From positions 1-57,987 of the forward strand of contig JAJRVW010000225.1 of assembly GCA_024277115.1 (NCBI GenBank): a stretch of 57,987 bases of DNA, in the 5' to 3' direction. The notes under the pieces are model-generated. The model searched no databases, was not told where the DNA came from, and saw only the letters and a list, made by a program, of their open reading frames with translations. Source of the DNA: Calditrichota bacterium (lineage in GTDB: Bacteria; Calditrichota; Calditrichia; Calditrichales; J004). Numbering within the stretch: the first letter of the stretch is position 1; each line of letters opens with the position of its first letter. A program made the translations under genes and the position numbers. Positions 1-57,987 of this stretch are shown piece after piece.

Positions 1-1
1 A

Positions 2-901
2 AAAGATATTGAGGATTTGAAATTTGGCCTAAAACATGGTGTTGATTATGTTGCGCTCTCTTTTGTGCGGGAAGCCCAGGATATTCGGGATTTAAGAAAT
101 ATGATGGGTGAAAACCCGGTTCCCATAATCGCAAAAATTGAAAAGCCTGAAGCCGTAAAAAACATTGATGAAATTATCATGGAGACGGACGCGGCCATGG
201 TGGCACGTGGCGACTTAGGTGTTGAAATATCGGCGGAGAAAGTTCCTGTCGTTCAGAAAATGATTATTGAAAAATGCATGACAGCAGGGATTCCAGTTAT
301 AACAGCCACGCAAATGCTCGATTCAATGATGGCCAACCCTGTACCAACGCGGGCCGAAGCCTCTGATGTAGCCAACGCGGTTTTTGATGGAACGGACGCC
401 GTGATGCTTTCCGGTGAAACAGCGTTCGGGAAATATCCATTAGAATCCGTTTCAATTATGGCTTCAATAATCCGTGAAGCTGAAAAGGGTGGATATTTTC
501 GCATAAAATCAGACCGGCGTTCACCAACAAACGCACCCCTTTCTTCTTCACGGTCTATCTGCCATGTTGCCAATATCAGCGCTCAGGATATTGGAGCTAA
601 ATATATTGTTGTTTTCACAGAATCCGGATTTACAGGGCAAATAATTTCAAAATACCGCCCCAAAGTACCTGTACTGGCCTTGACACAAAATGAGCGGACT
701 TTTAATCGAATGGCCTTATTATGGGGTGTAATACCTTCATTAACTCCAGAACGTGTGGAGGTTACACACTCACTTAATATGCTTGAAGAACATCTTAAAA
801 ACAGCCAACTTGCGTTTGCAGGCGATAAAATCATTTTAATTGCCGGTTCATCATCCGAAGAGGGCGGAACCAATATGATGCGCTTGCACAGGCTTCTATA
901 A
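2..901 (+). CDS. pyk: Pyruvate kinase, 5' truncated by the window edge
   Basis: Last step of glycolysis: phosphoenolpyruvate plus ADP gives pyruvate plus ATP, in the cytoplasm. The frame is open from base 2, so the start and the first part of the barrel lie outside the window. Visible barrel motifs include DYVALSFVR, IAKIEKPEAV, the family signature MVARGDLGVE and ITATQMLDSM, followed by SDVANAVFDGTDAVMLSGE. The C-terminal allosteric domain follows (about the last 120 residues), with GQIISKYRP and the ending SSEEGGTNMMRLH. About 299 residues are present of a usual 470-480. Identification is firm; the effector cannot be read from the sequence. Confidence 0.97.
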   Translation, partial: KDIEDLKFGLKHGVDYVALSFVREAQDIRDLRNMMGENPVPIIAKIEKPEAVKNIDEIIMETDAAMVARGDLGVEISAEKVPVVQKMIIEKCMTAGIPVITATQMLDSMMANPVPTRAEASDVANAVFDGTDAVMLSGETAFGKYPLESVSIMASIIREAEKGGYFRIKSDRRSPTNAPLSSSRSICHVANISAQDIGAKYIVVFTESGFTGQIISKYRPKVPVLALTQNERTFNRMALLWGVIPSLTPERVEVTHSLNMLEEHLKNSQLAFAGDKIILIAGSSSEEGGTNMMRLHRLL

Positions 902-980
902 TCAAAAAAATGTTTTAAACTAAGGCGTATTGAAATACCGGATTATTGAATTATTCCGGCAGTTCAACTGATATTTTTTC

Positions 981-1955
981 GTGTACCTGATAAAGACCCC
1001 TCATATAACTGATCCAAAGATAAACCTTGCCATCGAAGAATTTGCAGTCCGAAACCTCGACGCCTCTAAAGAGTATCTTTTTATTTATTCCAATGCACCG
1101 TCCATCATAATCGGTAAAAACCAAAATCCATTTCAGGAAACAAACTGGCCCTTTATTGAAAAAAAAAATATTGAAATTGTGCGGCGTATATCAGGCGGTG
1201 TAACAGTTTATCATGGGCCGGGCAATATAAATTTTAGTTTTATCACCCAAAGCTCCAAAGAAAATTTCAACAAATACACACGTTTTTTAGAGCCCATTGT
1301 ACATACACTTAATTCCTTAAATGTAAAGGCCCAAATAAACAAGCGAAACGATCTTGTTATTGGAGAAAGAAAAATTTCAGGCAATGCCCAATTTACAAGC
1401 CGAAACCGTTTGTTAAGCCACGGGACGCTTTTATATAACGCCGATCTGGCGACCATTAGCAACGCTTTAAATTCGCCCTGTAGCTCGATTATATCAAAAA
1501 GTACAAAATCAGTACACAGTAAAGTGACAAATATTTATGATTATTTGGAAAAAAAGACCGACATTGAAAGCTTTAAAAATATTTTAACTAAAGGCCTGTT
1601 AGGTGCATTTTCATTTGATGGGCATCTTGAATTTGACCAAGTTCAGTGGAATGAAATAAAATCACTTGCAGCTGAAAAATATTCCTCATGGGATTGGAAT
1701 TGGGGCCGGACGCCAAAATTTAATTTTTTAATAGAAAACAATGACCTTAAATTTAAAGCTTCACTTGATATCTCAGGTGGAAGGATAAAAAAAATAGAAT
1801 TTCAATCTGGCGACCGAAAGTTAAAAAACTGCCTCGATGGCCTTGTTGGCTGTCGCTTTTCCAGAGAAAATATCAAAAAATATTTTGATGATGAAATTAA
1901 GTGCAGCAATTTAATAAAAAATAATAATTTATTAGAAACTGTTTTTCCATTTTAG
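981..1955 (+). CDS. lplA: Lipoate-protein ligase A family
   Basis: Attaches lipoate, through lipoyl-AMP, to lysines of E2 subunits and GcvH. The 324-residue protein has the lipoate-binding signature RRISGG.TVYHGPGNINFSF around residues 70-90 and the lysine-containing GERKISGNAQ near residue 131, which matches the catalytic lysine region of LplA. The C-terminal ~80 residues fit the accessory domain of bacterial LplA. The start is GTG and no strong Shine-Dalgarno sequence is visible. The SDR gene follows after 11 nt, so the two are probably co-transcribed. An octanoyltransferase of the same fold is possible, but length and motifs favour LplA. Confidence 0.88.
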   Translation: MYLIKTPHITDPKINLAIEEFAVRNLDASKEYLFIYSNAPSIIIGKNQNPFQETNWPFIEKKNIEIVRRISGGVTVYHGPGNINFSFITQSSKENFNKYTRFLEPIVHTLNSLNVKAQINKRNDLVIGERKISGNAQFTSRNRLLSHGTLLYNADLATISNALNSPCSSIISKSTKSVHSKVTNIYDYLEKKTDIESFKNILTKGLLGAFSFDGHLEFDQVQWNEIKSLAAEKYSSWDWNWGRTPKFNFLIENNDLKFKASLDISGGRIKKIEFQSGDRKLKNCLDGLVGCRFSRENIKKYFDDEIKCSNLIKNNNLLETVFPF

Positions 1956-1966
1956 TCGAGGATAAC

Positions 1967-2722
1967 TTGGATCGTATTAGTATTGTAACAGGCGGGGGCT
2001 CGGGGATTGGACGTGCAATTTGTCATGCCCTGGCAAAAAATAATCATCGCGTTTTAATTGTCGGCAGGCGGGAAGAGAAATTAAAAGAGACACAAAAAGC
2101 CTTTCCAACTAAGATCGATATTCTCACCGCTGATATTTCAGAGACTGGCGATCGCTTAAAAATTGTAGAATATTGTGCGAAAAAAAAAATACAGTTTTTA
2201 GTCCACAACGGCGGTATTATTGGTAAAATTACAAATTTAGAAGAACTTGAACTTTCTGAGTGGCGCAAGGTAATGGCAATAAATGTTGAAGCGCCCTTGT
2301 TTTTAACACAATCCCTTTTGCCCAATTTACAAGACGGACGTATTTTGAATATTTCATCGGGCGCCGCCCATTTTGCCATAAAAGGCTGGGGCGCTTATTG
2401 CACATCAAAGGCTGCCTTGTTCATGATATATCAGCTATTGAATGTTGAACTCACAGAAAAAAATATAAAAATTGCTTCGTTACGGCCCGGGATAGTAGAC
2501 ACCGAAATGCAAGGTTTCATCCGTGAAGCCGATATTAAAAAAATGCCTCATCTTCAAAAATTTCATGATTTGTATCATGAAGGTGAAATGGAATCATCCG
2601 ACCGGGTGGCACGGTTTGCCTACTGGCTCTTAACTGAAACCAATGAAGGTGAATTTTCTGAAAAAGAATGGGACATCCGTGAAGGAGACCACAGTGCAAA
2701 ATGGGATAAAGACAAAATTTAA
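1967..2722 (+). CDS. Short-chain dehydrogenase/reductase
   Basis: NAD(P)-dependent oxidoreductase of the classical SDR family; substrate unknown. The Rossmann cofactor motif TGGGSGIG is at residues 8-15, the NGG motif (variant of NNAG) near residue 81, the catalytic Ser in NISSGAA, and the YxxxK dyad in AYCTSKAA. RPGIVDTEM is the usual segment after the active site. At 251 residues it has normal SDR length. The TTG start is preceded by GAGG at a good distance, which supports it over later ATGs. It lies 11 nt after lplA and 23 nt before the EVE gene, in the same direction. Confidence 0.88.
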   Translation: MDRISIVTGGGSGIGRAICHALAKNNHRVLIVGRREEKLKETQKAFPTKIDILTADISETGDRLKIVEYCAKKKIQFLVHNGGIIGKITNLEELELSEWRKVMAINVEAPLFLTQSLLPNLQDGRILNISSGAAHFAIKGWGAYCTSKAALFMIYQLLNVELTEKNIKIASLRPGIVDTEMQGFIREADIKKMPHLQKFHDLYHEGEMESSDRVARFAYWLLTETNEGEFSEKEWDIREGDHSAKWDKDKI

Positions 2723-2745
2723 ACGATTTATAAAAAGGAGATAAC

Positions 2746-3222
2746 GTGAAATTTTGGTTGGCAAAAACAGAGCCCAATACGTATTCCTGGCAAGATTTAG
2801 TAAACGAGCCCAACAAAACCACCATGTGGGAAGGCATCCGTAATTATCAGGTCCGTAATTTAATCCGTGATGAGATTAAACTGGGCGATCTGATTTTTAT
2901 TTATCACAGCGTTGTAAAACCGATGGCCATACAAGGTATTGCCGAGGTTGTAAAAGAAGCTTACCCAGATTACTATGCATTTGATAAAGACCATAAATAC
3001 TTTGATCCCAAAAGCAATAAAGATGAACCGACATGGCTTATGTTTGATTTAAAAGCAGTGGAATCCTTTGATATACCCGTTACGCTTACAGAGATAAAAT
3101 CACACCCGGCTTTGCACAGGATGGGTTTAGTGCAGAAAGGCAATCGACTGTCCATCCAAAAAGTGTCACCGGTGGAATGGCAGTATATTTGCGGACTTAG
3201 AAAACTAAAAAAAGTAAAATAG
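2746..3222 (+). CDS. EVE domain protein
   Basis: Small (158 residues) single-domain protein of the EVE/PUA-like fold, a family that binds modified bases in DNA or RNA. The N-terminus KFWLAKTEPNTYSW and the segment W.GIRNYQVRN (about residues 28-37) are family hallmarks; an aromatic-cage region is expected at PTWLMFDLKAV. GTG start with an AAGGAG Shine-Dalgarno six bases upstream. It is closely spaced after the SDR gene. No methylase or restriction gene is adjacent, so there is no contextual link to defence here. Confidence 0.9.
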   Translation: MKFWLAKTEPNTYSWQDLVNEPNKTTMWEGIRNYQVRNLIRDEIKLGDLIFIYHSVVKPMAIQGIAEVVKEAYPDYYAFDKDHKYFDPKSNKDEPTWLMFDLKAVESFDIPVTLTEIKSHPALHRMGLVQKGNRLSIQKVSPVEWQYICGLRKLKKVK

Positions 3223-3256
3223 ATACAAAAAAAGCATTTTTATAAAAGGACATTTT

Positions 3257-4318
3257 ATGAGTGCAGTTATGAAGCCATTGAGAAATATTGGTATTATTGG
3301 GTATGGCGCATATATCCCGGTTTACCGACTACCGGCTACAGAAATATCCGAGTTATGGCGCGATGGCCAGGATAATTTATTTCTTCCAGTTAAGCAAAAA
3401 AGCGTACCCGGCAAAGATGAAGATACAATAACCATGTCGATCGAGGCAGCACAAAATGCATTAAAAAGGGCACAGATTGACGCTACAAAAATTCGTGCAA
3501 TCTGGATAGGTTCGGAGTCGCATCCTTACGCGGTGAAGCCCTCCGGGACAGTTGTTGCGCAAGTTTTAGGGATAGTACCGGATATCCTCTCAGCCGATAT
3601 GGAGTTTGCCTGTAAAGCCGGTACAGAAGCCATGCAGGCGGCAAGTGCTTTTGTTGGGAGCGGCATGGGCGATTATGCCCTGGCCATTGGCATGGATACG
3701 GCGCAAGGCCGGCCTGGCGATGCCTTGGAATACACAGCCGCAGCTGGTGGCGCAGCTTATATCATTGGCCCCGCAGAAGAATCTTTGGCAATTCTTGAAG
3801 GCTCGTATAGTTTCGTTACCGATACACCCGATTTTTTTAGACGGGCCTATCAACACTACCCGGAGCATGGCAATCGTTTTACAGGTGACCCGGCTTATTT
3901 TAAACACATCACAGGTTCGGTTACAAAATTGCTTGAGGGGTTAAACTTAGAACCATCCGATTTTGCCGCTGCGGTATTCCACCAACCAAATAGCAAATTT
4001 CCTCAAAAAATTGCCAAACAGCTTGGGTTTACCAGCGAGCAAATCAAGCATGGGTTGTTGGCGCCCTATATCGGCAACACCTATGCAGGTGCATCACCGC
4101 TTGGCTTAACAGATGTCCTGGATTACTCAAAACCAGGTGACAGGGTTCTCATCGCCAGTTTTGGATCGGGTGCGGGCAGCGATGCGTTTAGCTTTATCGT
4201 AACAGATAAAATTAAAGATGCAGTAAAAAGAGCGCCTTTAACACAAGATTATATTGGGCGATCAATCAAAATAGATTATAGTAGATATGCTCGGTGGCGC
4301 AAAAAAATCAATCGTTGA
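3257..4318 (+). CDS. Archaeal-type hydroxymethylglutaryl-CoA synthase
   Basis: Condenses acetyl-CoA with acetoacetyl-CoA to HMG-CoA, the entry to the mevalonate pathway. The 353-residue thiolase-fold protein shows GSESHPYAVKPSG (Glu87, candidate general base), the nucleophile Cys119 in MEFACKAG, His242 in VFHQPN, and the C-terminal IDYSRYARW typical of archaeal HMG-CoA synthases rather than KAS III. A GGAC Shine-Dalgarno precedes the ATG. The next two genes encode a thiolase and a DUF35 Zn-ribbon protein. That gene order is known from archaea, where the three proteins form a channelling complex. Specificity is inferred from motifs and context; a condensing enzyme with another acyl-CoA is the alternative. 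Confidence 0.85.
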   Translation: MSAVMKPLRNIGIIGYGAYIPVYRLPATEISELWRDGQDNLFLPVKQKSVPGKDEDTITMSIEAAQNALKRAQIDATKIRAIWIGSESHPYAVKPSGTVVAQVLGIVPDILSADMEFACKAGTEAMQAASAFVGSGMGDYALAIGMDTAQGRPGDALEYTAAAGGAAYIIGPAEESLAILEGSYSFVTDTPDFFRRAYQHYPEHGNRFTGDPAYFKHITGSVTKLLEGLNLEPSDFAAAVFHQPNSKFPQKIAKQLGFTSEQIKHGLLAPYIGNTYAGASPLGLTDVLDYSKPGDRVLIASFGSGAGSDAFSFIVTDKIKDAVKRAPLTQDYIGRSIKIDYSRYARWRKKINR

Positions 4319-4406
4319 AAATAATTAAAAAAATTGATTTGGCTGCAGTGAAATACGCACATAAAAAAGTCATTGATTTTATATCTCAGACAAAAGGTTT
4401 TGAAAA

Positions 4407-5567
4407 ATGAGAAAAGTAGCAATTATTGGATTAGGGCAAACACCTGTCCGTGAACATTGGGAAAGTAACTTAAGGGATTTAGGCGTTACGGCTCTGCGCG
4501 ATGCCATGGACGATGCAGGTGTTGATACGGTTGACGGGGTTTGTGTTGGCAACATGCTAAGCGGCGCTTTAAGCGAACAAGAACACCTGGGCTCGTTGAT
4601 TGTAGATTATGCCGGCCTTGATGGTGTGGAAGGTATGAAGATTGAGGCGGCCTGTGGTTCCGGTGCCGCGGCCATACGCATGGCTGTTAAAGCGGTTGGC
4701 TCCGGCTTGATGGATACAGTTGGTGTAGTCGGTGTAGAAAAACTGACAGAATATTCCGGGAAATTTAGTACCGCTGCTTTGGCCACTGCCGCAGATGCCG
4801 ATTATGAAACAACAATGGGACTAAGTTTTGTGGGTATCAATGCCTTGCTTATGCGACGATACCTGTACGAGTACAAATATGATAAAAACGATTTTTCGAT
4901 TTTTCCAATCAATGCCCATAAAAACTCCATCCACAATCCCAATGCCATGTTCCGGTACGAGATTAGTGAAGCACAATATGCCAAATCAAAACATATTGCC
5001 GAACCGATCAATTTATTGGATTCCAGCCCTATTGCCGATGGCGCGGCGGCGGTTATAGTCTGCGCACAGGAAAATATCTCTCAGTTTAAAGGCAAGCCTA
5101 TATCGATACTCGCTTGTGAGGTAGGTACAGATACCCTTGCCCTCGATAACCGCGAAGACCCATTGTGGTTGAAAGGAGTCGAGAGGAGTGTAAAAAAAGC
5201 CTATTACCTGGCCGATGTCAAGCCAAAAGATATTGATTTTTTTGAAGTACACGATGCGTTTAGTATAATTACCGCACTTTCGTTGGAAGCAAGCGGTTTT
5301 GCGGAACGGGGCGAGGCCATAAAATTTGCTGATAAAATAGGGATTGGAATCAAGGGAGGCTTGCCACTAACAACGGGAGGTGGCTTAAAAGGGCGTGGCC
5401 ATCCGGTAGGTGCAACAGGCGTGTATCAGGTGGTTGAGGCAGCCAAACAATTGCGTGGTGAAGTCGCAAAGGAAGTACAGATTGAAAATAATAATATCGC
5501 CATGGCACAAAATATTGGTGGTAGTGGCGCAACGGTGATTACAACCATTTTAAAGCGCATTGTTTAG
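4407..5567 (+). CDS. Thiolase (acetyl-CoA C-acetyltransferase family)
   Basis: Predicted to make acetoacetyl-CoA for the preceding HMG-CoA synthase. The 386-residue protein has the nucleophile Cys83 in EAACGSGAAA, the conserved HDAFSIITAL and GRGHPVGATG motifs, and a C-terminal MAQNIGGSGAT segment of the archaeal/SCP2-like thiolase subgroup, lacking the CxG motif of classical degradative thiolases. It lies 88 nt after the synthase gene and before the DUF35 gene. The subgroup also contains lipid-transfer-like proteins, so acetoacetyl-CoA synthesis is an inference from context. Confidence 0.87.
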   Translation: MRKVAIIGLGQTPVREHWESNLRDLGVTALRDAMDDAGVDTVDGVCVGNMLSGALSEQEHLGSLIVDYAGLDGVEGMKIEAACGSGAAAIRMAVKAVGSGLMDTVGVVGVEKLTEYSGKFSTAALATAADADYETTMGLSFVGINALLMRRYLYEYKYDKNDFSIFPINAHKNSIHNPNAMFRYEISEAQYAKSKHIAEPINLLDSSPIADGAAAVIVCAQENISQFKGKPISILACEVGTDTLALDNREDPLWLKGVERSVKKAYYLADVKPKDIDFFEVHDAFSIITALSLEASGFAERGEAIKFADKIGIGIKGGLPLTTGGGLKGRGHPVGATGVYQVVEAAKQLRGEVAKEVQIENNNIAMAQNIGGSGATVITTILKRIV

Positions 5568-5748
5568 TTTTATTTGTAAATAAAATGTAATTTTTAGAAA
5601 AAATCATAAATAACAAAATACAAATAAACACAAAACTTTGAATCATATTTTTACATGCCTATTTTGTGTGTTAAATAAGAGTTTGGTTTTTTTTGAGAAT
5701 TGTATTCTGTTTTTTTGAGTTTCCGGTTTTAAACGGGTTAGGAGAGAA

Positions 5749-6147
5749 ATGGATATCCCAAGGTATTGGCGCTTAAAAGATCAGCGCTATCGTTTACAAG
5801 GTAAAAAATGTTTGGATTGTGGTAATTTAAGCTTTCCGCCACGGTTAGTGTGCCCCAAATGTAAATCCCGCAATTATGAAAAGTACTTTTTTATTGGCAA
5901 AGGTACGGTTTACAGCCACACAACCATTTACCAGGCGCCCGATCGTTTCGACCATATTGCCCCATATTCGGTTGGTTTAATTGATTTGGAAGAGGGTGTA
6001 CGCATTACGGCCCAGTTTACAGATGTGCCCGCGGAAGAATTAAAAATTGGTATGAAAGTTGAAATGGTAATCCGACAAATTTATGAAGATGGCCCCAAAG
6101 GCCCTATTTTATATGGCTATAAATTTAGACCGGTAATCTCCGTTTAA
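5749..6147 (+). CDS. DUF35 Zn-ribbon/OB-fold acyl-CoA-binding protein
   Basis: A 132-residue protein with an N-terminal rubredoxin-like Zn ribbon (CLDCG at residues 23-27 and CPKC about 14 residues further on) followed by an OB-fold. In the archaeal thiolase/HMG-CoA synthase complex the DUF35 subunit holds the shared CoA-binding channel, and its position behind the other two genes here is the same. A TAGGAGAG Shine-Dalgarno precedes the ATG. A 181-nt AT-rich gap separates it from the thiolase gene, so it may have its own promoter. The methionine-sulfoxide reductase gene starts 2 nt after its stop. Confidence 0.88.
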   Translation: MDIPRYWRLKDQRYRLQGKKCLDCGNLSFPPRLVCPKCKSRNYEKYFFIGKGTVYSHTTIYQAPDRFDHIAPYSVGLIDLEEGVRITAQFTDVPAEELKIGMKVEMVIRQIYEDGPKGPILYGYKFRPVISV

Positions 6148-6148
6148 A

Positions 6149-6598
6149 ATGAATTATCCTCTTTTACAAAAACAAATCCAATCCCTTTTAGAAAATGAGA
6201 CGGACGTGATAGCCAATATGGCTAATTTTTCTGCCTTTATTTTTCAAGAGATGGATAAAGTTAACTGGGCGGGATTTTATTTTGTAAAAGACAATCAGCT
6301 TGTCCTTGGCCCGTTCCAAGGTAAAGTCGCCTGTGTGCGTATTCCTTGGGGAAAAGGTGTTTGTGGAACAGCTGCCGAAAAACAAAACTCAATTATTGTA
6401 GAGAATGTAAACAATTTTCCCGGTCATATTGCTTGTGACGGTGCATCAAAATCGGAACTGGTAATTCCACTTATAATAAATAATAAAACCTTTGCCGTTT
6501 TTGACATTGACAGCCCTGTTATTGGCCGGTTTAATAAGGACGATAAGCAAAGCATGGAAAGCCTTATTAAGATTTTTATGGATGCTACCGTATTTTAA
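6149..6598 (+). CDS. msrC: Free methionine-(R)-sulfoxide reductase, GAF domain
   Basis: Reduces free Met-R-sulfoxide. The whole 149-residue protein is one GAF domain. The three redox cysteines of the family are present as Cys62 (VACVRIP), Cys72 (GVCGTAA) and Cys96 (HIACDGAS); their spacing of 10 and 24 residues is the same as Cys84/94/118 of the E. coli enzyme. NWAGFYF and VFDIDSP are further family signatures. The start lies directly behind the DUF35 stop with no separate Shine-Dalgarno, which suggests translational coupling. Confidence 0.92.
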   Translation: MNYPLLQKQIQSLLENETDVIANMANFSAFIFQEMDKVNWAGFYFVKDNQLVLGPFQGKVACVRIPWGKGVCGTAAEKQNSIIVENVNNFPGHIACDGASKSELVIPLIINNKTFAVFDIDSPVIGRFNKDDKQSMESLIKIFMDATVF

Positions 6599-6670
6599 AA
6601 TGGCTTATCGTTTAAAAAACTATTTTTATAGATTTAATTTATCCAATGACTAATATCGAGTTTTTATAAA

Positions 6671-7201
6671 ATGAAATATTGCAGTAATTGTGGGAACACG
6701 GTTTCATTAAGAATCCCCAAAGGGGATACGCACGCACGTTATATCTGCGACAATTGTCAAATTATCCACTACCAAAACCCCAGAATGATTGTGGGCTGCC
6801 TGCCAATATGGGAAGATAAAATACTAATCTGTAAATGCGCTATTGAACCACGCTATGGGCTTTGGACTTTACCGGCTGGTTTCCTTGAAAATGGTGAAAC
6901 GGTTGAACAGGGCGCTATCCGCGAAACTTCTGAGGAAGCCGGGGCAAACGTAACAATTATCCGGCTACACGCGTTATACAGCTTGCCACAGGTGAACCAG
7001 GTTTACGTCATCTACTTGGCAGAGATGAGATCGTCTCATTTTGATGCCGGCGAAGAATCCTTGGAATGTAAACTTATTTCGGTTGAGGAAATCCCCTGGG
7101 ATGATATTGCCTTTACAGCCATCAAATTTAGTCTTAAAATGTATGTTGAAAATTTAAAAAACGATAAAGTAGAAACTTACCTTGGGCACCATAAACGATA
7201 A
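6671..7201 (+). CDS. Nudix hydrolase with N-terminal zinc ribbon
   Basis: Hydrolyses a nucleoside diphosphate linked to another group. The N-terminus carries two CxxC pairs (YCSNCGN, residues 3-9, and YICDNCQ near residue 26). The Nudix box is complete: GFLENGE, then seven residues, then RETSEEAG. At 176 residues it resembles the zinc-ribbon Nudix group related to NADH pyrophosphatases and ADP-ribose hydrolases, but it is shorter than NudC. The substrate cannot be assigned. The threonine aldolase gene starts 3 nt after its stop. Confidence 0.88.
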   Translation: MKYCSNCGNTVSLRIPKGDTHARYICDNCQIIHYQNPRMIVGCLPIWEDKILICKCAIEPRYGLWTLPAGFLENGETVEQGAIRETSEEAGANVTIIRLHALYSLPQVNQVYVIYLAEMRSSHFDAGEESLECKLISVEEIPWDDIAFTAIKFSLKMYVENLKNDKVETYLGHHKR

Positions 7202-7204
7202 ATT

Positions 7205-8233
7205 ATGAATAAACGATCATTTGCCAGCGATAATAACGCCGGCGTACATCCAATAATAATGAAATCTTTGAATGATTGTAACCAGGGCCATGTAGTCGGT
7301 TATGGCGATGACCCGTATACACAATCGGCTATTGCAACCTTTAAAAATATATTTACCAATAAAGCAGAACCCTTTTTTGTTTATGGTGGAACGGGCGCCA
7401 ATGTGTTGGCTGTTGGCAGCATGTGCCGTCCTTTTGAATCGGTTATTTGTACGCAAACAGCCCATATAAATGTGGACGAATGCGGAGCGCCGGAGCGGTT
7501 TAGCGGGGCAAAATTGGTTGACATTCCGAGTCCTGACGGGAAGCTTACCCCTAAGATGATTCGGCCTTATTTACATGGTTTTGATTTTGAGCACCATAGC
7601 CAACCCAAGGCTATTTCCATTTCCCAGCCGACAGAAATGGGCACACTTTACGCAATTGACGAACTAAAAGCCTTACGGGAAATTGCGGACGAATTTAATT
7701 TATATTTACACATGGATGGCGCGAGAATCTCCAACGCTGCAGTAGCGCTCGATAAAAATTTCAAAGAATTCACTCTGGATTGTGGGATAGATGTCCTCTC
7801 TTTTGGTGGCAATAAAAACGGGATGATGTTTGGCGAAGCCCTCCTGTTTTTTAATGAAAAACTATCGCAGAATTTTAAATATGTACGCAAGCAGGCCATG
7901 CAGCTCCACTCCAAAATGCGCTTTATCTCCGCCCAATTTGATACTTTTATAAAAACGGATATCTGGAAGAAAAATGCGGAACACTCCAATAAAATGGCTC
8001 AAATCCTGTTAAATAAAATTAAAAATCTTCCGGGTATTCAGGTTACCCAAAAGGTTGAAACCAACGCTATCTTTGTACGGATTCCACATGAAATAATTTC
8101 TAAAGTCCAGGAAGAGTACTTTTTTTATGTCTGGGATGAATCAAAAAGCGAGGTACGCTGGATGACTTCGTTTGATACAACCGAAGAAGATATTGAGAAT
8201 TTTGTTAAAACAATCAAAAAACACATTAAATAA
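7205..8233 (+). CDS. ltaE: Threonine aldolase / beta-eliminating lyase family
   Basis: PLP enzyme that cleaves L-threonine or L-allo-threonine to glycine and acetaldehyde. The 342-residue protein has the cofactor-binding HMDGARISNAA and the PLP lysine in SFGGNKNG (about residue 200), and the N-terminal SDNNAGVHP..M of this subgroup of aspartate-aminotransferase-fold lyases. It closes the run of short-spaced genes that begins at the DUF35 gene. Its subgroup has often been found to act as low-specificity threonine aldolase; activity here is inferred from homology. Confidence 0.88.
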   Translation: MNKRSFASDNNAGVHPIIMKSLNDCNQGHVVGYGDDPYTQSAIATFKNIFTNKAEPFFVYGGTGANVLAVGSMCRPFESVICTQTAHINVDECGAPERFSGAKLVDIPSPDGKLTPKMIRPYLHGFDFEHHSQPKAISISQPTEMGTLYAIDELKALREIADEFNLYLHMDGARISNAAVALDKNFKEFTLDCGIDVLSFGGNKNGMMFGEALLFFNEKLSQNFKYVRKQAMQLHSKMRFISAQFDTFIKTDIWKKNAEHSNKMAQILLNKIKNLPGIQVTQKVETNAIFVRIPHEIISKVQEEYFFYVWDESKSEVRWMTSFDTTEEDIENFVKTIKKHIK

Positions 8234-8282
8234 TGTTGCATGGAACGAATTAACAATTTAAATTTATTTCTTTGATTTTTAA

Positions 8283-8341
8283 GGGGCTGTAGCTCAGTTG
8301 GAAGAGCGTCCCGATGCGTCGGGAAGGTCAGCGGTTCTCTC
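8283..8341 (+). pseudogene. Degenerate tRNA-Ala-like copy
   Basis: The first 19 bases match the start of the intact tRNA-Ala 168 nt downstream, and AGAGCG and AGGTCAGCGGTTC are also shared. The anticodon arm is replaced by TCCCG-ATGCGT-CGGGA, with a six-base loop, and the match ends in the T loop, where CTCGGTAGAAAA follows. The acceptor 3' strand is missing, so no mature tRNA can form. It looks like a partial duplication or a recombination scar. Confidence 0.6.
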
Positions 8342-8450
8342 GGTAGAAAAAATATTAAAGCACTAATAAAGTAGTTAAACTGTGAACAGAAAGTTTTTTA
8401 CTTTCTAAGTGTCAAATGCAAAATTTTAAAATTCTAAGAAATAAAATTCT

Positions 8451-8523
<73 letters not shown>

Positions 8524-8530
8524 CTTCTAA

Positions 8531-8561
8531 AAAGGTTGTCAATTTTGGCAACCTTTTTTTT
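8531..8561 (+). terminator. Rho-independent terminator after tRNA-Ala
   Basis: Stem AAAGGTTG / CAACCTTT with a ten-base loop, followed by a run of T. It is 8 nt after the tRNA end, as expected for its 3' end formation. Confidence 0.85.
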
Positions 8562-8616
8562 GTTTAAAAAACTCAGAATAAAAGTTGAAAAAGAGTGATT
8601 CAATCTTTAAGTTTGT

Positions 8617-8645
8617 AAACCCGATAAAAAAAGTCGGGTTTTTTA
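8617..8645 (+). terminator. Terminator-like hairpin upstream of the SUF operon
   Basis: Stem AAACCCGA / TCGGGTTT with loop TAAAAAAAG and a T-run. It ends 32 nt before the rrf2 start. It can act as a second stop for tRNA transcription, or as an attenuator if the SUF transcript starts upstream of it. Confidence 0.75.
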
Positions 8646-8676
8646 TTAAACTTAAATAGGATTAAAATAGTCGGGT

Positions 8677-9132
8677 ATGCTGCGCTTAAGTAAAAAAGTT
8701 GAATACGCACTGATTGCCATGATGGATTTGGCCAAAAATTCAGAGACCGAGCCAATTACTACCAAGTCCCTGGCATCGACTTATCAAATCCCTCAGGAGT
8801 TGCTTGGTAAGGTAATGCAAAGCCTTACAAAAAACGGGTTGCTTACCTCGGTGCAAGGTGTAAAAGGCGGCTATATCCTGGGTGATGATCCTGAAAAAAT
8901 AAAACTAATGCAGATTATTTAAATCCTTGAAGGGCCAATTTCATTTACTTCTTGTGGGTACCAGGACGAAATTGATGATTGCAGTTGCGATTTGTTTTCC
9001 ACCTGCACTATAAAATCGCCCATGGAGATAATCCAAAATGAGCTGGAAAAATATTTTTCCGGGATCAGTTTAAAAGACCTCAATAAAATGTATTATAACA
9101 GCCAAACTGCACCTGTTCAACTACGGACTTGA
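8677..9132 (+). CDS. Rrf2-family Fe-S regulator of the SUF operon, with one in-frame TAA
   Basis: Winged-helix repressor of the Rrf2/IscR family, probably sensing Fe-S status and controlling the SUF genes behind it. The N-terminal part (LRLSKKVEYALIAMMDLA, then a helix-turn-helix ending VKGGYIL) is intact. Codon 82 is TAA (8920-8922). The same frame then continues with ILEGPISFT, a cysteine group (CGY, CSC, STC within about 20 residues, the expected cluster ligands) and a normal C-terminus ending at 9132; full length would be 151 residues. The sense codon expected between II and ILEGP is often charged, and GAA would fit. Either a sequence error or a real nonsense change. The DUF59 gene starts 4 nt later. 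Confidence 0.8.
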
Positions 9133-9136
9133 TAAA

Positions 9137-9469
9137 ATGACCACCGAAGAAGATGTTTTTTTAGCGCTTAGCGATGTGTACGACCCTGAAATAAGGATGA
9201 ATATTGTTGACCTGGGTTTGATATATGATGTAAAAGTAGCTATCCCCGAGGTAAAGATAAAAATGACTTTAACTTCGCCTAATTGCCCGGCAAGTCCGGA
9301 AATAAAGAACAACTCGCTCATGGCCGTAAAAGCTTTAAAAGAGGTGGAGACGGTTGATTTGGAAATTGTGTGGGAACCTAAGTGGGATGAATCACGCATG
9401 AGCGAAGAGGCGCGTTTGGAATTAGGCCTTGAATTAAATTTTGATGACGGAAAGGATTGTCTTGTATGA
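9137..9469 (+). CDS. DUF59/MIP18-family Fe-S assembly factor (first copy)
   Basis: A 110-residue SufT/PaaD-like protein that helps Fe-S cluster maturation or delivery. It shows the family core [18 protein letters not shown] and [12 protein letters not shown], with the conserved Cys near residue 55. The C-terminus extends into an acidic tail. Its stop overlaps the sufB start as ATGA, so the two are translationally coupled. A second DUF59 gene lies between sufD and sufS. Confidence 0.92.
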
Positions 9470-10908
9470 GTTCTGAAACAGAAGAGCTGGAATCCCTGGC
9501 CAACCAGGAATATAAATATGGTTTTGTGACCGATATTGAGGCCGATGCATTGCCGCCGGGCCTGGATGAAGGAACGGTCCGTGCAATCTCTGCTATAAAA
9601 AAGGAGCCTGCCTTCATGACAGAATGGAGGTTGAAATCGTATAAAAAGTGGCTTAAAATGGAAGAACCAAAATGGCCAAAAGTAGAATACCCGGAAATTG
9701 ATTTCCAGGATATGGTTTATTATTCCGCACCCAAAACCACCCCAAAATACGAAAGCCTTGATGAAGTCGATCCTGAGCTTTTAAAAACATACAAAAAATT
9801 GGGCATTCCTCTTGAAGAGCAAAAAATCCTTGCCGGTGTTGCGGTGGATGCTGTTTTTGACAGTGTATCGGTTGCTACCACGTTTAAAGAAAAATTATCC
9901 GAGCTTGGGATTATTTTCTGTCCGATCTCGGAAGCCTTACAAAATCATCCCGATCTAGTAAAGAAATATTTAGGTTCAGTTGTTCCGGCCACGGATAATT
10001 TTTATGCCGCATTAAACTCTGCTGTTTTTAGTGATGGCTCTTTTGTCTACGTACCAAAAGGGGTGCGCTGCCCGATGGAACTTTCCACCTATTTTCGTAT
10101 CAACGCGCAAAATACCGGACAGTTCGAGCGTACTTTAATTGTTGCTGATGAAGGAAGTTATGTAAGCTACCTCGAAGGTTGCACAGCGCCACAACGGGAC
10201 GAGAACCAACTTCATGCAGCGGTTGTAGAGCTAATCGCCCTCAAAGATGCCGAGATAAAATATTCTACCGTTCAAAACTGGTACCCAGGTGATGAAAATG
10301 GCAAAGGGGGAATTTATAATTTTGTGACCAAGCGTGGTATCTGTCATGAAAATGCGAAAATTTCCTGGACACAGGTTGAAACAGGGTCTGCCATTACCTG
10401 GAAGTATCCCAGCGTAATTTTAAAAGGGGATAACTCTATCGGCGAGTTTTATTCGGTAGCCATGACCAACAACTATCAGCAAGCCGATACCGGGACAAAG
10501 ATGATCCATATCGGTAAGAACACCAAAAGTAATATTGTCTCTAAGGGAATCTCTGCAGGTAAAAGCAATAACTCCTATCGTGGCTTGGTAAAAGTTATGA
10601 AATCAGCCGAAAATGCTCGTAATTTTTCCCAATGCGATTCTTTGCTTATCGGGGATAAATGTGGGGCGCACACCTTTCCCTATATCGAGGTAAATAACAC
10701 AAGCGGAAAAGTGGAGCATGAGGCAACTACTTCAAAAATCGGCGAAGACCAGATTTTTTATTGCAACCAACGGGGCTTGGATACAGAGCAGGCGGTTAGC
10801 CTGATTGTTAATGGTTATTGCAAAGAAGTGTTCCGCGAGCTGCCCATGGAGTTTGCCATTGAAGCGCAGAACCTTTTGAGCATTAGCCTTGAGGGAAGTG
10901 TTGGTTGA
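9466..10908 (+). CDS. sufB: Fe-S cluster scaffold SufB
   Basis: Scaffold subunit of the SufBC2D complex, on which Fe-S clusters are built. At 480 residues it has the usual length. Strongly conserved SufB blocks are visible: [63 protein letters not shown], and the C-terminal [24 protein letters not shown] with its conserved cysteines. I take the ATG at 9466, which overlaps the preceding TGA, instead of an in-frame TTG 9 nt upstream. Confidence 0.97.
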
Positions 10909-11120
10909 AAATTGAATATTGATGATTGAAAGATTTTAAGATTGAAAAAAACCCGGCGTGGAGTGAGTTTATGACTTGGGAAATTTGGAATCTGAAAAAG
11001 ATTTATAAAACAAGAAGTAAGAATAAAAAAAAGGGCATGTATAGCTTGGATCAGTAATCCAATAATTCTGTTGTTCAATCAAGTATCCAGCGTCCAGTAT
11101 CAAGAATGTCAGGAGACACA
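10909..11120 (+). other. Non-coding gap inside the SUF operon
   Basis: About 210 bases between sufB and sufC, in an operon that is otherwise tightly packed. The first part is AT-rich and repetitive (GATGATTGAAAGATTTTAAG and similar); the last part contains AAGTATCCAGCGTCCAGTATC. The GATTG/AAGATT words recur, inverted, in the gap at 20160-20336. No convincing gene is seen. It resembles a remnant of a dispersed intergenic element. Confidence 0.45.
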
Positions 11121-11858
11121 ATGTTAGAAGTAAAAGATTTAAAAGCATCTATTGCGGGAAAAGAAATATTAAGAGGGATAAACCTTTCGATTAAACCTGG
11201 TGAGGTCCATGCGATCATGGGGCCAAATGGCTCGGGGAAAAGTACTCTTGCCAATGTTCTGTCTGGCCGTGAAGAATATGAAGTTACCGCTGGAAGCGTC
11301 TCCTATTTTGGGGATGACCTGCTTGAATTTGCCCCGGAAGAACGCGCCCAGAAAGGGATATTTTTAGCGTTTCAATACCCCGTAGAAATACCCGGCGTTA
11401 GCAATGTCTATTTTTTACGAACCGCCTTAAATGAAATTCGAAAAGCAAATGGCGAAGAGGAGATCGATGCCGCGGCCTTTCTTAAAATGATCCGAAAAAA
11501 AATGGAATTGGTCGAAATGGAAAAAGCGTTGTTAAACCGGTCGGTAAACGAAGGTTTTTCGGGCGGTGAAAAAAAACGAAATGAAATTTTCCAAATGGCT
11601 GTTCTTGAACCCAAATTGGCAATCCTGGACGAGACCGATTCCGGACTGGATATTGACGCGCTAAGGGTTGTTGCCGATGGCGTTAATACCCTTAAAAGCA
11701 AAGAAAACGCCACAATTGTTGTAACACACTATCAGCGTTTGCTTGATTATATTATACCTGATTTTGTACATGTTTTGTATAAAGGCCAAATTGTAAAATC
11801 CGGTGGAAAAGAACTGGCTTTTGAACTCGAAGAAAAAGGCTATGACTGGCTTAAATAA
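11121..11858 (+). CDS. sufC: SUF ATPase SufC
   Basis: ABC-type ATPase that drives cluster assembly on SufB-SufD. Walker A GPNGSGKST, the SufC-typical Q-loop region FLAFQYPVEIPGV, signature SGGEKKRNE, Walker B LAILDETDSGLDID and the switch His in VVTHYQR are all visible. The ATG at 11121 is preceded by AGGAGA at 5 nt, so I prefer it to an in-frame ATG 15 nt upstream. Protein of 245 residues, normal for SufC. Confidence 0.97.
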   Translation: MLEVKDLKASIAGKEILRGINLSIKPGEVHAIMGPNGSGKSTLANVLSGREEYEVTAGSVSYFGDDLLEFAPEERAQKGIFLAFQYPVEIPGVSNVYFLRTALNEIRKANGEEEIDAAAFLKMIRKKMELVEMEKALLNRSVNEGFSGGEKKRNEIFQMAVLEPKLAILDETDSGLDIDALRVVADGVNTLKSKENATIVVTHYQRLLDYIIPDFVHVLYKGQIVKSGGKELAFELEEKGYDWLK

Positions 11859-11874
11859 GCAGCGAAGGAATTAA

Positions 11875-13191
11875 ATGAACTTAAATGATAAGAACACTGA
11901 AAAATATATAAAAGCATTTGAAACGTACTTTAACGGATCGGTAAGCCAACCTTTTCATAAGGTCAGGCAACAGGCTGCTTCTAATTTTGAGAAACTGGGT
12001 TTCCCGACCACAAAAAAAGAAGAATGGCGTTTTACAAATATTGCTTCCATTGCCAAGGCAGATTTTAAGATCGCCGAAAAGAAAAACGCTCCGACAGTAA
12101 GTTTAGAAGATATTGAACCCTTTTTACTGGCCAATTGGCAAGGCGCCCGGATTGTTTTTATCGATGGCTTTTATTCGGAACACTTATCAGACATCAAAAA
12201 CATTTCTGATAAAATCACTCTTGAGCCGCTCTCCAGTCATTTTGAAGGAAAGGCCGGATTGGTAAATAAAAATTTATCCAAGATTGCCACATTTGACGAT
12301 GAAGCTTTTACAGCCTTAAATACAGCCTTTACAACAGAAGGTTGCCTGGTACATATTCCGGCAAAAGTCGTCGAAAATAATGGCATCCACATCATCCATA
12401 TTGCGGCTTCGGGCAGGACGTTGACAAACCCACGCAACATGATCCTTTGTGAGGATAATTCGCAGGCGTTGGTTATTGAAAGCTATCACACGTTATGCAC
12501 TGATGATGTTTTTGTAAACAGTGTCACGGAAATTTCGGTTGGCGAAAATACCCGCCTTTATCACTACAAACTTCAGGACGAGTCATTAAAAAGTAACCAT
12601 ATCAGTAATGTGGCGATAAACCAAAAGTCTAATTCAAATTATATCTCGGCCTCTTTTATTTTTGGTGGAAAACTGGTTCGAAATAATATCTCCACGAAAC
12701 TAGATGGTGAAGGGATCAGCAGCACGTTGAACGGGTTATACATTTCCAGGGAAGATCAGCATATTGATAATAATACATTTATCGATCATGCCAAACCGCA
12801 TTGCGAAAGCCATGAACTGTACCGTGGGATTTTGATGGACAAATCAAAAGGCGTTTTTAGCGGCAAGATTTTAGTACGGCAGGATGCACAAAAAACAGAT
12901 GCCAAGCAATCAAATAATTGCCTGCTCCTTTACGAAGATGCTCAAATTGATGCAAAGCCACAATTGGAAATTTACGCCGATGACGTAAAATGCACACACG
13001 GCGCAACGGTCGGCCAACTTGATGAAAGCGCCATGTTTTATTTTAGGGCGCGGGGCATTCCAAAAGAGAAAGCTTTAAGTATGTTGACTTATGCGTTTGC
13101 CGAAGAAATTATCACTGGCATAAAAGACGACAGCCTTAGGGACAGGGTTGAGTATCTTTTGCTGGACAGGCTCAAATCGCACCAGGCATAA
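11875..13191 (+). CDS. sufD: Fe-S cluster assembly protein SufD
   Basis: Partner of SufB in the SufBC2D scaffold. The 438-residue protein has the SufD features KKEEWRFTNI near the N-terminus, the right-handed beta-helix core with SHELYRGILMDKSKGVFSGKI, and KCTHGATVGQLDE..MFYFRARGI near the C-terminus, including the His important for cluster assembly in SufD. An AAGGAA Shine-Dalgarno lies before the ATG. It follows sufC by 16 nt. Confidence 0.95.
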   Translation: MNLNDKNTEKYIKAFETYFNGSVSQPFHKVRQQAASNFEKLGFPTTKKEEWRFTNIASIAKADFKIAEKKNAPTVSLEDIEPFLLANWQGARIVFIDGFYSEHLSDIKNISDKITLEPLSSHFEGKAGLVNKNLSKIATFDDEAFTALNTAFTTEGCLVHIPAKVVENNGIHIIHIAASGRTLTNPRNMILCEDNSQALVIESYHTLCTDDVFVNSVTEISVGENTRLYHYKLQDESLKSNHISNVAINQKSNSNYISASFIFGGKLVRNNISTKLDGEGISSTLNGLYISREDQHIDNNTFIDHAKPHCESHELYRGILMDKSKGVFSGKILVRQDAQKTDAKQSNNCLLLYEDAQIDAKPQLEIYADDVKCTHGATVGQLDESAMFYFRARGIPKEKALSMLTYAFAEEIITGIKDDSLRDRVEYLLLDRLKSHQA

Positions 13192-13207
13192 ATCAGGTTC
13201 GTTAAAT

Positions 13208-13564
13208 ATGGAACCAAATCATAACACAACCTATCAAGAATTAATCATGGAAAATACGGATTTAAAAATAACAAAAGAACAAGTGATCGATGCCCTTAAA
13301 GGGGTCTTTGATCCTGAAATCCCCGTTGATATTTATGAAATGGGATTGGTGTATGATATAAAAATTACCCACTCCCAGGTTTTAATATTAATGACCTTAA
13401 CATCGCCAAGTTGCCCGGCAGCACAATCAATCCCGATGGACGTACAAGATAAAGTAGGGCGCGTTCCCGGTGTGGAAAACGTGGAAGTGGAAATTGTTTG
13501 GGACCCGCCATGGGGCATGGAAATGATGTCTGAGGTGGCCAAGCTTGAGTTGGGGTATTTCTAA
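13208..13564 (+). CDS. DUF59/MIP18-family Fe-S assembly factor (second copy)
   Basis: About 118 residues with the same core as the first copy: FDPEIPVDIYEMGLVYDI and TLTSPSCPAAQ with the conserved Cys. The C-terminus IVWDPPWGMEMMSEVAKLELG is typical of the SUF-linked SufT type. The start is uncertain: ATG at 13208 or ATG at 13247, neither with a strong Shine-Dalgarno; a longer open frame reaches into sufD but would overlap it. Its stop overlaps the sufS start (TAATG). It differs enough from the first copy to be an old duplication, perhaps with a divided role. Confidence 0.9.
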   Translation: MEPNHNTTYQELIMENTDLKITKEQVIDALKGVFDPEIPVDIYEMGLVYDIKITHSQVLILMTLTSPSCPAAQSIPMDVQDKVGRVPGVENVEVEIVWDPPWGMEMMSEVAKLELGYF

Positions 13565-14808
13565 TGAATACTTCTGTAATTGAAAAAGAGTCTATTTTTG
13601 ACGTTGAAAAAATCCGCCAGGATTTTCCTATTTTGGATCAACAAGTTCATAACAAACCGCTAATTTATTTAGATAATGGCGCGACGACCCAAAAACCTAC
13701 TCAGGTTATCGAAGCAATCTCAAGTTATTATTTAAATTCCAACGCTAATGTACACCGTGGATTACATGAACTTGCCGAACGGGCAACCGAAGGTTATGAA
13801 AATTGTCGTAAAAAAGTTACATCGTTTATAAATGCGCCATCCGAAAGAAGTATAGTTTTTACACGTGGCACGACCGAATCCATAAATTTGGTGGCCAACA
13901 GCTGGGGAAGAAAATATTTAAAAGAGGGCGACGAAGTGCTGCTTACCGAAATGGAGCATCACAGCAATATTGTGCCCTGGCATTTACTCGCAGAACAAAT
14001 TGGGATTGTTGTAAAATTTATCCCGATAAACAGTGATGGTACTTTAGATTTAGATTCACTGGACGAGCTCATTTCCACAAAAACAAAACTCATTTCTGTT
14101 ACACACATGTCCAATGTGCTCGGAACCATAAATCCGGTAAAAAAGATTATTGAGCGGGCACACCAACAAAATATAAAAGTGTTGATCGACGCGGCACAAA
14201 GCGTGCCCAATATGCCGGTGGATGTACAAAATATGGATTGCGATTTTCTGGCATTCTCTTCGCATAAAATGGTTGGGCCAACGGGCATGGGCGTTCTATT
14301 TGCCAAAGAAGATATTCTTGAAGAAATGCCTCCCTTTTTTGGCGGCGGTGAAATGATCTCATCTGTAACCAAGGCGGGTTCCAGCTGGGCCGGGCTGCCT
14401 TATAAATTTGAGGCAGGCACTCCTAATATTGCCGGGGCTTTTGGCCTTTCGGGTGCCATTGACTATTTAGAAAAAATCGGAATGGATAATATCCAATCCT
14501 ATAAAACACGCTTAACTCATTATGCCATCGATGCCATGCAGCGGGTTCCCGGAATGCAAATCTACGGTAAAGCCCGGGATCGTGGTTCTGCCGTTTCATT
14601 TAATTTGGAAGGAATTCATCCTTTCGACTTGGCCCAATTCCTGGATCAAAATGGTATCGCCATCCGTGCCGGCCACCATTGTGCGCAGCCCTTAATGGAA
14701 AGCCTTGGAGTAAATGGCACAGCGCGGGCAAGTTTTTATATTTATAATACATTTCAGGAAGTGGATATTTTTATAGAAAAATTGAAAAAAGCGACTGACT
14801 TTTTCTAA
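13564..14808 (+). CDS. sufS: Cysteine desulfurase SufS
   Basis: Takes sulfur from L-cysteine as a persulfide and feeds it to the SUF scaffold; PLP enzyme of group II. Over 414 residues: YLDNGATTQKP, ANVHRGLHELAERAT, EMEHHSNIVPW, the PLP lysine in SSHKMVGPTGMGV, and the catalytic Cys in RAGHHCAQPLM. The start overlaps the preceding stop by one base. No SufE or SufU sulfur carrier is seen in the window. Probably the last gene of the SUF operon. Confidence 0.97.
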   Translation: MNTSVIEKESIFDVEKIRQDFPILDQQVHNKPLIYLDNGATTQKPTQVIEAISSYYLNSNANVHRGLHELAERATEGYENCRKKVTSFINAPSERSIVFTRGTTESINLVANSWGRKYLKEGDEVLLTEMEHHSNIVPWHLLAEQIGIVVKFIPINSDGTLDLDSLDELISTKTKLISVTHMSNVLGTINPVKKIIERAHQQNIKVLIDAAQSVPNMPVDVQNMDCDFLAFSSHKMVGPTGMGVLFAKEDILEEMPPFFGGGEMISSVTKAGSSWAGLPYKFEAGTPNIAGAFGLSGAIDYLEKIGMDNIQSYKTRLTHYAIDAMQRVPGMQIYGKARDRGSAVSFNLEGIHPFDLAQFLDQNGIAIRAGHHCAQPLMESLGVNGTARASFYIYNTFQEVDIFIEKLKKATDFF

Positions 14809-14895
14809 TTGGTTTTATATTTTAACCGATCAAAAAAACTATATTATTCTCAAAGCTTAAGCCGCCACTTCTCATAACTTACAATAAATTTCCAG

Positions 14896-14924
14896 TTGAT
14901 TGGGTTTTAATCTCATACTATATT
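14896..14924 (+). promoter_or_regulatory. Sigma-70-type promoter upstream of the MurF-like gene
   Basis: TTGATT, 17-base spacer, TATATT. The -10 box ends 9 nt before the ATG at 14934, so the transcript would start within a few bases of the start codon. No Shine-Dalgarno is present, which suggests a leaderless or nearly leaderless mRNA. Confidence 0.6.
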
Positions 14925-14933
14925 TTAAAGCCC

Positions 14934-16082
14934 ATGAAAAACGACAATCAAATCAACCCTCAACTCGATCGATCACAAAAAAAGACATTCATAAAGCTCA
15001 GGCGTGATTTTACTAAACCCGTTCTTGGAATAACCGGCTATCTTGGTAAAACAACTTTGATCGCAATGCTTTCGGCCGTTTTGGGCGCGCACGGCAAAGT
15101 TTTAAGAACCATTAATGGAACGGGTTCCTGGGAAAACAATTTAAAGACCCTGGCCAAGCTAAATAGTAATTATGACTTTGCTATTTTCGAATTTGATTAT
15201 CAACATGGCAAGAATTTTGCAGGGTTGTTGCGCTTAATTAAGCCCAATATTGCCGTTATTACAAATATTGGGGACGCACATTTGGCATACCTTAAAGATG
15301 CCATGCAAATTGCACTACAAAAATCGGAGGTTGTTAAATATATAGCAAGAGATGGGTTTGCGATCCTAAACCAGGATGATGACCTGAGTTCGTCGCTAAG
15401 CCAGCATATAAAGGGTGCAAAGGTTTGTAAATATGGTATGAACCACAATGCCGATTTTTATGTTTCTGATATAGAACAACTTGGGCCAAAAGGCATTAAG
15501 TTCAAACTTAATGGCTAAAAAGAGTTTACTATCCCAATTTATAGTGTGTTTAATGTTTACAGTTTTTTGGCATGTGCGGCAACGTGTTATAACCTGGGCA
15601 TCCCTGTTGAGGAGACAGTTAAATTAATCCAACAAAAATTCGTACTCCCAAAAGGGCGGGGGAATATGTTAAAAATCAACAGTTTCTATTTGTTGGATGA
15701 AAGCTATTCCGGTTCTTCACGCGCAGTAAGTAAAGCCGCGCGTACTTTAGTAGGTTTTGGCCCCTATACAAAGAAAACTGTTTTAATTGTTGGCGATATG
15801 ACCGAACAAGGCGTAAAAATTGAAGACCGCCACTTAAATATGGGCCACTTTTTATCGGCATTGCCAATAGATTATCTGATTACAGTAGGGCATTATGCAA
15901 AATATATCGCACAAGGGGCGGCCTTAATCAAAACGAAATCAAAAAAGATAATTAGTGTCGACAATGTAAACGAGCTTTTGGTAACATTAGAAGAAATATT
16001 GAAACCGAATATGGCGATATCTGTCAAAAGTCTGGGAAATGTAGTTTTTCACAGAATTAAATCATTATTAGAAAAGCTTTAA
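14934..16082 (+). CDS. MurF-like Mur ligase lacking the N-terminal domain, with one in-frame TAA
   Basis: ATP-dependent amide ligase of the Mur family. P-loop GITGYLGKTT is at residues 34-43, followed by the central-domain motifs IKPNIAVITNIGDAHLAY and FAILNQDDD. After an in-frame TAA at codon 195 (15516-15518) the frame continues through IPIYSVFNVYSFLACAA, LPKGRGN, LLDESYSGS (compare DDSYNANP in MurF) and VLIVGDMTEQG. Total length would be 382 residues. The UDP-sugar-binding N-terminal domain of MurF is absent, so the substrate may not be UDP-MurNAc-tripeptide. GAA would fit the TAA position. It stands just before an OmpA-family gene. Confidence 0.78.
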
Positions 16083-16101
16083 AAATAAGAGGACAAAAAA
16101 A

Positions 16102-17499
16102 ATGAAATATTTATTATCCATTCTATTTCTATCAGGAATGTTTTCAATTATAGGTGCACAAACCACTGCAAGGGACAAGTTTTTCGCAGACTATGAATCC
16201 TTGATTGAAGAAGTGCGTTCGGGCAACGGCGAAGTATTATCGCCGGAGTTTTATAAAAATGCCATAGAAGTTTTTGAAGAGGCCATTGAAGCCTATGAAG
16301 AAAAGGAGAGCCAAAAAGTTATCCGGGAAAAATTGGATGAATCTGCCCGGTTCGCCCATAAGGCGCTGGATATTATAAAACTTGCAAACCTTACCCTAAG
16401 TAAAACAATTGAGGCAAGAGAATCTGCTTTAGCTGCAGAAGCTCCATTGTATGCTGCCGATTTATGGGAAGAGGCTGAAGAAGTATTTTTAGACGCAACC
16501 ACAAATCTTGAAGATGATGATATTGACGATGCCAAAGATTACGGTGTTTCCGCGCTACAAATGTATAACCAGGCCGAATTATTGGGAATTAAAAACGGGA
16601 TACTTGGCGAAGCACGCGAAAAAGTAAAATTGGCCGAAGAAGCCGAAGCCGGTGAATATGCATTTCATACGCTTACCGATGCACAAAACCTGCTTGTGGA
16701 AACCGAACGGCTGTTGGATGGCGACCGCTATGCCCGAGAAGAAGCGATTAATAAAGCTGCCATTGCTTCTTACCAGGGACGCCATGCAGCCTATCTTGCC
16801 AAAACAATAAAAGCGCTCTCAGCTAAAGATGAAAATTGGGAAAACCTCATCTTGAAATTTGAAGAATTTTTGACTGAATTCGGCAGCCAGTTTAACTATA
16901 AACCCCAATTTGATGAAGGTTTCGATACCAGTGTCCGATCCATTGCCGAATATATCAAAACCTTGAAAGAAGACAAAAAACAATTGATTCAGGAAAATGG
17001 CCGCTTGCAGGAAGAATTGAATTCTGTTCGTGAACGCGAGGAAAATTATTCGGCAGAACTGGAGAAAAAGAAAGACAAAGAACGCCGTATCGAAAAGGTT
17101 AAATCATTATTCTCTTCAAATGAAGCCAAAGTGGTTTACGAGGGTGATAACTTAATAATCCGTTTATTCGGGATTAATTTTCCATCGGGAAAAGCTATTA
17201 TCCAGCCTGAATATTTTTCGTTACTAACCAAAGTTCAACAGGCGCTTAGGGAGTTTCCTGATAATCATTACATTATTGAGGGGCACACAGATGCTTTGGG
17301 CAATAATAACCGTAATAAAATCTTGTCAGAGAAGAGGGCATTGTCTGTGCGCGAATATTTGATGGCCAATATGGATTTGAATGAGTCACAAATTACACAC
17401 ATAGGATTTGGCGAGGCAAAACCGGTTGCCTCAAATGAAACAAAACAGGGGCGCGAACTTAATCGACGCATTGATATTGTGATCAGTATCGATAATTAA
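16102..17499 (+). CDS. OmpA-family protein with helical repeat region
   Basis: Exported protein (465 residues) with a signal peptide (MKYLLSILFLSGMFSIIGAQ). Residues ~25-240 are acidic, alanine-rich and helical, in several repeats resembling DUF4398-type domains (ALAAEAPLYAADLWEEAEE.., AKDYGVSALQMYNQAELL). A coiled coil follows near 290-335. The C-terminal OmpA domain holds FPSGKAIIQPEY, IIEGHTDALGNN and RALSVREYLM, which in this family binds peptidoglycan. There is no N-terminal beta-barrel, so it is a periplasmic or lipid-layer linker. AGAGGA Shine-Dalgarno. Placed 19 nt after the Mur-like gene, hence probably one cell-wall transcript. Confidence 0.9.
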   Translation: MKYLLSILFLSGMFSIIGAQTTARDKFFADYESLIEEVRSGNGEVLSPEFYKNAIEVFEEAIEAYEEKESQKVIREKLDESARFAHKALDIIKLANLTLSKTIEARESALAAEAPLYAADLWEEAEEVFLDATTNLEDDDIDDAKDYGVSALQMYNQAELLGIKNGILGEAREKVKLAEEAEAGEYAFHTLTDAQNLLVETERLLDGDRYAREEAINKAAIASYQGRHAAYLAKTIKALSAKDENWENLILKFEEFLTEFGSQFNYKPQFDEGFDTSVRSIAEYIKTLKEDKKQLIQENGRLQEELNSVREREENYSAELEKKKDKERRIEKVKSLFSSNEAKVVYEGDNLIIRLFGINFPSGKAIIQPEYFSLLTKVQQALREFPDNHYIIEGHTDALGNNNRNKILSEKRALSVREYLMANMDLNESQITHIGFGEAKPVASNETKQGRELNRRIDIVISIDN

Positions 17500-17565
17500 T
17501 CACGGCAGGTCTTAAAAATCTGAATTAAATTTTAATTTTCGATCAATCACCTCGACTATATGCTC

Positions 17566-17593
17566 TTGACTTAATTCGCATTTAGAGTATACT
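17566..17593 (+). promoter_or_regulatory. Sigma-70-type promoter for the TPR-NtrC operon
   Basis: TTGACT, 16-base spacer, TATACT. This leaves a 5' leader of about 55 nt before the TTG start at 17656. The two boxes are the best consensus match seen in this part of the window. Confidence 0.65.
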
Positions 17594-17655
17594 TGTCACA
17601 GATTTAAAATAGAGATAGATACCTCTTAAAATAATTACTTAGGGAGCTTCACAGA

Positions 17656-18804
17656 TTGAATGGAATAGGGCTAAGGGATAAGGTTACTTTCGAGTCACGT
17701 GAATTTCAGGTTCATACAGGTAACGACCCTCTCAAAAATATTGTTAAAAGTGAGGTCTTTGAGAAAGGCCAGTTTCTTTTTAGTGCAGAAGATTCCTATA
17801 CAATTAGAGAAAACAAAGAGGATGAAGTTGATGAAGAATATCTTAAAGATATAACCTTTGAACAGCACCAAAATACTCTTGATGAAATTAAAATCCTCTT
17901 TTTGGTCAACGAAAAAATTAAGCAGATTCGGCAATATCTCCCCCATTTTCGCCTCGGGAAAGTTTTTCTGAACAGGAATTTTACGGAAGAGGCTATTAAC
18001 AATTTTAAACGTGTTATCGAGCTTAAACCCGATTTTGTGCGTGGGCATATAAAACTTGGACTTTCTTATTTTAAAAAAGATGCCTACATAGACGCAATTA
18101 AAGCCTTTTTACAAGCACACAAAATAAACCCGGACTATCCGGATATCTTAAATAATTTAGGTGTTTCTTACTCTAAAACAGGTAATTTTACAACGGCCTC
18201 AAAATTTTTAAAAAAAGCGCTCGAAATTAAGCCAAGCTACAAAGAAGCAAATTTTAACTTGGGCATTGTTCTTTTTCTTTCATCCATCGCAGATGATGAT
18301 GATGATTCAAAAGTTATTGTTCCCGCCAGGTTTATTCGCTCCTTTAAAGAAATAATTAAACAAAAATCTTTTCAGTCAAAATATTGGCACGAACGCTTTA
18401 TCCTAACCCAACAGGCTTTGAATAACGGCAAAAAAACTGATGTTGTATCCGCTCTTCAGAAAATCCAATCCGATATAATGTTTCACGAAGACAGTAGTGA
18501 TATTATGGATTATTTTTTCTTGCAATTTATGTTTGGGGGATCAGAATTAAAAAACACCAAAATTGATGTTTTTGAAGAGTTAGTTACCTCTGAAGTTGAT
18601 AAACACAGTTCTTATGCAGACTATTGGAATGAACTTGGTATAATCCATCTTGTGCAATGTCGGGAATATTTTTTAAAAGCAATTGCCGAGTTTGAAAAAG
18701 CAAATAAAACCGATCCTAAATTTGAATCCGCAATAAAAAACACAGAACTCCTGCGTCATAATAAACAAGGTTTTCTGATCTTGTTAAGAGCGATCTTAAA
18801 ATAA
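17656..18804 (+). CDS. TPR-repeat protein
   Basis: A 382-residue protein with a short beta-rich N-terminal segment (residues ~8-50, KVTFESREFQVHTG..), then tandem TPR units at ~95-205 (FRLGKVFLNRNFTEEAINNFKRVIELKPDF, then two more copies ending in INPDYPD and IKPSYKE). The C-terminal half is less clear and holds another TPR-like unit at ~315-360. There is no signal peptide, so it is cytoplasmic. The start is TTG with AGGGAG upstream. The NtrC-type regulator starts 3 nt after its stop, so the two are co-expressed and may interact. Function unknown. Confidence 0.85.
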   Translation: MNGIGLRDKVTFESREFQVHTGNDPLKNIVKSEVFEKGQFLFSAEDSYTIRENKEDEVDEEYLKDITFEQHQNTLDEIKILFLVNEKIKQIRQYLPHFRLGKVFLNRNFTEEAINNFKRVIELKPDFVRGHIKLGLSYFKKDAYIDAIKAFLQAHKINPDYPDILNNLGVSYSKTGNFTTASKFLKKALEIKPSYKEANFNLGIVLFLSSIADDDDDSKVIVPARFIRSFKEIIKQKSFQSKYWHERFILTQQALNNGKKTDVVSALQKIQSDIMFHEDSSDIMDYFFLQFMFGGSELKNTKIDVFEELVTSEVDKHSSYADYWNELGIIHLVQCREYFLKAIAEFEKANKTDPKFESAIKNTELLRHNKQGFLILLRAILK

Positions 18805-18807
18805 CCC

Positions 18808-20154
18808 ATGAAAACTGAAATTCTTGTTGTTGATAACGAAAAGCGCATGTGCACGCTTATCAAACAATCCCTCGAGTTAGAGAGTTTTACCGTCCAAACG
18901 GCCCATTCCGGCGCCGATGCTATCGCGCTGTTAAATTCCAAAAATTTTGACATTGTTGTTACCGATTTAAAAATGACACCCATTGATGGCCTGGCGCTAT
19001 TAAAACATATAAAAGAGAACAGCCCGTCTACAGAAGTTGTAATCATAACAGCGTTTGCCACACAGGATACAGCTTTGGATGCAATGAAATCGGGTGCTTA
19101 CGATTATTTAATCAAACCGTTTAAAATGGATGAACTGTTATTACGGATTGATCGAATTATTAAACAAAAAGAATTGTTAAAAGAAAATGAGGCGCTAAAA
19201 AAACAACATGAAAGGCCAACGCACCTTTCCGGGATTGTCGGTAAAAGCAAAAAAATGCGGGAGGTTTTTGATCTTATTAAAAGGGTGGGGTCCCAGGATG
19301 CGTCTGTGCTGATTCGTGGTGAAAGCGGTACGGGCAAAGAGCTTGTGGCCAACGCCATACACGAGCAAAGTGCGCGGAAATCGAAGAACTTAATCGCAAT
19401 TAATTGTGCAGCGCTCCCCGAAAATCTTTTAGAAAGTGAACTTTTTGGTTACGAAAAAGGGGCATTTACCGGCGCCGTAAGCAGTAAAAAAGGTCTGTTT
19501 GAATTGGCGGACGGCGGAACATTATTTCTTGATGAAATAGGCGACCTTTCGTTGAGCCTGCAAGCTAAATTATTACGGGTATTACAAAAGAAGGAAGTTG
19601 TCCATCTTGGTGGCCGGGAAACGATTAAAGTGGATGTAAGGCTGATTACCGCAACGCACCAAAACCTGGAAAAAATGATCGATGAGCAACTCTTCCGCAA
19701 CGACCTGTATTATCGTATAAATTTATTCCCGATAAACCTGCCGCCGTTAAGGGAACGAAAAGAAGACATCCCGGAACTGATTGAATTTTTTATGGCTGCA
19801 TATCCAGATAAAATTTTAGCGCCAATAGCCAAACTTTCTTTGATGGAATATGATTATCCCGGCAACATACGTGAACTGGAAAATATTATTTCCAGGGCGG
19901 CCATTATTTCTGAGAAAATAATTGAAAATGTTGATCTTCCTACAACAAAACTTACACAATCAGAAAATGATGTAAATATTTTGGATGTTTTGCCCGAAGA
20001 GGGCATTATACTTGATGATTTAATCAAGAACCTGATTATACAGGCTCTTCAAAGAGCGGGCGGGAAAAAAAATAAAGCGGCAGACCTGCTTGGTATCACA
20101 CGCCGCCGCTTATACTCGATGATGGAAACACATAATATCCAATTGAAAGACTAA
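18808..20154 (+). CDS. Sigma-54-dependent response regulator (NtrC/AtoC type)
   Basis: Activator of sigma-54 promoters. Three domains in order: receiver (residues 1-120, phospho-Asp in DIVVTDLKMTP near residue 53, LIKPF Lys near 107); AAA+ (about 145-380) with Walker A GESGTGKE, the sigma-54 contact loop GAFTGA, Walker B GGTLFLDEIGD and arginine fingers in FRNDLYYRINLFPI; and a Fis-type helix-turn-helix (NKAADLLGITRRRLYSMM) at the end. All catalytic parts look intact. No histidine kinase gene is adjacent, so it is an orphan regulator coupled to a TPR gene. Confidence 0.95.
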   Translation: MKTEILVVDNEKRMCTLIKQSLELESFTVQTAHSGADAIALLNSKNFDIVVTDLKMTPIDGLALLKHIKENSPSTEVVIITAFATQDTALDAMKSGAYDYLIKPFKMDELLLRIDRIIKQKELLKENEALKKQHERPTHLSGIVGKSKKMREVFDLIKRVGSQDASVLIRGESGTGKELVANAIHEQSARKSKNLIAINCAALPENLLESELFGYEKGAFTGAVSSKKGLFELADGGTLFLDEIGDLSLSLQAKLLRVLQKKEVVHLGGRETIKVDVRLITATHQNLEKMIDEQLFRNDLYYRINLFPINLPPLRERKEDIPELIEFFMAAYPDKILAPIAKLSLMEYDYPGNIRELENIISRAAIISEKIIENVDLPTTKLTQSENDVNILDVLPEEGIILDDLIKNLIIQALQRAGGKKNKAADLLGITRRRLYSMMETHNIQLKD

Positions 20155-20159
20155 AATAT

Positions 20160-20336
20160 CCGAAGATTGTAAGATTGTAAAAAAATGTGACGTGACTCCC
20201 TTGAATAAAAACTTTTTAGTCTTTTCTGATTTTTTTCAGCTCTGGATTTAAAGTACATCTCATCCTTCGTCTTTTAAACATAAGCCCCGTACTCAACAAT
20301 ATCTTTAAGCCTTACAATCTTTCAATCTAAAAATCA
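20160..20336. repeat. Intergenic sequence bounded by imperfect inverted repeats
   Basis: The gap begins with GAAGATTGTAAGATTGT and ends with CTTACAATCTTTCAATCT, so the two ends are imperfect inverted copies. Similar words occur in the gap between sufB and sufC. No coding region is seen between them. It may be a small dispersed element or the remnant of one; it also separates the convergent regulator and DUF1015 genes. Confidence 0.4.
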
Positions 20337-21581
20337 TCAATCCAAAAGGTGAACAAATAAACCGCTACGTAGCTTTGGCTCAAACCAGGTCGATTTTGGC
20401 GGCATTACTTTTCCTGCGTCGGCGATGGCCATCAAATCTTCAATAGATGTTGGGAACAGGGCAAAAGCAACGGCCATTTCACCGGAATCTACACGCTCGG
20501 TCAAACCTTCCAGGCCACGAATACCACCCACAAAATCGATGCGTTTATCTTTGCGTGGATCGCCAATTCCCAAAGCCGGGGCAAGTAAATTTTCCTGTAA
20601 GATGGATACATCCAAACGCGCAACAGGATCGTTTTCATCAAAACTTCCTTCCAATGCTTCTAATAGAAAATATTCCTTTTCAAAATACATGACAATAACG
20701 TGGGACTCCATCGGTTTAAATCCTGCGGGGCCAAGCCGTCTTATGGAAAAATGATCATAAATCTGGTTGAAAAACTCTTCTTTGGACAAACCGTATAAAT
20801 CCTTCACAACCCGGTTATAGTCCATAATGTACATCTGGTTATCAGGAAAAATTACGTTTAAAAAATAATTATAACTTTCTTCACCTGTGTGGTCCGGATT
20901 ATTTTCCTTACGCATTTTTGCAATGCGCGATGCTGCCGCGGAACGATGATGCCCATCGGCCACATAGAGTGCATCGATTTTGGCAAAACTATCCTGGATT
21001 GCTTTTATATCCGCATCATTTTTTACAACCCAGATGGTGTGCTCAATTTCATCATCGGCCATAAAACCAATCTCAGCCTGCCCAGAGGTGATTTTTGATA
21101 TAAGCTTGTCCAGTTCCGGTTGCGCTTTGTAGGTCAAAAATACAGGGCCTACCTGTGCGTTTAAATGATCGATGTGATTGACACGGTCATCTTCTTTGAC
21201 CGGGCGGGTGAATTCGTGTTTTTTTATCAAATCGTTGTCATACTCGTCAACCGAGGCAAGGGCAACAAGGCCATACTGCTCATGCTCGCCCATTAATTGT
21301 TTGTAAATATAAAAGCACTCTTTTTCCTCTTGTTTTAAAACACCGTCGCTGATCATCTTTTTTAAATTGTCCGCGCCTTTTTGATATACCTCTTCGGAAT
21401 AAACATCCGTCCCGGCAGGCAAGTCAATTTCCGGCTTATTAACATGTAAAAAAGTTAAGGGATTGTTTTTTGCGACTTCTCGCGCTTCTTCACTATTAAG
21501 CACATCATACGGCGGTGAGGCAACTTTCTCTGCATTTTTTGGCAAGGGGCGAAGGGCTTTAAAGGGTTTTACAATAGACAT
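20337..21581 (-). CDS. DUF1015 family protein
   Basis: Conserved protein of unknown biochemical function, 414 residues. It starts with the family pattern KPFKALRP....EKVASPPYDVL and has the strongly conserved ADGHHRSAAASRI (about residues 205-217), reminiscent of the active-site loop of ParB/SerK-type nucleotide-using enzymes. The central part includes EKECFYIYKQ. I take the ATG at 21581, preceded by GGAG at 6 nt, instead of an in-frame start 24 nt upstream. In many anaerobes these genes lie next to serine-biosynthesis genes; that context is absent here. Confidence 0.9.
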   Translation of the reverse strand: MSIVKPFKALRPLPKNAEKVASPPYDVLNSEEAREVAKNNPLTFLHVNKPEIDLPAGTDVYSEEVYQKGADNLKKMISDGVLKQEEKECFYIYKQLMGEHEQYGLVALASVDEYDNDLIKKHEFTRPVKEDDRVNHIDHLNAQVGPVFLTYKAQPELDKLISKITSGQAEIGFMADDEIEHTIWVVKNDADIKAIQDSFAKIDALYVADGHHRSAAASRIAKMRKENNPDHTGEESYNYFLNVIFPDNQMYIMDYNRVVKDLYGLSKEEFFNQIYDHFSIRRLGPAGFKPMESHVIVMYFEKEYFLLEALEGSFDENDPVARLDVSILQENLLAPALGIGDPRKDKRIDFVGGIRGLEGLTERVDSGEMAVAFALFPTSIEDLMAIADAGKVMPPKSTWFEPKLRSGLFVHLLD

Positions 21582-21657
21582 TTCGTTCTCCGATATTAAA
21601 ATCAAATAAATTAAAATAGAATTTAAAGAAATAGAATCTTGGCATCAATAATTATCT

Positions 21658-24111
21658 TCAGAAGGTAAAGCCAATAGTCAAAAAAAGATACGAACGGTTT
21701 TGCGGAATATGATATGCGCTGCCAAAACCTTGGGCATACTGAAACTTAACTGGCCCAAACGGCGAATTTATATATACCCCAAGGGCAGCGCCATACAAAA
21801 TACCGTTTTTGCCCACATCATCCTGGTCAATAAAATTTATGGTGTGATAGGCCGCGGCTGCCTCTACACTTGCATACAAATGACGGAATATGTGAACGCG
21901 GTGTTCAAGCCCGGCTATTTCTACACGATAACCGGCCAGTTGTTGATAATCCACCCCAATAAAATCATTGGCGCCTCCACGATAAAAATAGCGTGCAACG
22001 GGTAAATCATTTGTGGCAATACCGAGATAGGTATACAACCGCATAACATGCTCAGGATTAAATGAAAAATAATATGATAAATCCAATTCATAGCGGTGAT
22101 AGCTTTTTCGCGAACCTAAAGCTTCACTGCTATTTTCTGAATTAAATTTCAGGTATAGCCCGGAGGTTGGAAAGGCTGAATCATCAATTGAATCGTAGGT
22201 GAGGCGGGCGGCAATTTTAACAAAAGATTGTCGGGTATTTAGCGAATCCGGCTGGCTGTAAATATCAATATTTGGATATAAATTTACACGTTCCCGGTTA
22301 TACTCAAATTCAACATTAAAAATATTGCTAATTAAAAATCCAATTCCCCCGGCATAGGTGGTGGAGTTATCGTGAAACTTATCGATAATTGCACCCGATG
22401 CGTCGTAAACGCGTGTAAATATATCTTTATATGCAAATCGTGCAAAAGGATAAATAGGGTAGTTCAAGCTGCGTGTAGGATAAGATACGTGGAATTTAAA
22501 ACGGGTAAGTCCGCCAAATTGTAATTCGCTGGCCATGCGTACCTCGGAGGTAAAAACACCCGCGCCGTTTAAATTTAACACACCCACAAATTTATACTGT
22601 GTGTCAAAGCGGGCGCCAACCTGTAAGGAGCGTTCCGCCTTCTCTTTGATGTGGAAAATAAGGCGCACGCTGTTCTCGTCAACAGGAATTATTTCATAAT
22701 GAATCGTTTCAAAATATCCAAGGCCATACATATTTGTTATGTTCTTATCCAGTATTTTAGCATCAAAATACATACCTGGCTTTAGATCGATTAAATTATT
22801 GATAAAATAAAAGGGCAATATTTTGTTACCAATAATAGTAACGCCATAAACACGCGGCTTTCTGCCTTCTTTTACATTGATTACCAGGTTTATCTCGTCA
22901 TTTGATGCATATTTAATCTCATATTTTACATCTTTAAAAAAACCACTTTTCTTTAAACGGACAATGCACGCGTTAATGGTATCTTGCGTACACATATCGC
23001 CGGGTTTTAAATCGAATAAATCGCGGACAAAATCAAAAGGCAGGGTTGTATTACCGGCGATAACAACACCGTGTAATTTTACAGACTTATTAATTCCAGA
23101 AGAATCATTGGCCGCCAGGGAAAGTTTGTTGATAGAGTAGTCTGCTTTAAGCTGTACGCAGGCATCAACTTTTCCGTCGGCAGCCTGCTCACCAATTTTA
23201 AGGATTTTCTCCACAACATCAGCAAAAAAGGTTGAAGTGCTGTAACCTTCAAGGTCGGGCTCGATGACTATGTCGCTCTCACTTAATGCTTTTTCTTCCT
23301 GTTTAAAACTGGAAAGGTTAATTGTCTGTTCAAGAATGTCAAAAATGGACTTTAAGTGGGCTTTATCCTTCTTAGGCGTACCCACATTAACGGAGATTAC
23401 AATATCCGCACCCATATCTTTTACAACATTTACTGGGAGATTGTTTTTTACAAAGCCGTCAACCAAAAGCGAATCGCCCCATTCTACCGGCGCAAAAACA
23501 GTTGGAATCGACATGGTTGCACGCAGGGCAATTGCTAGCGAGCCATGGTCTAAAACCACTTCATTACCGGTGATTATATCAACGGCGACACAGCGGAACG
23601 GAATGGGCAGCTCGTCAAAACTTTTAAGGTTTTGATAAGAGTAAAGTAATTTGGATAGAGTTTGGAAAGCTTTTTGCCCACGTATCATCCCGGAAGGCAG
23701 GACAGGAAACATCCCTTCCATTGGGAAGGTCATCAAATATTTTCCGGAGAGCTTTTTGGTATGAAAGGGCAGGTTCTCGCGGGAAGGCGTATCGGACATG
23801 AGCTCTTCCCAATTTGTATTCAGCGCGATCTGTTCAATCTCCTTGCCCGAGTAACCTACGGCATACAAAGCCCCAATAATCCCGCCCATACTTGTCCCGG
23901 CAATATAATCGACCGGGATATTTAAAGAATCGAGCATTCTTAATGTACCGATGTGGGCAAAACCCCGTGCGCCGCCACCAGACAAAACAAGGCCGATGCG
24001 TGGCCGTTCAGGTTTTGTTGCATCGCTATTTGCCAAGAGAAAGGATGAATGGGCCAGCAGAAATATTAGAACGATAAAATGCGAAAATATCCGGTTGTTT
24101 GTTCTGAACAT
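21658..24111 (-). CDS. Patatin-like phospholipase with POTRA and outer-membrane barrel (PlpD/BamA type)
   Basis: Type Vd-like secreted or surface lipase of about 817 residues. A signal peptide (hydrophobic FIVLIFLLAHSSFLLAN) is followed by a patatin domain with the oxyanion loop GGGARGFAHIG, nucleophile Ser in GTSMGG and catalytic Asp in VDGFVKNNLP. Two POTRA-like repeats follow (GVVIAGNTTLPFDFVRDLFDLKPGD and GVTIIGNKILPFYFINNLIDLKPGM), then a ~330-residue beta-barrel ending in a C-terminal Phe (IGFTF), as in Omp85 proteins. Start at the ATG 24111; an upstream TTG is less likely. Two POTRAs are more than in classical PlpD, which has one. Confidence 0.9.
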   Translation of the reverse strand: MFRTNNRIFSHFIVLIFLLAHSSFLLANSDATKPERPRIGLVLSGGGARGFAHIGTLRMLDSLNIPVDYIAGTSMGGIIGALYAVGYSGKEIEQIALNTNWEELMSDTPSRENLPFHTKKLSGKYLMTFPMEGMFPVLPSGMIRGQKAFQTLSKLLYSYQNLKSFDELPIPFRCVAVDIITGNEVVLDHGSLAIALRATMSIPTVFAPVEWGDSLLVDGFVKNNLPVNVVKDMGADIVISVNVGTPKKDKAHLKSIFDILEQTINLSSFKQEEKALSESDIVIEPDLEGYSTSTFFADVVEKILKIGEQAADGKVDACVQLKADYSINKLSLAANDSSGINKSVKLHGVVIAGNTTLPFDFVRDLFDLKPGDMCTQDTINACIVRLKKSGFFKDVKYEIKYASNDEINLVINVKEGRKPRVYGVTIIGNKILPFYFINNLIDLKPGMYFDAKILDKNITNMYGLGYFETIHYEIIPVDENSVRLIFHIKEKAERSLQVGARFDTQYKFVGVLNLNGAGVFTSEVRMASELQFGGLTRFKFHVSYPTRSLNYPIYPFARFAYKDIFTRVYDASGAIIDKFHDNSTTYAGGIGFLISNIFNVEFEYNRERVNLYPNIDIYSQPDSLNTRQSFVKIAARLTYDSIDDSAFPTSGLYLKFNSENSSEALGSRKSYHRYELDLSYYFSFNPEHVMRLYTYLGIATNDLPVARYFYRGGANDFIGVDYQQLAGYRVEIAGLEHRVHIFRHLYASVEAAAAYHTINFIDQDDVGKNGILYGAALGVYINSPFGPVKFQYAQGFGSAYHIPQNRSYLFLTIGFTF

Positions 24112-24227
24112 AGAGGGCTTTACGGTTAATAATTTATTTAATTTAACGTACAAAACTGTCTGTTTACAAGAAAACTTAAAATGATTATCAATTAATCACA
24201 AAATAGAACTTTTAATTTTATTTTAAC

Positions 24228-24255
24228 TTTGCAATTTTTGTGCACCTCATATAAA
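24228..24255 (+). promoter_or_regulatory. Possible promoter for dnaE
   Basis: TTTGCA, 16-base spacer, TATAAA, located 48 nt before the dnaE start in the divergent gap with the patatin gene. Only a moderate match. Confidence 0.35.
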
Positions 24256-24302
24256 TTCACAACCTTACTTTTATTAAAAAACCAAATTGAAAGAAGCCCG
24301 AT

Positions 24303-27300
24303 TTGTCCTTTGTACACCTACACAGCCACACACATTTTTCTCTACTCGACGGTGCAGGCCGTCTAAACGATATGGTCAACAAAGCCGGTGATTTAGGTAT
24401 GAACGCACTGGCCATTACCGACCATGGCAACCTTTTTGGCGCGGTCGATTTTTACAACGCCTGCAAGAAAAAATCTATAAAGCCAATAATTGGCTGCGAA
24501 GCATATATCGCGCCGGCCGAACATACATTACGCCAAAAAATTGAGGGCGAGAAAAACTATTACCACCTTATTTTACTGGCCAAAAACCAGGTTGGTTTTA
24601 AAAACCTGATTAAGCTCTCGTCCATCGCCTATCTTGACGGAATGTATTATAAACCGCGTATTGATTTTGATTTGCTCTCCCAATACTCTGAGGGGTTGAT
24701 CGCTACTTCGGCCTGTATGAGCGGGCCCATTGCCTATAAATTGCGACAAGGCCGGAAAAAGGAAGCCATAAAAATGGCCGAGGATTATCTTACACTTTTT
24801 GGCGATGATTTTTATTTTGAAATTCAGGACCACCAAATCCCCGAAGAGCAGCATGTTTATCCACAAATTTATGATTTGGCCAAGGAAATGGGCGTTAAGG
24901 TTATCGCCACCAACGATACACATTATCTTGACCATGGCGACCATGAAGCGCATGATATTTTAATTTGCCTGCAAACCGGCAAGGACCGTGATGACCCCAA
25001 CCGCATGCGCTACGGCACCGAACAGCTCTACATGAAATCGCCCGATGAAATGTTTCAGCTTTTTAAAGATAAACCGCATGTTCTGGAAAATACGCTTGAA
25101 ATTGCCGGTAAAATCGATCTTGAACTTGACTTTAATGCGCGCCACCTGCCCGTATTTAAAATCCCTGAAAGCGAAGGCAACTTAAGCGAAGATGATTTCT
25201 TGAAAACACTGGCCCTGCGCGGTGCAGAAAAAAAATTCAAAAACGTTTCCAAAGATGTAATCGAGCGGATTGATTACGAACTGGGCGTTATAAAAGATAT
25301 GGGCTTTGCCGGCTATTTTCTTATCACGCAGGATTTTATAAATGCCGCGCGTGAAAGGGATATTCCCGTTGGGCTTGGCCGCGGCTCCGCAGCTGGCAGT
25401 ATGGTGGCCTATACTTTGGGCATCACCGATGTAGACCCCTTAAAATATGATCTGCTTTTCGAGCGTTTTCTAAACCCTGCGCGTATTACCATGCCCGATA
25501 TCGATATTGATTTTTGTGTGGAACGCCGGGATGAGGTAATCGATTATGTGAAAGAAAAGTACGGTAAACGCAATGTGGCCCAGATTATTACTTTTGGAAC
25601 GATGGCCTCTAAGGGTGTTATCCGCGATGTGGGACGTGCTCTCAAAGTGCCGCTGTCCCAAACAGATGCCATCGCTAAAATGGTGCCTGTAGAAGGTGCA
25701 AAACCGATTCCATTGGAACGTGCTTTTAAAGAAGTGCCCGAGCTAAAAGAAATTGCCGAAAGCGAAGATATCCAGATGCAGGAGCTGGTCAAGTTCTCCA
25801 AAACCCTGGAAGGCATCGCCCGAAATACATCCACACACGCAGCGGGCGTCATTATCGCCCCGGAAGATGTATCGAATTATGTGCCCTTGTATAAAACAAA
25901 AGATGGCGATGTGTGTACACAATGGACCATGGGCGCATCGGAACAGATGGGCATGCTTAAGATGGATTTCCTTGGTTTGCGTAACTTAACGGTTATCCAA
26001 AAAGCCGAGAAAATGATACAGGAAGCGTATGACGCCGATTTTTCCGTTGAGAATATTCCGCTTGATGATGAAAAGACGTTTAAACTTTTTGGAGATGGTT
26101 TAACAGTCGGTGTTTTTCAGTTTGAAAGTTCCGGTATGCAGGAATACCTGAAAAAGCTTAAGCCTTCGCGTGTTGAAGATTTAATCGCCATGAACGCCTT
26201 GTACAGGCCCGGCCCGATGCAGATGATCGATGACTTTATTGACCGTAAATATGGCCGAAAAGAAATCGAGTATATGCACCCCAAGCTGGAGCCAATCCTT
26301 GATGAAACCTACGGGATTATTGTCTACCAGGAACAGGTGATGCGTATTGCTTCCGATTTGGGCGGCTTTAGCCTGGCCGACGCGGATTTGATGCGCCGGG
26401 CAATGGGCAAGAAAAAAGCAGAGGTAATGCAGGAGCAGAAAGCTTTTTTTGTGAAAGGCTGTATCGAAAATGGCATCGATAAAAAAGTCGCTTCGGCCAT
26501 TTTTGACCTGATCGAAAAATTTGCCCAATATGGCTTTAATAAATCACATTCCGCCGCGTATGCTTTAATTGCTTATCAAACGGCCTATCTGAAGGCACAT
26601 TATCCTGCCGAATTTATGTCTGCCAACTTAACAAGCGAGCTAAGCAACCTAAGCCGGGTGATGGTTTTGATGGAGGAGTGCCGCAAGCTTGGCTTAACCA
26701 TAAACCCGCCGGATGTCAATTATTCTGTCGCAACGTTTAAGCCGCTTGATAAAAACACCATTGCATTTGGGATGGCGGCCATAAAAAATGTGGGCGCAAA
26801 TGCCATCAATAATATTGTGCATATTCGTGAAGAAAACGGGCAATTTACCGGGCTTTTTGAATTAGTGCAAAAAGTAGACCTGCGCATCGTCAATAAAAAA
26901 GTTTTGGAAAACCTGGCCATGGCCGGGGCGATGGATTCCTTAAAAGGAAACCGTGCACAACTTTTTAATTCGGTTGAAACGGCGATTGAATTTGGCCAAA
27001 ATGTACAAAGCGGCGCAAAAGATAAAAATCAAATCGGCCTTTTTGATATGGAAGGGCCCGGCGCAGCAGATGCCATTAAAGAGCCTGCTTTACCGGATAT
27101 CCCGGATTGGGGATTAAATGAAAAATTGAAAAAAGAACGTGAGTTGCTTGGCTTTTATATTTCCGGTCATCCACTCGATCCGTACAAATCGATTATTTCA
27201 CTTTATACGACCAAGTTTCCTAAAAAGGTTGAGGGTGAAGAAATGCCCGCGCCTGCATCCAGGACAATCCGTATATGTGGCCAGATAAACGAGTTGCGCA

Positions 27301-27776
27301 CTTTATTTGACCGCAAACAGCAAAAAATGGCTTTTGTTAAATTAGAGGATTTTGAGCACAGCTATGAAGCCGTTGTCTTTGGATCTGTTTTCCCGAAATG
27401 TGAGGCGCACTTAAAGCAGGATGCCATCGTTTTTATGCAAGGCACATTAAATTCCGAACCCGATGACAACCTGATTAAATTTGTTGTTGATTCGGTTTTT
27501 GATGCCAATGATGTACCACAGAAATTTACAGAATCTGTTCTATTGACCCTGAACCGTGAAAAACTTGATGAGGAGTTATTACGTCAGTTAAAAATGACCA
27601 TCAGCTCCAGTCCAGGCAAAAACCGGCTCCTCTTTGATATTAATATGAACGGTGATGGTATCATTCGGATGCAGTCAAAAAAAGCAGGCCTTACCATGTC
27701 GGCCTCCACGCTTAAGCAACTTATTGCCTTGCTTGGTGATGAAAATGTAAAAATTAAAATGATCGAATCACGATGA
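24303..27776 (+). CDS. dnaE: DNA polymerase III alpha subunit
   Basis: Replicative polymerase, 1157 residues. N-terminal PHP domain (FVHLHSHTHFSLLDGA), then the C-family palm with GLGRGSAAGSMVAY and the catalytic acidic motif MPDIDIDF, followed by HAAGVII, the fingers (MALYRPGPM-like MNALYRPGPMQMIDDF), the helix-hairpin-helix region and a C-terminal OB-fold (TIRICGQINELR). The start is TTG. The dtd gene overlaps its stop by four bases. No intein or frameshift is seen. Confidence 0.97.
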   Translation: MSFVHLHSHTHFSLLDGAGRLNDMVNKAGDLGMNALAITDHGNLFGAVDFYNACKKKSIKPIIGCEAYIAPAEHTLRQKIEGEKNYYHLILLAKNQVGFKNLIKLSSIAYLDGMYYKPRIDFDLLSQYSEGLIATSACMSGPIAYKLRQGRKKEAIKMAEDYLTLFGDDFYFEIQDHQIPEEQHVYPQIYDLAKEMGVKVIATNDTHYLDHGDHEAHDILICLQTGKDRDDPNRMRYGTEQLYMKSPDEMFQLFKDKPHVLENTLEIAGKIDLELDFNARHLPVFKIPESEGNLSEDDFLKTLALRGAEKKFKNVSKDVIERIDYELGVIKDMGFAGYFLITQDFINAARERDIPVGLGRGSAAGSMVAYTLGITDVDPLKYDLLFERFLNPARITMPDIDIDFCVERRDEVIDYVKEKYGKRNVAQIITFGTMASKGVIRDVGRALKVPLSQTDAIAKMVPVEGAKPIPLERAFKEVPELKEIAESEDIQMQELVKFSKTLEGIARNTSTHAAGVIIAPEDVSNYVPLYKTKDGDVCTQWTMGASEQMGMLKMDFLGLRNLTVIQKAEKMIQEAYDADFSVENIPLDDEKTFKLFGDGLTVGVFQFESSGMQEYLKKLKPSRVEDLIAMNALYRPGPMQMIDDFIDRKYGRKEIEYMHPKLEPILDETYGIIVYQEQVMRIASDLGGFSLADADLMRRAMGKKKAEVMQEQKAFFVKGCIENGIDKKVASAIFDLIEKFAQYGFNKSHSAAYALIAYQTAYLKAHYPAEFMSANLTSELSNLSRVMVLMEECRKLGLTINPPDVNYSVATFKPLDKNTIAFGMAAIKNVGANAINNIVHIREENGQFTGLFELVQKVDLRIVNKKVLENLAMAGAMDSLKGNRAQLFNSVETAIEFGQNVQSGAKDKNQIGLFDMEGPGAADAIKEPALPDIPDWGLNEKLKKERELLGFYISGHPLDPYKSIISLYTTKFPKKVEGEEMPAPASRTIRICGQINELRTLFDRKQQKMAFVKLEDFEHSYEAVVFGSVFPKCEAHLKQDAIVFMQGTLNSEPDDNLIKFVVDSVFDANDVPQKFTESVLLTLNREKLDEELLRQLKMTISSSPGKNRLLFDINMNGDGIIRMQSKKAGLTMSASTLKQLIALLGDENVKIKMIESR

Positions 27777-28210
27777 GAGTATTATTGCAAAGGGTTTCCC
27801 GTGCATCTGTTACAGTAGAAGGGAAAATTGTCGGCAAAATAAACAATGGCCTGCTTTTATTTGTGGGCGTTGCACCGGATGATACGGAAAACAATTTATC
27901 CTGGATGGCCGAAAAATGTGTGAACCTACGCATTTTTGAGGATAATGAGGATAAGATGAATTTATCGCTGTTGGATGTAAAAGGCGAAATTCTTGTGATC
28001 TCACAATTTACTTTGATGGGCGATGCACAAAAAGGGCGCAGGCCCAGTTTTATAAAAGCTGCCTCACCGGAAAAGGGCGAATTGTTTTACGATCAGTTTA
28101 TTGCGAAGCTTAAAACATTTCCCGTTAAGGTAGAAAGTGGTATATTTGGGGCGATGATGGACATCGATCTTGTAAATCGCGGCCCGGTCACATTAATGAT
28201 AGAAAAATAA
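27773..28210 (+). CDS. dtd: D-aminoacyl-tRNA deacylase
   Basis: Removes D-amino acids (and glycine mischarged on tRNA-Ala) from tRNAs. The 145-residue protein starts MRVLLQRVSRASVTVEG and carries the two active-site motifs, SQFTLMGDAQKGRRPSF (S-Q-x-T) and NRGPVTLMIE (G-P-V-T). It overlaps dnaE as ATGA, so translation is coupled. Confidence 0.96.
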   Translation: MRVLLQRVSRASVTVEGKIVGKINNGLLLFVGVAPDDTENNLSWMAEKCVNLRIFEDNEDKMNLSLLDVKGEILVISQFTLMGDAQKGRRPSFIKAASPEKGELFYDQFIAKLKTFPVKVESGIFGAMMDIDLVNRGPVTLMIEK

Positions 28211-28228
28211 CATGTATGGAACCCAAGA

Positions 28229-28984
28229 ATGGAATTAGCCCAGTTAAAAGAGTCAAAAATTTTTAAAATAACAATTGCGGTATTAGCCCTTATAATTTTT
28301 ACAGTGATTATGGACCGGCTTGTAATGCCGTGGTATGTCGACCTGGGAGAAGAAGTTGAAATGCCGGACATCGTGGAGATGAATATTAATGAAGCTAAGA
28401 ACATGTTGCAAAAGAAAGGCTTTCGGGTAATCATTGCCGATTCTGTGTTTGATGCAAATTACAGCGCGGGCCAGGTTGTAGAGCAAATGCCGATTGCCTA
28501 CTCCACGGTAAAGATCGGGCGAAATGTTTATTTGACTGTAAGCAATGGCGAGCGGCCGATAATTATGCCCAACCTTTTTGGCATATCACCGCGCGATGCC
28601 GAACTAAAATTAAAAGCGCTTAGCTTAAAACTAAACACCATTTTATATTCATATTCCGATCTTTACCCGGAAGGCGTTGTCGTGTCCCAATCATTTCCAC
28701 AGGGGCAGGAGGTAAGAAAAAACACCGCGATCACAATCACAGTCAGTAATGGAGAAATGCCAGCAAATCGGACGATACCAAGCCTAATCGGTAAAAGTTT
28801 TTCTGCTGCCAGGCAACAACTTCGCCAGCTTGGGGTTACAATCGGGCCAACCGAATATGAAGAGAACTCGTCCTATTTGCCGGACACTGTTTTAAAACAA
28901 AGTTTAAAAGTTGGGACTGCGATCAGCGAAGGCACCGAAATTATTTTGACAATCAGTAAGTTAGAATCCGCACCAGAGGAATAA
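28229..28984 (+). CDS. Membrane-anchored triple PASTA protein
   Basis: A 251-residue protein with a short cytoplasmic N-terminus, one transmembrane helix (residues ~12-32, ITIAVLALIIFTVIM) and three PASTA domains at about 40-108, 109-175 and 178-246 (EMPDIVEMNINEAKNML, MPNLFGISPRDAELKLK, IPSLIGKSFSAARQQL). PASTA units bind peptidoglycan or lipid II precursors. No kinase or transpeptidase domain is attached, unlike PknB or PBP2x. It follows dtd by 18 nt. Confidence 0.9.
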   Translation: MELAQLKESKIFKITIAVLALIIFTVIMDRLVMPWYVDLGEEVEMPDIVEMNINEAKNMLQKKGFRVIIADSVFDANYSAGQVVEQMPIAYSTVKIGRNVYLTVSNGERPIIMPNLFGISPRDAELKLKALSLKLNTILYSYSDLYPEGVVVSQSFPQGQEVRKNTAITITVSNGEMPANRTIPSLIGKSFSAARQQLRQLGVTIGPTEYEENSSYLPDTVLKQSLKVGTAISEGTEIILTISKLESAPEE

Positions 28985-29066
28985 TTTGCCCCAAATCAGG
29001 GAAAGATTTTTAGACTTCATTATTTGTTTTTTTGTTTAAATTCCAAACAGAACAAAATTTTATTCT

Positions 29067-29672
29067 ATGCAAAAAGAAATAACCCTTAAAAAGGAGTTGG
29101 TACGTAAATCAATACATCTAATGACGAGCGCAGTGCCCCTTGCTTATTTCTATTATTTAAACAAGGAACAAATTCTCGCTTTAAGTATTAGTTTATTTAT
29201 TCTCTTTTTAATCGGGGATATTCTTAGGATTAACGTAACAGAATTGAAACAGATTTATGAGAAAATATTTGGTAGTTTGTTACGAGAGAACGAATCCGGA
29301 AAAAAGCTAAATGGCGCAACGCTCTTGTTTTTAGGATTTTCTTTGGCCTTTTTTTTGTTTGATAAAAATATCGCCATTATTGCCACACTTTTTTTGACTG
29401 TTTCCGATAGCAGTGCGGCGATTTTTGGCAAAAGATTTGGTACACATGCTTTGTGGGGCAAATCTCTGGAAGGCGCCGTTGCTTTCTTTTTAACGGCATT
29501 TATAATTTGCCTGTTTTTTTATGACCATTTTATAATTGGTTTTATAATTGCGCTTATCATGGCGATCATAGAATCGGCGCCAATAAAAATTAATGATAAT
29601 CTCACAATCCCGTTGGTTAGCGGCGGATTGTTCACATTAACACATTTTATATTAGCCCCGGGTTATTTATGA
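29067..29672 (+). CDS. SEC59/DGK1/VTE5-family lipid kinase (membrane)
   Basis: Integral membrane protein of 201 residues with about six hydrophobic segments. It has the family pattern of CTP-dependent polyprenol, phytol or diacylglycerol kinases: ELVRKSIHLM at the N-terminus, GDILRIN, SDSSAAIFGKRFG, GKSLEGAVAFF and IESAPIKINDNLTIPLVSG. The exact lipid is unknown; a role in recycling polyprenol, phytol or diacylglycerol is likely. The PorV gene overlaps its stop as ATGA. Confidence 0.85.
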   Translation: MQKEITLKKELVRKSIHLMTSAVPLAYFYYLNKEQILALSISLFILFLIGDILRINVTELKQIYEKIFGSLLRENESGKKLNGATLLFLGFSLAFFLFDKNIAIIATLFLTVSDSSAAIFGKRFGTHALWGKSLEGAVAFFLTAFIICLFFYDHFIIGFIIALIMAIIESAPIKINDNLTIPLVSGGLFTLTHFILAPGYL

Positions 29673-30658
29673 AAAAATTTAATAAGATAGCAGTTTTTGC
29701 ACTTCTGCTGATTTTTTATATACAAAATATTAACGCAGGGCCCCTAAAAAAGTATGCGGGCGAATTTTTATATTTGGGCGCGGATGGACGCGGGGCAGCC
29801 ATGGGAGGCGCATTTACCGCACTCGCCAGCGATGTAACTTCCGTTTATTGGAACCCGGCAGGGCTTAGGACGGCACAAGGCTTACAAGCTCAATTTATGA
29901 CCAGTAAGCGTTTCATCAGCAGCCTTCAGCAAAGTTTTTTAAGTGTATCTTCGCCTATCTCAGAAAAAGGGACACTTGGGGCTTCTTTTTATTATTTAAC
30001 CGCGACCGATAACCCCGATACGCGCAATGCATATAACGAGGCCGAGGGAAAAGTTGATTATGATAAAATAAAACGATTTAATATCGGTGATTATGTTTTC
30101 AATTTGGCCTATGCAGAGCAATTTAATGAAAACATCGATTGGGGCCTGAATGTAAAATTTATTTATAGTGACCTTAATATTGAATCGGCAACGGGAATCG
30201 GATTTGATGCCGGCGTAAAATATAAATTGGATAATTTACGGCTGGGCCTGGTTTTGCGTGATTTTACAAGCACATTGTTAGCGTGGACCACAGGTACAAA
30301 GGAATATGTGACACCTTCTGCCCGTTTTGGGACGGCTTATATTTTCAATCTACCTTCATTGAACTTAACCGTAACCCCCTCTGTCGATTTAAATTTCCTG
30401 GCAGAAAACAGGAATTTCTCTGCACAATTTAATGTAGGGCCGCTTAGTGTGGATGCATTGGCAGGCATGGAAATCAGCTACGATGATATTTTGGCGCTTC
30501 GTTTTGGTATGGATGACATCCGGAGATTAAATGCTGGAATTGGCGTTACACTGCCGAAGATAAAAGTGGATTATGCGTTTACGGCTTATGAGAGCGAACT
30601 TGGCAATATTCACCGAATTTCGTTCCATTTGTTTCTTGGTGATATTCTCACTCAATAA
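29669..30658 (+). CDS. PorV/PorQ-family outer-membrane protein
   Basis: A 329-residue exported protein: signal peptide (IAVFALLLIFYIQNINA), then the family start LGADGRGAAMGGAFTALASDVTSVYWNPAGL. The rest alternates as a beta-barrel of the FadL/PorV type. PorV and PorQ work in type IX secretion, but this family is also found in FCB bacteria without other visible Por genes, and none are present in this window. Its stop and that of the opposite TPR gene are 9 nt apart. Confidence 0.88.
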   Translation: MKKFNKIAVFALLLIFYIQNINAGPLKKYAGEFLYLGADGRGAAMGGAFTALASDVTSVYWNPAGLRTAQGLQAQFMTSKRFISSLQQSFLSVSSPISEKGTLGASFYYLTATDNPDTRNAYNEAEGKVDYDKIKRFNIGDYVFNLAYAEQFNENIDWGLNVKFIYSDLNIESATGIGFDAGVKYKLDNLRLGLVLRDFTSTLLAWTTGTKEYVTPSARFGTAYIFNLPSLNLTVTPSVDLNFLAENRNFSAQFNVGPLSVDALAGMEISYDDILALRFGMDDIRRLNAGIGVTLPKIKVDYAFTAYESELGNIHRISFHLFLGDILTQ

Positions 30659-30667
30659 TGTGATGAA

Positions 30668-31923
30668 TTATTTTTTATCCTGTTGGCTTAATAAAGTTTT
30701 AATTTTTTTAATATAGTCCGATTCCGGATAAGTTTTTGTCAGCAAATCAAATGCTTCGCTGGCCTTTTTAAAATCTTTCAACTCTTCTATATAAATTTTA
30801 CCCGCCCTGTACAAATATTTTGGCGCATCTTTATTTTCCGGGAATTGATGTGCGAACAAGGCCATTGTTTTTGCCGCAAGCCTGAAATCATCTGTTTTTT
30901 CCAAACTTAGCCGGATAATATTTTTTAACGCTTTATTTATGGAAGCCGCATCGCCTTCATCTTCTACAATGCGCATATTTGCGATAATTGCCTCATTATA
31001 ATTGCTGTCTTGTTCTGAGATGGCAGCCATCCTTAGCAGGGCGGTAAAATGATGTTTGTTTTTTGGGAATGCATTTACCTGAAGATTATAATTTGTAAAG
31101 GCCTCTTTCCTGTCTTTATAAACCTTCTCATATAATTGTGCCAGCTCAAACTGCGCATCGCCAGTCAGCTTACTGTCAGGGAATTGATTTATAAGTTCAA
31201 TTAAATAATCACGCGCTTTGCCTTTGTTTTTTTTATAAGATGCACTCAGGCGGGCCAGCTCTAACATCGCGTCGGGCACAAACGGTGATTGGTTGTACAA
31301 GCTGCATACTTTGCTAAAATTTAATATTGCCGCATCATATTTTTGATTACGTTTATAATTTTGTGCCTGCCAAAAAAGGACAGCGTCCATATCTTTTGCA
31401 TCTTTTTGGAAAAGGTTTTTATAATGTTCAATTTCCCCGAGTGTAATTGCCTCAATCGTGCTAAGATGAATGGATTGCAGAAAAGAAAGATAGCCTAAAT
31501 ATGCCATCCTGTAATTTTTTGTGAGGGATGGTTGCCCAATTGGCGGATAGCTTCTTCTTCTTTTTCTGTAAGGTCTAATCCCGGATCAAAAACTATCAGA
31601 GAATCCATTATTTGCAATGACCGGGTTACGATAGGGCTTTCGCCATGTAGTAAAATCAATTTTATTAATGTAGTAAGCTGCCGCGCATGTTGGTTCTCAC
31701 GCTCATATAATTTCCCTAACCGGAAAAGCAGTTCATCTTCCTGTTTGGAATTTGGATATAAAAGTGCGTAAGATTCTATTTCTGATATAATAAAACCAAT
31801 CGAGTCTGTGGCCGAAAGATTTTTATAAGCATCGTCCAAAAGTTGATAATGTGTTTCGGCCTTGTCCTGACCAAACACAAAATTGATACTAAGTAAAATT
31901 CCTGCAAAAAATATATATTTCAA
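30668..31923 (-). CDS. Exported TPR protein, apparently frameshifted
   Basis: Two overlapping frames: 31923-31495 (142 residues with a signal peptide, FFAGILLSINFVFGQ) and 31507-30668 (279 residues with TPR/BamD-like repeats but no signal peptide). Adding one base to the six-T run at 31515-31520 (plus strand) joins them into one exported protein of about 418 residues with repeats from end to end (FRLGKLYERENQHARQL.., FELAQLYEKVYKDRKEAF.., YLYRAGKIYIEELKDFKKA..). The alternative is two coupled genes with a 13-nt overlap, but a cytoplasmic second product seems less likely. Role unknown, perhaps envelope assembly. Confidence 0.72.
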
Positions 31924-31932
31924 AGGTATATC

Positions 31933-33578
31933 CTAAAAATTAAGTAAAAGGGGCTTAACAAAAATCACTTTCTCGTTCCTTACATTTACCGTGCCTGGCA
32001 AAGCTTTTCTTATTCGGCTCACATAGCGGCATTGTGTATAAATAACCGGCACGGTTCCAGAATGTTTCGCCCGGCTGTTTGCCGCTGCAATTTGTGCCGC
32101 CTGCTCAATAATCGAAAGCGGGACGCTCATATCTTTACTTTGTACCTTAATAATTATATGCGAACCGGGCACCCCTTGCGCGTGCATCCAAATATCCCAT
32201 TTATTGGCAAACGAAAATGTAAGTAAATCATTATTGACACCATTTTTACCCATATAAATATCCCACCTGTTTTCTAAAATCAAGCGACGAAACGAATACT
32301 GCAAATCACTCCCGACAGCTTTTTTTGCCTGATGTTCCTGCAGGATATTCATTTGAACCAATTTTTCTTTGAGTTTTAAAAGCTCTTTAAGATTGGCCGT
32401 TTCCAGCTTTTGGTTCATTAACTTAATTTCATCCAATTCACTTTGGTAGGTGTCTTTTTTTAATTTAATAACTTGTTTTTTTTCGGCAATTTGTTTGTAT
32501 TTCGAAAAGTACTGATTGGCATTTTCCACCGTTTTCTTTTTCGGGTTTAATTTTATTTTTACCAATTCCTGTTCATCCGAAAAAATATTAACCAACTCAA
32601 CGGAAGCGCTGCCACGTGGTACCTTGTGTTTATTGGTTAAAAGTAAATTGCCCTTTAAATCGGCGATTCGCTTTCGTTCTTCAATATTTTCAGCATCGGT
32701 AATTTTTACCAGGGCCGTTTCAAGGGTTTTTCTCTTTTTGTTCAGGCTCGAAGATATTTTTTATAAAGCTGATTATAAGCCCTGTTGCGTTCACGGTTCT
32801 GAATAAAAATGAGCCAGGCCTTATTCAGGTCGGTAAATTTTTCTTTGTAAAATCCTTTTTCAATTAAGATTTTACTCTCATAAAGCGTAAGTTTTTTTTC
32901 ACCGTCATCCCGACTAAAAATATAACATTTCCCGGATTCAATCTCTGCGAGAAACTGTGTAAATACAGTAAAAACATTTTGCACATCCTTTAACTCGCCC
33001 ACCTCTGCATCAATTGATGCACCCATCCGGTGGCAAACTTCTTTAACCATACTACGGTTAAATGCCGGGCATAATGCGGATATTAGTTTTGATATTTTTA
33101 ATTGGGGTGATGTTTTAATGGCGTTTACAAGTAAATTCTGCGAGAGAGGAATGGGGATTTCGTTGGGAGGTTCGGTTATTGAAGTTAACGTTTTAAATGA
33201 CTCAATAGGATTTTTTTTATCGTCAAAAAGAACGATATTTGGCTTTGCCCCATAAAACCAGATATAAAGGTGAAAACGGCCAAACTCAATTATGACATAT
33301 TTGTTATAAATGGCCACCTTAATATCGGTAAGGGCTTCACCGTATAAGTTTTCAAAAAAGGAGAGCCGGTCACTCTTTTGTTTAGAAGCATGATCAACCA
33401 AAACATAGGGCGTTTGCGCGCTAATACAAACCTTCAATAAAAATGTTGACGTGTTTTTTGAAAGCTCAAAGCTGAGTTCATCTTTATTTGTGGTAAAAAT
33501 AGAAACGACTTCTGCTTCTAAAAGTTGGGGCCTTATTTTCTCAATTTGTTTTTTGAACAGGTAATAGTTTTTTATCAT
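31933..33578 (-). CDS. rqcH: RqcH/NFACT-family protein, frameshifted
   Basis: Ribosome-quality-control factor that binds split 60S/50S-nascent chain complexes and recruits tRNA-Ala for tailing in other bacteria. The N-terminal part (33578-32742, NFACT-N and helix-hairpin-helix) and the C-terminal part (to 31933, coiled coil and NFACT-R with WDIWMHAQGVPGSHIII) are in different frames. One added base in the six-T run at 32757-32762 (plus strand) restores a 548-residue protein. The Asp-Arg pair expected in NFACT-N is replaced by Asn92-Lys93 (IYNKYVIIEF), so tailing activity is doubtful. Confidence 0.85.
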
Positions 33579-33622
33579 CTTTTAAATATTGTCGCGGTTG
33601 AGGTTTTATCATGATTCAATTA

Positions 33623-33650
33623 TTGTTAGATTAGAAAATCTAAGTAAAAT
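33623..33650 (+). promoter_or_regulatory. Promoter and palindrome upstream of yicC
   Basis: TTGTTA, 16-base spacer, TAAAAT in the divergent gap between rqcH and yicC. The perfect inverted repeat TTAGATT-AGAA-AATCTAA (33626-33643) fills the spacer and could be an operator for the yicC-gmk-coaB-udg transcript. Pattern evidence only. Confidence 0.4.
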
Positions 33651-33715
33651 TAACTTTTAGAATCTATAAAAGTAAACGGACTTTTTAAACATTAAAAATG
33701 TAAAGAGAAAAATTT

Positions 33716-34591
33716 ATGCAAAGTATGACAGGATATGGAAAAGGGCAGGTTAGTGCAGGCAATCTTGAGATAATAATCGAAATTAAAAGTGTAAATAACC
33801 GCTATCTGGATATTCTGTTCAGAATGCCATCCATGGTTTCTGCTTTTGAAACGGATTTAAGAAAATTAATCAAAAAAAGTGTGAACCGTGGAAAAGTCAG
33901 CGTATTTGCCGAAATTAAACAAACGCTTAACAACGATAATTCCAGCGCTATTAATGAAGATAAATTAAACTATTATTATAATAATTTGAAGGCGATTAAA
34001 GAGAAGCTTGCCTTGTCCGGCCCGATTGAAATAAGCCACCTATTATCATTTCAGGATTTATTTGAAACGGATATCAGCCGAATTGATGAAGCAGAGTTTA
34101 AGCAACACCTTATAAAATCAGTAGAACTTGCTTTGGAAGCTTTCAATGCTATGCGCTTAAAAGAAGGGCAGCACCTGATTGATGATATGACCGTGCGCCT
34201 TGACAAGATTGAGGCAATAACAAAACAAGTTCACGAAAAAGCCCCGGCCAATGTACGGGCAGAATTTGAAAAGCTAAAAAATAGGGTCAACGAATTATTG
34301 GACAACCAACAGGTGGACAATGACAGGCTGGAACAGGAAATTGCACTCATCTCGGACAAGGTGGATATTACCGAAGAATTAACACGGATGGAAAGCCATA
34401 TTGGCCAATTTCGGCAGACCCTGAAACGCGATAAAGAACTTGGAAAAAAACTGACATTTATTTTGCAGGAAATGCACCGCGAGGCGAATACGATGAATTC
34501 CAAAACAACGGATATTAAGATTTCACATTTAATAATCCAGGTTAAAGAAGAGATTGAGAAAATCCGGGAACAGACACAAAATATCGAATAA
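33716..34591 (+). CDS. yicC: YicC-family endoribonuclease
   Basis: RNA endonuclease family with a conserved place beside gmk. The 291-residue protein starts MQSMTGYGKG, has INNRYLDI-like SVNNRYLDILFRMP, and ends with the DUF1732 block LTFILQEMHREANTMNSKTTD. Length is normal. The guanylate kinase gene follows after about 95 nt. Confidence 0.94.
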   Translation: MQSMTGYGKGQVSAGNLEIIIEIKSVNNRYLDILFRMPSMVSAFETDLRKLIKKSVNRGKVSVFAEIKQTLNNDNSSAINEDKLNYYYNNLKAIKEKLALSGPIEISHLLSFQDLFETDISRIDEAEFKQHLIKSVELALEAFNAMRLKEGQHLIDDMTVRLDKIEAITKQVHEKAPANVRAEFEKLKNRVNELLDNQQVDNDRLEQEIALISDKVDITEELTRMESHIGQFRQTLKRDKELGKKLTFILQEMHREANTMNSKTTDIKISHLIIQVKEEIEKIREQTQNIE

Positions 34592-34685
34592 AAAATTTCT
34601 ATTTCCGGTATTTATTAAACGAACCATGCTTCGGTGAACATGACTTTGCACTTTAACCTCCAGCACCGATGTATTCTAAAATAGG

Positions 34686-35261
34686 ATGTTGCTACAAATG
34701 AAGTTTAAATCAAAACATATTGTTTTCTCCGCGCCAAGTGGGGCCGGTAAAACAACAATCGTAAAAATATTATTAGACAAACACCCTGGCCTGGCCCTTT
34801 CAATCTCTGCAACCACCCGTAAGCAAAGACCCGGCGAGGAAGATGGCAAGGCGTATTATTTTTTGAGTGAGAAGCAGTTCAAACGGGCTATTGAAGAAGA
34901 TAAGTTTCTTGAATACGAGGAGGTTCACGGCAATAATTATGTAACGCTGAAGAGCAAAGTGGCCGAATCGGTTAAAGCCGGCAAAACGGTTTTATTTGAT
35001 ATTGATGTAAAAGGCGCCCGGTCCGTACAGGATGAATATGATGACGCGCTGCTTATTTTTATAAAACCGCCAAGCAAAGAGATTTTGCGTCAACGCCTTA
35101 TAGATAGAAAAAGTGAGGATACCGAAACCATCAACCGCCGCCTGGACCGCCTTGATTTTGAATATGAGCAGGCGCATTTTTTTGACTATATCGTAATAAA
35201 TGACAAATTGGACGATGCTGTTGCTGAAGTAGAAAAATTGATTATCGATGAAAATGGCTGA
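34686..35261 (+). CDS. gmk: Guanylate kinase
   Basis: GMP plus ATP gives GDP plus ADP. The P-loop SAPSGAGKTTIV is at about residues 15-26, the GMP-binding segment SATTRKQRPGEEDGKAYYF follows, and FLEYEEVHGNNYVT and the catalytic-lid RQRLIDRKSED are present. At 191 residues it is typical. The start may be ATG 34686 or 34698. The next gene overlaps its 3' end by 14 nt. Confidence 0.96.
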   Translation: MLLQMKFKSKHIVFSAPSGAGKTTIVKILLDKHPGLALSISATTRKQRPGEEDGKAYYFLSEKQFKRAIEEDKFLEYEEVHGNNYVTLKSKVAESVKAGKTVLFDIDVKGARSVQDEYDDALLIFIKPPSKEILRQRLIDRKSEDTETINRRLDRLDFEYEQAHFFDYIVINDKLDDAVAEVEKLIIDENG

Positions 35262-36210
35262 AAAGACAATCCTGATTAAGGATGATTCTAAGTTTCTCTT
35301 TTTTGTTGGCGGATTACTTCAAAAAATGGAGCGTTCCGGCTACAAGGTTTTCCTTGAAGATATGGGCGGATATGGTGATTTTTTAAATCATTTCCCGGAC
35401 ATACAATTAAAAAACAAACAAACGGTTTTTGATTTAATCATCAATTTAAGCAGGAAGCCGCAACCGGTAAAAAAGGACGAACTAAATCTTGTAATTGAAA
35501 ATAGTGGCCTGAAATTTTCAATAGATGATCTTTTTGATCAAATCGAAAAATCATTAAGTGTTCAGGATTTTAAAGACAAAAACCTTTTAATAACAGCCGG
35601 ACCAACCGCTGAGGACATCGATCCCGTCCGTTTTTTAACAAACCGTTCTACCGGAAAAATGGGCATTGCGTTGGCGCGAACAGCTTTTATACGTGGGGCA
35701 AATATAAAATTAATTCTTGGGCCCGGCCCGGTTGTTGTCCCGCCATATTTAAATGTAATCAAAGTACGCAGCGCGGCCGAAATGCACGAGGCCGTATTAA
35801 AAGAATTTGACGCGTGTAATTATTATTTTTCATCCGCCGCTGTAGCCGATTACACGCCTGTTAAACAATTGGCCCATAAAATGAAAAAGGGCAAAGGAAA
35901 CCTTAACCTGGAAATGGAACGGACAAAGGACATTTTGCAAGATGTTGGCGCCTTAAAAAAAATAGATCAGACAATAATTGGCTTTTCGGTTGAAACGGAA
36001 AACCTGATTGAAAACTCGCGTCAAAAATTAATCCGTAAAAATCTGGACGTCATAATCGCCAATAACCCTTCTATAAAAGGGGCCGGTTTTGGTGGGGATA
36101 CAAATCAGGTAGAAATTATAACAAAAAACAACCATTCAACTTTACCCATGTTAACGAAAATTGAAACAGCTGAAAAAATTTTAGATTATTTATTAAACGC
36201 GGAAAAATGA
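35248..36210 (+). CDS. coaB: Phosphopantothenate-cysteine ligase (CoaB) with novel N-terminal domain
   Basis: Residues ~110-320 are a CoaB domain: LLITAGPTAEDIDPVRFLTNRSTGKMG, YFSSAAVADYTP, a lysine-rich KMKKGKGNLNLEMERTKDIL segment and NNPSIKGAGFGGDTNQVEII. CoaB joins 4'-phosphopantothenate with cysteine in CoA synthesis. The usual N-terminal CoaC decarboxylase (flavoprotein) domain is absent. Instead there are ~105 residues (KFLFFVGGLLQKMERSGYKV..) that I do not recognise. rpoZ, which often sits between gmk and coaBC, is not seen. The gene overlaps gmk by 14 nt. CoaC would have to be encoded elsewhere. Confidence 0.87.
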   Translation: MKMAEKTILIKDDSKFLFFVGGLLQKMERSGYKVFLEDMGGYGDFLNHFPDIQLKNKQTVFDLIINLSRKPQPVKKDELNLVIENSGLKFSIDDLFDQIEKSLSVQDFKDKNLLITAGPTAEDIDPVRFLTNRSTGKMGIALARTAFIRGANIKLILGPGPVVVPPYLNVIKVRSAAEMHEAVLKEFDACNYYFSSAAVADYTPVKQLAHKMKKGKGNLNLEMERTKDILQDVGALKKIDQTIIGFSVETENLIENSRQKLIRKNLDVIIANNPSIKGAGFGGDTNQVEIITKNNHSTLPMLTKIETAEKILDYLLNAEK

Positions 36211-36214
36211 ATTG

Positions 36215-36997
36215 ATGCAAAACGATGTATTGGAAGACGTAAGCGCCTTTTTCGACTGGTATAAAACCGTATATGGCAACACTGTCCGCTTTGACGGTCG
36301 GGTTGACCTTTCGTTATCAGCCGACATTGAAAAAACGCCCATAGCTATAAAACAACAGGCAGCCCCGCAACAAGCGTCAGTTAAAAAGCCGTATATCCCT
36401 AAAAAGGCCACTAAGGGAATTGACGAGCTGCTTATCCACCAGGGCAATGCGGAAATGAAGGCATTTTATCATGAGATTAATAAATGTGCCAAATGTGGTC
36501 TGGGCCATACGCGCGCAAATTTTGTATTTGGCATGGGCAACCCGCAGGCGGACATCATGTTTATTGGCGAAGCGCCAGGCCGTGATGAGGATCTGCAAGG
36601 TTTGCCATTTGTCGGAAAGGCAGGGCAGTTGCTGGATAAAATGCTGTTTGCCTTACGTTTTAAACGGGAAGACGTTTTTATTGCCAATGTATTAAAATGC
36701 CGTCCGCCAAATAATCGCGATCCATTGCCCGACGAGGTAATGCATTGCGAGCCATATCTCAAAAAGCAAATTAAGCTTATTCAACCAAAAGTTATTATTG
36801 CGCTTGGGCGTATATCCGCACAGGTTTTGTTAAAAACACAGGATTCCCTTGGTTCTATGCGCCAGAAAGACCACAGCTATGAAAATATCCCGTTTATTGT
36901 GACCTACCACCCGGCGGCCTTATTGCGCAACCCGCGTTGGAAAGCCAGTGCCTGGATTGATTTGAAGAAGATAGGCGGGTTTATTAACGGACAATGA
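36215..36997 (+). CDS. Uracil-DNA glycosylase, family 4 (Fe-S)
   Basis: Removes uracil from DNA. The 260-residue protein has ~85 variable, proline/alanine-rich residues followed by the family-4 core: CAKCGLG and the later cysteines in NVLKCRPPNNRDP and MHCEPYL (four ligands of a 4Fe-4S cluster), the active-site block GEAPGRDEDLQGLPFVGKAGQLLD, and HPAALLRNP. ATG at 36215 lies 4 nt after the coaB stop. Family 4 is common in thermophiles but also in many mesophiles. Confidence 0.94.
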   Translation: MQNDVLEDVSAFFDWYKTVYGNTVRFDGRVDLSLSADIEKTPIAIKQQAAPQQASVKKPYIPKKATKGIDELLIHQGNAEMKAFYHEINKCAKCGLGHTRANFVFGMGNPQADIMFIGEAPGRDEDLQGLPFVGKAGQLLDKMLFALRFKREDVFIANVLKCRPPNNRDPLPDEVMHCEPYLKKQIKLIQPKVIIALGRISAQVLLKTQDSLGSMRQKDHSYENIPFIVTYHPAALLRNPRWKASAWIDLKKIGGFINGQ

Positions 36998-37105
36998 TGT
37001 GAGTTGAACCGTTTTATAGCTTGCAGTTACCTGTTTTTATAAATAATAAATATGGAAAACCTGTGATCTGTTGCCCTGTTTTGGTAAGAAGTCAATATTC
37101 CTATA

Positions 37106-37133
37106 TTGTTCTAACTGGCATACAGTTTAAATA
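37106..37133 (+). promoter_or_regulatory. Promoter with operator palindrome for the toxin-antitoxin pair
   Basis: TTGTTC, 16-base spacer, TAAATA. The spacer contains the inverted repeat AACTG-GCATA-CAGTT (37113-37127). A palindrome between -35 and -10 is the usual site where an antitoxin represses its own operon. Confidence 0.5.
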
Positions 37134-37169
37134 AATATTATCTTTGGTGAAATTTAAAAGGAGAATGTT

Positions 37170-37358
37170 ATGGCTGAATCTGTAAAAGAAAGGGCAAATA
37201 GCGTAATTGACAACTTGCCAGAAGATTCAACAATGGATGACATTATGCATGTTTTATATATTCAAACCAAACTTGAACGTGCTGAAAATAGTGTCCGTGA
37301 AGGTAAGGGAATTTCTCATGAGGAGGCTAAAAAGATACTACAAAAATGGCTAAAGTAA
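37170..37358 (+). CDS. Antitoxin of a ParE/RelE-type module
   Basis: A 62-residue acidic-to-neutral protein ending ISHEEAKKILQKWLK, a C-terminal pattern seen in many small antitoxins next to ParE/RelE toxins. The N-terminal part (AESVKERANSVIDNLPEDSTMDDIMHVLYIQ) is the likely dimer and DNA-binding part. AAGGAG Shine-Dalgarno. Its 3' end overlaps the toxin start by 13 nt, so the two are coupled. Confidence 0.85.
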   Translation: MAESVKERANSVIDNLPEDSTMDDIMHVLYIQTKLERAENSVREGKGISHEEAKKILQKWLK

Positions 37359-37639
37359 TTTGGTCAGATCATGCTTTAAACGATATTGAACAAATTTCCG
37401 AATATATTAGCAAAGACTCCCCCGAGCGGGCATCGCTATTTGTTGCAAGGCTAATAGACGCTGCCGAGAAAATGACAGAGTTTCCATACTTAGGACGAAC
37501 GATACCGGAAGTAATAAGAGAGGAATATCGTGAAACAAAATATGGCGCTTACAGAATTATGTATAAAGTAGAGGAGTATGGAATAATTTTATTGGCCGTT
37601 GTTCATTCGGCAAAGGATTGGAAACCTGAATATCTTTGA
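37346..37639 (+). CDS. ParE/RelE-family toxin
   Basis: A 97-residue protein of the RelE/ParE superfamily: KVIWSDHALNDIEQISEYISKDSPERA at the N-terminus, FPYLGRTIPEV in the middle, and EYRETKYGAYRIMYKVEEYGIILLAVVHSAKDW at the end. ParE members poison gyrase and RelE members cut mRNA; the sequence is closer to ParE. It lies in a low-density stretch before dnaB, the only accessory-looking module in this half of the window. Confidence 0.88.
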   Translation: MAKVIWSDHALNDIEQISEYISKDSPERASLFVARLIDAAEKMTEFPYLGRTIPEVIREEYRETKYGAYRIMYKVEEYGIILLAVVHSAKDWKPEYL

Positions 37640-37775
37640 TCAACAGAATCACAAATCCTGCAAACCTCCAAAAATACCTCAAAAATATCCTAACTGATTA
37701 TTGCAAAAGAGCTTTTTTTTCATTATCCTTTTTCAAGCGATCAATCAATAAAAATCAAAATAAATTTTAAAAATT

Positions 37776-37813
37776 AAAACCTTCCTGGGCAAAGTCTCAA
37801 GGAAGGTTTTGTT
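37776..37813 (+). terminator. Rho-independent terminator between toxin gene and dnaB
   Basis: Perfect ten-base stem AAAACCTTCC / GGAAGGTTTT with a 15-base loop, then GTTTCTT. It ends 19 nt before the dnaB start and so could also act as a leader attenuator of dnaB. Confidence 0.65.
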
Positions 37814-37831
37814 TCTTAGGAAAAACCAACT

Positions 37832-39228
37832 ATGGATAGCCCGAAACCGGAAGAGCAAATATTACGAACGCCCCCGCAAGCTGTCGACGTTGAACAAATT
37901 GTTCTTGGCGCGCTTTTATTGGACGAAGAAGCGGTCTCAATCGCCATTGAAACGATCGATGCATCGTTTTTTTATAAGCCGGCGCACAAAGCAATTTTTC
38001 AGGCCATTATGGAAATGTTTGACGAAAAGGTTGAGATTGACCTGATTACCTTAACAGAGAAGCTTAAACAGGCCAAAAAATTCGATGAAATTGGCGGCGC
38101 TTATTATCTCGCGGAAATAGCCAATAGTACGCCTTCATCGGCCAACCTTAAAAACTATCTGGGCATTGTAAAACAAAAAGCGCTTTCACGCAGTTTAATC
38201 AAAGAATGCACAAATATTATCGACCAGGCTTATGAACAAAACGATGATATAAATGTGTTGCTCGACCAGGCAGAGGGAAAGATTTTTGAAATCTCCGAAA
38301 TGCGTATGCAAAAAGGCTTTGCCGGCATAAAAAAAATCTTGCATACAACGTTTGAAAAGATTGACCAGCTTTTTCATTCTGATTCATCCGGCGTGACTGG
38401 CGTTTACTCCGGTTTTAAAGATTTGGAAAAGATGACAGCCGGTTTTCAGCCCGCAGATTTAATCGTTTTGGCGGGAAGGCCATCCATGGGGAAAACTGCG
38501 CTGGCCTTAAATTTTTGCCGCAATGCCGCTGTCGATCATGGCATCCCGGTTGGTTTTTTAGTTTGGAGATGTCATCGGAATCGCTGGTAATGCGCCTGCT
38601 GTGTACCGAAGCGCGTGTAAACCAGATGAACGTGCGTACCGGCAAGCTTACAAAACAGGAAATGGAACGGCTTACAGGCCATGTATCGCAATTGATGAAC
38701 GCACCCATTTATATTGACGACTCGCCCTCATTAAACGTGTTGGAACTTCGGGCCAAGGCCCGGCGATTAAAAGCAGAGGCGAATGTTCAGATGTTGGTAA
38801 TTGATTACTTACAACTGATGGACGGCACGAAGGGGGAGAACCGGCAGCAGGAGATCACCCATATTTCACGTTCGATAAAAGGGATTGCCAAAGAGCTGGA
38901 TATTCCGGTAATCGCTTTGTCTCAGCTTTCTCGTGCCAGCGAATCGCGCGATAAACACAATAAACGTCCGCAGCTATCGGATTTACGTGAATCGGGCGCT
39001 ATCGAGCAGGATGCGGATGTGGTGATGTTTGTTTACAGGCCCGAGTATTATAACCTGGAAGAATTTGAAGATGGCACCTCGACACATAATATGTGCGAAG
39101 TTGTAATCGGTAAACAAAGAAACGGCCCGGTTGGCAATGTACGACTTACTTTCTTAAAAGAGTTCGGTAAATTTGCCGATCCGGATTTATTTCATGAAAC
39201 ATCGGCCATGGGCCCGGCGGAATTTTAA
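37832..39228 (+). CDS. dnaB: Replicative DNA helicase DnaB, frameshifted
   Basis: Hexameric replication-fork helicase. The N-terminal domain (PPQAVDVEQIVLGALLLDEEAV) and the RecA-type domain are in two frames. The Walker A LAGRPSMGKTALALNF is in the first; the Walker B (VLVIDYLQLMDG-like MLVIDYLQLMDGT), SQLSRASESRDKHNKRPQLSDLRESGAIEQDAD and the end are in the second. At 38554-38559 the run of six T should be seven to read VGFFSLEMS. One added base gives 465 residues, the normal length. The gene is essential, so an assembly error is the likely reason. Confidence 0.93.
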
Positions 39229-39254
39229 AATCAGTTCACATTTAAAAAAATAAA

Positions 39255-41449
39255 ATGAAACTTATATCAAAATCAAAAGACGAAAAATTGATCAAACAGA
39301 TGCATCAGCGATATGATAAATCGTTTGAAAAAATGTTTCTGGAAATCAAGGATTACTCCTCTGATTTTGATGGGAAAAATCTGCAAAAGGCGTACGATTT
39401 GGGATTAAAGGCCCATGCCCGCCAGCAAAGATATTCCGGCGAACCTTATTTTGAGCACTGTTTAAATGTGGCCATGATCCTCACAGAATTGAAGATGGAC
39501 CCTACCACAATTATATCGGGTTTGTTGCATGATGTTGTGGAAGATACGGAAATAAAGCTTGAACTAATCGAAGAAGAATTTGGAAAAACCGTTGCAAAAT
39601 CGGTTGATGGCGTTACAAAATCAGTGGACTTAAGTTTCAGAGTAAAGAAATCCGACAGGCGGAAACTTTCAGAAAAATGTTACTTTCCATGGCTGATGAT
39701 GTGCGGGTTATCATTATCAAATTTGCCGACCGGCTCCATAACATGCGCACCCTGGAACATGTGCCGGAAAAGAAACGGCCACGTATTGCCCTGGAAACAC
39801 GGGATGTATATGCGCCACTTGCCCACCGTTTTGGCATTGCGAAAATAAAATGGGAGCTTGAAGACCTCTGTTTAAAAAATCTTGAGCCGGATATTTATAA
39901 TATGCTAGTGGACAAAATTAAACTCTCGCGGGACGAGCGGCAAAAATATATCAGCAACATCGCCAATCCGATTTATGACGAGATGTCCAAAAACAATATT
40001 AAGCCAACCATTTCCGGACGGCCAAAAAGTTTTTACAGTATTTATCATAAAATGAAAAAACGGGGTAGGCCTTTCGAGGAAATTTATGATTTACTGGCTA
40101 TCCGCATTATTGTAAACGAGGTTGAGGAATGCTATTACGCCCTTGGGATCATCCACAATTTATTTAACCCGGTTTATGACCGTTTTAAAGACTATATCGC
40201 CATGCCCAAAATCAATGGCTATCAATCGCTGCATACAACAGTTGTTGGCCCGGAAGGTAAAATGGTGGAGATACAAATAAGAACGCAAACGATGCATACC
40301 ATGGCCGAGGATGGCATCGCAGCACATTGGAAATATAAGCATGGCATTGAAGAAGATAAGCCTATTTAAAAATCATTAAACTGGGTAAAAGATTTGCTTG
40401 ACCGCCAGATTAGTGAGGATGCCGGTGATTTTATGGAAGACCTGAAAATCAACCTCTTCCATGATGAGTTGTTTTTATTTTCCCCAAATGGTGACTTGTT
40501 CAAATTGCCCGCAAAATCATCACCAATTGATTTTGCATACGAAATCCACACAAATGTTGGTAACCATTGTATTGGTTCCAAAGTTAATGGCAAGATTGTT
40601 CCATTGCGCACAACATTAAAAAGTGGTGATCAGGTAGAAATTCTTACATCCAACAATCAGAAACCGTCGCAAGATTGGTTGGGTTTTGTAAAAACAAGTA
40701 AGGCCCGCCATTGGATAAAAAAATATATCAAGGAAGAACAGCTCTCCCAAACCAGGCAAATCGGGCATGAAATACTTATAAAGTTTTTAAAAAAATACAA
40801 GCTTACAGAGAAAAGCCCGGAGTTTCTTAATAATATTCCAAAATTAGGATTTAGTAATTTAGAATCGCTAATTATTGCAATTGGCCGCGGTGAGATTGTT
40901 GTTGATACGATCCGTAAAAAATTATTTCCATCCAATACCGAGGATGCAGAACCAAAGAAACAGAACTTTTTTACAAAATATCTTAAAAAGTCGCGCAATC
41001 AATCAGGAATAAAAGTGCAGGGCATGGATAATATGCTGATCAATTTTGCACAATGCTGTCATCCGGTACCGGGCGATCCCATAATTGGTTATTTGTCACG
41101 CGGAAAAGGGGTTACGATCCATTTGCATAATTGCAAAAACCTGGTTCATCTCTTAGAAGAAAAACAGCGGATAATTGAAGTTTCCTGGGATATTGAAAAG
41201 GACCAGGCCTTTCTTGTGCAACTCTCGATTATTGGTGAAGACAGGGCCGATTTCTTAAAAGACGTGACCGTGTGTGTATCAAAATTGGACACAAATATTG
41301 TTATGGCCAATTTTAGTAGTGAAGATTTATATGCGAAAGGACAATTAAACCTTCAGGTTAAAAACCTTAACCATCTGAATAAAATTGTAAATAGTATTTT
41401 AAAACTACCGGGCATATTTTCTGTTGAACGGTTAACTGAACCAAATTAA
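39255..41449 (+). CDS. relA: RelA/SpoT (p)ppGpp synthetase/hydrolase, with a frameshift and an in-frame TAA
   Basis: Makes and breaks the stringent-response alarmone. Corrected length is 731 residues. In order: HD hydrolase (EHCLNVAMIL.., GLLHDVVEDTE), synthetase (GRPKSFYSIYHKM, YDLLAIRIIV, NGYQSLHTTV), TGS (FSPNGDLFKLPAKSSPIDFAYEIH), a helical Cys-containing region, and ACT at the end. One base is missing near 39641 (FRSKEIRQAETFRKM is restored by AGAAGT), and codon TAA stands at 40367-40369 between EEDKPI and KSLNWVKDLL. Both breaks are inside conserved regions, so sequence error is likely. Confidence 0.9.
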
Positions 41450-41524
41450 AATCATACAGATTAAGCAAGGATTTTTAGTCAAAAATTGATTTATTTTGAA
41501 AAATTTACTTGAAAGGAAATAAAA

Positions 41525-42001
41525 GTGGAATTTGTATACTTGTCTGAAGAAGGCCTCGAAAAATTAAAGAAAGAATTGCACCAACTTAAATATGTTACCC
41601 GTCCACAAATAACAGAAAAGGTGGCAACCGCACGTGATCATGGCGATTTAAAAGAGAATGCGGAATATCATGCGGCACGTGAAGAGTTATCTATGGTTGA
41701 GACAAAAGTCCAAATCCTTCAGGACAGGCTTGCGCGTGCGCGTGTCGTAAATGAAGAAGATATTTCAGTGGATGAAATCAGTATTTTAAATGTTGTAAAA
41801 GTGCGTGATTTGAAAACAAAAAAGGAATTTTCTTATACACTTGTTTCGGATGAAGAAGCCTCCTTTAAGGAAGGTAAAATTTCAATTGCGTCCCCCGTTG
41901 GCAAAGGTTTGCTCGGTAAAAAAGTCGGGGAGATTGCCGAATTAAAGGTCCCTGCCGGTATATTAAAATATGAGATTCTATCCATCGGTTTACCAAAATG
42001 A
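41525..42001 (+). CDS. greA: Transcript cleavage factor GreA
   Basis: Rescues backtracked RNA polymerase by stimulating RNA cleavage. The 158-residue protein has the N-terminal coiled coil with the acidic tip GDLKENAEYHAARE and the FKBP-like C-terminal domain (ISIASPVGKGLLGKKVGE). The start is GTG with AAGGAA at 7 nt. Confidence 0.95.
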   Translation: MEFVYLSEEGLEKLKKELHQLKYVTRPQITEKVATARDHGDLKENAEYHAAREELSMVETKVQILQDRLARARVVNEEDISVDEISILNVVKVRDLKTKKEFSYTLVSDEEASFKEGKISIASPVGKGLLGKKVGEIAELKVPAGILKYEILSIGLPK

Positions 42002-42059
42002 AACTTTGTGGAAGTTTGATGCGTCTTTTGGGGTGTATTTAAATTAAGGAGGACGGATT

Positions 42060-42754
42060 ATGGAAAACGAGCAGGATACAAACAAAAAAAATACAGCCAA
42101 ATTATACAGATCAAAAGCGGACCGGTTTATAGGTGGTGTTTGTGGTGGCATCGCAGAATATTTAAAAGTGGATCCGCTCATCGTCCGGATCGGTTGGGTT
42201 TTTATTACACTTTTTGCCGGTGCTGGAATTATTGGCTATATCGCTGCCCTCATTATAATCCCGGAAAACCCTACGCAGGAATACAGCGCCAAACAGCATA
42301 AAAAAGTGGTGAAAGCGCCAAACTGTGGGGCACACTTCTTATCATTTTTGGTGGCATATTACTTTTAAAACAAACTGGAGTGCTCTATAATTTGCACTTT
42401 TGGGCCGTTCCCTGGCAAGCCGTAATAGCAGTCGCATTAATCGCTTTTGGGGCGTATATAATGTTCAATAGAAATTCTTCCAAGACGGATAGAAATGACT
42501 TTGTTGAGGAATCTATCGAGATGGATTCACAAAAACAAAATCGTTCAGATTTTTACCGTGTTGATGAAAATAAAATGATTGCCGGTGTTTGTACAGGGCT
42601 TTCACGCTACTTTGATATTGATGTGACCTTGGTCCGCTTACTTTGGGTTTTTGCAACCCTTGCTTCAGGCGGGCTTACAATTTTTGCATACATAATAGCG
42701 GTAATTGTTTTCCCAACATTTGTTCCACAGATAAAAGATGGGGGCAATCAATGA
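42060..42754 (+). CDS. Double PspC-domain membrane protein, frameshifted
   Basis: Two PspC domains: KLYRSKADRFIGGVCGGIAEYL (residues ~14-70) and FYRVDENKMIAGVCTGLSRYF (about 160-225), each with a membrane helix. Between them are further hydrophobic segments. One A is missing at 42320-42322: with AAAA the frame reads KAPKLWGTLLIIFGGILLLK and continues to 42754, giving 231 residues. PspC proteins sense envelope stress. The LiaF-like gene overlaps the stop as ATGA. AAGGAGG Shine-Dalgarno at the start. Confidence 0.85.
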
Positions 42755-43254
42755 AAAGATCATCTTTTTTTCCATTAGCTTTAATTACAGTTGGGACGCT
42801 GCTGCTTCTCAACCAATTTGAGCTTATTGAATTTACCCGTCCATTCTTTTTAATTATCGGATCCGCTATGTTGGGACTGATACTTACAAGAAAAGCATTT
42901 TTAAATCCAGCGCGAAACGGACTTTTAGGAGGTAGTTTTTTTATTCTGCTCTCCGGCGCTTTTTTAATGCTGAATTTAGGATATATTCCATATTATGATT
43001 ATATGTTTTTCCCAATGGTTTTAGTACCGCTGGGATTGGCAAACCTCATATTTTATCTTTTTAATCGAAAAAGTTTTACAAATGTAACTTTCGGGGTGAT
43101 CTTTCTTTTGGCCAGTTTGCCCGTACTTTTTTACCATTATGGCTATATCTCTTTCTGGCAAATATCAGAGACAATTTCCACTTACTGGCCCGTATTACTA
43201 ATTACGGCCGGTTTGGGTTTTTTACTCGAAGGCGTCTGGAAAAAAGCTAAATAA
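42751..43254 (+). CDS. LiaF/DUF5668-like membrane protein
   Basis: A 167-residue protein with about five or six membrane segments (SSFFPLALITVGTLLLLNQFELI, PFFLIIGSAMLGLIL, FFILLSGAFLMLNLGYI and others), of the LiaI/LiaF-TM type found beside PspC genes. The ATG at 42751 overlaps the PspC stop. No LiaF C-terminal domain is present. Likely part of an envelope-stress membrane module with the PspC protein. Confidence 0.8.
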   Translation: MKRSSFFPLALITVGTLLLLNQFELIEFTRPFFLIIGSAMLGLILTRKAFLNPARNGLLGGSFFILLSGAFLMLNLGYIPYYDYMFFPMVLVPLGLANLIFYLFNRKSFTNVTFGVIFLLASLPVLFYHYGYISFWQISETISTYWPVLLITAGLGFLLEGVWKKAK

Positions 43255-43286
43255 ATTGATTATAATTTTTAATCTTTTATATTTCC

Positions 43287-43315
43287 GGCGGGTTGATTGT
43301 TAACCCGCCTTTTTT
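43287..43315 (+). terminator. Rho-independent terminator before aroA
   Basis: Perfect stem GGCGGGTT / AACCCGCC with a seven-base loop and six T. It closes the PspC/LiaF-like transcript. Confidence 0.9.
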
Positions 43316-43352
43316 ATTTATAATTTCATCATTTAATATCAATTTCTCTTTT

Positions 43353-44600
43353 ATGATCTCAGGTAAAATCAAACTTCCGGGCGATAAATCCATCTCACAT
43401 AGGGCTGCCTTGTTTGCCGGCTTTAAAGAGGGCATATCTACCTTTACAAATTTCAGTTTAAACGATGATTGCCGCGCTACCCTTCAATGCCTCGAAAAAC
43501 TTGGGGTGGAACACAAACAGGATGGTGACCACCTTACAATTTTTGGAAAACCGATAATAAAATGGCAGCAACCGTCATCACCATTGGATGCCCATAACTC
43601 TGGGACAACAGCCCGATTAATTTCTGGTTTACTGGCAGCTTTGCCATTTAATACAACACTTGTCGGCGATGCCTCACTTTCTAAGCGGCCAATGAGGCGG
43701 GTGATTAACCCTCTTAAGGAAATGGGCGCGCAAATTAGCTCAAACGATGGCAGGCTTCCTTTAACTTTTAAGGGAAACGCTCACCTTAAAGCCATTAATT
43801 ATCTGATGCCTGTAGCAAGCGCCCAGGTAAAATCTGCATTATTATTAACAGGATTACACGCAGAAGGTAACACGAAAATCATTGAAGAAGCAACAACGCG
43901 AGACCATACTGAGCGTATGTTAAACCTTCCTGTACAGATAGTGAACGGTAAGAAAGAAATTAGCACTCATTCCAGTTTAACTATACCGAACCTTTCAATG
44001 GAAATACCGGGCGATTTTTCTTCTGCGGCATTTTTTATATGCGCAACACTTGGCATCCCGGGCTCTTCTCTTGAAATCTCAAGTGTTTCTTTAAATCCAA
44101 CACGGATTGGCTTGATTGATATTATAAAGATTATGGGTGCGGAAATTGAATATACCGTCAGGCAAAATAATCCTGAGCCAATCGGAGAAATACAAGTAAG
44201 GTTCTCCCACTTAAAAAATATTACTGTTCCAAAAGAAGTCGTACCAAATATTATCGATGAAATCCCTGTCTTGGCAATTCTTGCCACGCAGGCCGAGGGG
44301 ACGTTTGTTTTGAAAAATGCCGAGGAACTTCGTTTTAAGGAATCCGATCGAATTGCAACAATCGTAAAAAACTTAGCTAATTTGGGTATTGAGGTAGATG
44401 AATACCGGGATGGCTTTAGCATAAGCGGGCCACAAAAAATTAAGGGTGGTAAAATTATTACGCATGGTGATCATCGTATCGCCATGGCATTTTCGATTGC
44501 GACACTTTTTACTAATGAAAAAATTGAGATTGATAATCCTGATTGCGCATCCGTTTCATTTCCTGATTTTTACCATATTCTAAATGAAATCCAAGAGTGA
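43353..44600 (+). CDS. aroA: 3-phosphoshikimate 1-carboxyvinyltransferase (EPSP synthase)
   Basis: Sixth step of the shikimate pathway: shikimate-3-phosphate plus PEP gives EPSP. Over 415 residues: PGDKSISHRAALFAG, NSGTTARLISGLLA, RPMRRVINPL, RFKESDRI and GDHRIAMAF. I use the ATG at 43353, because an upstream in-frame start lies inside the terminator hairpin. It overlaps or abuts aroE. Confidence 0.97.
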   Translation: MISGKIKLPGDKSISHRAALFAGFKEGISTFTNFSLNDDCRATLQCLEKLGVEHKQDGDHLTIFGKPIIKWQQPSSPLDAHNSGTTARLISGLLAALPFNTTLVGDASLSKRPMRRVINPLKEMGAQISSNDGRLPLTFKGNAHLKAINYLMPVASAQVKSALLLTGLHAEGNTKIIEEATTRDHTERMLNLPVQIVNGKKEISTHSSLTIPNLSMEIPGDFSSAAFFICATLGIPGSSLEISSVSLNPTRIGLIDIIKIMGAEIEYTVRQNNPEPIGEIQVRFSHLKNITVPKEVVPNIIDEIPVLAILATQAEGTFVLKNAEELRFKESDRIATIVKNLANLGIEVDEYRDGFSISGPQKIKGGKIITHGDHRIAMAFSIATLFTNEKIEIDNPDCASVSFPDFYHILNEIQE

Positions 44601-44604
44601 AAAG

Positions 44605-45444
44605 ATGACCCAAAAATATGGCATAATTGGCTTCCCATTGGATCATACATTCTCGCCTTATATCCATAATACAGCTTTTAATTTTTTAAAAATAAATGCC
44701 CGTTATGACAAATTTGAAATTCCTCCTATAAGTTTTGAGAAAGATATCTCCCGCCTGAAGAGCGAAAATATAAATGGCTTTAATGTAACCGTCCCATACA
44801 AGCAAAAAATACTCCCATTTTTGGATGAAATTGAACCGATCGCTAAAAAAGTTGGCGCAGTAAATACAATCAAAAAACTAAGTAAAAATTACTGGAAAGG
44901 CTATAATACCGACTTGTACGGATTCATTCAGCCTTTAAGGGGATATTTATCTGAGATAAAAAATGTGTTAATAATCGGTGCAGGCGGGGCAGCAAAGGCG
45001 GCATGTTTCTCTTTACTTTCAGAAAAAAAGGAGATCGAACTAACAATCGTAAACCGCACAATTGAGAATGCGGATAAATTGCGAACCAGCTTAATAGATA
45101 GTTTTAAAAACATAATAACTACCCACAGCCTTTTACAAATGGAAATCATTCAGATGCAATATGACCTGATCGTAAATACGACAAATGTTGGGATGGGAAA
45201 ACTGAGTTTGCAAATCCCACTCGGTGTTTCAGGGCTTGTTCATAAAAACTCGGTTGTTTATGATTTAATTTATAACCCAGAAGAGACCCTTTTTTTACAA
45301 TCCGTTTCAAATAAAAACATTATTCGGATAAATGGATTGCAGATGCTGATAGGGCAGGCAAAAAAAAGTTTTTCGATTTGGACAGACAAAGAATACCCAT
45401 ATCAAATTTTGGATGAAAATAATTTTTATAAAAGTGAATTTTAA
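44605..45444 (+). CDS. aroE: Shikimate dehydrogenase
   Basis: Reduces 3-dehydroshikimate with NADPH. The 279-residue protein has GFPLDHTFSPYIHN (shikimate-binding serine pair region), NVTVPYKQ with the catalytic Lys, YNTDLYGF with the catalytic Asp, and the nucleotide loop GAGGAAKA. I prefer the ATG at 44605 (AAGAG upstream) to one at 44584 inside aroA. Reaction order in the pathway places it before aroA, and the two are co-transcribed. Confidence 0.95.
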   Translation: MTQKYGIIGFPLDHTFSPYIHNTAFNFLKINARYDKFEIPPISFEKDISRLKSENINGFNVTVPYKQKILPFLDEIEPIAKKVGAVNTIKKLSKNYWKGYNTDLYGFIQPLRGYLSEIKNVLIIGAGGAAKAACFSLLSEKKEIELTIVNRTIENADKLRTSLIDSFKNIITTHSLLQMEIIQMQYDLIVNTTNVGMGKLSLQIPLGVSGLVHKNSVVYDLIYNPEETLFLQSVSNKNIIRINGLQMLIGQAKKSFSIWTDKEYPYQILDENNFYKSEF

Positions 45445-45445
45445 T

Positions 45446-45475
45446 TTGACTCAATAAATTTAGAAACCGTATATT
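45446..45475 (+). promoter_or_regulatory. Sigma-70-type promoter of tRNA-Tyr
   Basis: TTGACT, 18-base spacer, TATATT, 15 nt before the tRNA 5' end. The -35 box starts 2 nt after the aroE stop. Confidence 0.7.
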
Positions 45476-45490
45476 AGTAACTCTTGTTAA

Positions 45491-45573
45491 GGGGAGATAG
45501 CGAAGTGGTTAAACGCAACAGACTGTAAATCTGTCGACTCAGGTCTTCGGAGGTTCGAATCCCCCTCTCCCCA
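45491..45573 (+). tRNA. tRNA-Tyr (anticodon GTA)
   Basis: An 83-nt type II tRNA with a long variable arm: acceptor GGGGAGA/TCTCCCC, anticodon stem CAGAC.../GTCTG-type around CTGTAAA with GTA, T arm GGAGG/CCCCC region around TTCGAAT. Discriminator A, CCA not encoded. It has its own promoter and terminator. Confidence 0.96.
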
Positions 45574-45576
45574 CAA

Positions 45577-45606
45577 AACCCTAAGATTTCTTGGGGTTTT
45601 TTTTTG
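45577..45606 (+). terminator. Rho-independent terminator after tRNA-Tyr
   Basis: Stem AACCCTAAG / CTTGGGGTT with loop ATTT and a run of T, 3 nt after the tRNA end. The next 110 bases up to 45719 show nothing recognisable. Confidence 0.82.
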
Positions 45607-45719
45607 TTATTTCATACTTTTTATTTTGGATGATTTACTAAAGAATGATCCGAAATAAAATGTAAAGTGACAAAAAGTGGACAGAATTAGAAGTATCATT
45701 TTTAAGATGTTAAAAAAGG

Positions 45720-45748
45720 TTGATTTTACTGACTTTAGCCATTAAATT
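45720..45748 (+). promoter_or_regulatory. Sigma-70-type promoter of tRNA-Val (and perhaps thrS)
   Basis: TTGATT, 17-base spacer, TAAATT, 15 nt before the tRNA. No terminator lies between tRNA-Val and thrS, so transcription can run on into the thrS-infC-pheST operon. Confidence 0.6.
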
Positions 45749-45763
45749 TGCCACTTTTCAAAT

Positions 45764-45837
45764 GGGGCGATAGCTCAGTTGGTTAGAGCGCTACGTTGAC
45801 ATCGTAGAGGTCGTGAGTTCGACTCTCTCTCGTCCCA
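45764..45837 (+). tRNA. tRNA-Val (anticodon GAC)
   Basis: A 74-nt cloverleaf: acceptor GGGGCGA/TCGTCCC (one G-T), D arm GCTC/GAGC, anticodon stem CTACG/CGTAG with loop TTGACAT (GAC). The T stem GTGAG/CTCTC has a T-T mismatch at its second pair, where CTCAC would be expected; this may be a sequence error. Discriminator A, CCA not encoded. Confidence 0.94.
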
Positions 45838-45876
45838 CATAAGTTTTAGTATTTGGTTTACCAATAAGGATTTTTC

Positions 45877-47784
45877 TTGAACAAGATCACTCTCACATTT
45901 CCTGATCAGAATCAGGTTGAGTATGAAAAAGGTGTAACGCCACTAGAGGTTGCCTCCGGCATAAGTAATTCGCTGCGCAAAAAAGCAATTGCCGCGCGTT
46001 TTAATGATAAGACCATATCTTTAGACACACCGATTGACGAGAGTGGATCGCTTCAAATCTTCACGTTTAAAGACGATGGAGGCAAAGAGGTTTTTTGGCA
46101 CTCTTCGGCACATCTTATGGCGCAGGCCATTAAAAGGCTTTACCCCAAAGCAGAGTTAGGTATTGGACCGCCAATTGCCGATGGATTTTATTATGATATT
46201 GATCTTGAAGAAAAGCTTACGCCAGACGATTTAGAAAAAATTGAATCTGAAATGGCCAAAATCGTAGATGAAGACTTAAAGATTACCGGTCGTATACTGG
46301 AAAAGGGCGAGGCGCTTAAGTTCTTTAAAGAGCAGCATGAGAACTTGAAAATTGAGCTGATTTAAGAACTGGATGAAACTATCACTGCTTATACACAAGG
46401 TGAATTTACCGATTTATGCCGTGGTCCACATGTACAGTCGACACGTGTGCTTGGGAAAAACTTTAAGCTTTTATCTTTAGCCGGAGCTTACTGGAAGGGT
46501 GATGAGCATAATAAACAACTTCAACGGATTTATGGCACAAACTACCCGGATAAAAAAGAATTAAAAGCGCATATTAACCGTATCGAAGAAGCAAAGAAGC
46601 GCGACCATCGTAAGCTTGGAAGAGAGCTTGAGCTTTTTAACCTGAGTGAAGATGTAGGAAGCGGTTTGATTTTATGGCTGCCCAAAGGCGCCATGATACG
46701 CAATATTATTGAAAATTACTGGCGTGACCAGCATATTAAAAATGGCTATGACCTTGTTTACAGTCCACATGTTGCAAAATTAAATTTGTGGGATAAAAGC
46801 GGGCACACAAATTTTTATTCAGAAAATATGTTCCGCCCAATGGATGTGGAAGATGTCGAGTATCAATTAAAGCCAATGAACTGTCCTTTCCACATGCAGA
46901 TGTATAAAACAAAAATCCGAAGCTATCGTGACTTACCCATCCGTTATGCAGAGCTGGGTACTGTTTATCGATATGAGCGCTCCGGTGTATTGCACGGTTT
47001 GATGCGTGTGCGTGGCTTCACCCAGGATGATGCACATATTTACTGCCATCCAAACCATCTTGCTGAAGAGATAAAAACTGTTTTGGATTTTACAAAAGCA
47101 ATGTTGGGCAAATTTGGGTTTACAGAATTTGAAACCTATTTATCCACAAAGCCGGAAAAGTATGTGGGTAGTGATGAAAACTGGGAACTGGCAACAAATG
47201 CATTAAAAGATGCGTTAGAATCGAGCGGTACAACGTTTGAGGTCGATCCCGGTGAAGGTGTATTTTACGGACCGAAAATCGACATAAAAATTAAAGATGT
47301 ATTAGGTAGGTCTTGGCAATGTTCAACAATTCAGGTTGATTTTAACTTGCCTGAAGGATTTGATTTAAATTTTGTTGACGCCGATGGACAAAACTATCGT
47401 CCAATTACGATCCACCGCGCATTGCTTGGTTCTATCGAACGCTTTTTTGGTATTTTAATCGAGCATTATGCAGGGAATTTCCCGCTATGGCTTGCACCTC
47501 AGCAAGTTCAGGTTATCCCGATAACAGATAAACATGCAGATTATGCCAAGCAAGTTGCAGAGCAGTTGAAAGAAAATGGCTTTAGGGTTGACATTGATTT
47601 TCGAAGTGAGAAAATGGGTTTCAAAATTCGTGAAGCGGAAGTCCAAAAAATCCCATATATGGTGATTGTAGGTGACAGTGAAATTGAGGAAAAAACAATT
47701 TCTGTGCGTCATAAAGGTGATGGAAATATTGGTAAGTTGACGCTTTCATCTTTTATTGATAGATTAACAGCTGAATTAGATTAA
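45877..47784 (+). CDS. thrS: Threonyl-tRNA synthetase, with one in-frame TAA
   Basis: Charges tRNA-Thr. TTG start with AAGGA at 6 nt. In order: TGS domain (residues 1-60), editing/SAD domain with HSSAHLMAQAI, class II catalytic core with KPMNCPFHMQMYK (zinc ligands Cys and His), RYERSGVLHGL and HRALLGSIERFFG, and the anticodon-binding domain. Codon 163 is TAA (46363-46365) between KIELI and ELDET, where other ThrRS have Glu; GAA to TAA is one base. With readthrough the protein is 635 residues, the normal length. As an essential gene it is probably intact in the cell. Confidence 0.93.
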
Positions 47785-47810
47785 TATAGAATATTTAAAA
47801 GGAGATAATT

Positions 47811-48320
47811 ATCGCTGCCAAAAAGGTCAGAATTAACAATGACATCAGAGTTCAGGAAGTTCGGCTAATTAGTGAAGAAAATCAGCAGGTTGGAATTGTT
47901 GCTGTTGATAAAGCGCGGGAAATGGCATCTGAGGCCGGTTTAGACCTTGTAGAAATAGCACCCAATGCAAAACCACCCGTATGTAAAATTCTTGATTATG
48001 GTAAGTTTATCTACGAGCAAAAGAAAAAAGAAAAAGATGCACGTAAAAAACAACATACAGTAGTTGTTAAAGAAATTAGGATGCGTCCTAAAACAGATGA
48101 CCATGATTTAGAGTATAAGTTAAATCATGCAAGAGAATTTATAGGACATAAATACAAAGTGAAATTTACTGTTCAGTTCCGGGGACGTGAATTGGCGTAT
48201 AAACAATTTGGAGTGAAATTATTGGAAAGGGTTACCGAGGCCCTGGAAGATGTCGCGAAAATTGAGAGCCCAATTAAATCCGAAGGACGTAATATGAACA
48301 TGATAATGACATATAAATAG
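47811..48320 (+). CDS. infC: Translation initiation factor IF-3 with AUU/AUC start
   Basis: Binds the 30S subunit and checks start-codon pairing. The conserved N-terminus [19 protein letters not shown] begins at 47814, and no ATG, GTG or TTG lies before it. The candidates are ATC at 47811 (6 nt after GGAG) or ATT at 47808 (3 nt after it). E. coli infC uses AUU for autoregulation, so a rare start is expected. The rest has [27 protein letters not shown] and EGRNMNMIM. About 169 residues; an internal ATG at 47922 would remove the N-terminal domain. Confidence 0.95.
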
Positions 48321-48333
48321 GAAGGAAAATGTA

Positions 48334-48528
48334 ATGCCAAAAATGAAATCCAACAGAGGCGCAGCAAAGCGTTTCCGGGTGACGGCAAGTGGCAAAATAA
48401 AGAGACATTCGTCTCATCATGGCCATATCCTCACAAAGAAATCCAGTAAGCGTAAAAGAAACCTCAGAAAAGAGAGTCTTGTTTCTGAGGCGGATTCCGC
48501 ACGCGTAAAAAAAATGATATTAGCATAA
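48334..48528 (+). CDS. rpmI: Ribosomal protein bL35
   Basis: A 64-residue basic protein: [21 protein letters not shown] and [16 protein letters not shown] are family hallmarks. It lies 13 nt after infC and 15 nt before rplT, the usual order. Confidence 0.98.
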
Positions 48529-48543
48529 AACCAGGAGAATAAA

Positions 48544-48891
48544 ATGCCAAGAGCGACAAACAATGTTGCGGCTCGTCAAAGGCGTAAAAAAATCTTAAAA
48601 GCTGCAAAAGGGTATAAATTAGGTAAAAGTCGTCTTTATAAAACTGCAAAAGACCAGGTGGAAAAAGGTTGGCTGTATGCTTATAGAGATAGAAAAGCTA
48701 AAAAGCGTACTTTTCGCAGTCTTTGGATTACACGCATTAACGCGGCTTGCCGTTTAAATGATATTAGTTATTCCGTCTTTATGAACAAACTGCAAAAAGC
48801 AAATATCGAGCTTGACCGAAAAGCCCTTGCGGATATGGCTGCACGCTATCCCGAAGATTTTTCTGCGCTTGTTAAGCAAGTTTCTGCTTAG
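48544..48891 (+). CDS. rplT: Ribosomal protein bL20
   Basis: A 115-residue basic protein of the 50S subunit, needed for early assembly. MPRATNNVAARQRRKKILKAAKGY, then WITRINAACRLNDISYS. The ATG is preceded by CAGGAG. A terminator-like hairpin follows. Confidence 0.98.
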   Translation: MPRATNNVAARQRRKKILKAAKGYKLGKSRLYKTAKDQVEKGWLYAYRDRKAKKRTFRSLWITRINAACRLNDISYSVFMNKLQKANIELDRKALADMAARYPEDFSALVKQVSA

Positions 48892-48912
48892 TAAAATTAA
48901 AACTTGTTTTTT

Positions 48913-48948
48913 AGGAAGTATATATTTCATGTACTTCCTTTTTTTTTA
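48913..48948 (+). terminator. Terminator or attenuator between rplT and pheS
   Basis: Stem AGGAAGTA / TACTTCC-T with an eleven-base loop and nine or more T. pheS starts 16 nt later with no obvious promoter between, so it may let part of the transcript through to pheST or respond to translation upstream. Confidence 0.7.
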
Positions 48949-48963
48949 TAAAAAGGATTCCAG

Positions 48964-49932
48964 GTGCACAGAATACACGAAATTAAATCTAATTTTGACT
49001 CTGATATAAGAAATGTTAGCACAATAGAGCAACTCGAGGAGTTGCGGGTAAAATATATCGGCCGAAAAGGACTAATTACCACCGCATTTACCTTCCTCAA
49101 AGACGTAGAAGCTAGCCAAAAACCAAAATTTGGCGCGGAGTTAAATAAAGCTAAAAAAGAGATTGAAGCAGCTTTTGGCAAGAAAAAGAGCTCACTTGGT
49201 TCTACAAAAGGCTCCGTCGTTAAGATGGATGTGACTTTGCCGGGAAGAAAAAATTATCTTGGCCGGAAACACCCGCTAATCCAAGTGGCCGACGAAATTA
49301 AAAATATCTTTAAATCTTTTGGTTTTTCTATTGAAGATGGCCCGGAGATTGAGACCGATTACTATAATTTTGAAGCACTCAATATTCCGAAAAGCCATCC
49401 GGCGCGGGCGATGCAAGACACACTCTATATTACCGAGGACATAGTTTTAAGGACACATACTTCACCCGTTCAAATCCGTGTAATGGAAGAGCGCAAACCA
49501 CCGATTCGCATAATTGCACCCGGTCGTGTTTACAGGCGTGATACACCCGATGCAACACATTCACCATTTTTTCATCAGGTTGAAGGACTGGTTGTTGGTG
49601 AAACCGTAACTTTCGCTGACCTTAAAGGTGTTATCCAGGCCTTTGCCCACAGAATGTTTGGCAAAGATGCAAAGGTTCGTTTCCGCCCGAGTTTTTTTCC
49701 GTTTACAGAGCCCAGCGCCGAGTATGATGTTTGGTTTAACGGGAAATGGATGGAAATATCCGGTTGTGGAATGGTTCATCCAAATGTATTCAAATCTGTA
49801 GGGATAGATCCGCAAAAATACTCCGGTTATGCTTTTGGAATGGGAATTGACCGTGTGGCAATGTTAAAATACAATGTGAAGGATATTCGATTGTTTTTTG
49901 AAAATGACCTTCGTTTTCTCAGCCAGTTTTAG
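48964..49932 (+). CDS. pheS: Phenylalanyl-tRNA synthetase alpha subunit
   Basis: Catalytic subunit of the (alpha-beta)2 enzyme. The 322-residue protein has an N-terminal coiled coil and the class II core: GFSIEDGPEIETDYYNFEALN, HTSPVQIRVM, RVYRRDTPDATHSPFFHQVEG, and GFAFGMGIDR-like YAFGMGIDRVAML. GTG start. Confidence 0.97.
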   Translation: MHRIHEIKSNFDSDIRNVSTIEQLEELRVKYIGRKGLITTAFTFLKDVEASQKPKFGAELNKAKKEIEAAFGKKKSSLGSTKGSVVKMDVTLPGRKNYLGRKHPLIQVADEIKNIFKSFGFSIEDGPEIETDYYNFEALNIPKSHPARAMQDTLYITEDIVLRTHTSPVQIRVMEERKPPIRIIAPGRVYRRDTPDATHSPFFHQVEGLVVGETVTFADLKGVIQAFAHRMFGKDAKVRFRPSFFPFTEPSAEYDVWFNGKWMEISGCGMVHPNVFKSVGIDPQKYSGYAFGMGIDRVAMLKYNVKDIRLFFENDLRFLSQF

Positions 49933-49973
49933 ATTTAAAATTAAAAACCTCCTTATTTATTTTATGGTAAACA

Positions 49974-52358
49974 ATGAAAATTTCGTATAAGTGGTTAAAA
50001 GAATACATCGATATTGATATATCTATCGAAGAGCTCGCCCAAAAAATTACAGATTCAGGTGTTGAAGTGGAAGAGATAATCCCTCTTGTTGCCGAGTTTG
50101 ACAATATTGTTCTTGGTAAAGTCGAATCACGTTCAAAACACCCCGATGCCGACAAACTGAGTATATGTAATGTTTCAACAGGTGATGAAACATTTCAGGT
50201 TATTTGTGGCGCCCCAAATGTTGAAGCAGGGCAATTGATCCCGTTCGCCAAAACTGGTGCTAAACTGCCTAATGGCATGAAAATTAAAAAAGCCAAAATT
50301 CGTGGTGTCGAATCTTTTGGCATGATCTGTTCAAAAGAAGAACTGGGTTTTGAAGAAAACTCCGATGGTATCTGGCCATTGGAAACAGCGCATTCTGTGG
50401 GGACTGATATAAATATTGTTTTAGCCGATTATAAAGATTATATATTCGATTTGTTTATCACCTCCAACCGCCCGGATTGCCTTAGCCATATCGGGATTGC
50501 GCGTGAAGTAGCTGCTTTTACAGGAAAAGAAGTTAAATTCCCGGAAGTAAAAATTAGCGAATCGGCAAATCACAATATTAACGATTTTATAAAAATTAAT
50601 ATTGAGTATCCGCAAGGTTGCCCAAGATACGCGGCTCGGTTAATACAAAATATTAAAGTTGCACCTTCGCCTGACTGGTTAAAACAAAAACTAGAGACCA
50701 TTGGGTTGCGATCAATAAACAATGTTGTTGATATTACTAATTTTGTTTTAAATGAAATGGGCCAACCGTTACATGCTTTTGATAATGATAAACTTTCTGG
50801 CAAGCAAATAATTGTTAAAAATAGCATCGCAGGTGAAAAATTTACAACACTTGATGACAAGGTGCGCATACTGCCCGAAAATTGTGTTATGATTTGTGAT
50901 GGAAAAGAACCGGTGGCGATTGGCGGGATTATGGGCGGCCTGAACTCCGAAGTAAGTGACACTACAACAACCATTTTGTTGGAAAGCGCTTATTTTACAC
51001 CAAAAAACATTGTTACATCTACCCGTAAACTTAGCTTAATGACAGATGCTTCACAACGATTTGAAAAAGGTACCGATTATGATAATGTGCTTTTTGCATT
51101 AGACCGCGCGACAGAGCTTATTAAACAATTGGCTGGTGGCGAGATAGTACAAGGTGTAATCGATATTTATCCAAAAAAAATAGAACAGACTGTTGTCCCA
51201 TTTAATCCATCTCATGTTAATCGTATTTTGGGTTCTGACCTTGACAACAATACGATATTGGAAACCTTAAAAACAATCGACCTTATTGATACGCCAAAAG
51301 GAATAACCGTTCCGTCGTACCGTGTAGATATTAAAGAAGAAATTGATTTGATCGAGGAGGTTGCCCGTTTAATTAACCTGGACAATTTGCCAACAAGTGT
51401 TACCGAGCCTGTATACCTCGATCAACCCAATAAAGGGACTGACGACTATATTTCTGATATCAGGGAGAATTTAATTCAAACAGGTTTGCAAGAAATTTTC
51501 ACAAATAGCATGATAAGTGAAAAGGCCACGTCAATCACACCGGGGATTGATACCGTAAAAATTTTAAACCCGATAAGTGATGATCTCTCTACCATGCGTC
51601 CTTCGCTTTTGCAAGGTGCGCTTTCAACGATAAAACATAATCAAAACCGACAAAACCCGAACCTCAAAATATTTGAGATTGGCCGTATCTTTATTAATAA
51701 CGGTTCGGATACAATCCCGTTACAACCGGGCAAAATTGGGATCGCTTTAACGGGGAACCGTATGCCGGATTTTTGGCAGGGTGATGCAACACTTTTCGAT
51801 TTTTATGATATTAAGGGCATTGTTGAAGAATTAATGCAAAAATTACAGATCGATAAGGTGGAGATCGAACCGGGCAAAAATATTTCTTATCTGGATAATG
51901 ACCAGTCTGCTATTATTAGTGTTAACGGTGCTGAACTTGGAAGCCTGGGTAAAATTAACGACACAGTAAAATCAAATTATGGCATTCTTAATGATGTATA
52001 TTTTGCAGAAATTGATTTAGATATATTGTTAAATTATATTTCTTATGATAAAAAATATAAAACTATTGGAAAATATCCGTATATTGAAAAGGACTTAGCA
52101 CTCATCCTTGATAATAGCACCAATGCAAGTGAGGTTTTTAATTTCATTAAAAGTCAGGGCGGAAAACATCTTGTAAATATTAACATTTTTGATGTTTTTG
52201 TGGGTGATAAGATTGGTAAGGAAAATAAAAGCCTGGCATTCCGGCTTAAATTTCAATCTGACGAGAGGACTTTAAAAGATAAGGAAGTTGATCAGGTATT
52301 CAAAAGGATCATTGATAAATCAAAAAAGCAGTTTAATGCATCCCTGAGAGAAAATTAA
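49974..52358 (+). CDS. pheT: Phenylalanyl-tRNA synthetase beta subunit
   Basis: The 794-residue protein has the N-terminal B1 and OB-type tRNA-binding domains (VESRSKHPDADKLSICNV..CGAPNV), B3/B4 editing region (ITSNRPDCLSHIGIAREVAA), B5 domain, a catalytic-like core without active site, and the C-terminal ferredoxin-fold anticodon-binding domain (YPYIEKDLALIL). Its stop overlaps the next start (TAATG). Confidence 0.97.
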   Translation: MKISYKWLKEYIDIDISIEELAQKITDSGVEVEEIIPLVAEFDNIVLGKVESRSKHPDADKLSICNVSTGDETFQVICGAPNVEAGQLIPFAKTGAKLPNGMKIKKAKIRGVESFGMICSKEELGFEENSDGIWPLETAHSVGTDINIVLADYKDYIFDLFITSNRPDCLSHIGIAREVAAFTGKEVKFPEVKISESANHNINDFIKINIEYPQGCPRYAARLIQNIKVAPSPDWLKQKLETIGLRSINNVVDITNFVLNEMGQPLHAFDNDKLSGKQIIVKNSIAGEKFTTLDDKVRILPENCVMICDGKEPVAIGGIMGGLNSEVSDTTTTILLESAYFTPKNIVTSTRKLSLMTDASQRFEKGTDYDNVLFALDRATELIKQLAGGEIVQGVIDIYPKKIEQTVVPFNPSHVNRILGSDLDNNTILETLKTIDLIDTPKGITVPSYRVDIKEEIDLIEEVARLINLDNLPTSVTEPVYLDQPNKGTDDYISDIRENLIQTGLQEIFTNSMISEKATSITPGIDTVKILNPISDDLSTMRPSLLQGALSTIKHNQNRQNPNLKIFEIGRIFINNGSDTIPLQPGKIGIALTGNRMPDFWQGDATLFDFYDIKGIVEELMQKLQIDKVEIEPGKNISYLDNDQSAIISVNGAELGSLGKINDTVKSNYGILNDVYFAEIDLDILLNYISYDKKYKTIGKYPYIEKDLALILDNSTNASEVFNFIKSQGGKHLVNINIFDVFVGDKIGKENKSLAFRLKFQSDERTLKDKEVDQVFKRIIDKSKKQFNASLREN

Positions 52359-52645
52359 TGAGACTTGCCCAATTCGATAAATTGCAAATTCTTTTAAACA
52401 AACTTGAACAAAAAACGCGGCTTCTAAAACAAACAAATTTTAAGCTGACCCAAGAGAATATTAAATTAAGAGAAGAACTTGAATTAATACGAATGCGTTC
52501 AGATACAACAGAATTGCTAGAATTGAACAAAATCAACAAAGAAAACGAACTACTTCAACTAAAAAATAAAGATGCAAGGACACAATTGGTAAAACTCATC
52601 CACCGGGTTGAGGGAAATATTGTTCTTGAAAATGGTGTTGGATAA
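52358..52645 (+). CDS. Small coiled-coil protein between pheT and zapA (ZapB-like)
   Basis: A 95-residue protein that is almost entirely a coiled coil (heptads of Leu/Ile from residue 8 to 85, as in LQILLNKLEQKTRLLKQTNFKL). There is no signal peptide or membrane helix. Its length, composition and place directly upstream of zapA suggest a ZapB-like divisome partner, but this is inferred from position; coiled coils give little sequence evidence. Confidence 0.65.
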   Translation: MRLAQFDKLQILLNKLEQKTRLLKQTNFKLTQENIKLREELELIRMRSDTTELLELNKINKENELLQLKNKDARTQLVKLIHRVEGNIVLENGVG

Positions 52646-52661
52646 ACTATTGGATCCATTT

Positions 52662-52949
52662 ATGGCTCCCAAACAAATTAATGTAAATATATTTGGTTCA
52701 GAATATTCACTTGTTTCTGATGATGACGATAGATTTATAAAAAACATTGCGCACTACTTAGATACTAAAATGCGAGAGATAGATAGATCGCAAAACTTGA
52801 AATCTACTGCACGAATAGCCATACTGGCAGCCCTAAACATAGCCGAAGAATTATTTCAAGAGCGCGAGTATAGAGAAAAATTGCTTAATCAGATCGATGA
52901 AGAATCAAAAAAGATGAACCAATCTATTATTGATATAATAGAAGAATAG
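52662..52949 (+). CDS. zapA: Cell division protein ZapA
   Basis: FtsZ-bundling protein of 95 residues: INVNIFGSEYSLVSDDDDRFIKNIAHYLDTKMREI at the N-terminus, then TARIAILAALNIAEELFQ and a C-terminal coiled coil. Start at ATG 52662; an upstream ATG at 52632 would add ten residues. The promoter of the 6S-like RNA lies partly inside its 3' end. Confidence 0.92.
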   Translation: MAPKQINVNIFGSEYSLVSDDDDRFIKNIAHYLDTKMREIDRSQNLKSTARIAILAALNIAEELFQEREYREKLLNQIDEESKKMNQSIIDIIEE

Positions 52950-52958
52950 CTTTAAATT
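52930..52958 (+). promoter_or_regulatory. Sigma-70-type promoter of the 6S-like RNA
   Basis: TTGATA, 17-base spacer, TAAATT. The predicted start, about 7 nt after the -10 box, falls at the base of the closing stem of the RNA at 52968. Confidence 0.6.
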
Positions 52959-52967
52959 TACATTTAT

Positions 52968-53138
52968 AAAACCCTGTTTTAAGTCTAATAAATGGATCAA
53001 CACCATTAAACCAGGGAACTTGACTCTGCTTGAATATTGCAAGCCACTTAAATGAGGAAGCATGAACCAGGCAGGAGGTACCCATAATATCCACGTCAGG
53101 TCCCTTATTATTAGCGCTTTTTAAAACGGGGTTTTTTT
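52968..53138 (+). ncRNA. ssrS: 6S-like RNA (ssrS)
   Basis: About 170 nt between zapA and rny. The ends form a 15-base closing stem, AAAACCCTGTTTTAA with TTAAAACGGGGTTTT (one G-U pair), which runs into a T tract. Inside, GGGAACTTGAC can pair with GTCAGGTCCC on the other side, leaving an open middle, as in 6S RNA with its central bubble that mimics an open promoter. It has its own promoter, and a position next to zapA is common for ssrS. Structure and context only, no homology search. Confidence 0.75.
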
Positions 53139-53170
53139 ATTTTAAGGCTGCGCCATCTTCAGGAGGAAAA

Positions 53171-54727
53171 ATGAGCACTACAGACATTATAATTGTGTTT
53201 ATTATTAGTTTTATATCTTTTCTTACAGGCTGGATATTAAACTCCGTTATCGGAAAACGGAGCCTTGCGACCGCCAAGAAGAAAGCGGAATCGATTCTTC
53301 AAGATGCACAATCTGACATTGAGAATTTAAAAAAAGAAAAACTGTTAGAAGCAGAGGAAGATATTTATCAGCAAAAACAAAATCTGGAAGAAGAGTTTCG
53401 GTCTAAAAAAAATTCATTAAAAGCATTAGAAAATGACCTGCTTACAAAAGACAATAATATCGACCGTAAAGCTGACCTTGTTGCCAAAAAAGAACGTGAC
53501 TTATTTATAAACGAGCGTGAACTTAAAAACAGGGAACACGCGTTAAACAACAGGCAAAAAGGTCTCGAAGAATCCATCGAGGAAGCAAATAGAAAACTGG
53601 AGGATTTATCCGGCTTAACAAGTAGTGAAGCCAAAAAACTTTTGATGGACAATCTCCTCGAGGAAGCAAAAAAAGAAGCGGCACACACTATTTATCAAAT
53701 GACAAAAGAGGCAAAAAACTCTGCCAACGAAGAAGCCCGGCGGATCATAATCTCGGCCATGGAGCAAATTGTATCCAATCATACAATCGAATCCACGGTT
53801 TCTACGGTTGCCCTGCCTTCGGATGATATGAAAGGGCGTATAATTGGTAAAGAAGGGCGGAATATCCGGGCATTTGAAATTGTGACGGGCGTAGACGTCA
53901 TTGTAGATGACACGCCACAGGCTGTTTTATTAAGCGCTTTCGATCCTTACCGACGGGAGCTGGCTAAGCTAACAATGGAAAAACTTGTTAGTGACGGCAG
54001 AATCCATCCGGGGCGGATAGAAGAAGCACATGAAAAAGTTATGGTCGAAATGGATGACCATTTTGAGGAAATTGGCGAACACGTGCTTCATGAGATCGGG
54101 ATTCATGGATTTCATACAGACATTGTAAAAACCCTCGGAAAGCTAAAATATCGCTCCAGTTACGGGCAGAATGTATTGCAACATTGCCAGGAAGTTTCAG
54201 AGATGGCGGGTATTCTGGCCGCAGAATTAGATTTAGATGCCAACTTGGCCCGACGCGCAGGCATTCTACATAAAATCGGTTTAGTGGTTCCAAAAGCAAG
54301 CGAATCAAATTATTCCAAACTGGGCTATGAATTTGTTAAAAAATATGGTTTAAACCCAATTGTTCTTAATGCAATTCTTGCTTATGGCGACAAAACAGAG
54401 GCTATCTCACCGATCCCTGTTTTAATACGCATCGCGGAAGAAATTAGCCTAAAACGGCCAGGCGCACGCAGAGATGTTATCGAAAGTTATGTAAAAAGAC
54501 TGCATTCTTTAGAAGAAGTGGCCGATTCTTTTGAGGGTGTACGAAATTCCTATGCCATTCAGGCTGGTAAAGAAGTACGGATAATTATAGACCACTCAAA
54601 AGCGGATGATGCACAAAGCCATCAACTTGCTTCGGATATTGCAAAGAAAATTCGTAAAGATGTCGATTCGTCCAACCAGGTAAAAGTCAGCATTATTCGT
54701 GAATTCCGATCTGTTGATTACGCTTAA
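53171..54727 (+). CDS. rny: Ribonuclease Y homologue with a degenerate HD site
   Basis: Membrane-anchored RNA decay factor family. The 518 residues are: transmembrane helix (~6-25), coiled coil (about 30-190), KH domain (GRIIGKEGRNIRAFEIVTGVD, from about 222) and HD domain. Length and C-terminus (FEGVRNSYAIQAGKEVR) are as usual. The metal-binding residues are not: HD is His367-Lys368, and the later H, HH and D are Tyr381, Tyr405-Gly406 and Glu423, in a gapless alignment; only His338 remains. Probably a catalytically inactive or altered RNase Y. GGAGG Shine-Dalgarno. ymdB follows. Confidence 0.9.
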   Translation: MSTTDIIIVFIISFISFLTGWILNSVIGKRSLATAKKKAESILQDAQSDIENLKKEKLLEAEEDIYQQKQNLEEEFRSKKNSLKALENDLLTKDNNIDRKADLVAKKERDLFINERELKNREHALNNRQKGLEESIEEANRKLEDLSGLTSSEAKKLLMDNLLEEAKKEAAHTIYQMTKEAKNSANEEARRIIISAMEQIVSNHTIESTVSTVALPSDDMKGRIIGKEGRNIRAFEIVTGVDVIVDDTPQAVLLSAFDPYRRELAKLTMEKLVSDGRIHPGRIEEAHEKVMVEMDDHFEEIGEHVLHEIGIHGFHTDIVKTLGKLKYRSSYGQNVLQHCQEVSEMAGILAAELDLDANLARRAGILHKIGLVVPKASESNYSKLGYEFVKKYGLNPIVLNAILAYGDKTEAISPIPVLIRIAEEISLKRPGARRDVIESYVKRLHSLEEVADSFEGVRNSYAIQAGKEVRIIIDHSKADDAQSHQLASDIAKKIRKDVDSSNQVKVSIIREFRSVDYA

Positions 54728-54777
54728 TGCATAAAATTTAACCCTAATATCAATACAGAGAATTTGCAGAGGTATCA

Positions 54778-55593
54778 ATGCTACGCATATTATTTATTGG
54801 TGACATTGTGGGCCATGAGGGCCTTAACCTTTGCACTGATTTTGTTCCACTTTTAAAACGCGATTTTAATATCGATTTTTGCATCGTTAATGGTGAAAAT
54901 AGCGATGCCGGAAAAGGTATCACCAAAAAACAGGCACAAAAACTTTTAAGTTCCGGTGTAGATGTTATAACCGGTGGCAATCATATCTGGCAAAAAAACA
55001 GTATTGATGTCATCGAAGATAATTCGCTACGAACGCTAAGACCCGCCAACTATCCCTTTGAAAAACCGGGCAGGGGATTTATAATCCATGCTAATGATTC
55101 GAAAAATAAAATTGCTGTAATCAACCTTCAAGGTAGAAGTTTTTTACCGCCTATCGACTGTCCCTTTCAGGAAAGTTTGAAAATAATCGACGAAGTAAAA
55201 AAGGAAACACCGGTCATTTTTGTCGATTTTCACGCAGAAGCAAGTGCCGAGAAACAAGCGCTTGGCTGGCACCTGGACGGTAAAGTATCGGTTGTTGTAG
55301 GCACGCATACACATGTGCAAACCGCCGATGAACGCATTTTGCATAAAGGTACCGCATACATCACAGATGTTGGTATGACAGGCGCTGCCGATAGTGTAAT
55401 TGGCATGGATATTAATACGGCAATCCAACGCTTCCGGACACAGCTTCCAAAATACTTTAAACTTGCCACACGCAATATGCGGCTAAACGGCGTTCTCATT
55501 TCTGTTAATGAAAACACCGGCAAAGCAAATAAAATAAGACGTTTAAATTTTTCGAGAGAAGAATATGGAAACATCAAAGATACTCAATGGTAA
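54778..55593 (+). CDS. ymdB: YmdB-family metallophosphoesterase (TIGR00282)
   Basis: Calcineurin-like phosphoesterase, 271 residues, with 2',3'-cAMP phosphodiesterase activity reported in Bacillus. Metal ligands are all visible: IGDIVG, NGEN, GGNHIW, DFHAEA and GTHTHVQT, plus INLQGRSFLPP and ITDVGMTGA. It is normally next to rny, as here, and its site is intact, in contrast with that of the RNase Y homologue. folD overlaps its 3' end by 29 nt. Confidence 0.94.
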   Translation: MLRILFIGDIVGHEGLNLCTDFVPLLKRDFNIDFCIVNGENSDAGKGITKKQAQKLLSSGVDVITGGNHIWQKNSIDVIEDNSLRTLRPANYPFEKPGRGFIIHANDSKNKIAVINLQGRSFLPPIDCPFQESLKIIDEVKKETPVIFVDFHAEASAEKQALGWHLDGKVSVVVGTHTHVQTADERILHKGTAYITDVGMTGAADSVIGMDINTAIQRFRTQLPKYFKLATRNMRLNGVLISVNENTGKANKIRRLNFSREEYGNIKDTQW

Positions 55594-56458
55594 AGACGTT
55601 GCCGAATATATTAACCATAAATCCGGTGAGCTGGTACAAAAGCTAAAGGCCCAAAATATTCACCCCGGACTGGTTGTAATTCTCGTTGGCGATGATCCTG
55701 CTTCCGCTGTTTATGTACGGAGCAAAGGTCGCATGTGCGAAAAATTGGGGATTTTATCTGCCACGCACACATTACCTGCTACAACCTCTGAAACAGAACT
55801 GCTGGAATTAATCTCCAATCTGAATAATGATCAAGCCTATCATGGCATATTGGTACAACTTCCACTGCCGGATCATATAGATGAACAAAAAATTATCGAA
55901 GCAATTAACCCGCTTAAAGATGTCGATTGCTTCCATCCAAAAAATGTTGGCCTATTAACCATCGGGACCCCCTATTTACTGCCTTGCACGCCGGCAGGTA
56001 TAATCGAGATTTTTAAGTATTATAAGATTGCTACAAACGAGAAAGATGTTGTGATAATTGGACGCAGTAATATTGTCGGGAAACCTGTCGCCAATATCCT
56101 TTTACAAAAATCTGAATTTGCAAATGCAACCGTAACAGTTGTTCATAGCCGGACAAAAAACATAAGTAAATACACAAAGGAAGCGGATATCATTGTTGCA
56201 GCAATTGGCCAACCTGCTTTTTTAACAGCGGATATGATAAAAGAGGGCGCTGTTCTTGTTGACGTTGGGATAAACCGTGTTGATGATTCCACGGCGAAAA
56301 GAGGTTATCGATTAATGGGCGATATTGACTATGCGGATGTTTATGAAAAGTGTTCGGCAATTACGCCTGTACCCGGTGGTGTTGGCCCAATGACCATAAG
56401 TATGTTAATGCGCAACACGATTCAGGCAACAATAAAACAGACGGATGCGAACCTATAA
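55565..56458 (+). CDS. folD: Methylenetetrahydrofolate dehydrogenase/cyclohydrolase FolD
   Basis: Interconverts methylene-, methenyl- and formyl-THF with NADP. The 297-residue protein has the active site YVRSK, GILVQLPLPDHI, PLKDVDCFHP, PCTPAGI, and the cofactor loop GRSNIVGKP, ending ITPVPGGVGPMT. The overlap of 29 nt with ymdB suggests coupling. Confidence 0.97.
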   Translation: METSKILNGKDVAEYINHKSGELVQKLKAQNIHPGLVVILVGDDPASAVYVRSKGRMCEKLGILSATHTLPATTSETELLELISNLNNDQAYHGILVQLPLPDHIDEQKIIEAINPLKDVDCFHPKNVGLLTIGTPYLLPCTPAGIIEIFKYYKIATNEKDVVIIGRSNIVGKPVANILLQKSEFANATVTVVHSRTKNISKYTKEADIIVAAIGQPAFLTADMIKEGAVLVDVGINRVDDSTAKRGYRLMGDIDYADVYEKCSAITPVPGGVGPMTISMLMRNTIQATIKQTDANL

Positions 56459-56560
56459 AAGTACAAAGAAAAATAAATTTAAAGAAGAGGGAGAAAATAT
56501 TCTTTTGCCGCGTCTAAGGTATATCGGAAATGAAATCAACTAAGCACAAGAGGATTTAAA

Positions 56561-56893
56561 ATGATTATTGATACCAATATTTTGATAATAATCATCTTAT
56601 CTTTTTTACTTATACTTCAGATAAGTCTTTTGATTGTCATAAGGAAATTAATAAATAACCTGATTTCACTTACAAGGCAATTAAACGCTGCGAAAATTAA
56701 ACGCCTCTCTAATTATTTACTGCCCGGAAAAGTTTATGGGACCTGTCAAAACTGCCATTATCGGCAAACCTATGTAAACACAAATAGTATAGCTTCCGGT
56801 TTTTTTTATTATCATTGCAAAGTAAATGAAACGGGCATAAACCTCTCGGATTCTTGTTCAAAATTTGAACCGGAGCATACAAAAACAAGATAG
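56561..56893 (+). CDS. Small membrane-anchored cysteine-containing protein
   Basis: A 110-residue protein of unknown function. One N-terminal hydrophobic helix (residues ~6-30, ILIIIILSFLLILQISLLIVI) is followed by a soluble domain with CQNC (63-66), a further Cys near 86 and one near 98, which could bind a metal. AGAGG Shine-Dalgarno. It lies 11 nt before the DUF58 gene, so the two are likely co-transcribed. Confidence 0.75.
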   Translation: MIIDTNILIIIILSFLLILQISLLIVIRKLINNLISLTRQLNAAKIKRLSNYLLPGKVYGTCQNCHYRQTYVNTNSIASGFFYYHCKVNETGINLSDSCSKFEPEHTKTR

Positions 56894-56904
56894 CTTTAAA
56901 ACCT

Positions 56905-57804
56905 ATGACGCCCCTTGATCTAAAAAAATATCTCAAACCGGATGTACTTTCATCCATAAGTAATTTAGAATTTTTGGCCAAGAAAATAGTTGAAGGTTTT
57001 ATTACGGGATTGCACAAAAGTCCGTTTCACGGTTTTAGCGTAGAGTTCAGCCAGCATAGGCCATATATGCAGGGCGACAGCCTCCGCTATGTGGATTGGA
57101 AAGTTTTTGCGCGCAGCGACCGTTATTTTATTAAACAATTTGAGGAAGAGACCAATTTACGCTGTACCATTCTGCTCGATACATCCACCTCAATGAACTA
57201 TAAGAGTAATTCAATTTCCAAACTTGAATACGCCTCTATTTTAACAGCCTCTTTAGCCTATTTGATGTTGAAACAGCGCGATGCGACAGGCTTGATGCTT
57301 TTTGATGACCAGATTAGGAAAACCTTGCCGGCAAAGTCGGTTCCCGTTTATATTAAAGAAATTATCCTGGCATTATCTGCCATTAAAACCGGTGATGACA
57401 CAAATATTACAAACGCCCTGCATTCCATAGCCGAAAGATTAAAAAGGAGAGGGCTGATTATAATTATCTCTGATTTACTTGACGACCCTCAAAAAATTAT
57501 TTCCGGAATGAAACACCTTAAATATAATAACCATGAAATTATTATATTTCATATCGCTGATGACCAGGAATTAGATTTTGATTTTAAGGGGGAATATATA
57601 TTTGAAGATATGGAAAGTAGTGACAAAATTAAAACCGATGCACGTCATATCCGTCAGGAATATTTAAAGCAGGTAAGTGCACATTTTCAATTTTTAAAAA
57701 ATAGTTTTAGTGAAAATAATATTGATTATGTCCTTATCCGAAGTTCCCAACCGATAGAATCCACCTTGTCCCAATACCTTGTTCGCCGTCAAAAAATAAT
57801 TTAA
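56905..57804 (+). CDS. DUF58 domain protein
   Basis: A 299-residue protein with the family pattern HGFSVEFSQHRPYMQGDSLRYVDWKVFARSDR.. and a vWA-like MIDAS motif DTSTSMNY (residues ~92-99). DUF58 proteins usually work with a MoxR-type AAA+ ATPase in chaperone or envelope tasks. No MoxR gene is beside it in this window. Confidence 0.9.
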   Translation: MTPLDLKKYLKPDVLSSISNLEFLAKKIVEGFITGLHKSPFHGFSVEFSQHRPYMQGDSLRYVDWKVFARSDRYFIKQFEEETNLRCTILLDTSTSMNYKSNSISKLEYASILTASLAYLMLKQRDATGLMLFDDQIRKTLPAKSVPVYIKEIILALSAIKTGDDTNITNALHSIAERLKRRGLIIIISDLLDDPQKIISGMKHLKYNNHEIIIFHIADDQELDFDFKGEYIFEDMESSDKIKTDARHIRQEYLKQVSAHFQFLKNSFSENNIDYVLIRSSQPIESTLSQYLVRRQKII

Positions 57805-57874
57805 CCGATTGAAATATTGACTGCAATAATTTAAAGCTTTAACTTAAGTTTATCTAAAGTGAAGGTTTATATTA

Positions 57875-57987
57875 ATGTTTAATATCGACAAACTATCTTA
57901 TTCTATTGGGCAGGTTTCTGCATTAACAAACGTTGCACAATCAACCCTTAGGTATTGGGAAACAGTAATTTCCAGGTTAACCCCTCA
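57875..57987 (+). CDS. MerR-family transcriptional regulator, 3' truncated by the window edge
   Basis: The first 37 residues are visible: YSIGQVSALTNVAQSTLRYWE is a MerR-type helix-turn-helix beginning. GAAGG lies before the ATG. The effector-binding part is outside the window. Confidence 0.85.
   Translation, partial: MFNIDKLSYSIGQVSALTNVAQSTLRYWETVISRLTP

Follow-up and report, generated by a model that had tools for sequence, protein, structure and literature searches.

How can a ribonuclease Y persist without the metal site with which it cuts RNA? In the prevailing view, RNase Y is one polypeptide that both binds and cuts RNA. The window analyzed here, a stretch of 57,987 nucleotides from a Calditrichota bacterium that probably belongs to the class Calditrichia, encodes an RNase Y homologue (hereafter copy A) with a degenerate HD site. 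The gene has an ATG start and encodes a full-length protein of 518 amino acids. It scores 600.5 bits against the ribonuclease Y equivalog TIGR03319 (cut-off 454) over residues 7-518, which places it within this family by sequence. Its closest named record comes from a Calditrichales bacterium (L094, 69% identity, possibly identical to genome G003), which makes a placement in Calditrichia very probable, and a PDB sequence search with copy A returned no match. The locus contains the following features:

52608..52949, + strand: zapA, upstream neighbor of copy A (Pfam ZapA)
52968..53136, + strand: 6S RNA between zapA and rny (RF00013, 43.9 bits, full length, just below the gathering score of 46.4)
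53171..54727, + strand: rny copy A, RNase Y homologue with a degenerate HD site (TIGR03319; ligands HHKYYGE)
53186..53242, + strand: N-terminal membrane helix, residues 6-24 (hydropathy maximum; helix in the AF2 model)
53807..53968, + strand: KH domain, residues 213-266, with intact GxxG loop (Pfam KH_1; GRIIGKEGRNI conserved)
53993..54025, + strand: DGRIHPGRIEE segment, residues 275-285, which A retains and a second copy (B) lacks (column comparison)
54146..54475, + strand: degenerate HD domain region, residues 326-435 (Pfam HD, 35.8 bits)
54778..55593, + strand: ymdB metallophosphoesterase gene, downstream neighbor (PF13277, TIGR00282)

Copy A possesses the membrane helix and coiled coil of the family, as judged from the RNase_Y_N Pfam match, hydropathy and long helices in its AF2 model, and a KH_1 domain with its GxxG loop in GRIIGKEGRNI. 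The metal ligands of an active nuclease (H, HD, H, HH, D) are not preserved, the seven columns reading HHKYYGE instead of HHDHHHD. In an alignment to 79 named RNase Ys, His338 and His367 are retained, while Asp368 is replaced by Lys (AAA), His381 and His405 by Tyr, His406 by Gly and Asp423 by Glu, so that five of the seven ligands are gone. Residues 367 and 368 align with H368 and D369 of Bacillus subtilis RNase Y, where single mutations of the HD pair almost abolish cleavage (PMC10303841). The initial annotation had thus correctly described a near-total loss of ligands with His338 kept, and a need for the HD pair in Bacillus. It had also described the KH domain, the GARR segment and the C-terminus as well conserved, which holds except that Y500-P501-G502 are gone as well in the window's family. 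As HHDHHHD is found in 78 of the 80 named RNase Ys and one of the two exceptions falls in this same family, a loss of ligands by chance is excluded. Sequencing error had been dismissed on the grounds that several codons differ by two or more bases. This argument is weaker than stated, since a single base change suffices for three of the replacements, and two are required only for Lys368 and Gly406. Error is nevertheless excluded by the relatives: all six genomes of the family, from two genera, read HK at the HD pair, Tyr or Phe at 381 and at 405, Gly at 406 and Glu, Ser or Ala at 423.

AF2 models of copy A and of a canonical homologue show a similar secondary structure, and both match HD structures such as 2pq7, with Foldseek hits that are weak by E-value for either model. 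Judging from these models, the HD fold of copy A seems to persist in a structural or interface role.

A search of the genome for a second rny, proposed as a check in the initial annotation, retrieved a canonical, full-length copy B (G000:C76:34998-36503), which is 39% identical to A and has HDIGK, EGSH, AHHEE and AADKIS all intact. A scaffold model with a single rny is rejected by its existence. Such a second copy had been expected to lessen the importance of A; instead it explains the HD loss of A, since B has lost conserved segments that A retains. Both copies are present in nearly every genome of the class, where DGR..P is retained by 34 of 34 A copies and by none of 35 B copies, and 34 of the 35 B copies have the complete HD ligand set. 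Among columns that are near-invariant (at least 97% identical across the 79 named RNase Ys), the A copies of all six family genomes are missing 9 out of 33 in the HD domain and 1 out of 39 in the KH region; for the B copies found alongside them, the losses are 2 out of 33 and 12 out of 39, respectively. All 34 A sequences retain the DGRIHPxR segment, R223, R261 and Q464, together with E511, R513 and A518 in the tail, whereas each of these is altered in at least 90% of B copies across the class. In Calditrichia, the KH domain of B still has its GxxG loop, and B may thus have retained RNA binding. Across the class, A decays in steps: families f3, f5 and f6 are mostly canonical, f2 (the sister family) and f4 show only D423->N, and nearly all ligands are gone in f1, the family of the window. 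A PDB sequence search with copy B returned only KH plus weak or unrelated matches. Derivation of B from one named donor group is unsupported, as the tree gives it no well-supported close named relative.

Within the family, the HD domain of the A copies has a dN of 0.02-0.23 with synonymous sites saturated or dS >1.3 and a stable open frame (NG86 values were used, YN00 being unsuited to saturated pairs). The low dN against saturated or high dS indicates that purifying selection maintains copy A as an HD protein of non-canonical type. Mean identity within the family genomes is 0.80 for the HD domain of A versus 0.96 for that of B, and 0.95 versus 0.90 for the KH region; thus, A is freer than B in the former and tighter in the latter. 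From the conserved loss, the low dN and the intact KH domain, the view that copy A has lost catalysis and kept RNA binding is well supported at the sequence level.

The gene neighborhoods of the two copies are distinct. In all 37 class loci, two of which are single-copy outgroups, zapA lies upstream of A and is usually preceded by pheT; in L024, L029 and L030, a 6S RNA above the gathering score sits at the corresponding position. Ignavibacteria (L095-L101) and other relatives have matching surroundings, which places copy A at the ancestral pheT-zapA-6S-rny locus. B sits elsewhere, not adjacent to A, near def in f1 and most of f2. The zapA/ymdB order around A is operon-like in f1. In f2 and f4 (L008-L022), ymdB was not found beside rny, and folD usually follows directly.

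We then asked how far this division extends, in a survey of 251 genomes, 217 of them with a match; the partition was summarized over some 185 diverse genomes in which rny had a match. Few genomes outside the class have two full-length copies, and all of these repeat the partition, with one KH/DGRIHP copy and one HD-intact copy that lacks DGRIHP. Outside the class the A and B labels were set by these motifs; what is not circular is that every pair consists of one copy of either kind and that this is in line with synteny, A copies having zapA or ymdB nearby in most loci and B copies, or those of a second partner type C, never. In two-copy genomes, the HD site is intact in 14 of 50 A-type copies and in 48 of 49 B/C-type copies, and DGR..P is found in 50 of 50 and 0 of 49, respectively. 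Where a second match is absent, or too short or weak (counted as single-copy), 42 of 44 sequences have an intact HD site. The 80 named loci had been fetched by the KH patterns MKGRIIG[RK] and TG[VI]DVIVD, so invariance at these KH sites is partly by construction; the DGRIHP and HD counts are unaffected and were repeated on genomes from the full-length search.

Degenerate A copies read HHAYHNN, HHDFFDD, HHASLGV, HHDSQEN or HHDHIHD, depending on the lineage, or deviate solely by Asn in place of the last Asp. A degenerate copy occurs in seven of eight two-copy lineages versus 2 of 44 single-copy ones (Fisher p = 2e-6, with tips that are not fully independent), and changes between canonical and degenerate A number 4 to 8 Fitch steps, depending on the tree. 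Some two-copy lineages (f3, f5, f6, G230 and G129) still have a canonical A, so the division is not complete everywhere. The B copies of different lineages form one clade, even without the HD domain (support 0.955 and 0.987 for all B). Partner type C, found in L081, L177, L205 and L208, lacks the KH motif, and L081, L205 and L208 group apart from B. By this grouping, B is a single family, and a separate KH-less family, C, appears to fill its role elsewhere.

Four individual genes deserve mention. The B copy of G017 (L047, 3058-4653, + strand) has HYVG rather than HDIG, the sole non-canonical HD site among 49 B/C copies, and may be an assembly error. L197 (G189) is a lone short rny-like gene of 347 amino acids that has the KH region without the HD ligands, in a genome with no other match. 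In L221 (G123), a single-copy RNase Y, the first His of AHH is replaced by Gly and the remaining ligands are retained. L137, from a metagenome-assembled genome (isolate new MAG-301), differs only by Asn for the last Asp and groups with the A copies of the G093 phylum, from which a B copy is predicted in its genome.

How, then, might copy A function? Sequence comparison establishes that the losses are reciprocal and recur in several lineages and that A is subject to purifying selection, and it also establishes synteny. We favor, at a probability of roughly 60%, the view that copy A is the non-catalytic partner of a divided RNase Y, in which A would take care of RNA or assembly and B would cut. 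A would bind and position RNA and would join B in mixed membrane-bound oligomers, membrane anchor and coiled coil being present in both, and B would supply the metal site and cut. We infer such an A-B heteromer as the most likely arrangement from the N-terminal membrane helix of both copies (hydropathy), the coiled-coil dimerization of the family and the interference caused by HD-dead RNase Y. Modeled RNase Y dimers make contacts via the long coiled coil and the C-tail (PMC9775385), and inactive RNase Y is dominant negative over the wild type in B. subtilis, for which mixed oligomers or competition were invoked (PMC10303841). The C-tails, a proposed dimer contact, differ between A and B, and the two genes do not lie side by side, both of which count against a heteromer. 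At slightly under even odds, several lineages might even possess an obligate two-subunit RNase Y, consisting of a non-cutting KH/DGRIHP subunit and an HD subunit unable to place RNA alone, and reached repeatedly with two partner types, the KH-degenerate B and the KH-less C.

Alternatively, A could be a natural dominant-negative brake that shares B's RNAs or enters its oligomers and reduces the activity of B while contributing nothing to cleavage, much as HD-dead RNase Y raises the levels of RNase Y targets in B. subtilis like a deletion (PMC10303841). However, B lacks DGRIHP across the class even where A is canonical, which fits dependence on A better than inhibition and makes a brake unlikely.

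We give less credence still to a membrane-bound RNA-binding scaffold that works with other partners, such as YmdB or RNase E/G, independently of B. The retained KH region and the operon-like zapA/ymdB order in f1 agree with it, as does the presence of RNase E/G, homologues of which score above the family threshold in 39 of the 40 genomes of the class; RNase Y may accordingly not be the main initiator of decay in the class. No RNase J (family TIGR00649) was found in the genome of the window. However, HD decay correlates with having a second catalytic copy, and ymdB is not beside A in f2 and f4. The initial annotation had suggested a scaffold with YmdB or another nuclease cutting: its loss of catalysis with the RNA-binding parts kept stands, but it was made unaware of the second rny, and YmdB is a weak candidate for the cutter, as ymdB no longer follows rny in these two families.

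That A still cuts RNA through a remodeled site of His338/His367 and Lys368 is very improbable: Lys368 and Gly406 are fixed family-wide and metal sites do vary among HD proteins (PMC8177086), but five of seven ligands are gone and family members differ in their residues at 381, 405 and 423 (Y/F, E/S/A). An assembly error or pseudogene, conceivable for a draft genome in 255 contigs, is rejected with near certainty by six agreeing genomes, the intact frame and a dN far below dS.

The natural, recurring separation of the parts of RNase Y shows which segments serve cutting and which RNA handling, and it marks the invariant DGRIHPxRIEE segment as important. Natural pairs of paralogues also make the role of RNase Y oligomerization directly testable, and genes annotated as ribonuclease Y may be non-catalytic.

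A search of the accessible literature for RNase Y pseudoenzymes or rny duplication returned nothing relevant, and known systems resemble the pair in part. Copy A shares with RNase Y (TIGR03319; B. subtilis Rny) the order of membrane helix, coiled coil, KH, HD and C-terminal region, as well as the zapA and ymdB locus, but five of its seven HD ligands differ, among them the Asp of the HD pair, and in B. subtilis a mutation of this Asp leaves almost no activity (PMC10303841). The RNase J1/J2 pair of Firmicutes likewise consists of paralogous ribonucleases with unequal active sites, as do A and B throughout the class. In Staphylococcus epidermidis, J1 has two metals and J2 one, and both copies are reported to be active (PMC7864078), whereas here most of the metal site is gone from A, and residues of the RNA-binding region from B. 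The laboratory HD-dead RNase Y (H368A/D369A), which is dominant negative on the wild type (PMC10303841), is disabled at the same site with the remainder kept; unlike this mutant, copy A is natural, evolutionarily stable and paired with a specialized catalytic paralogue.
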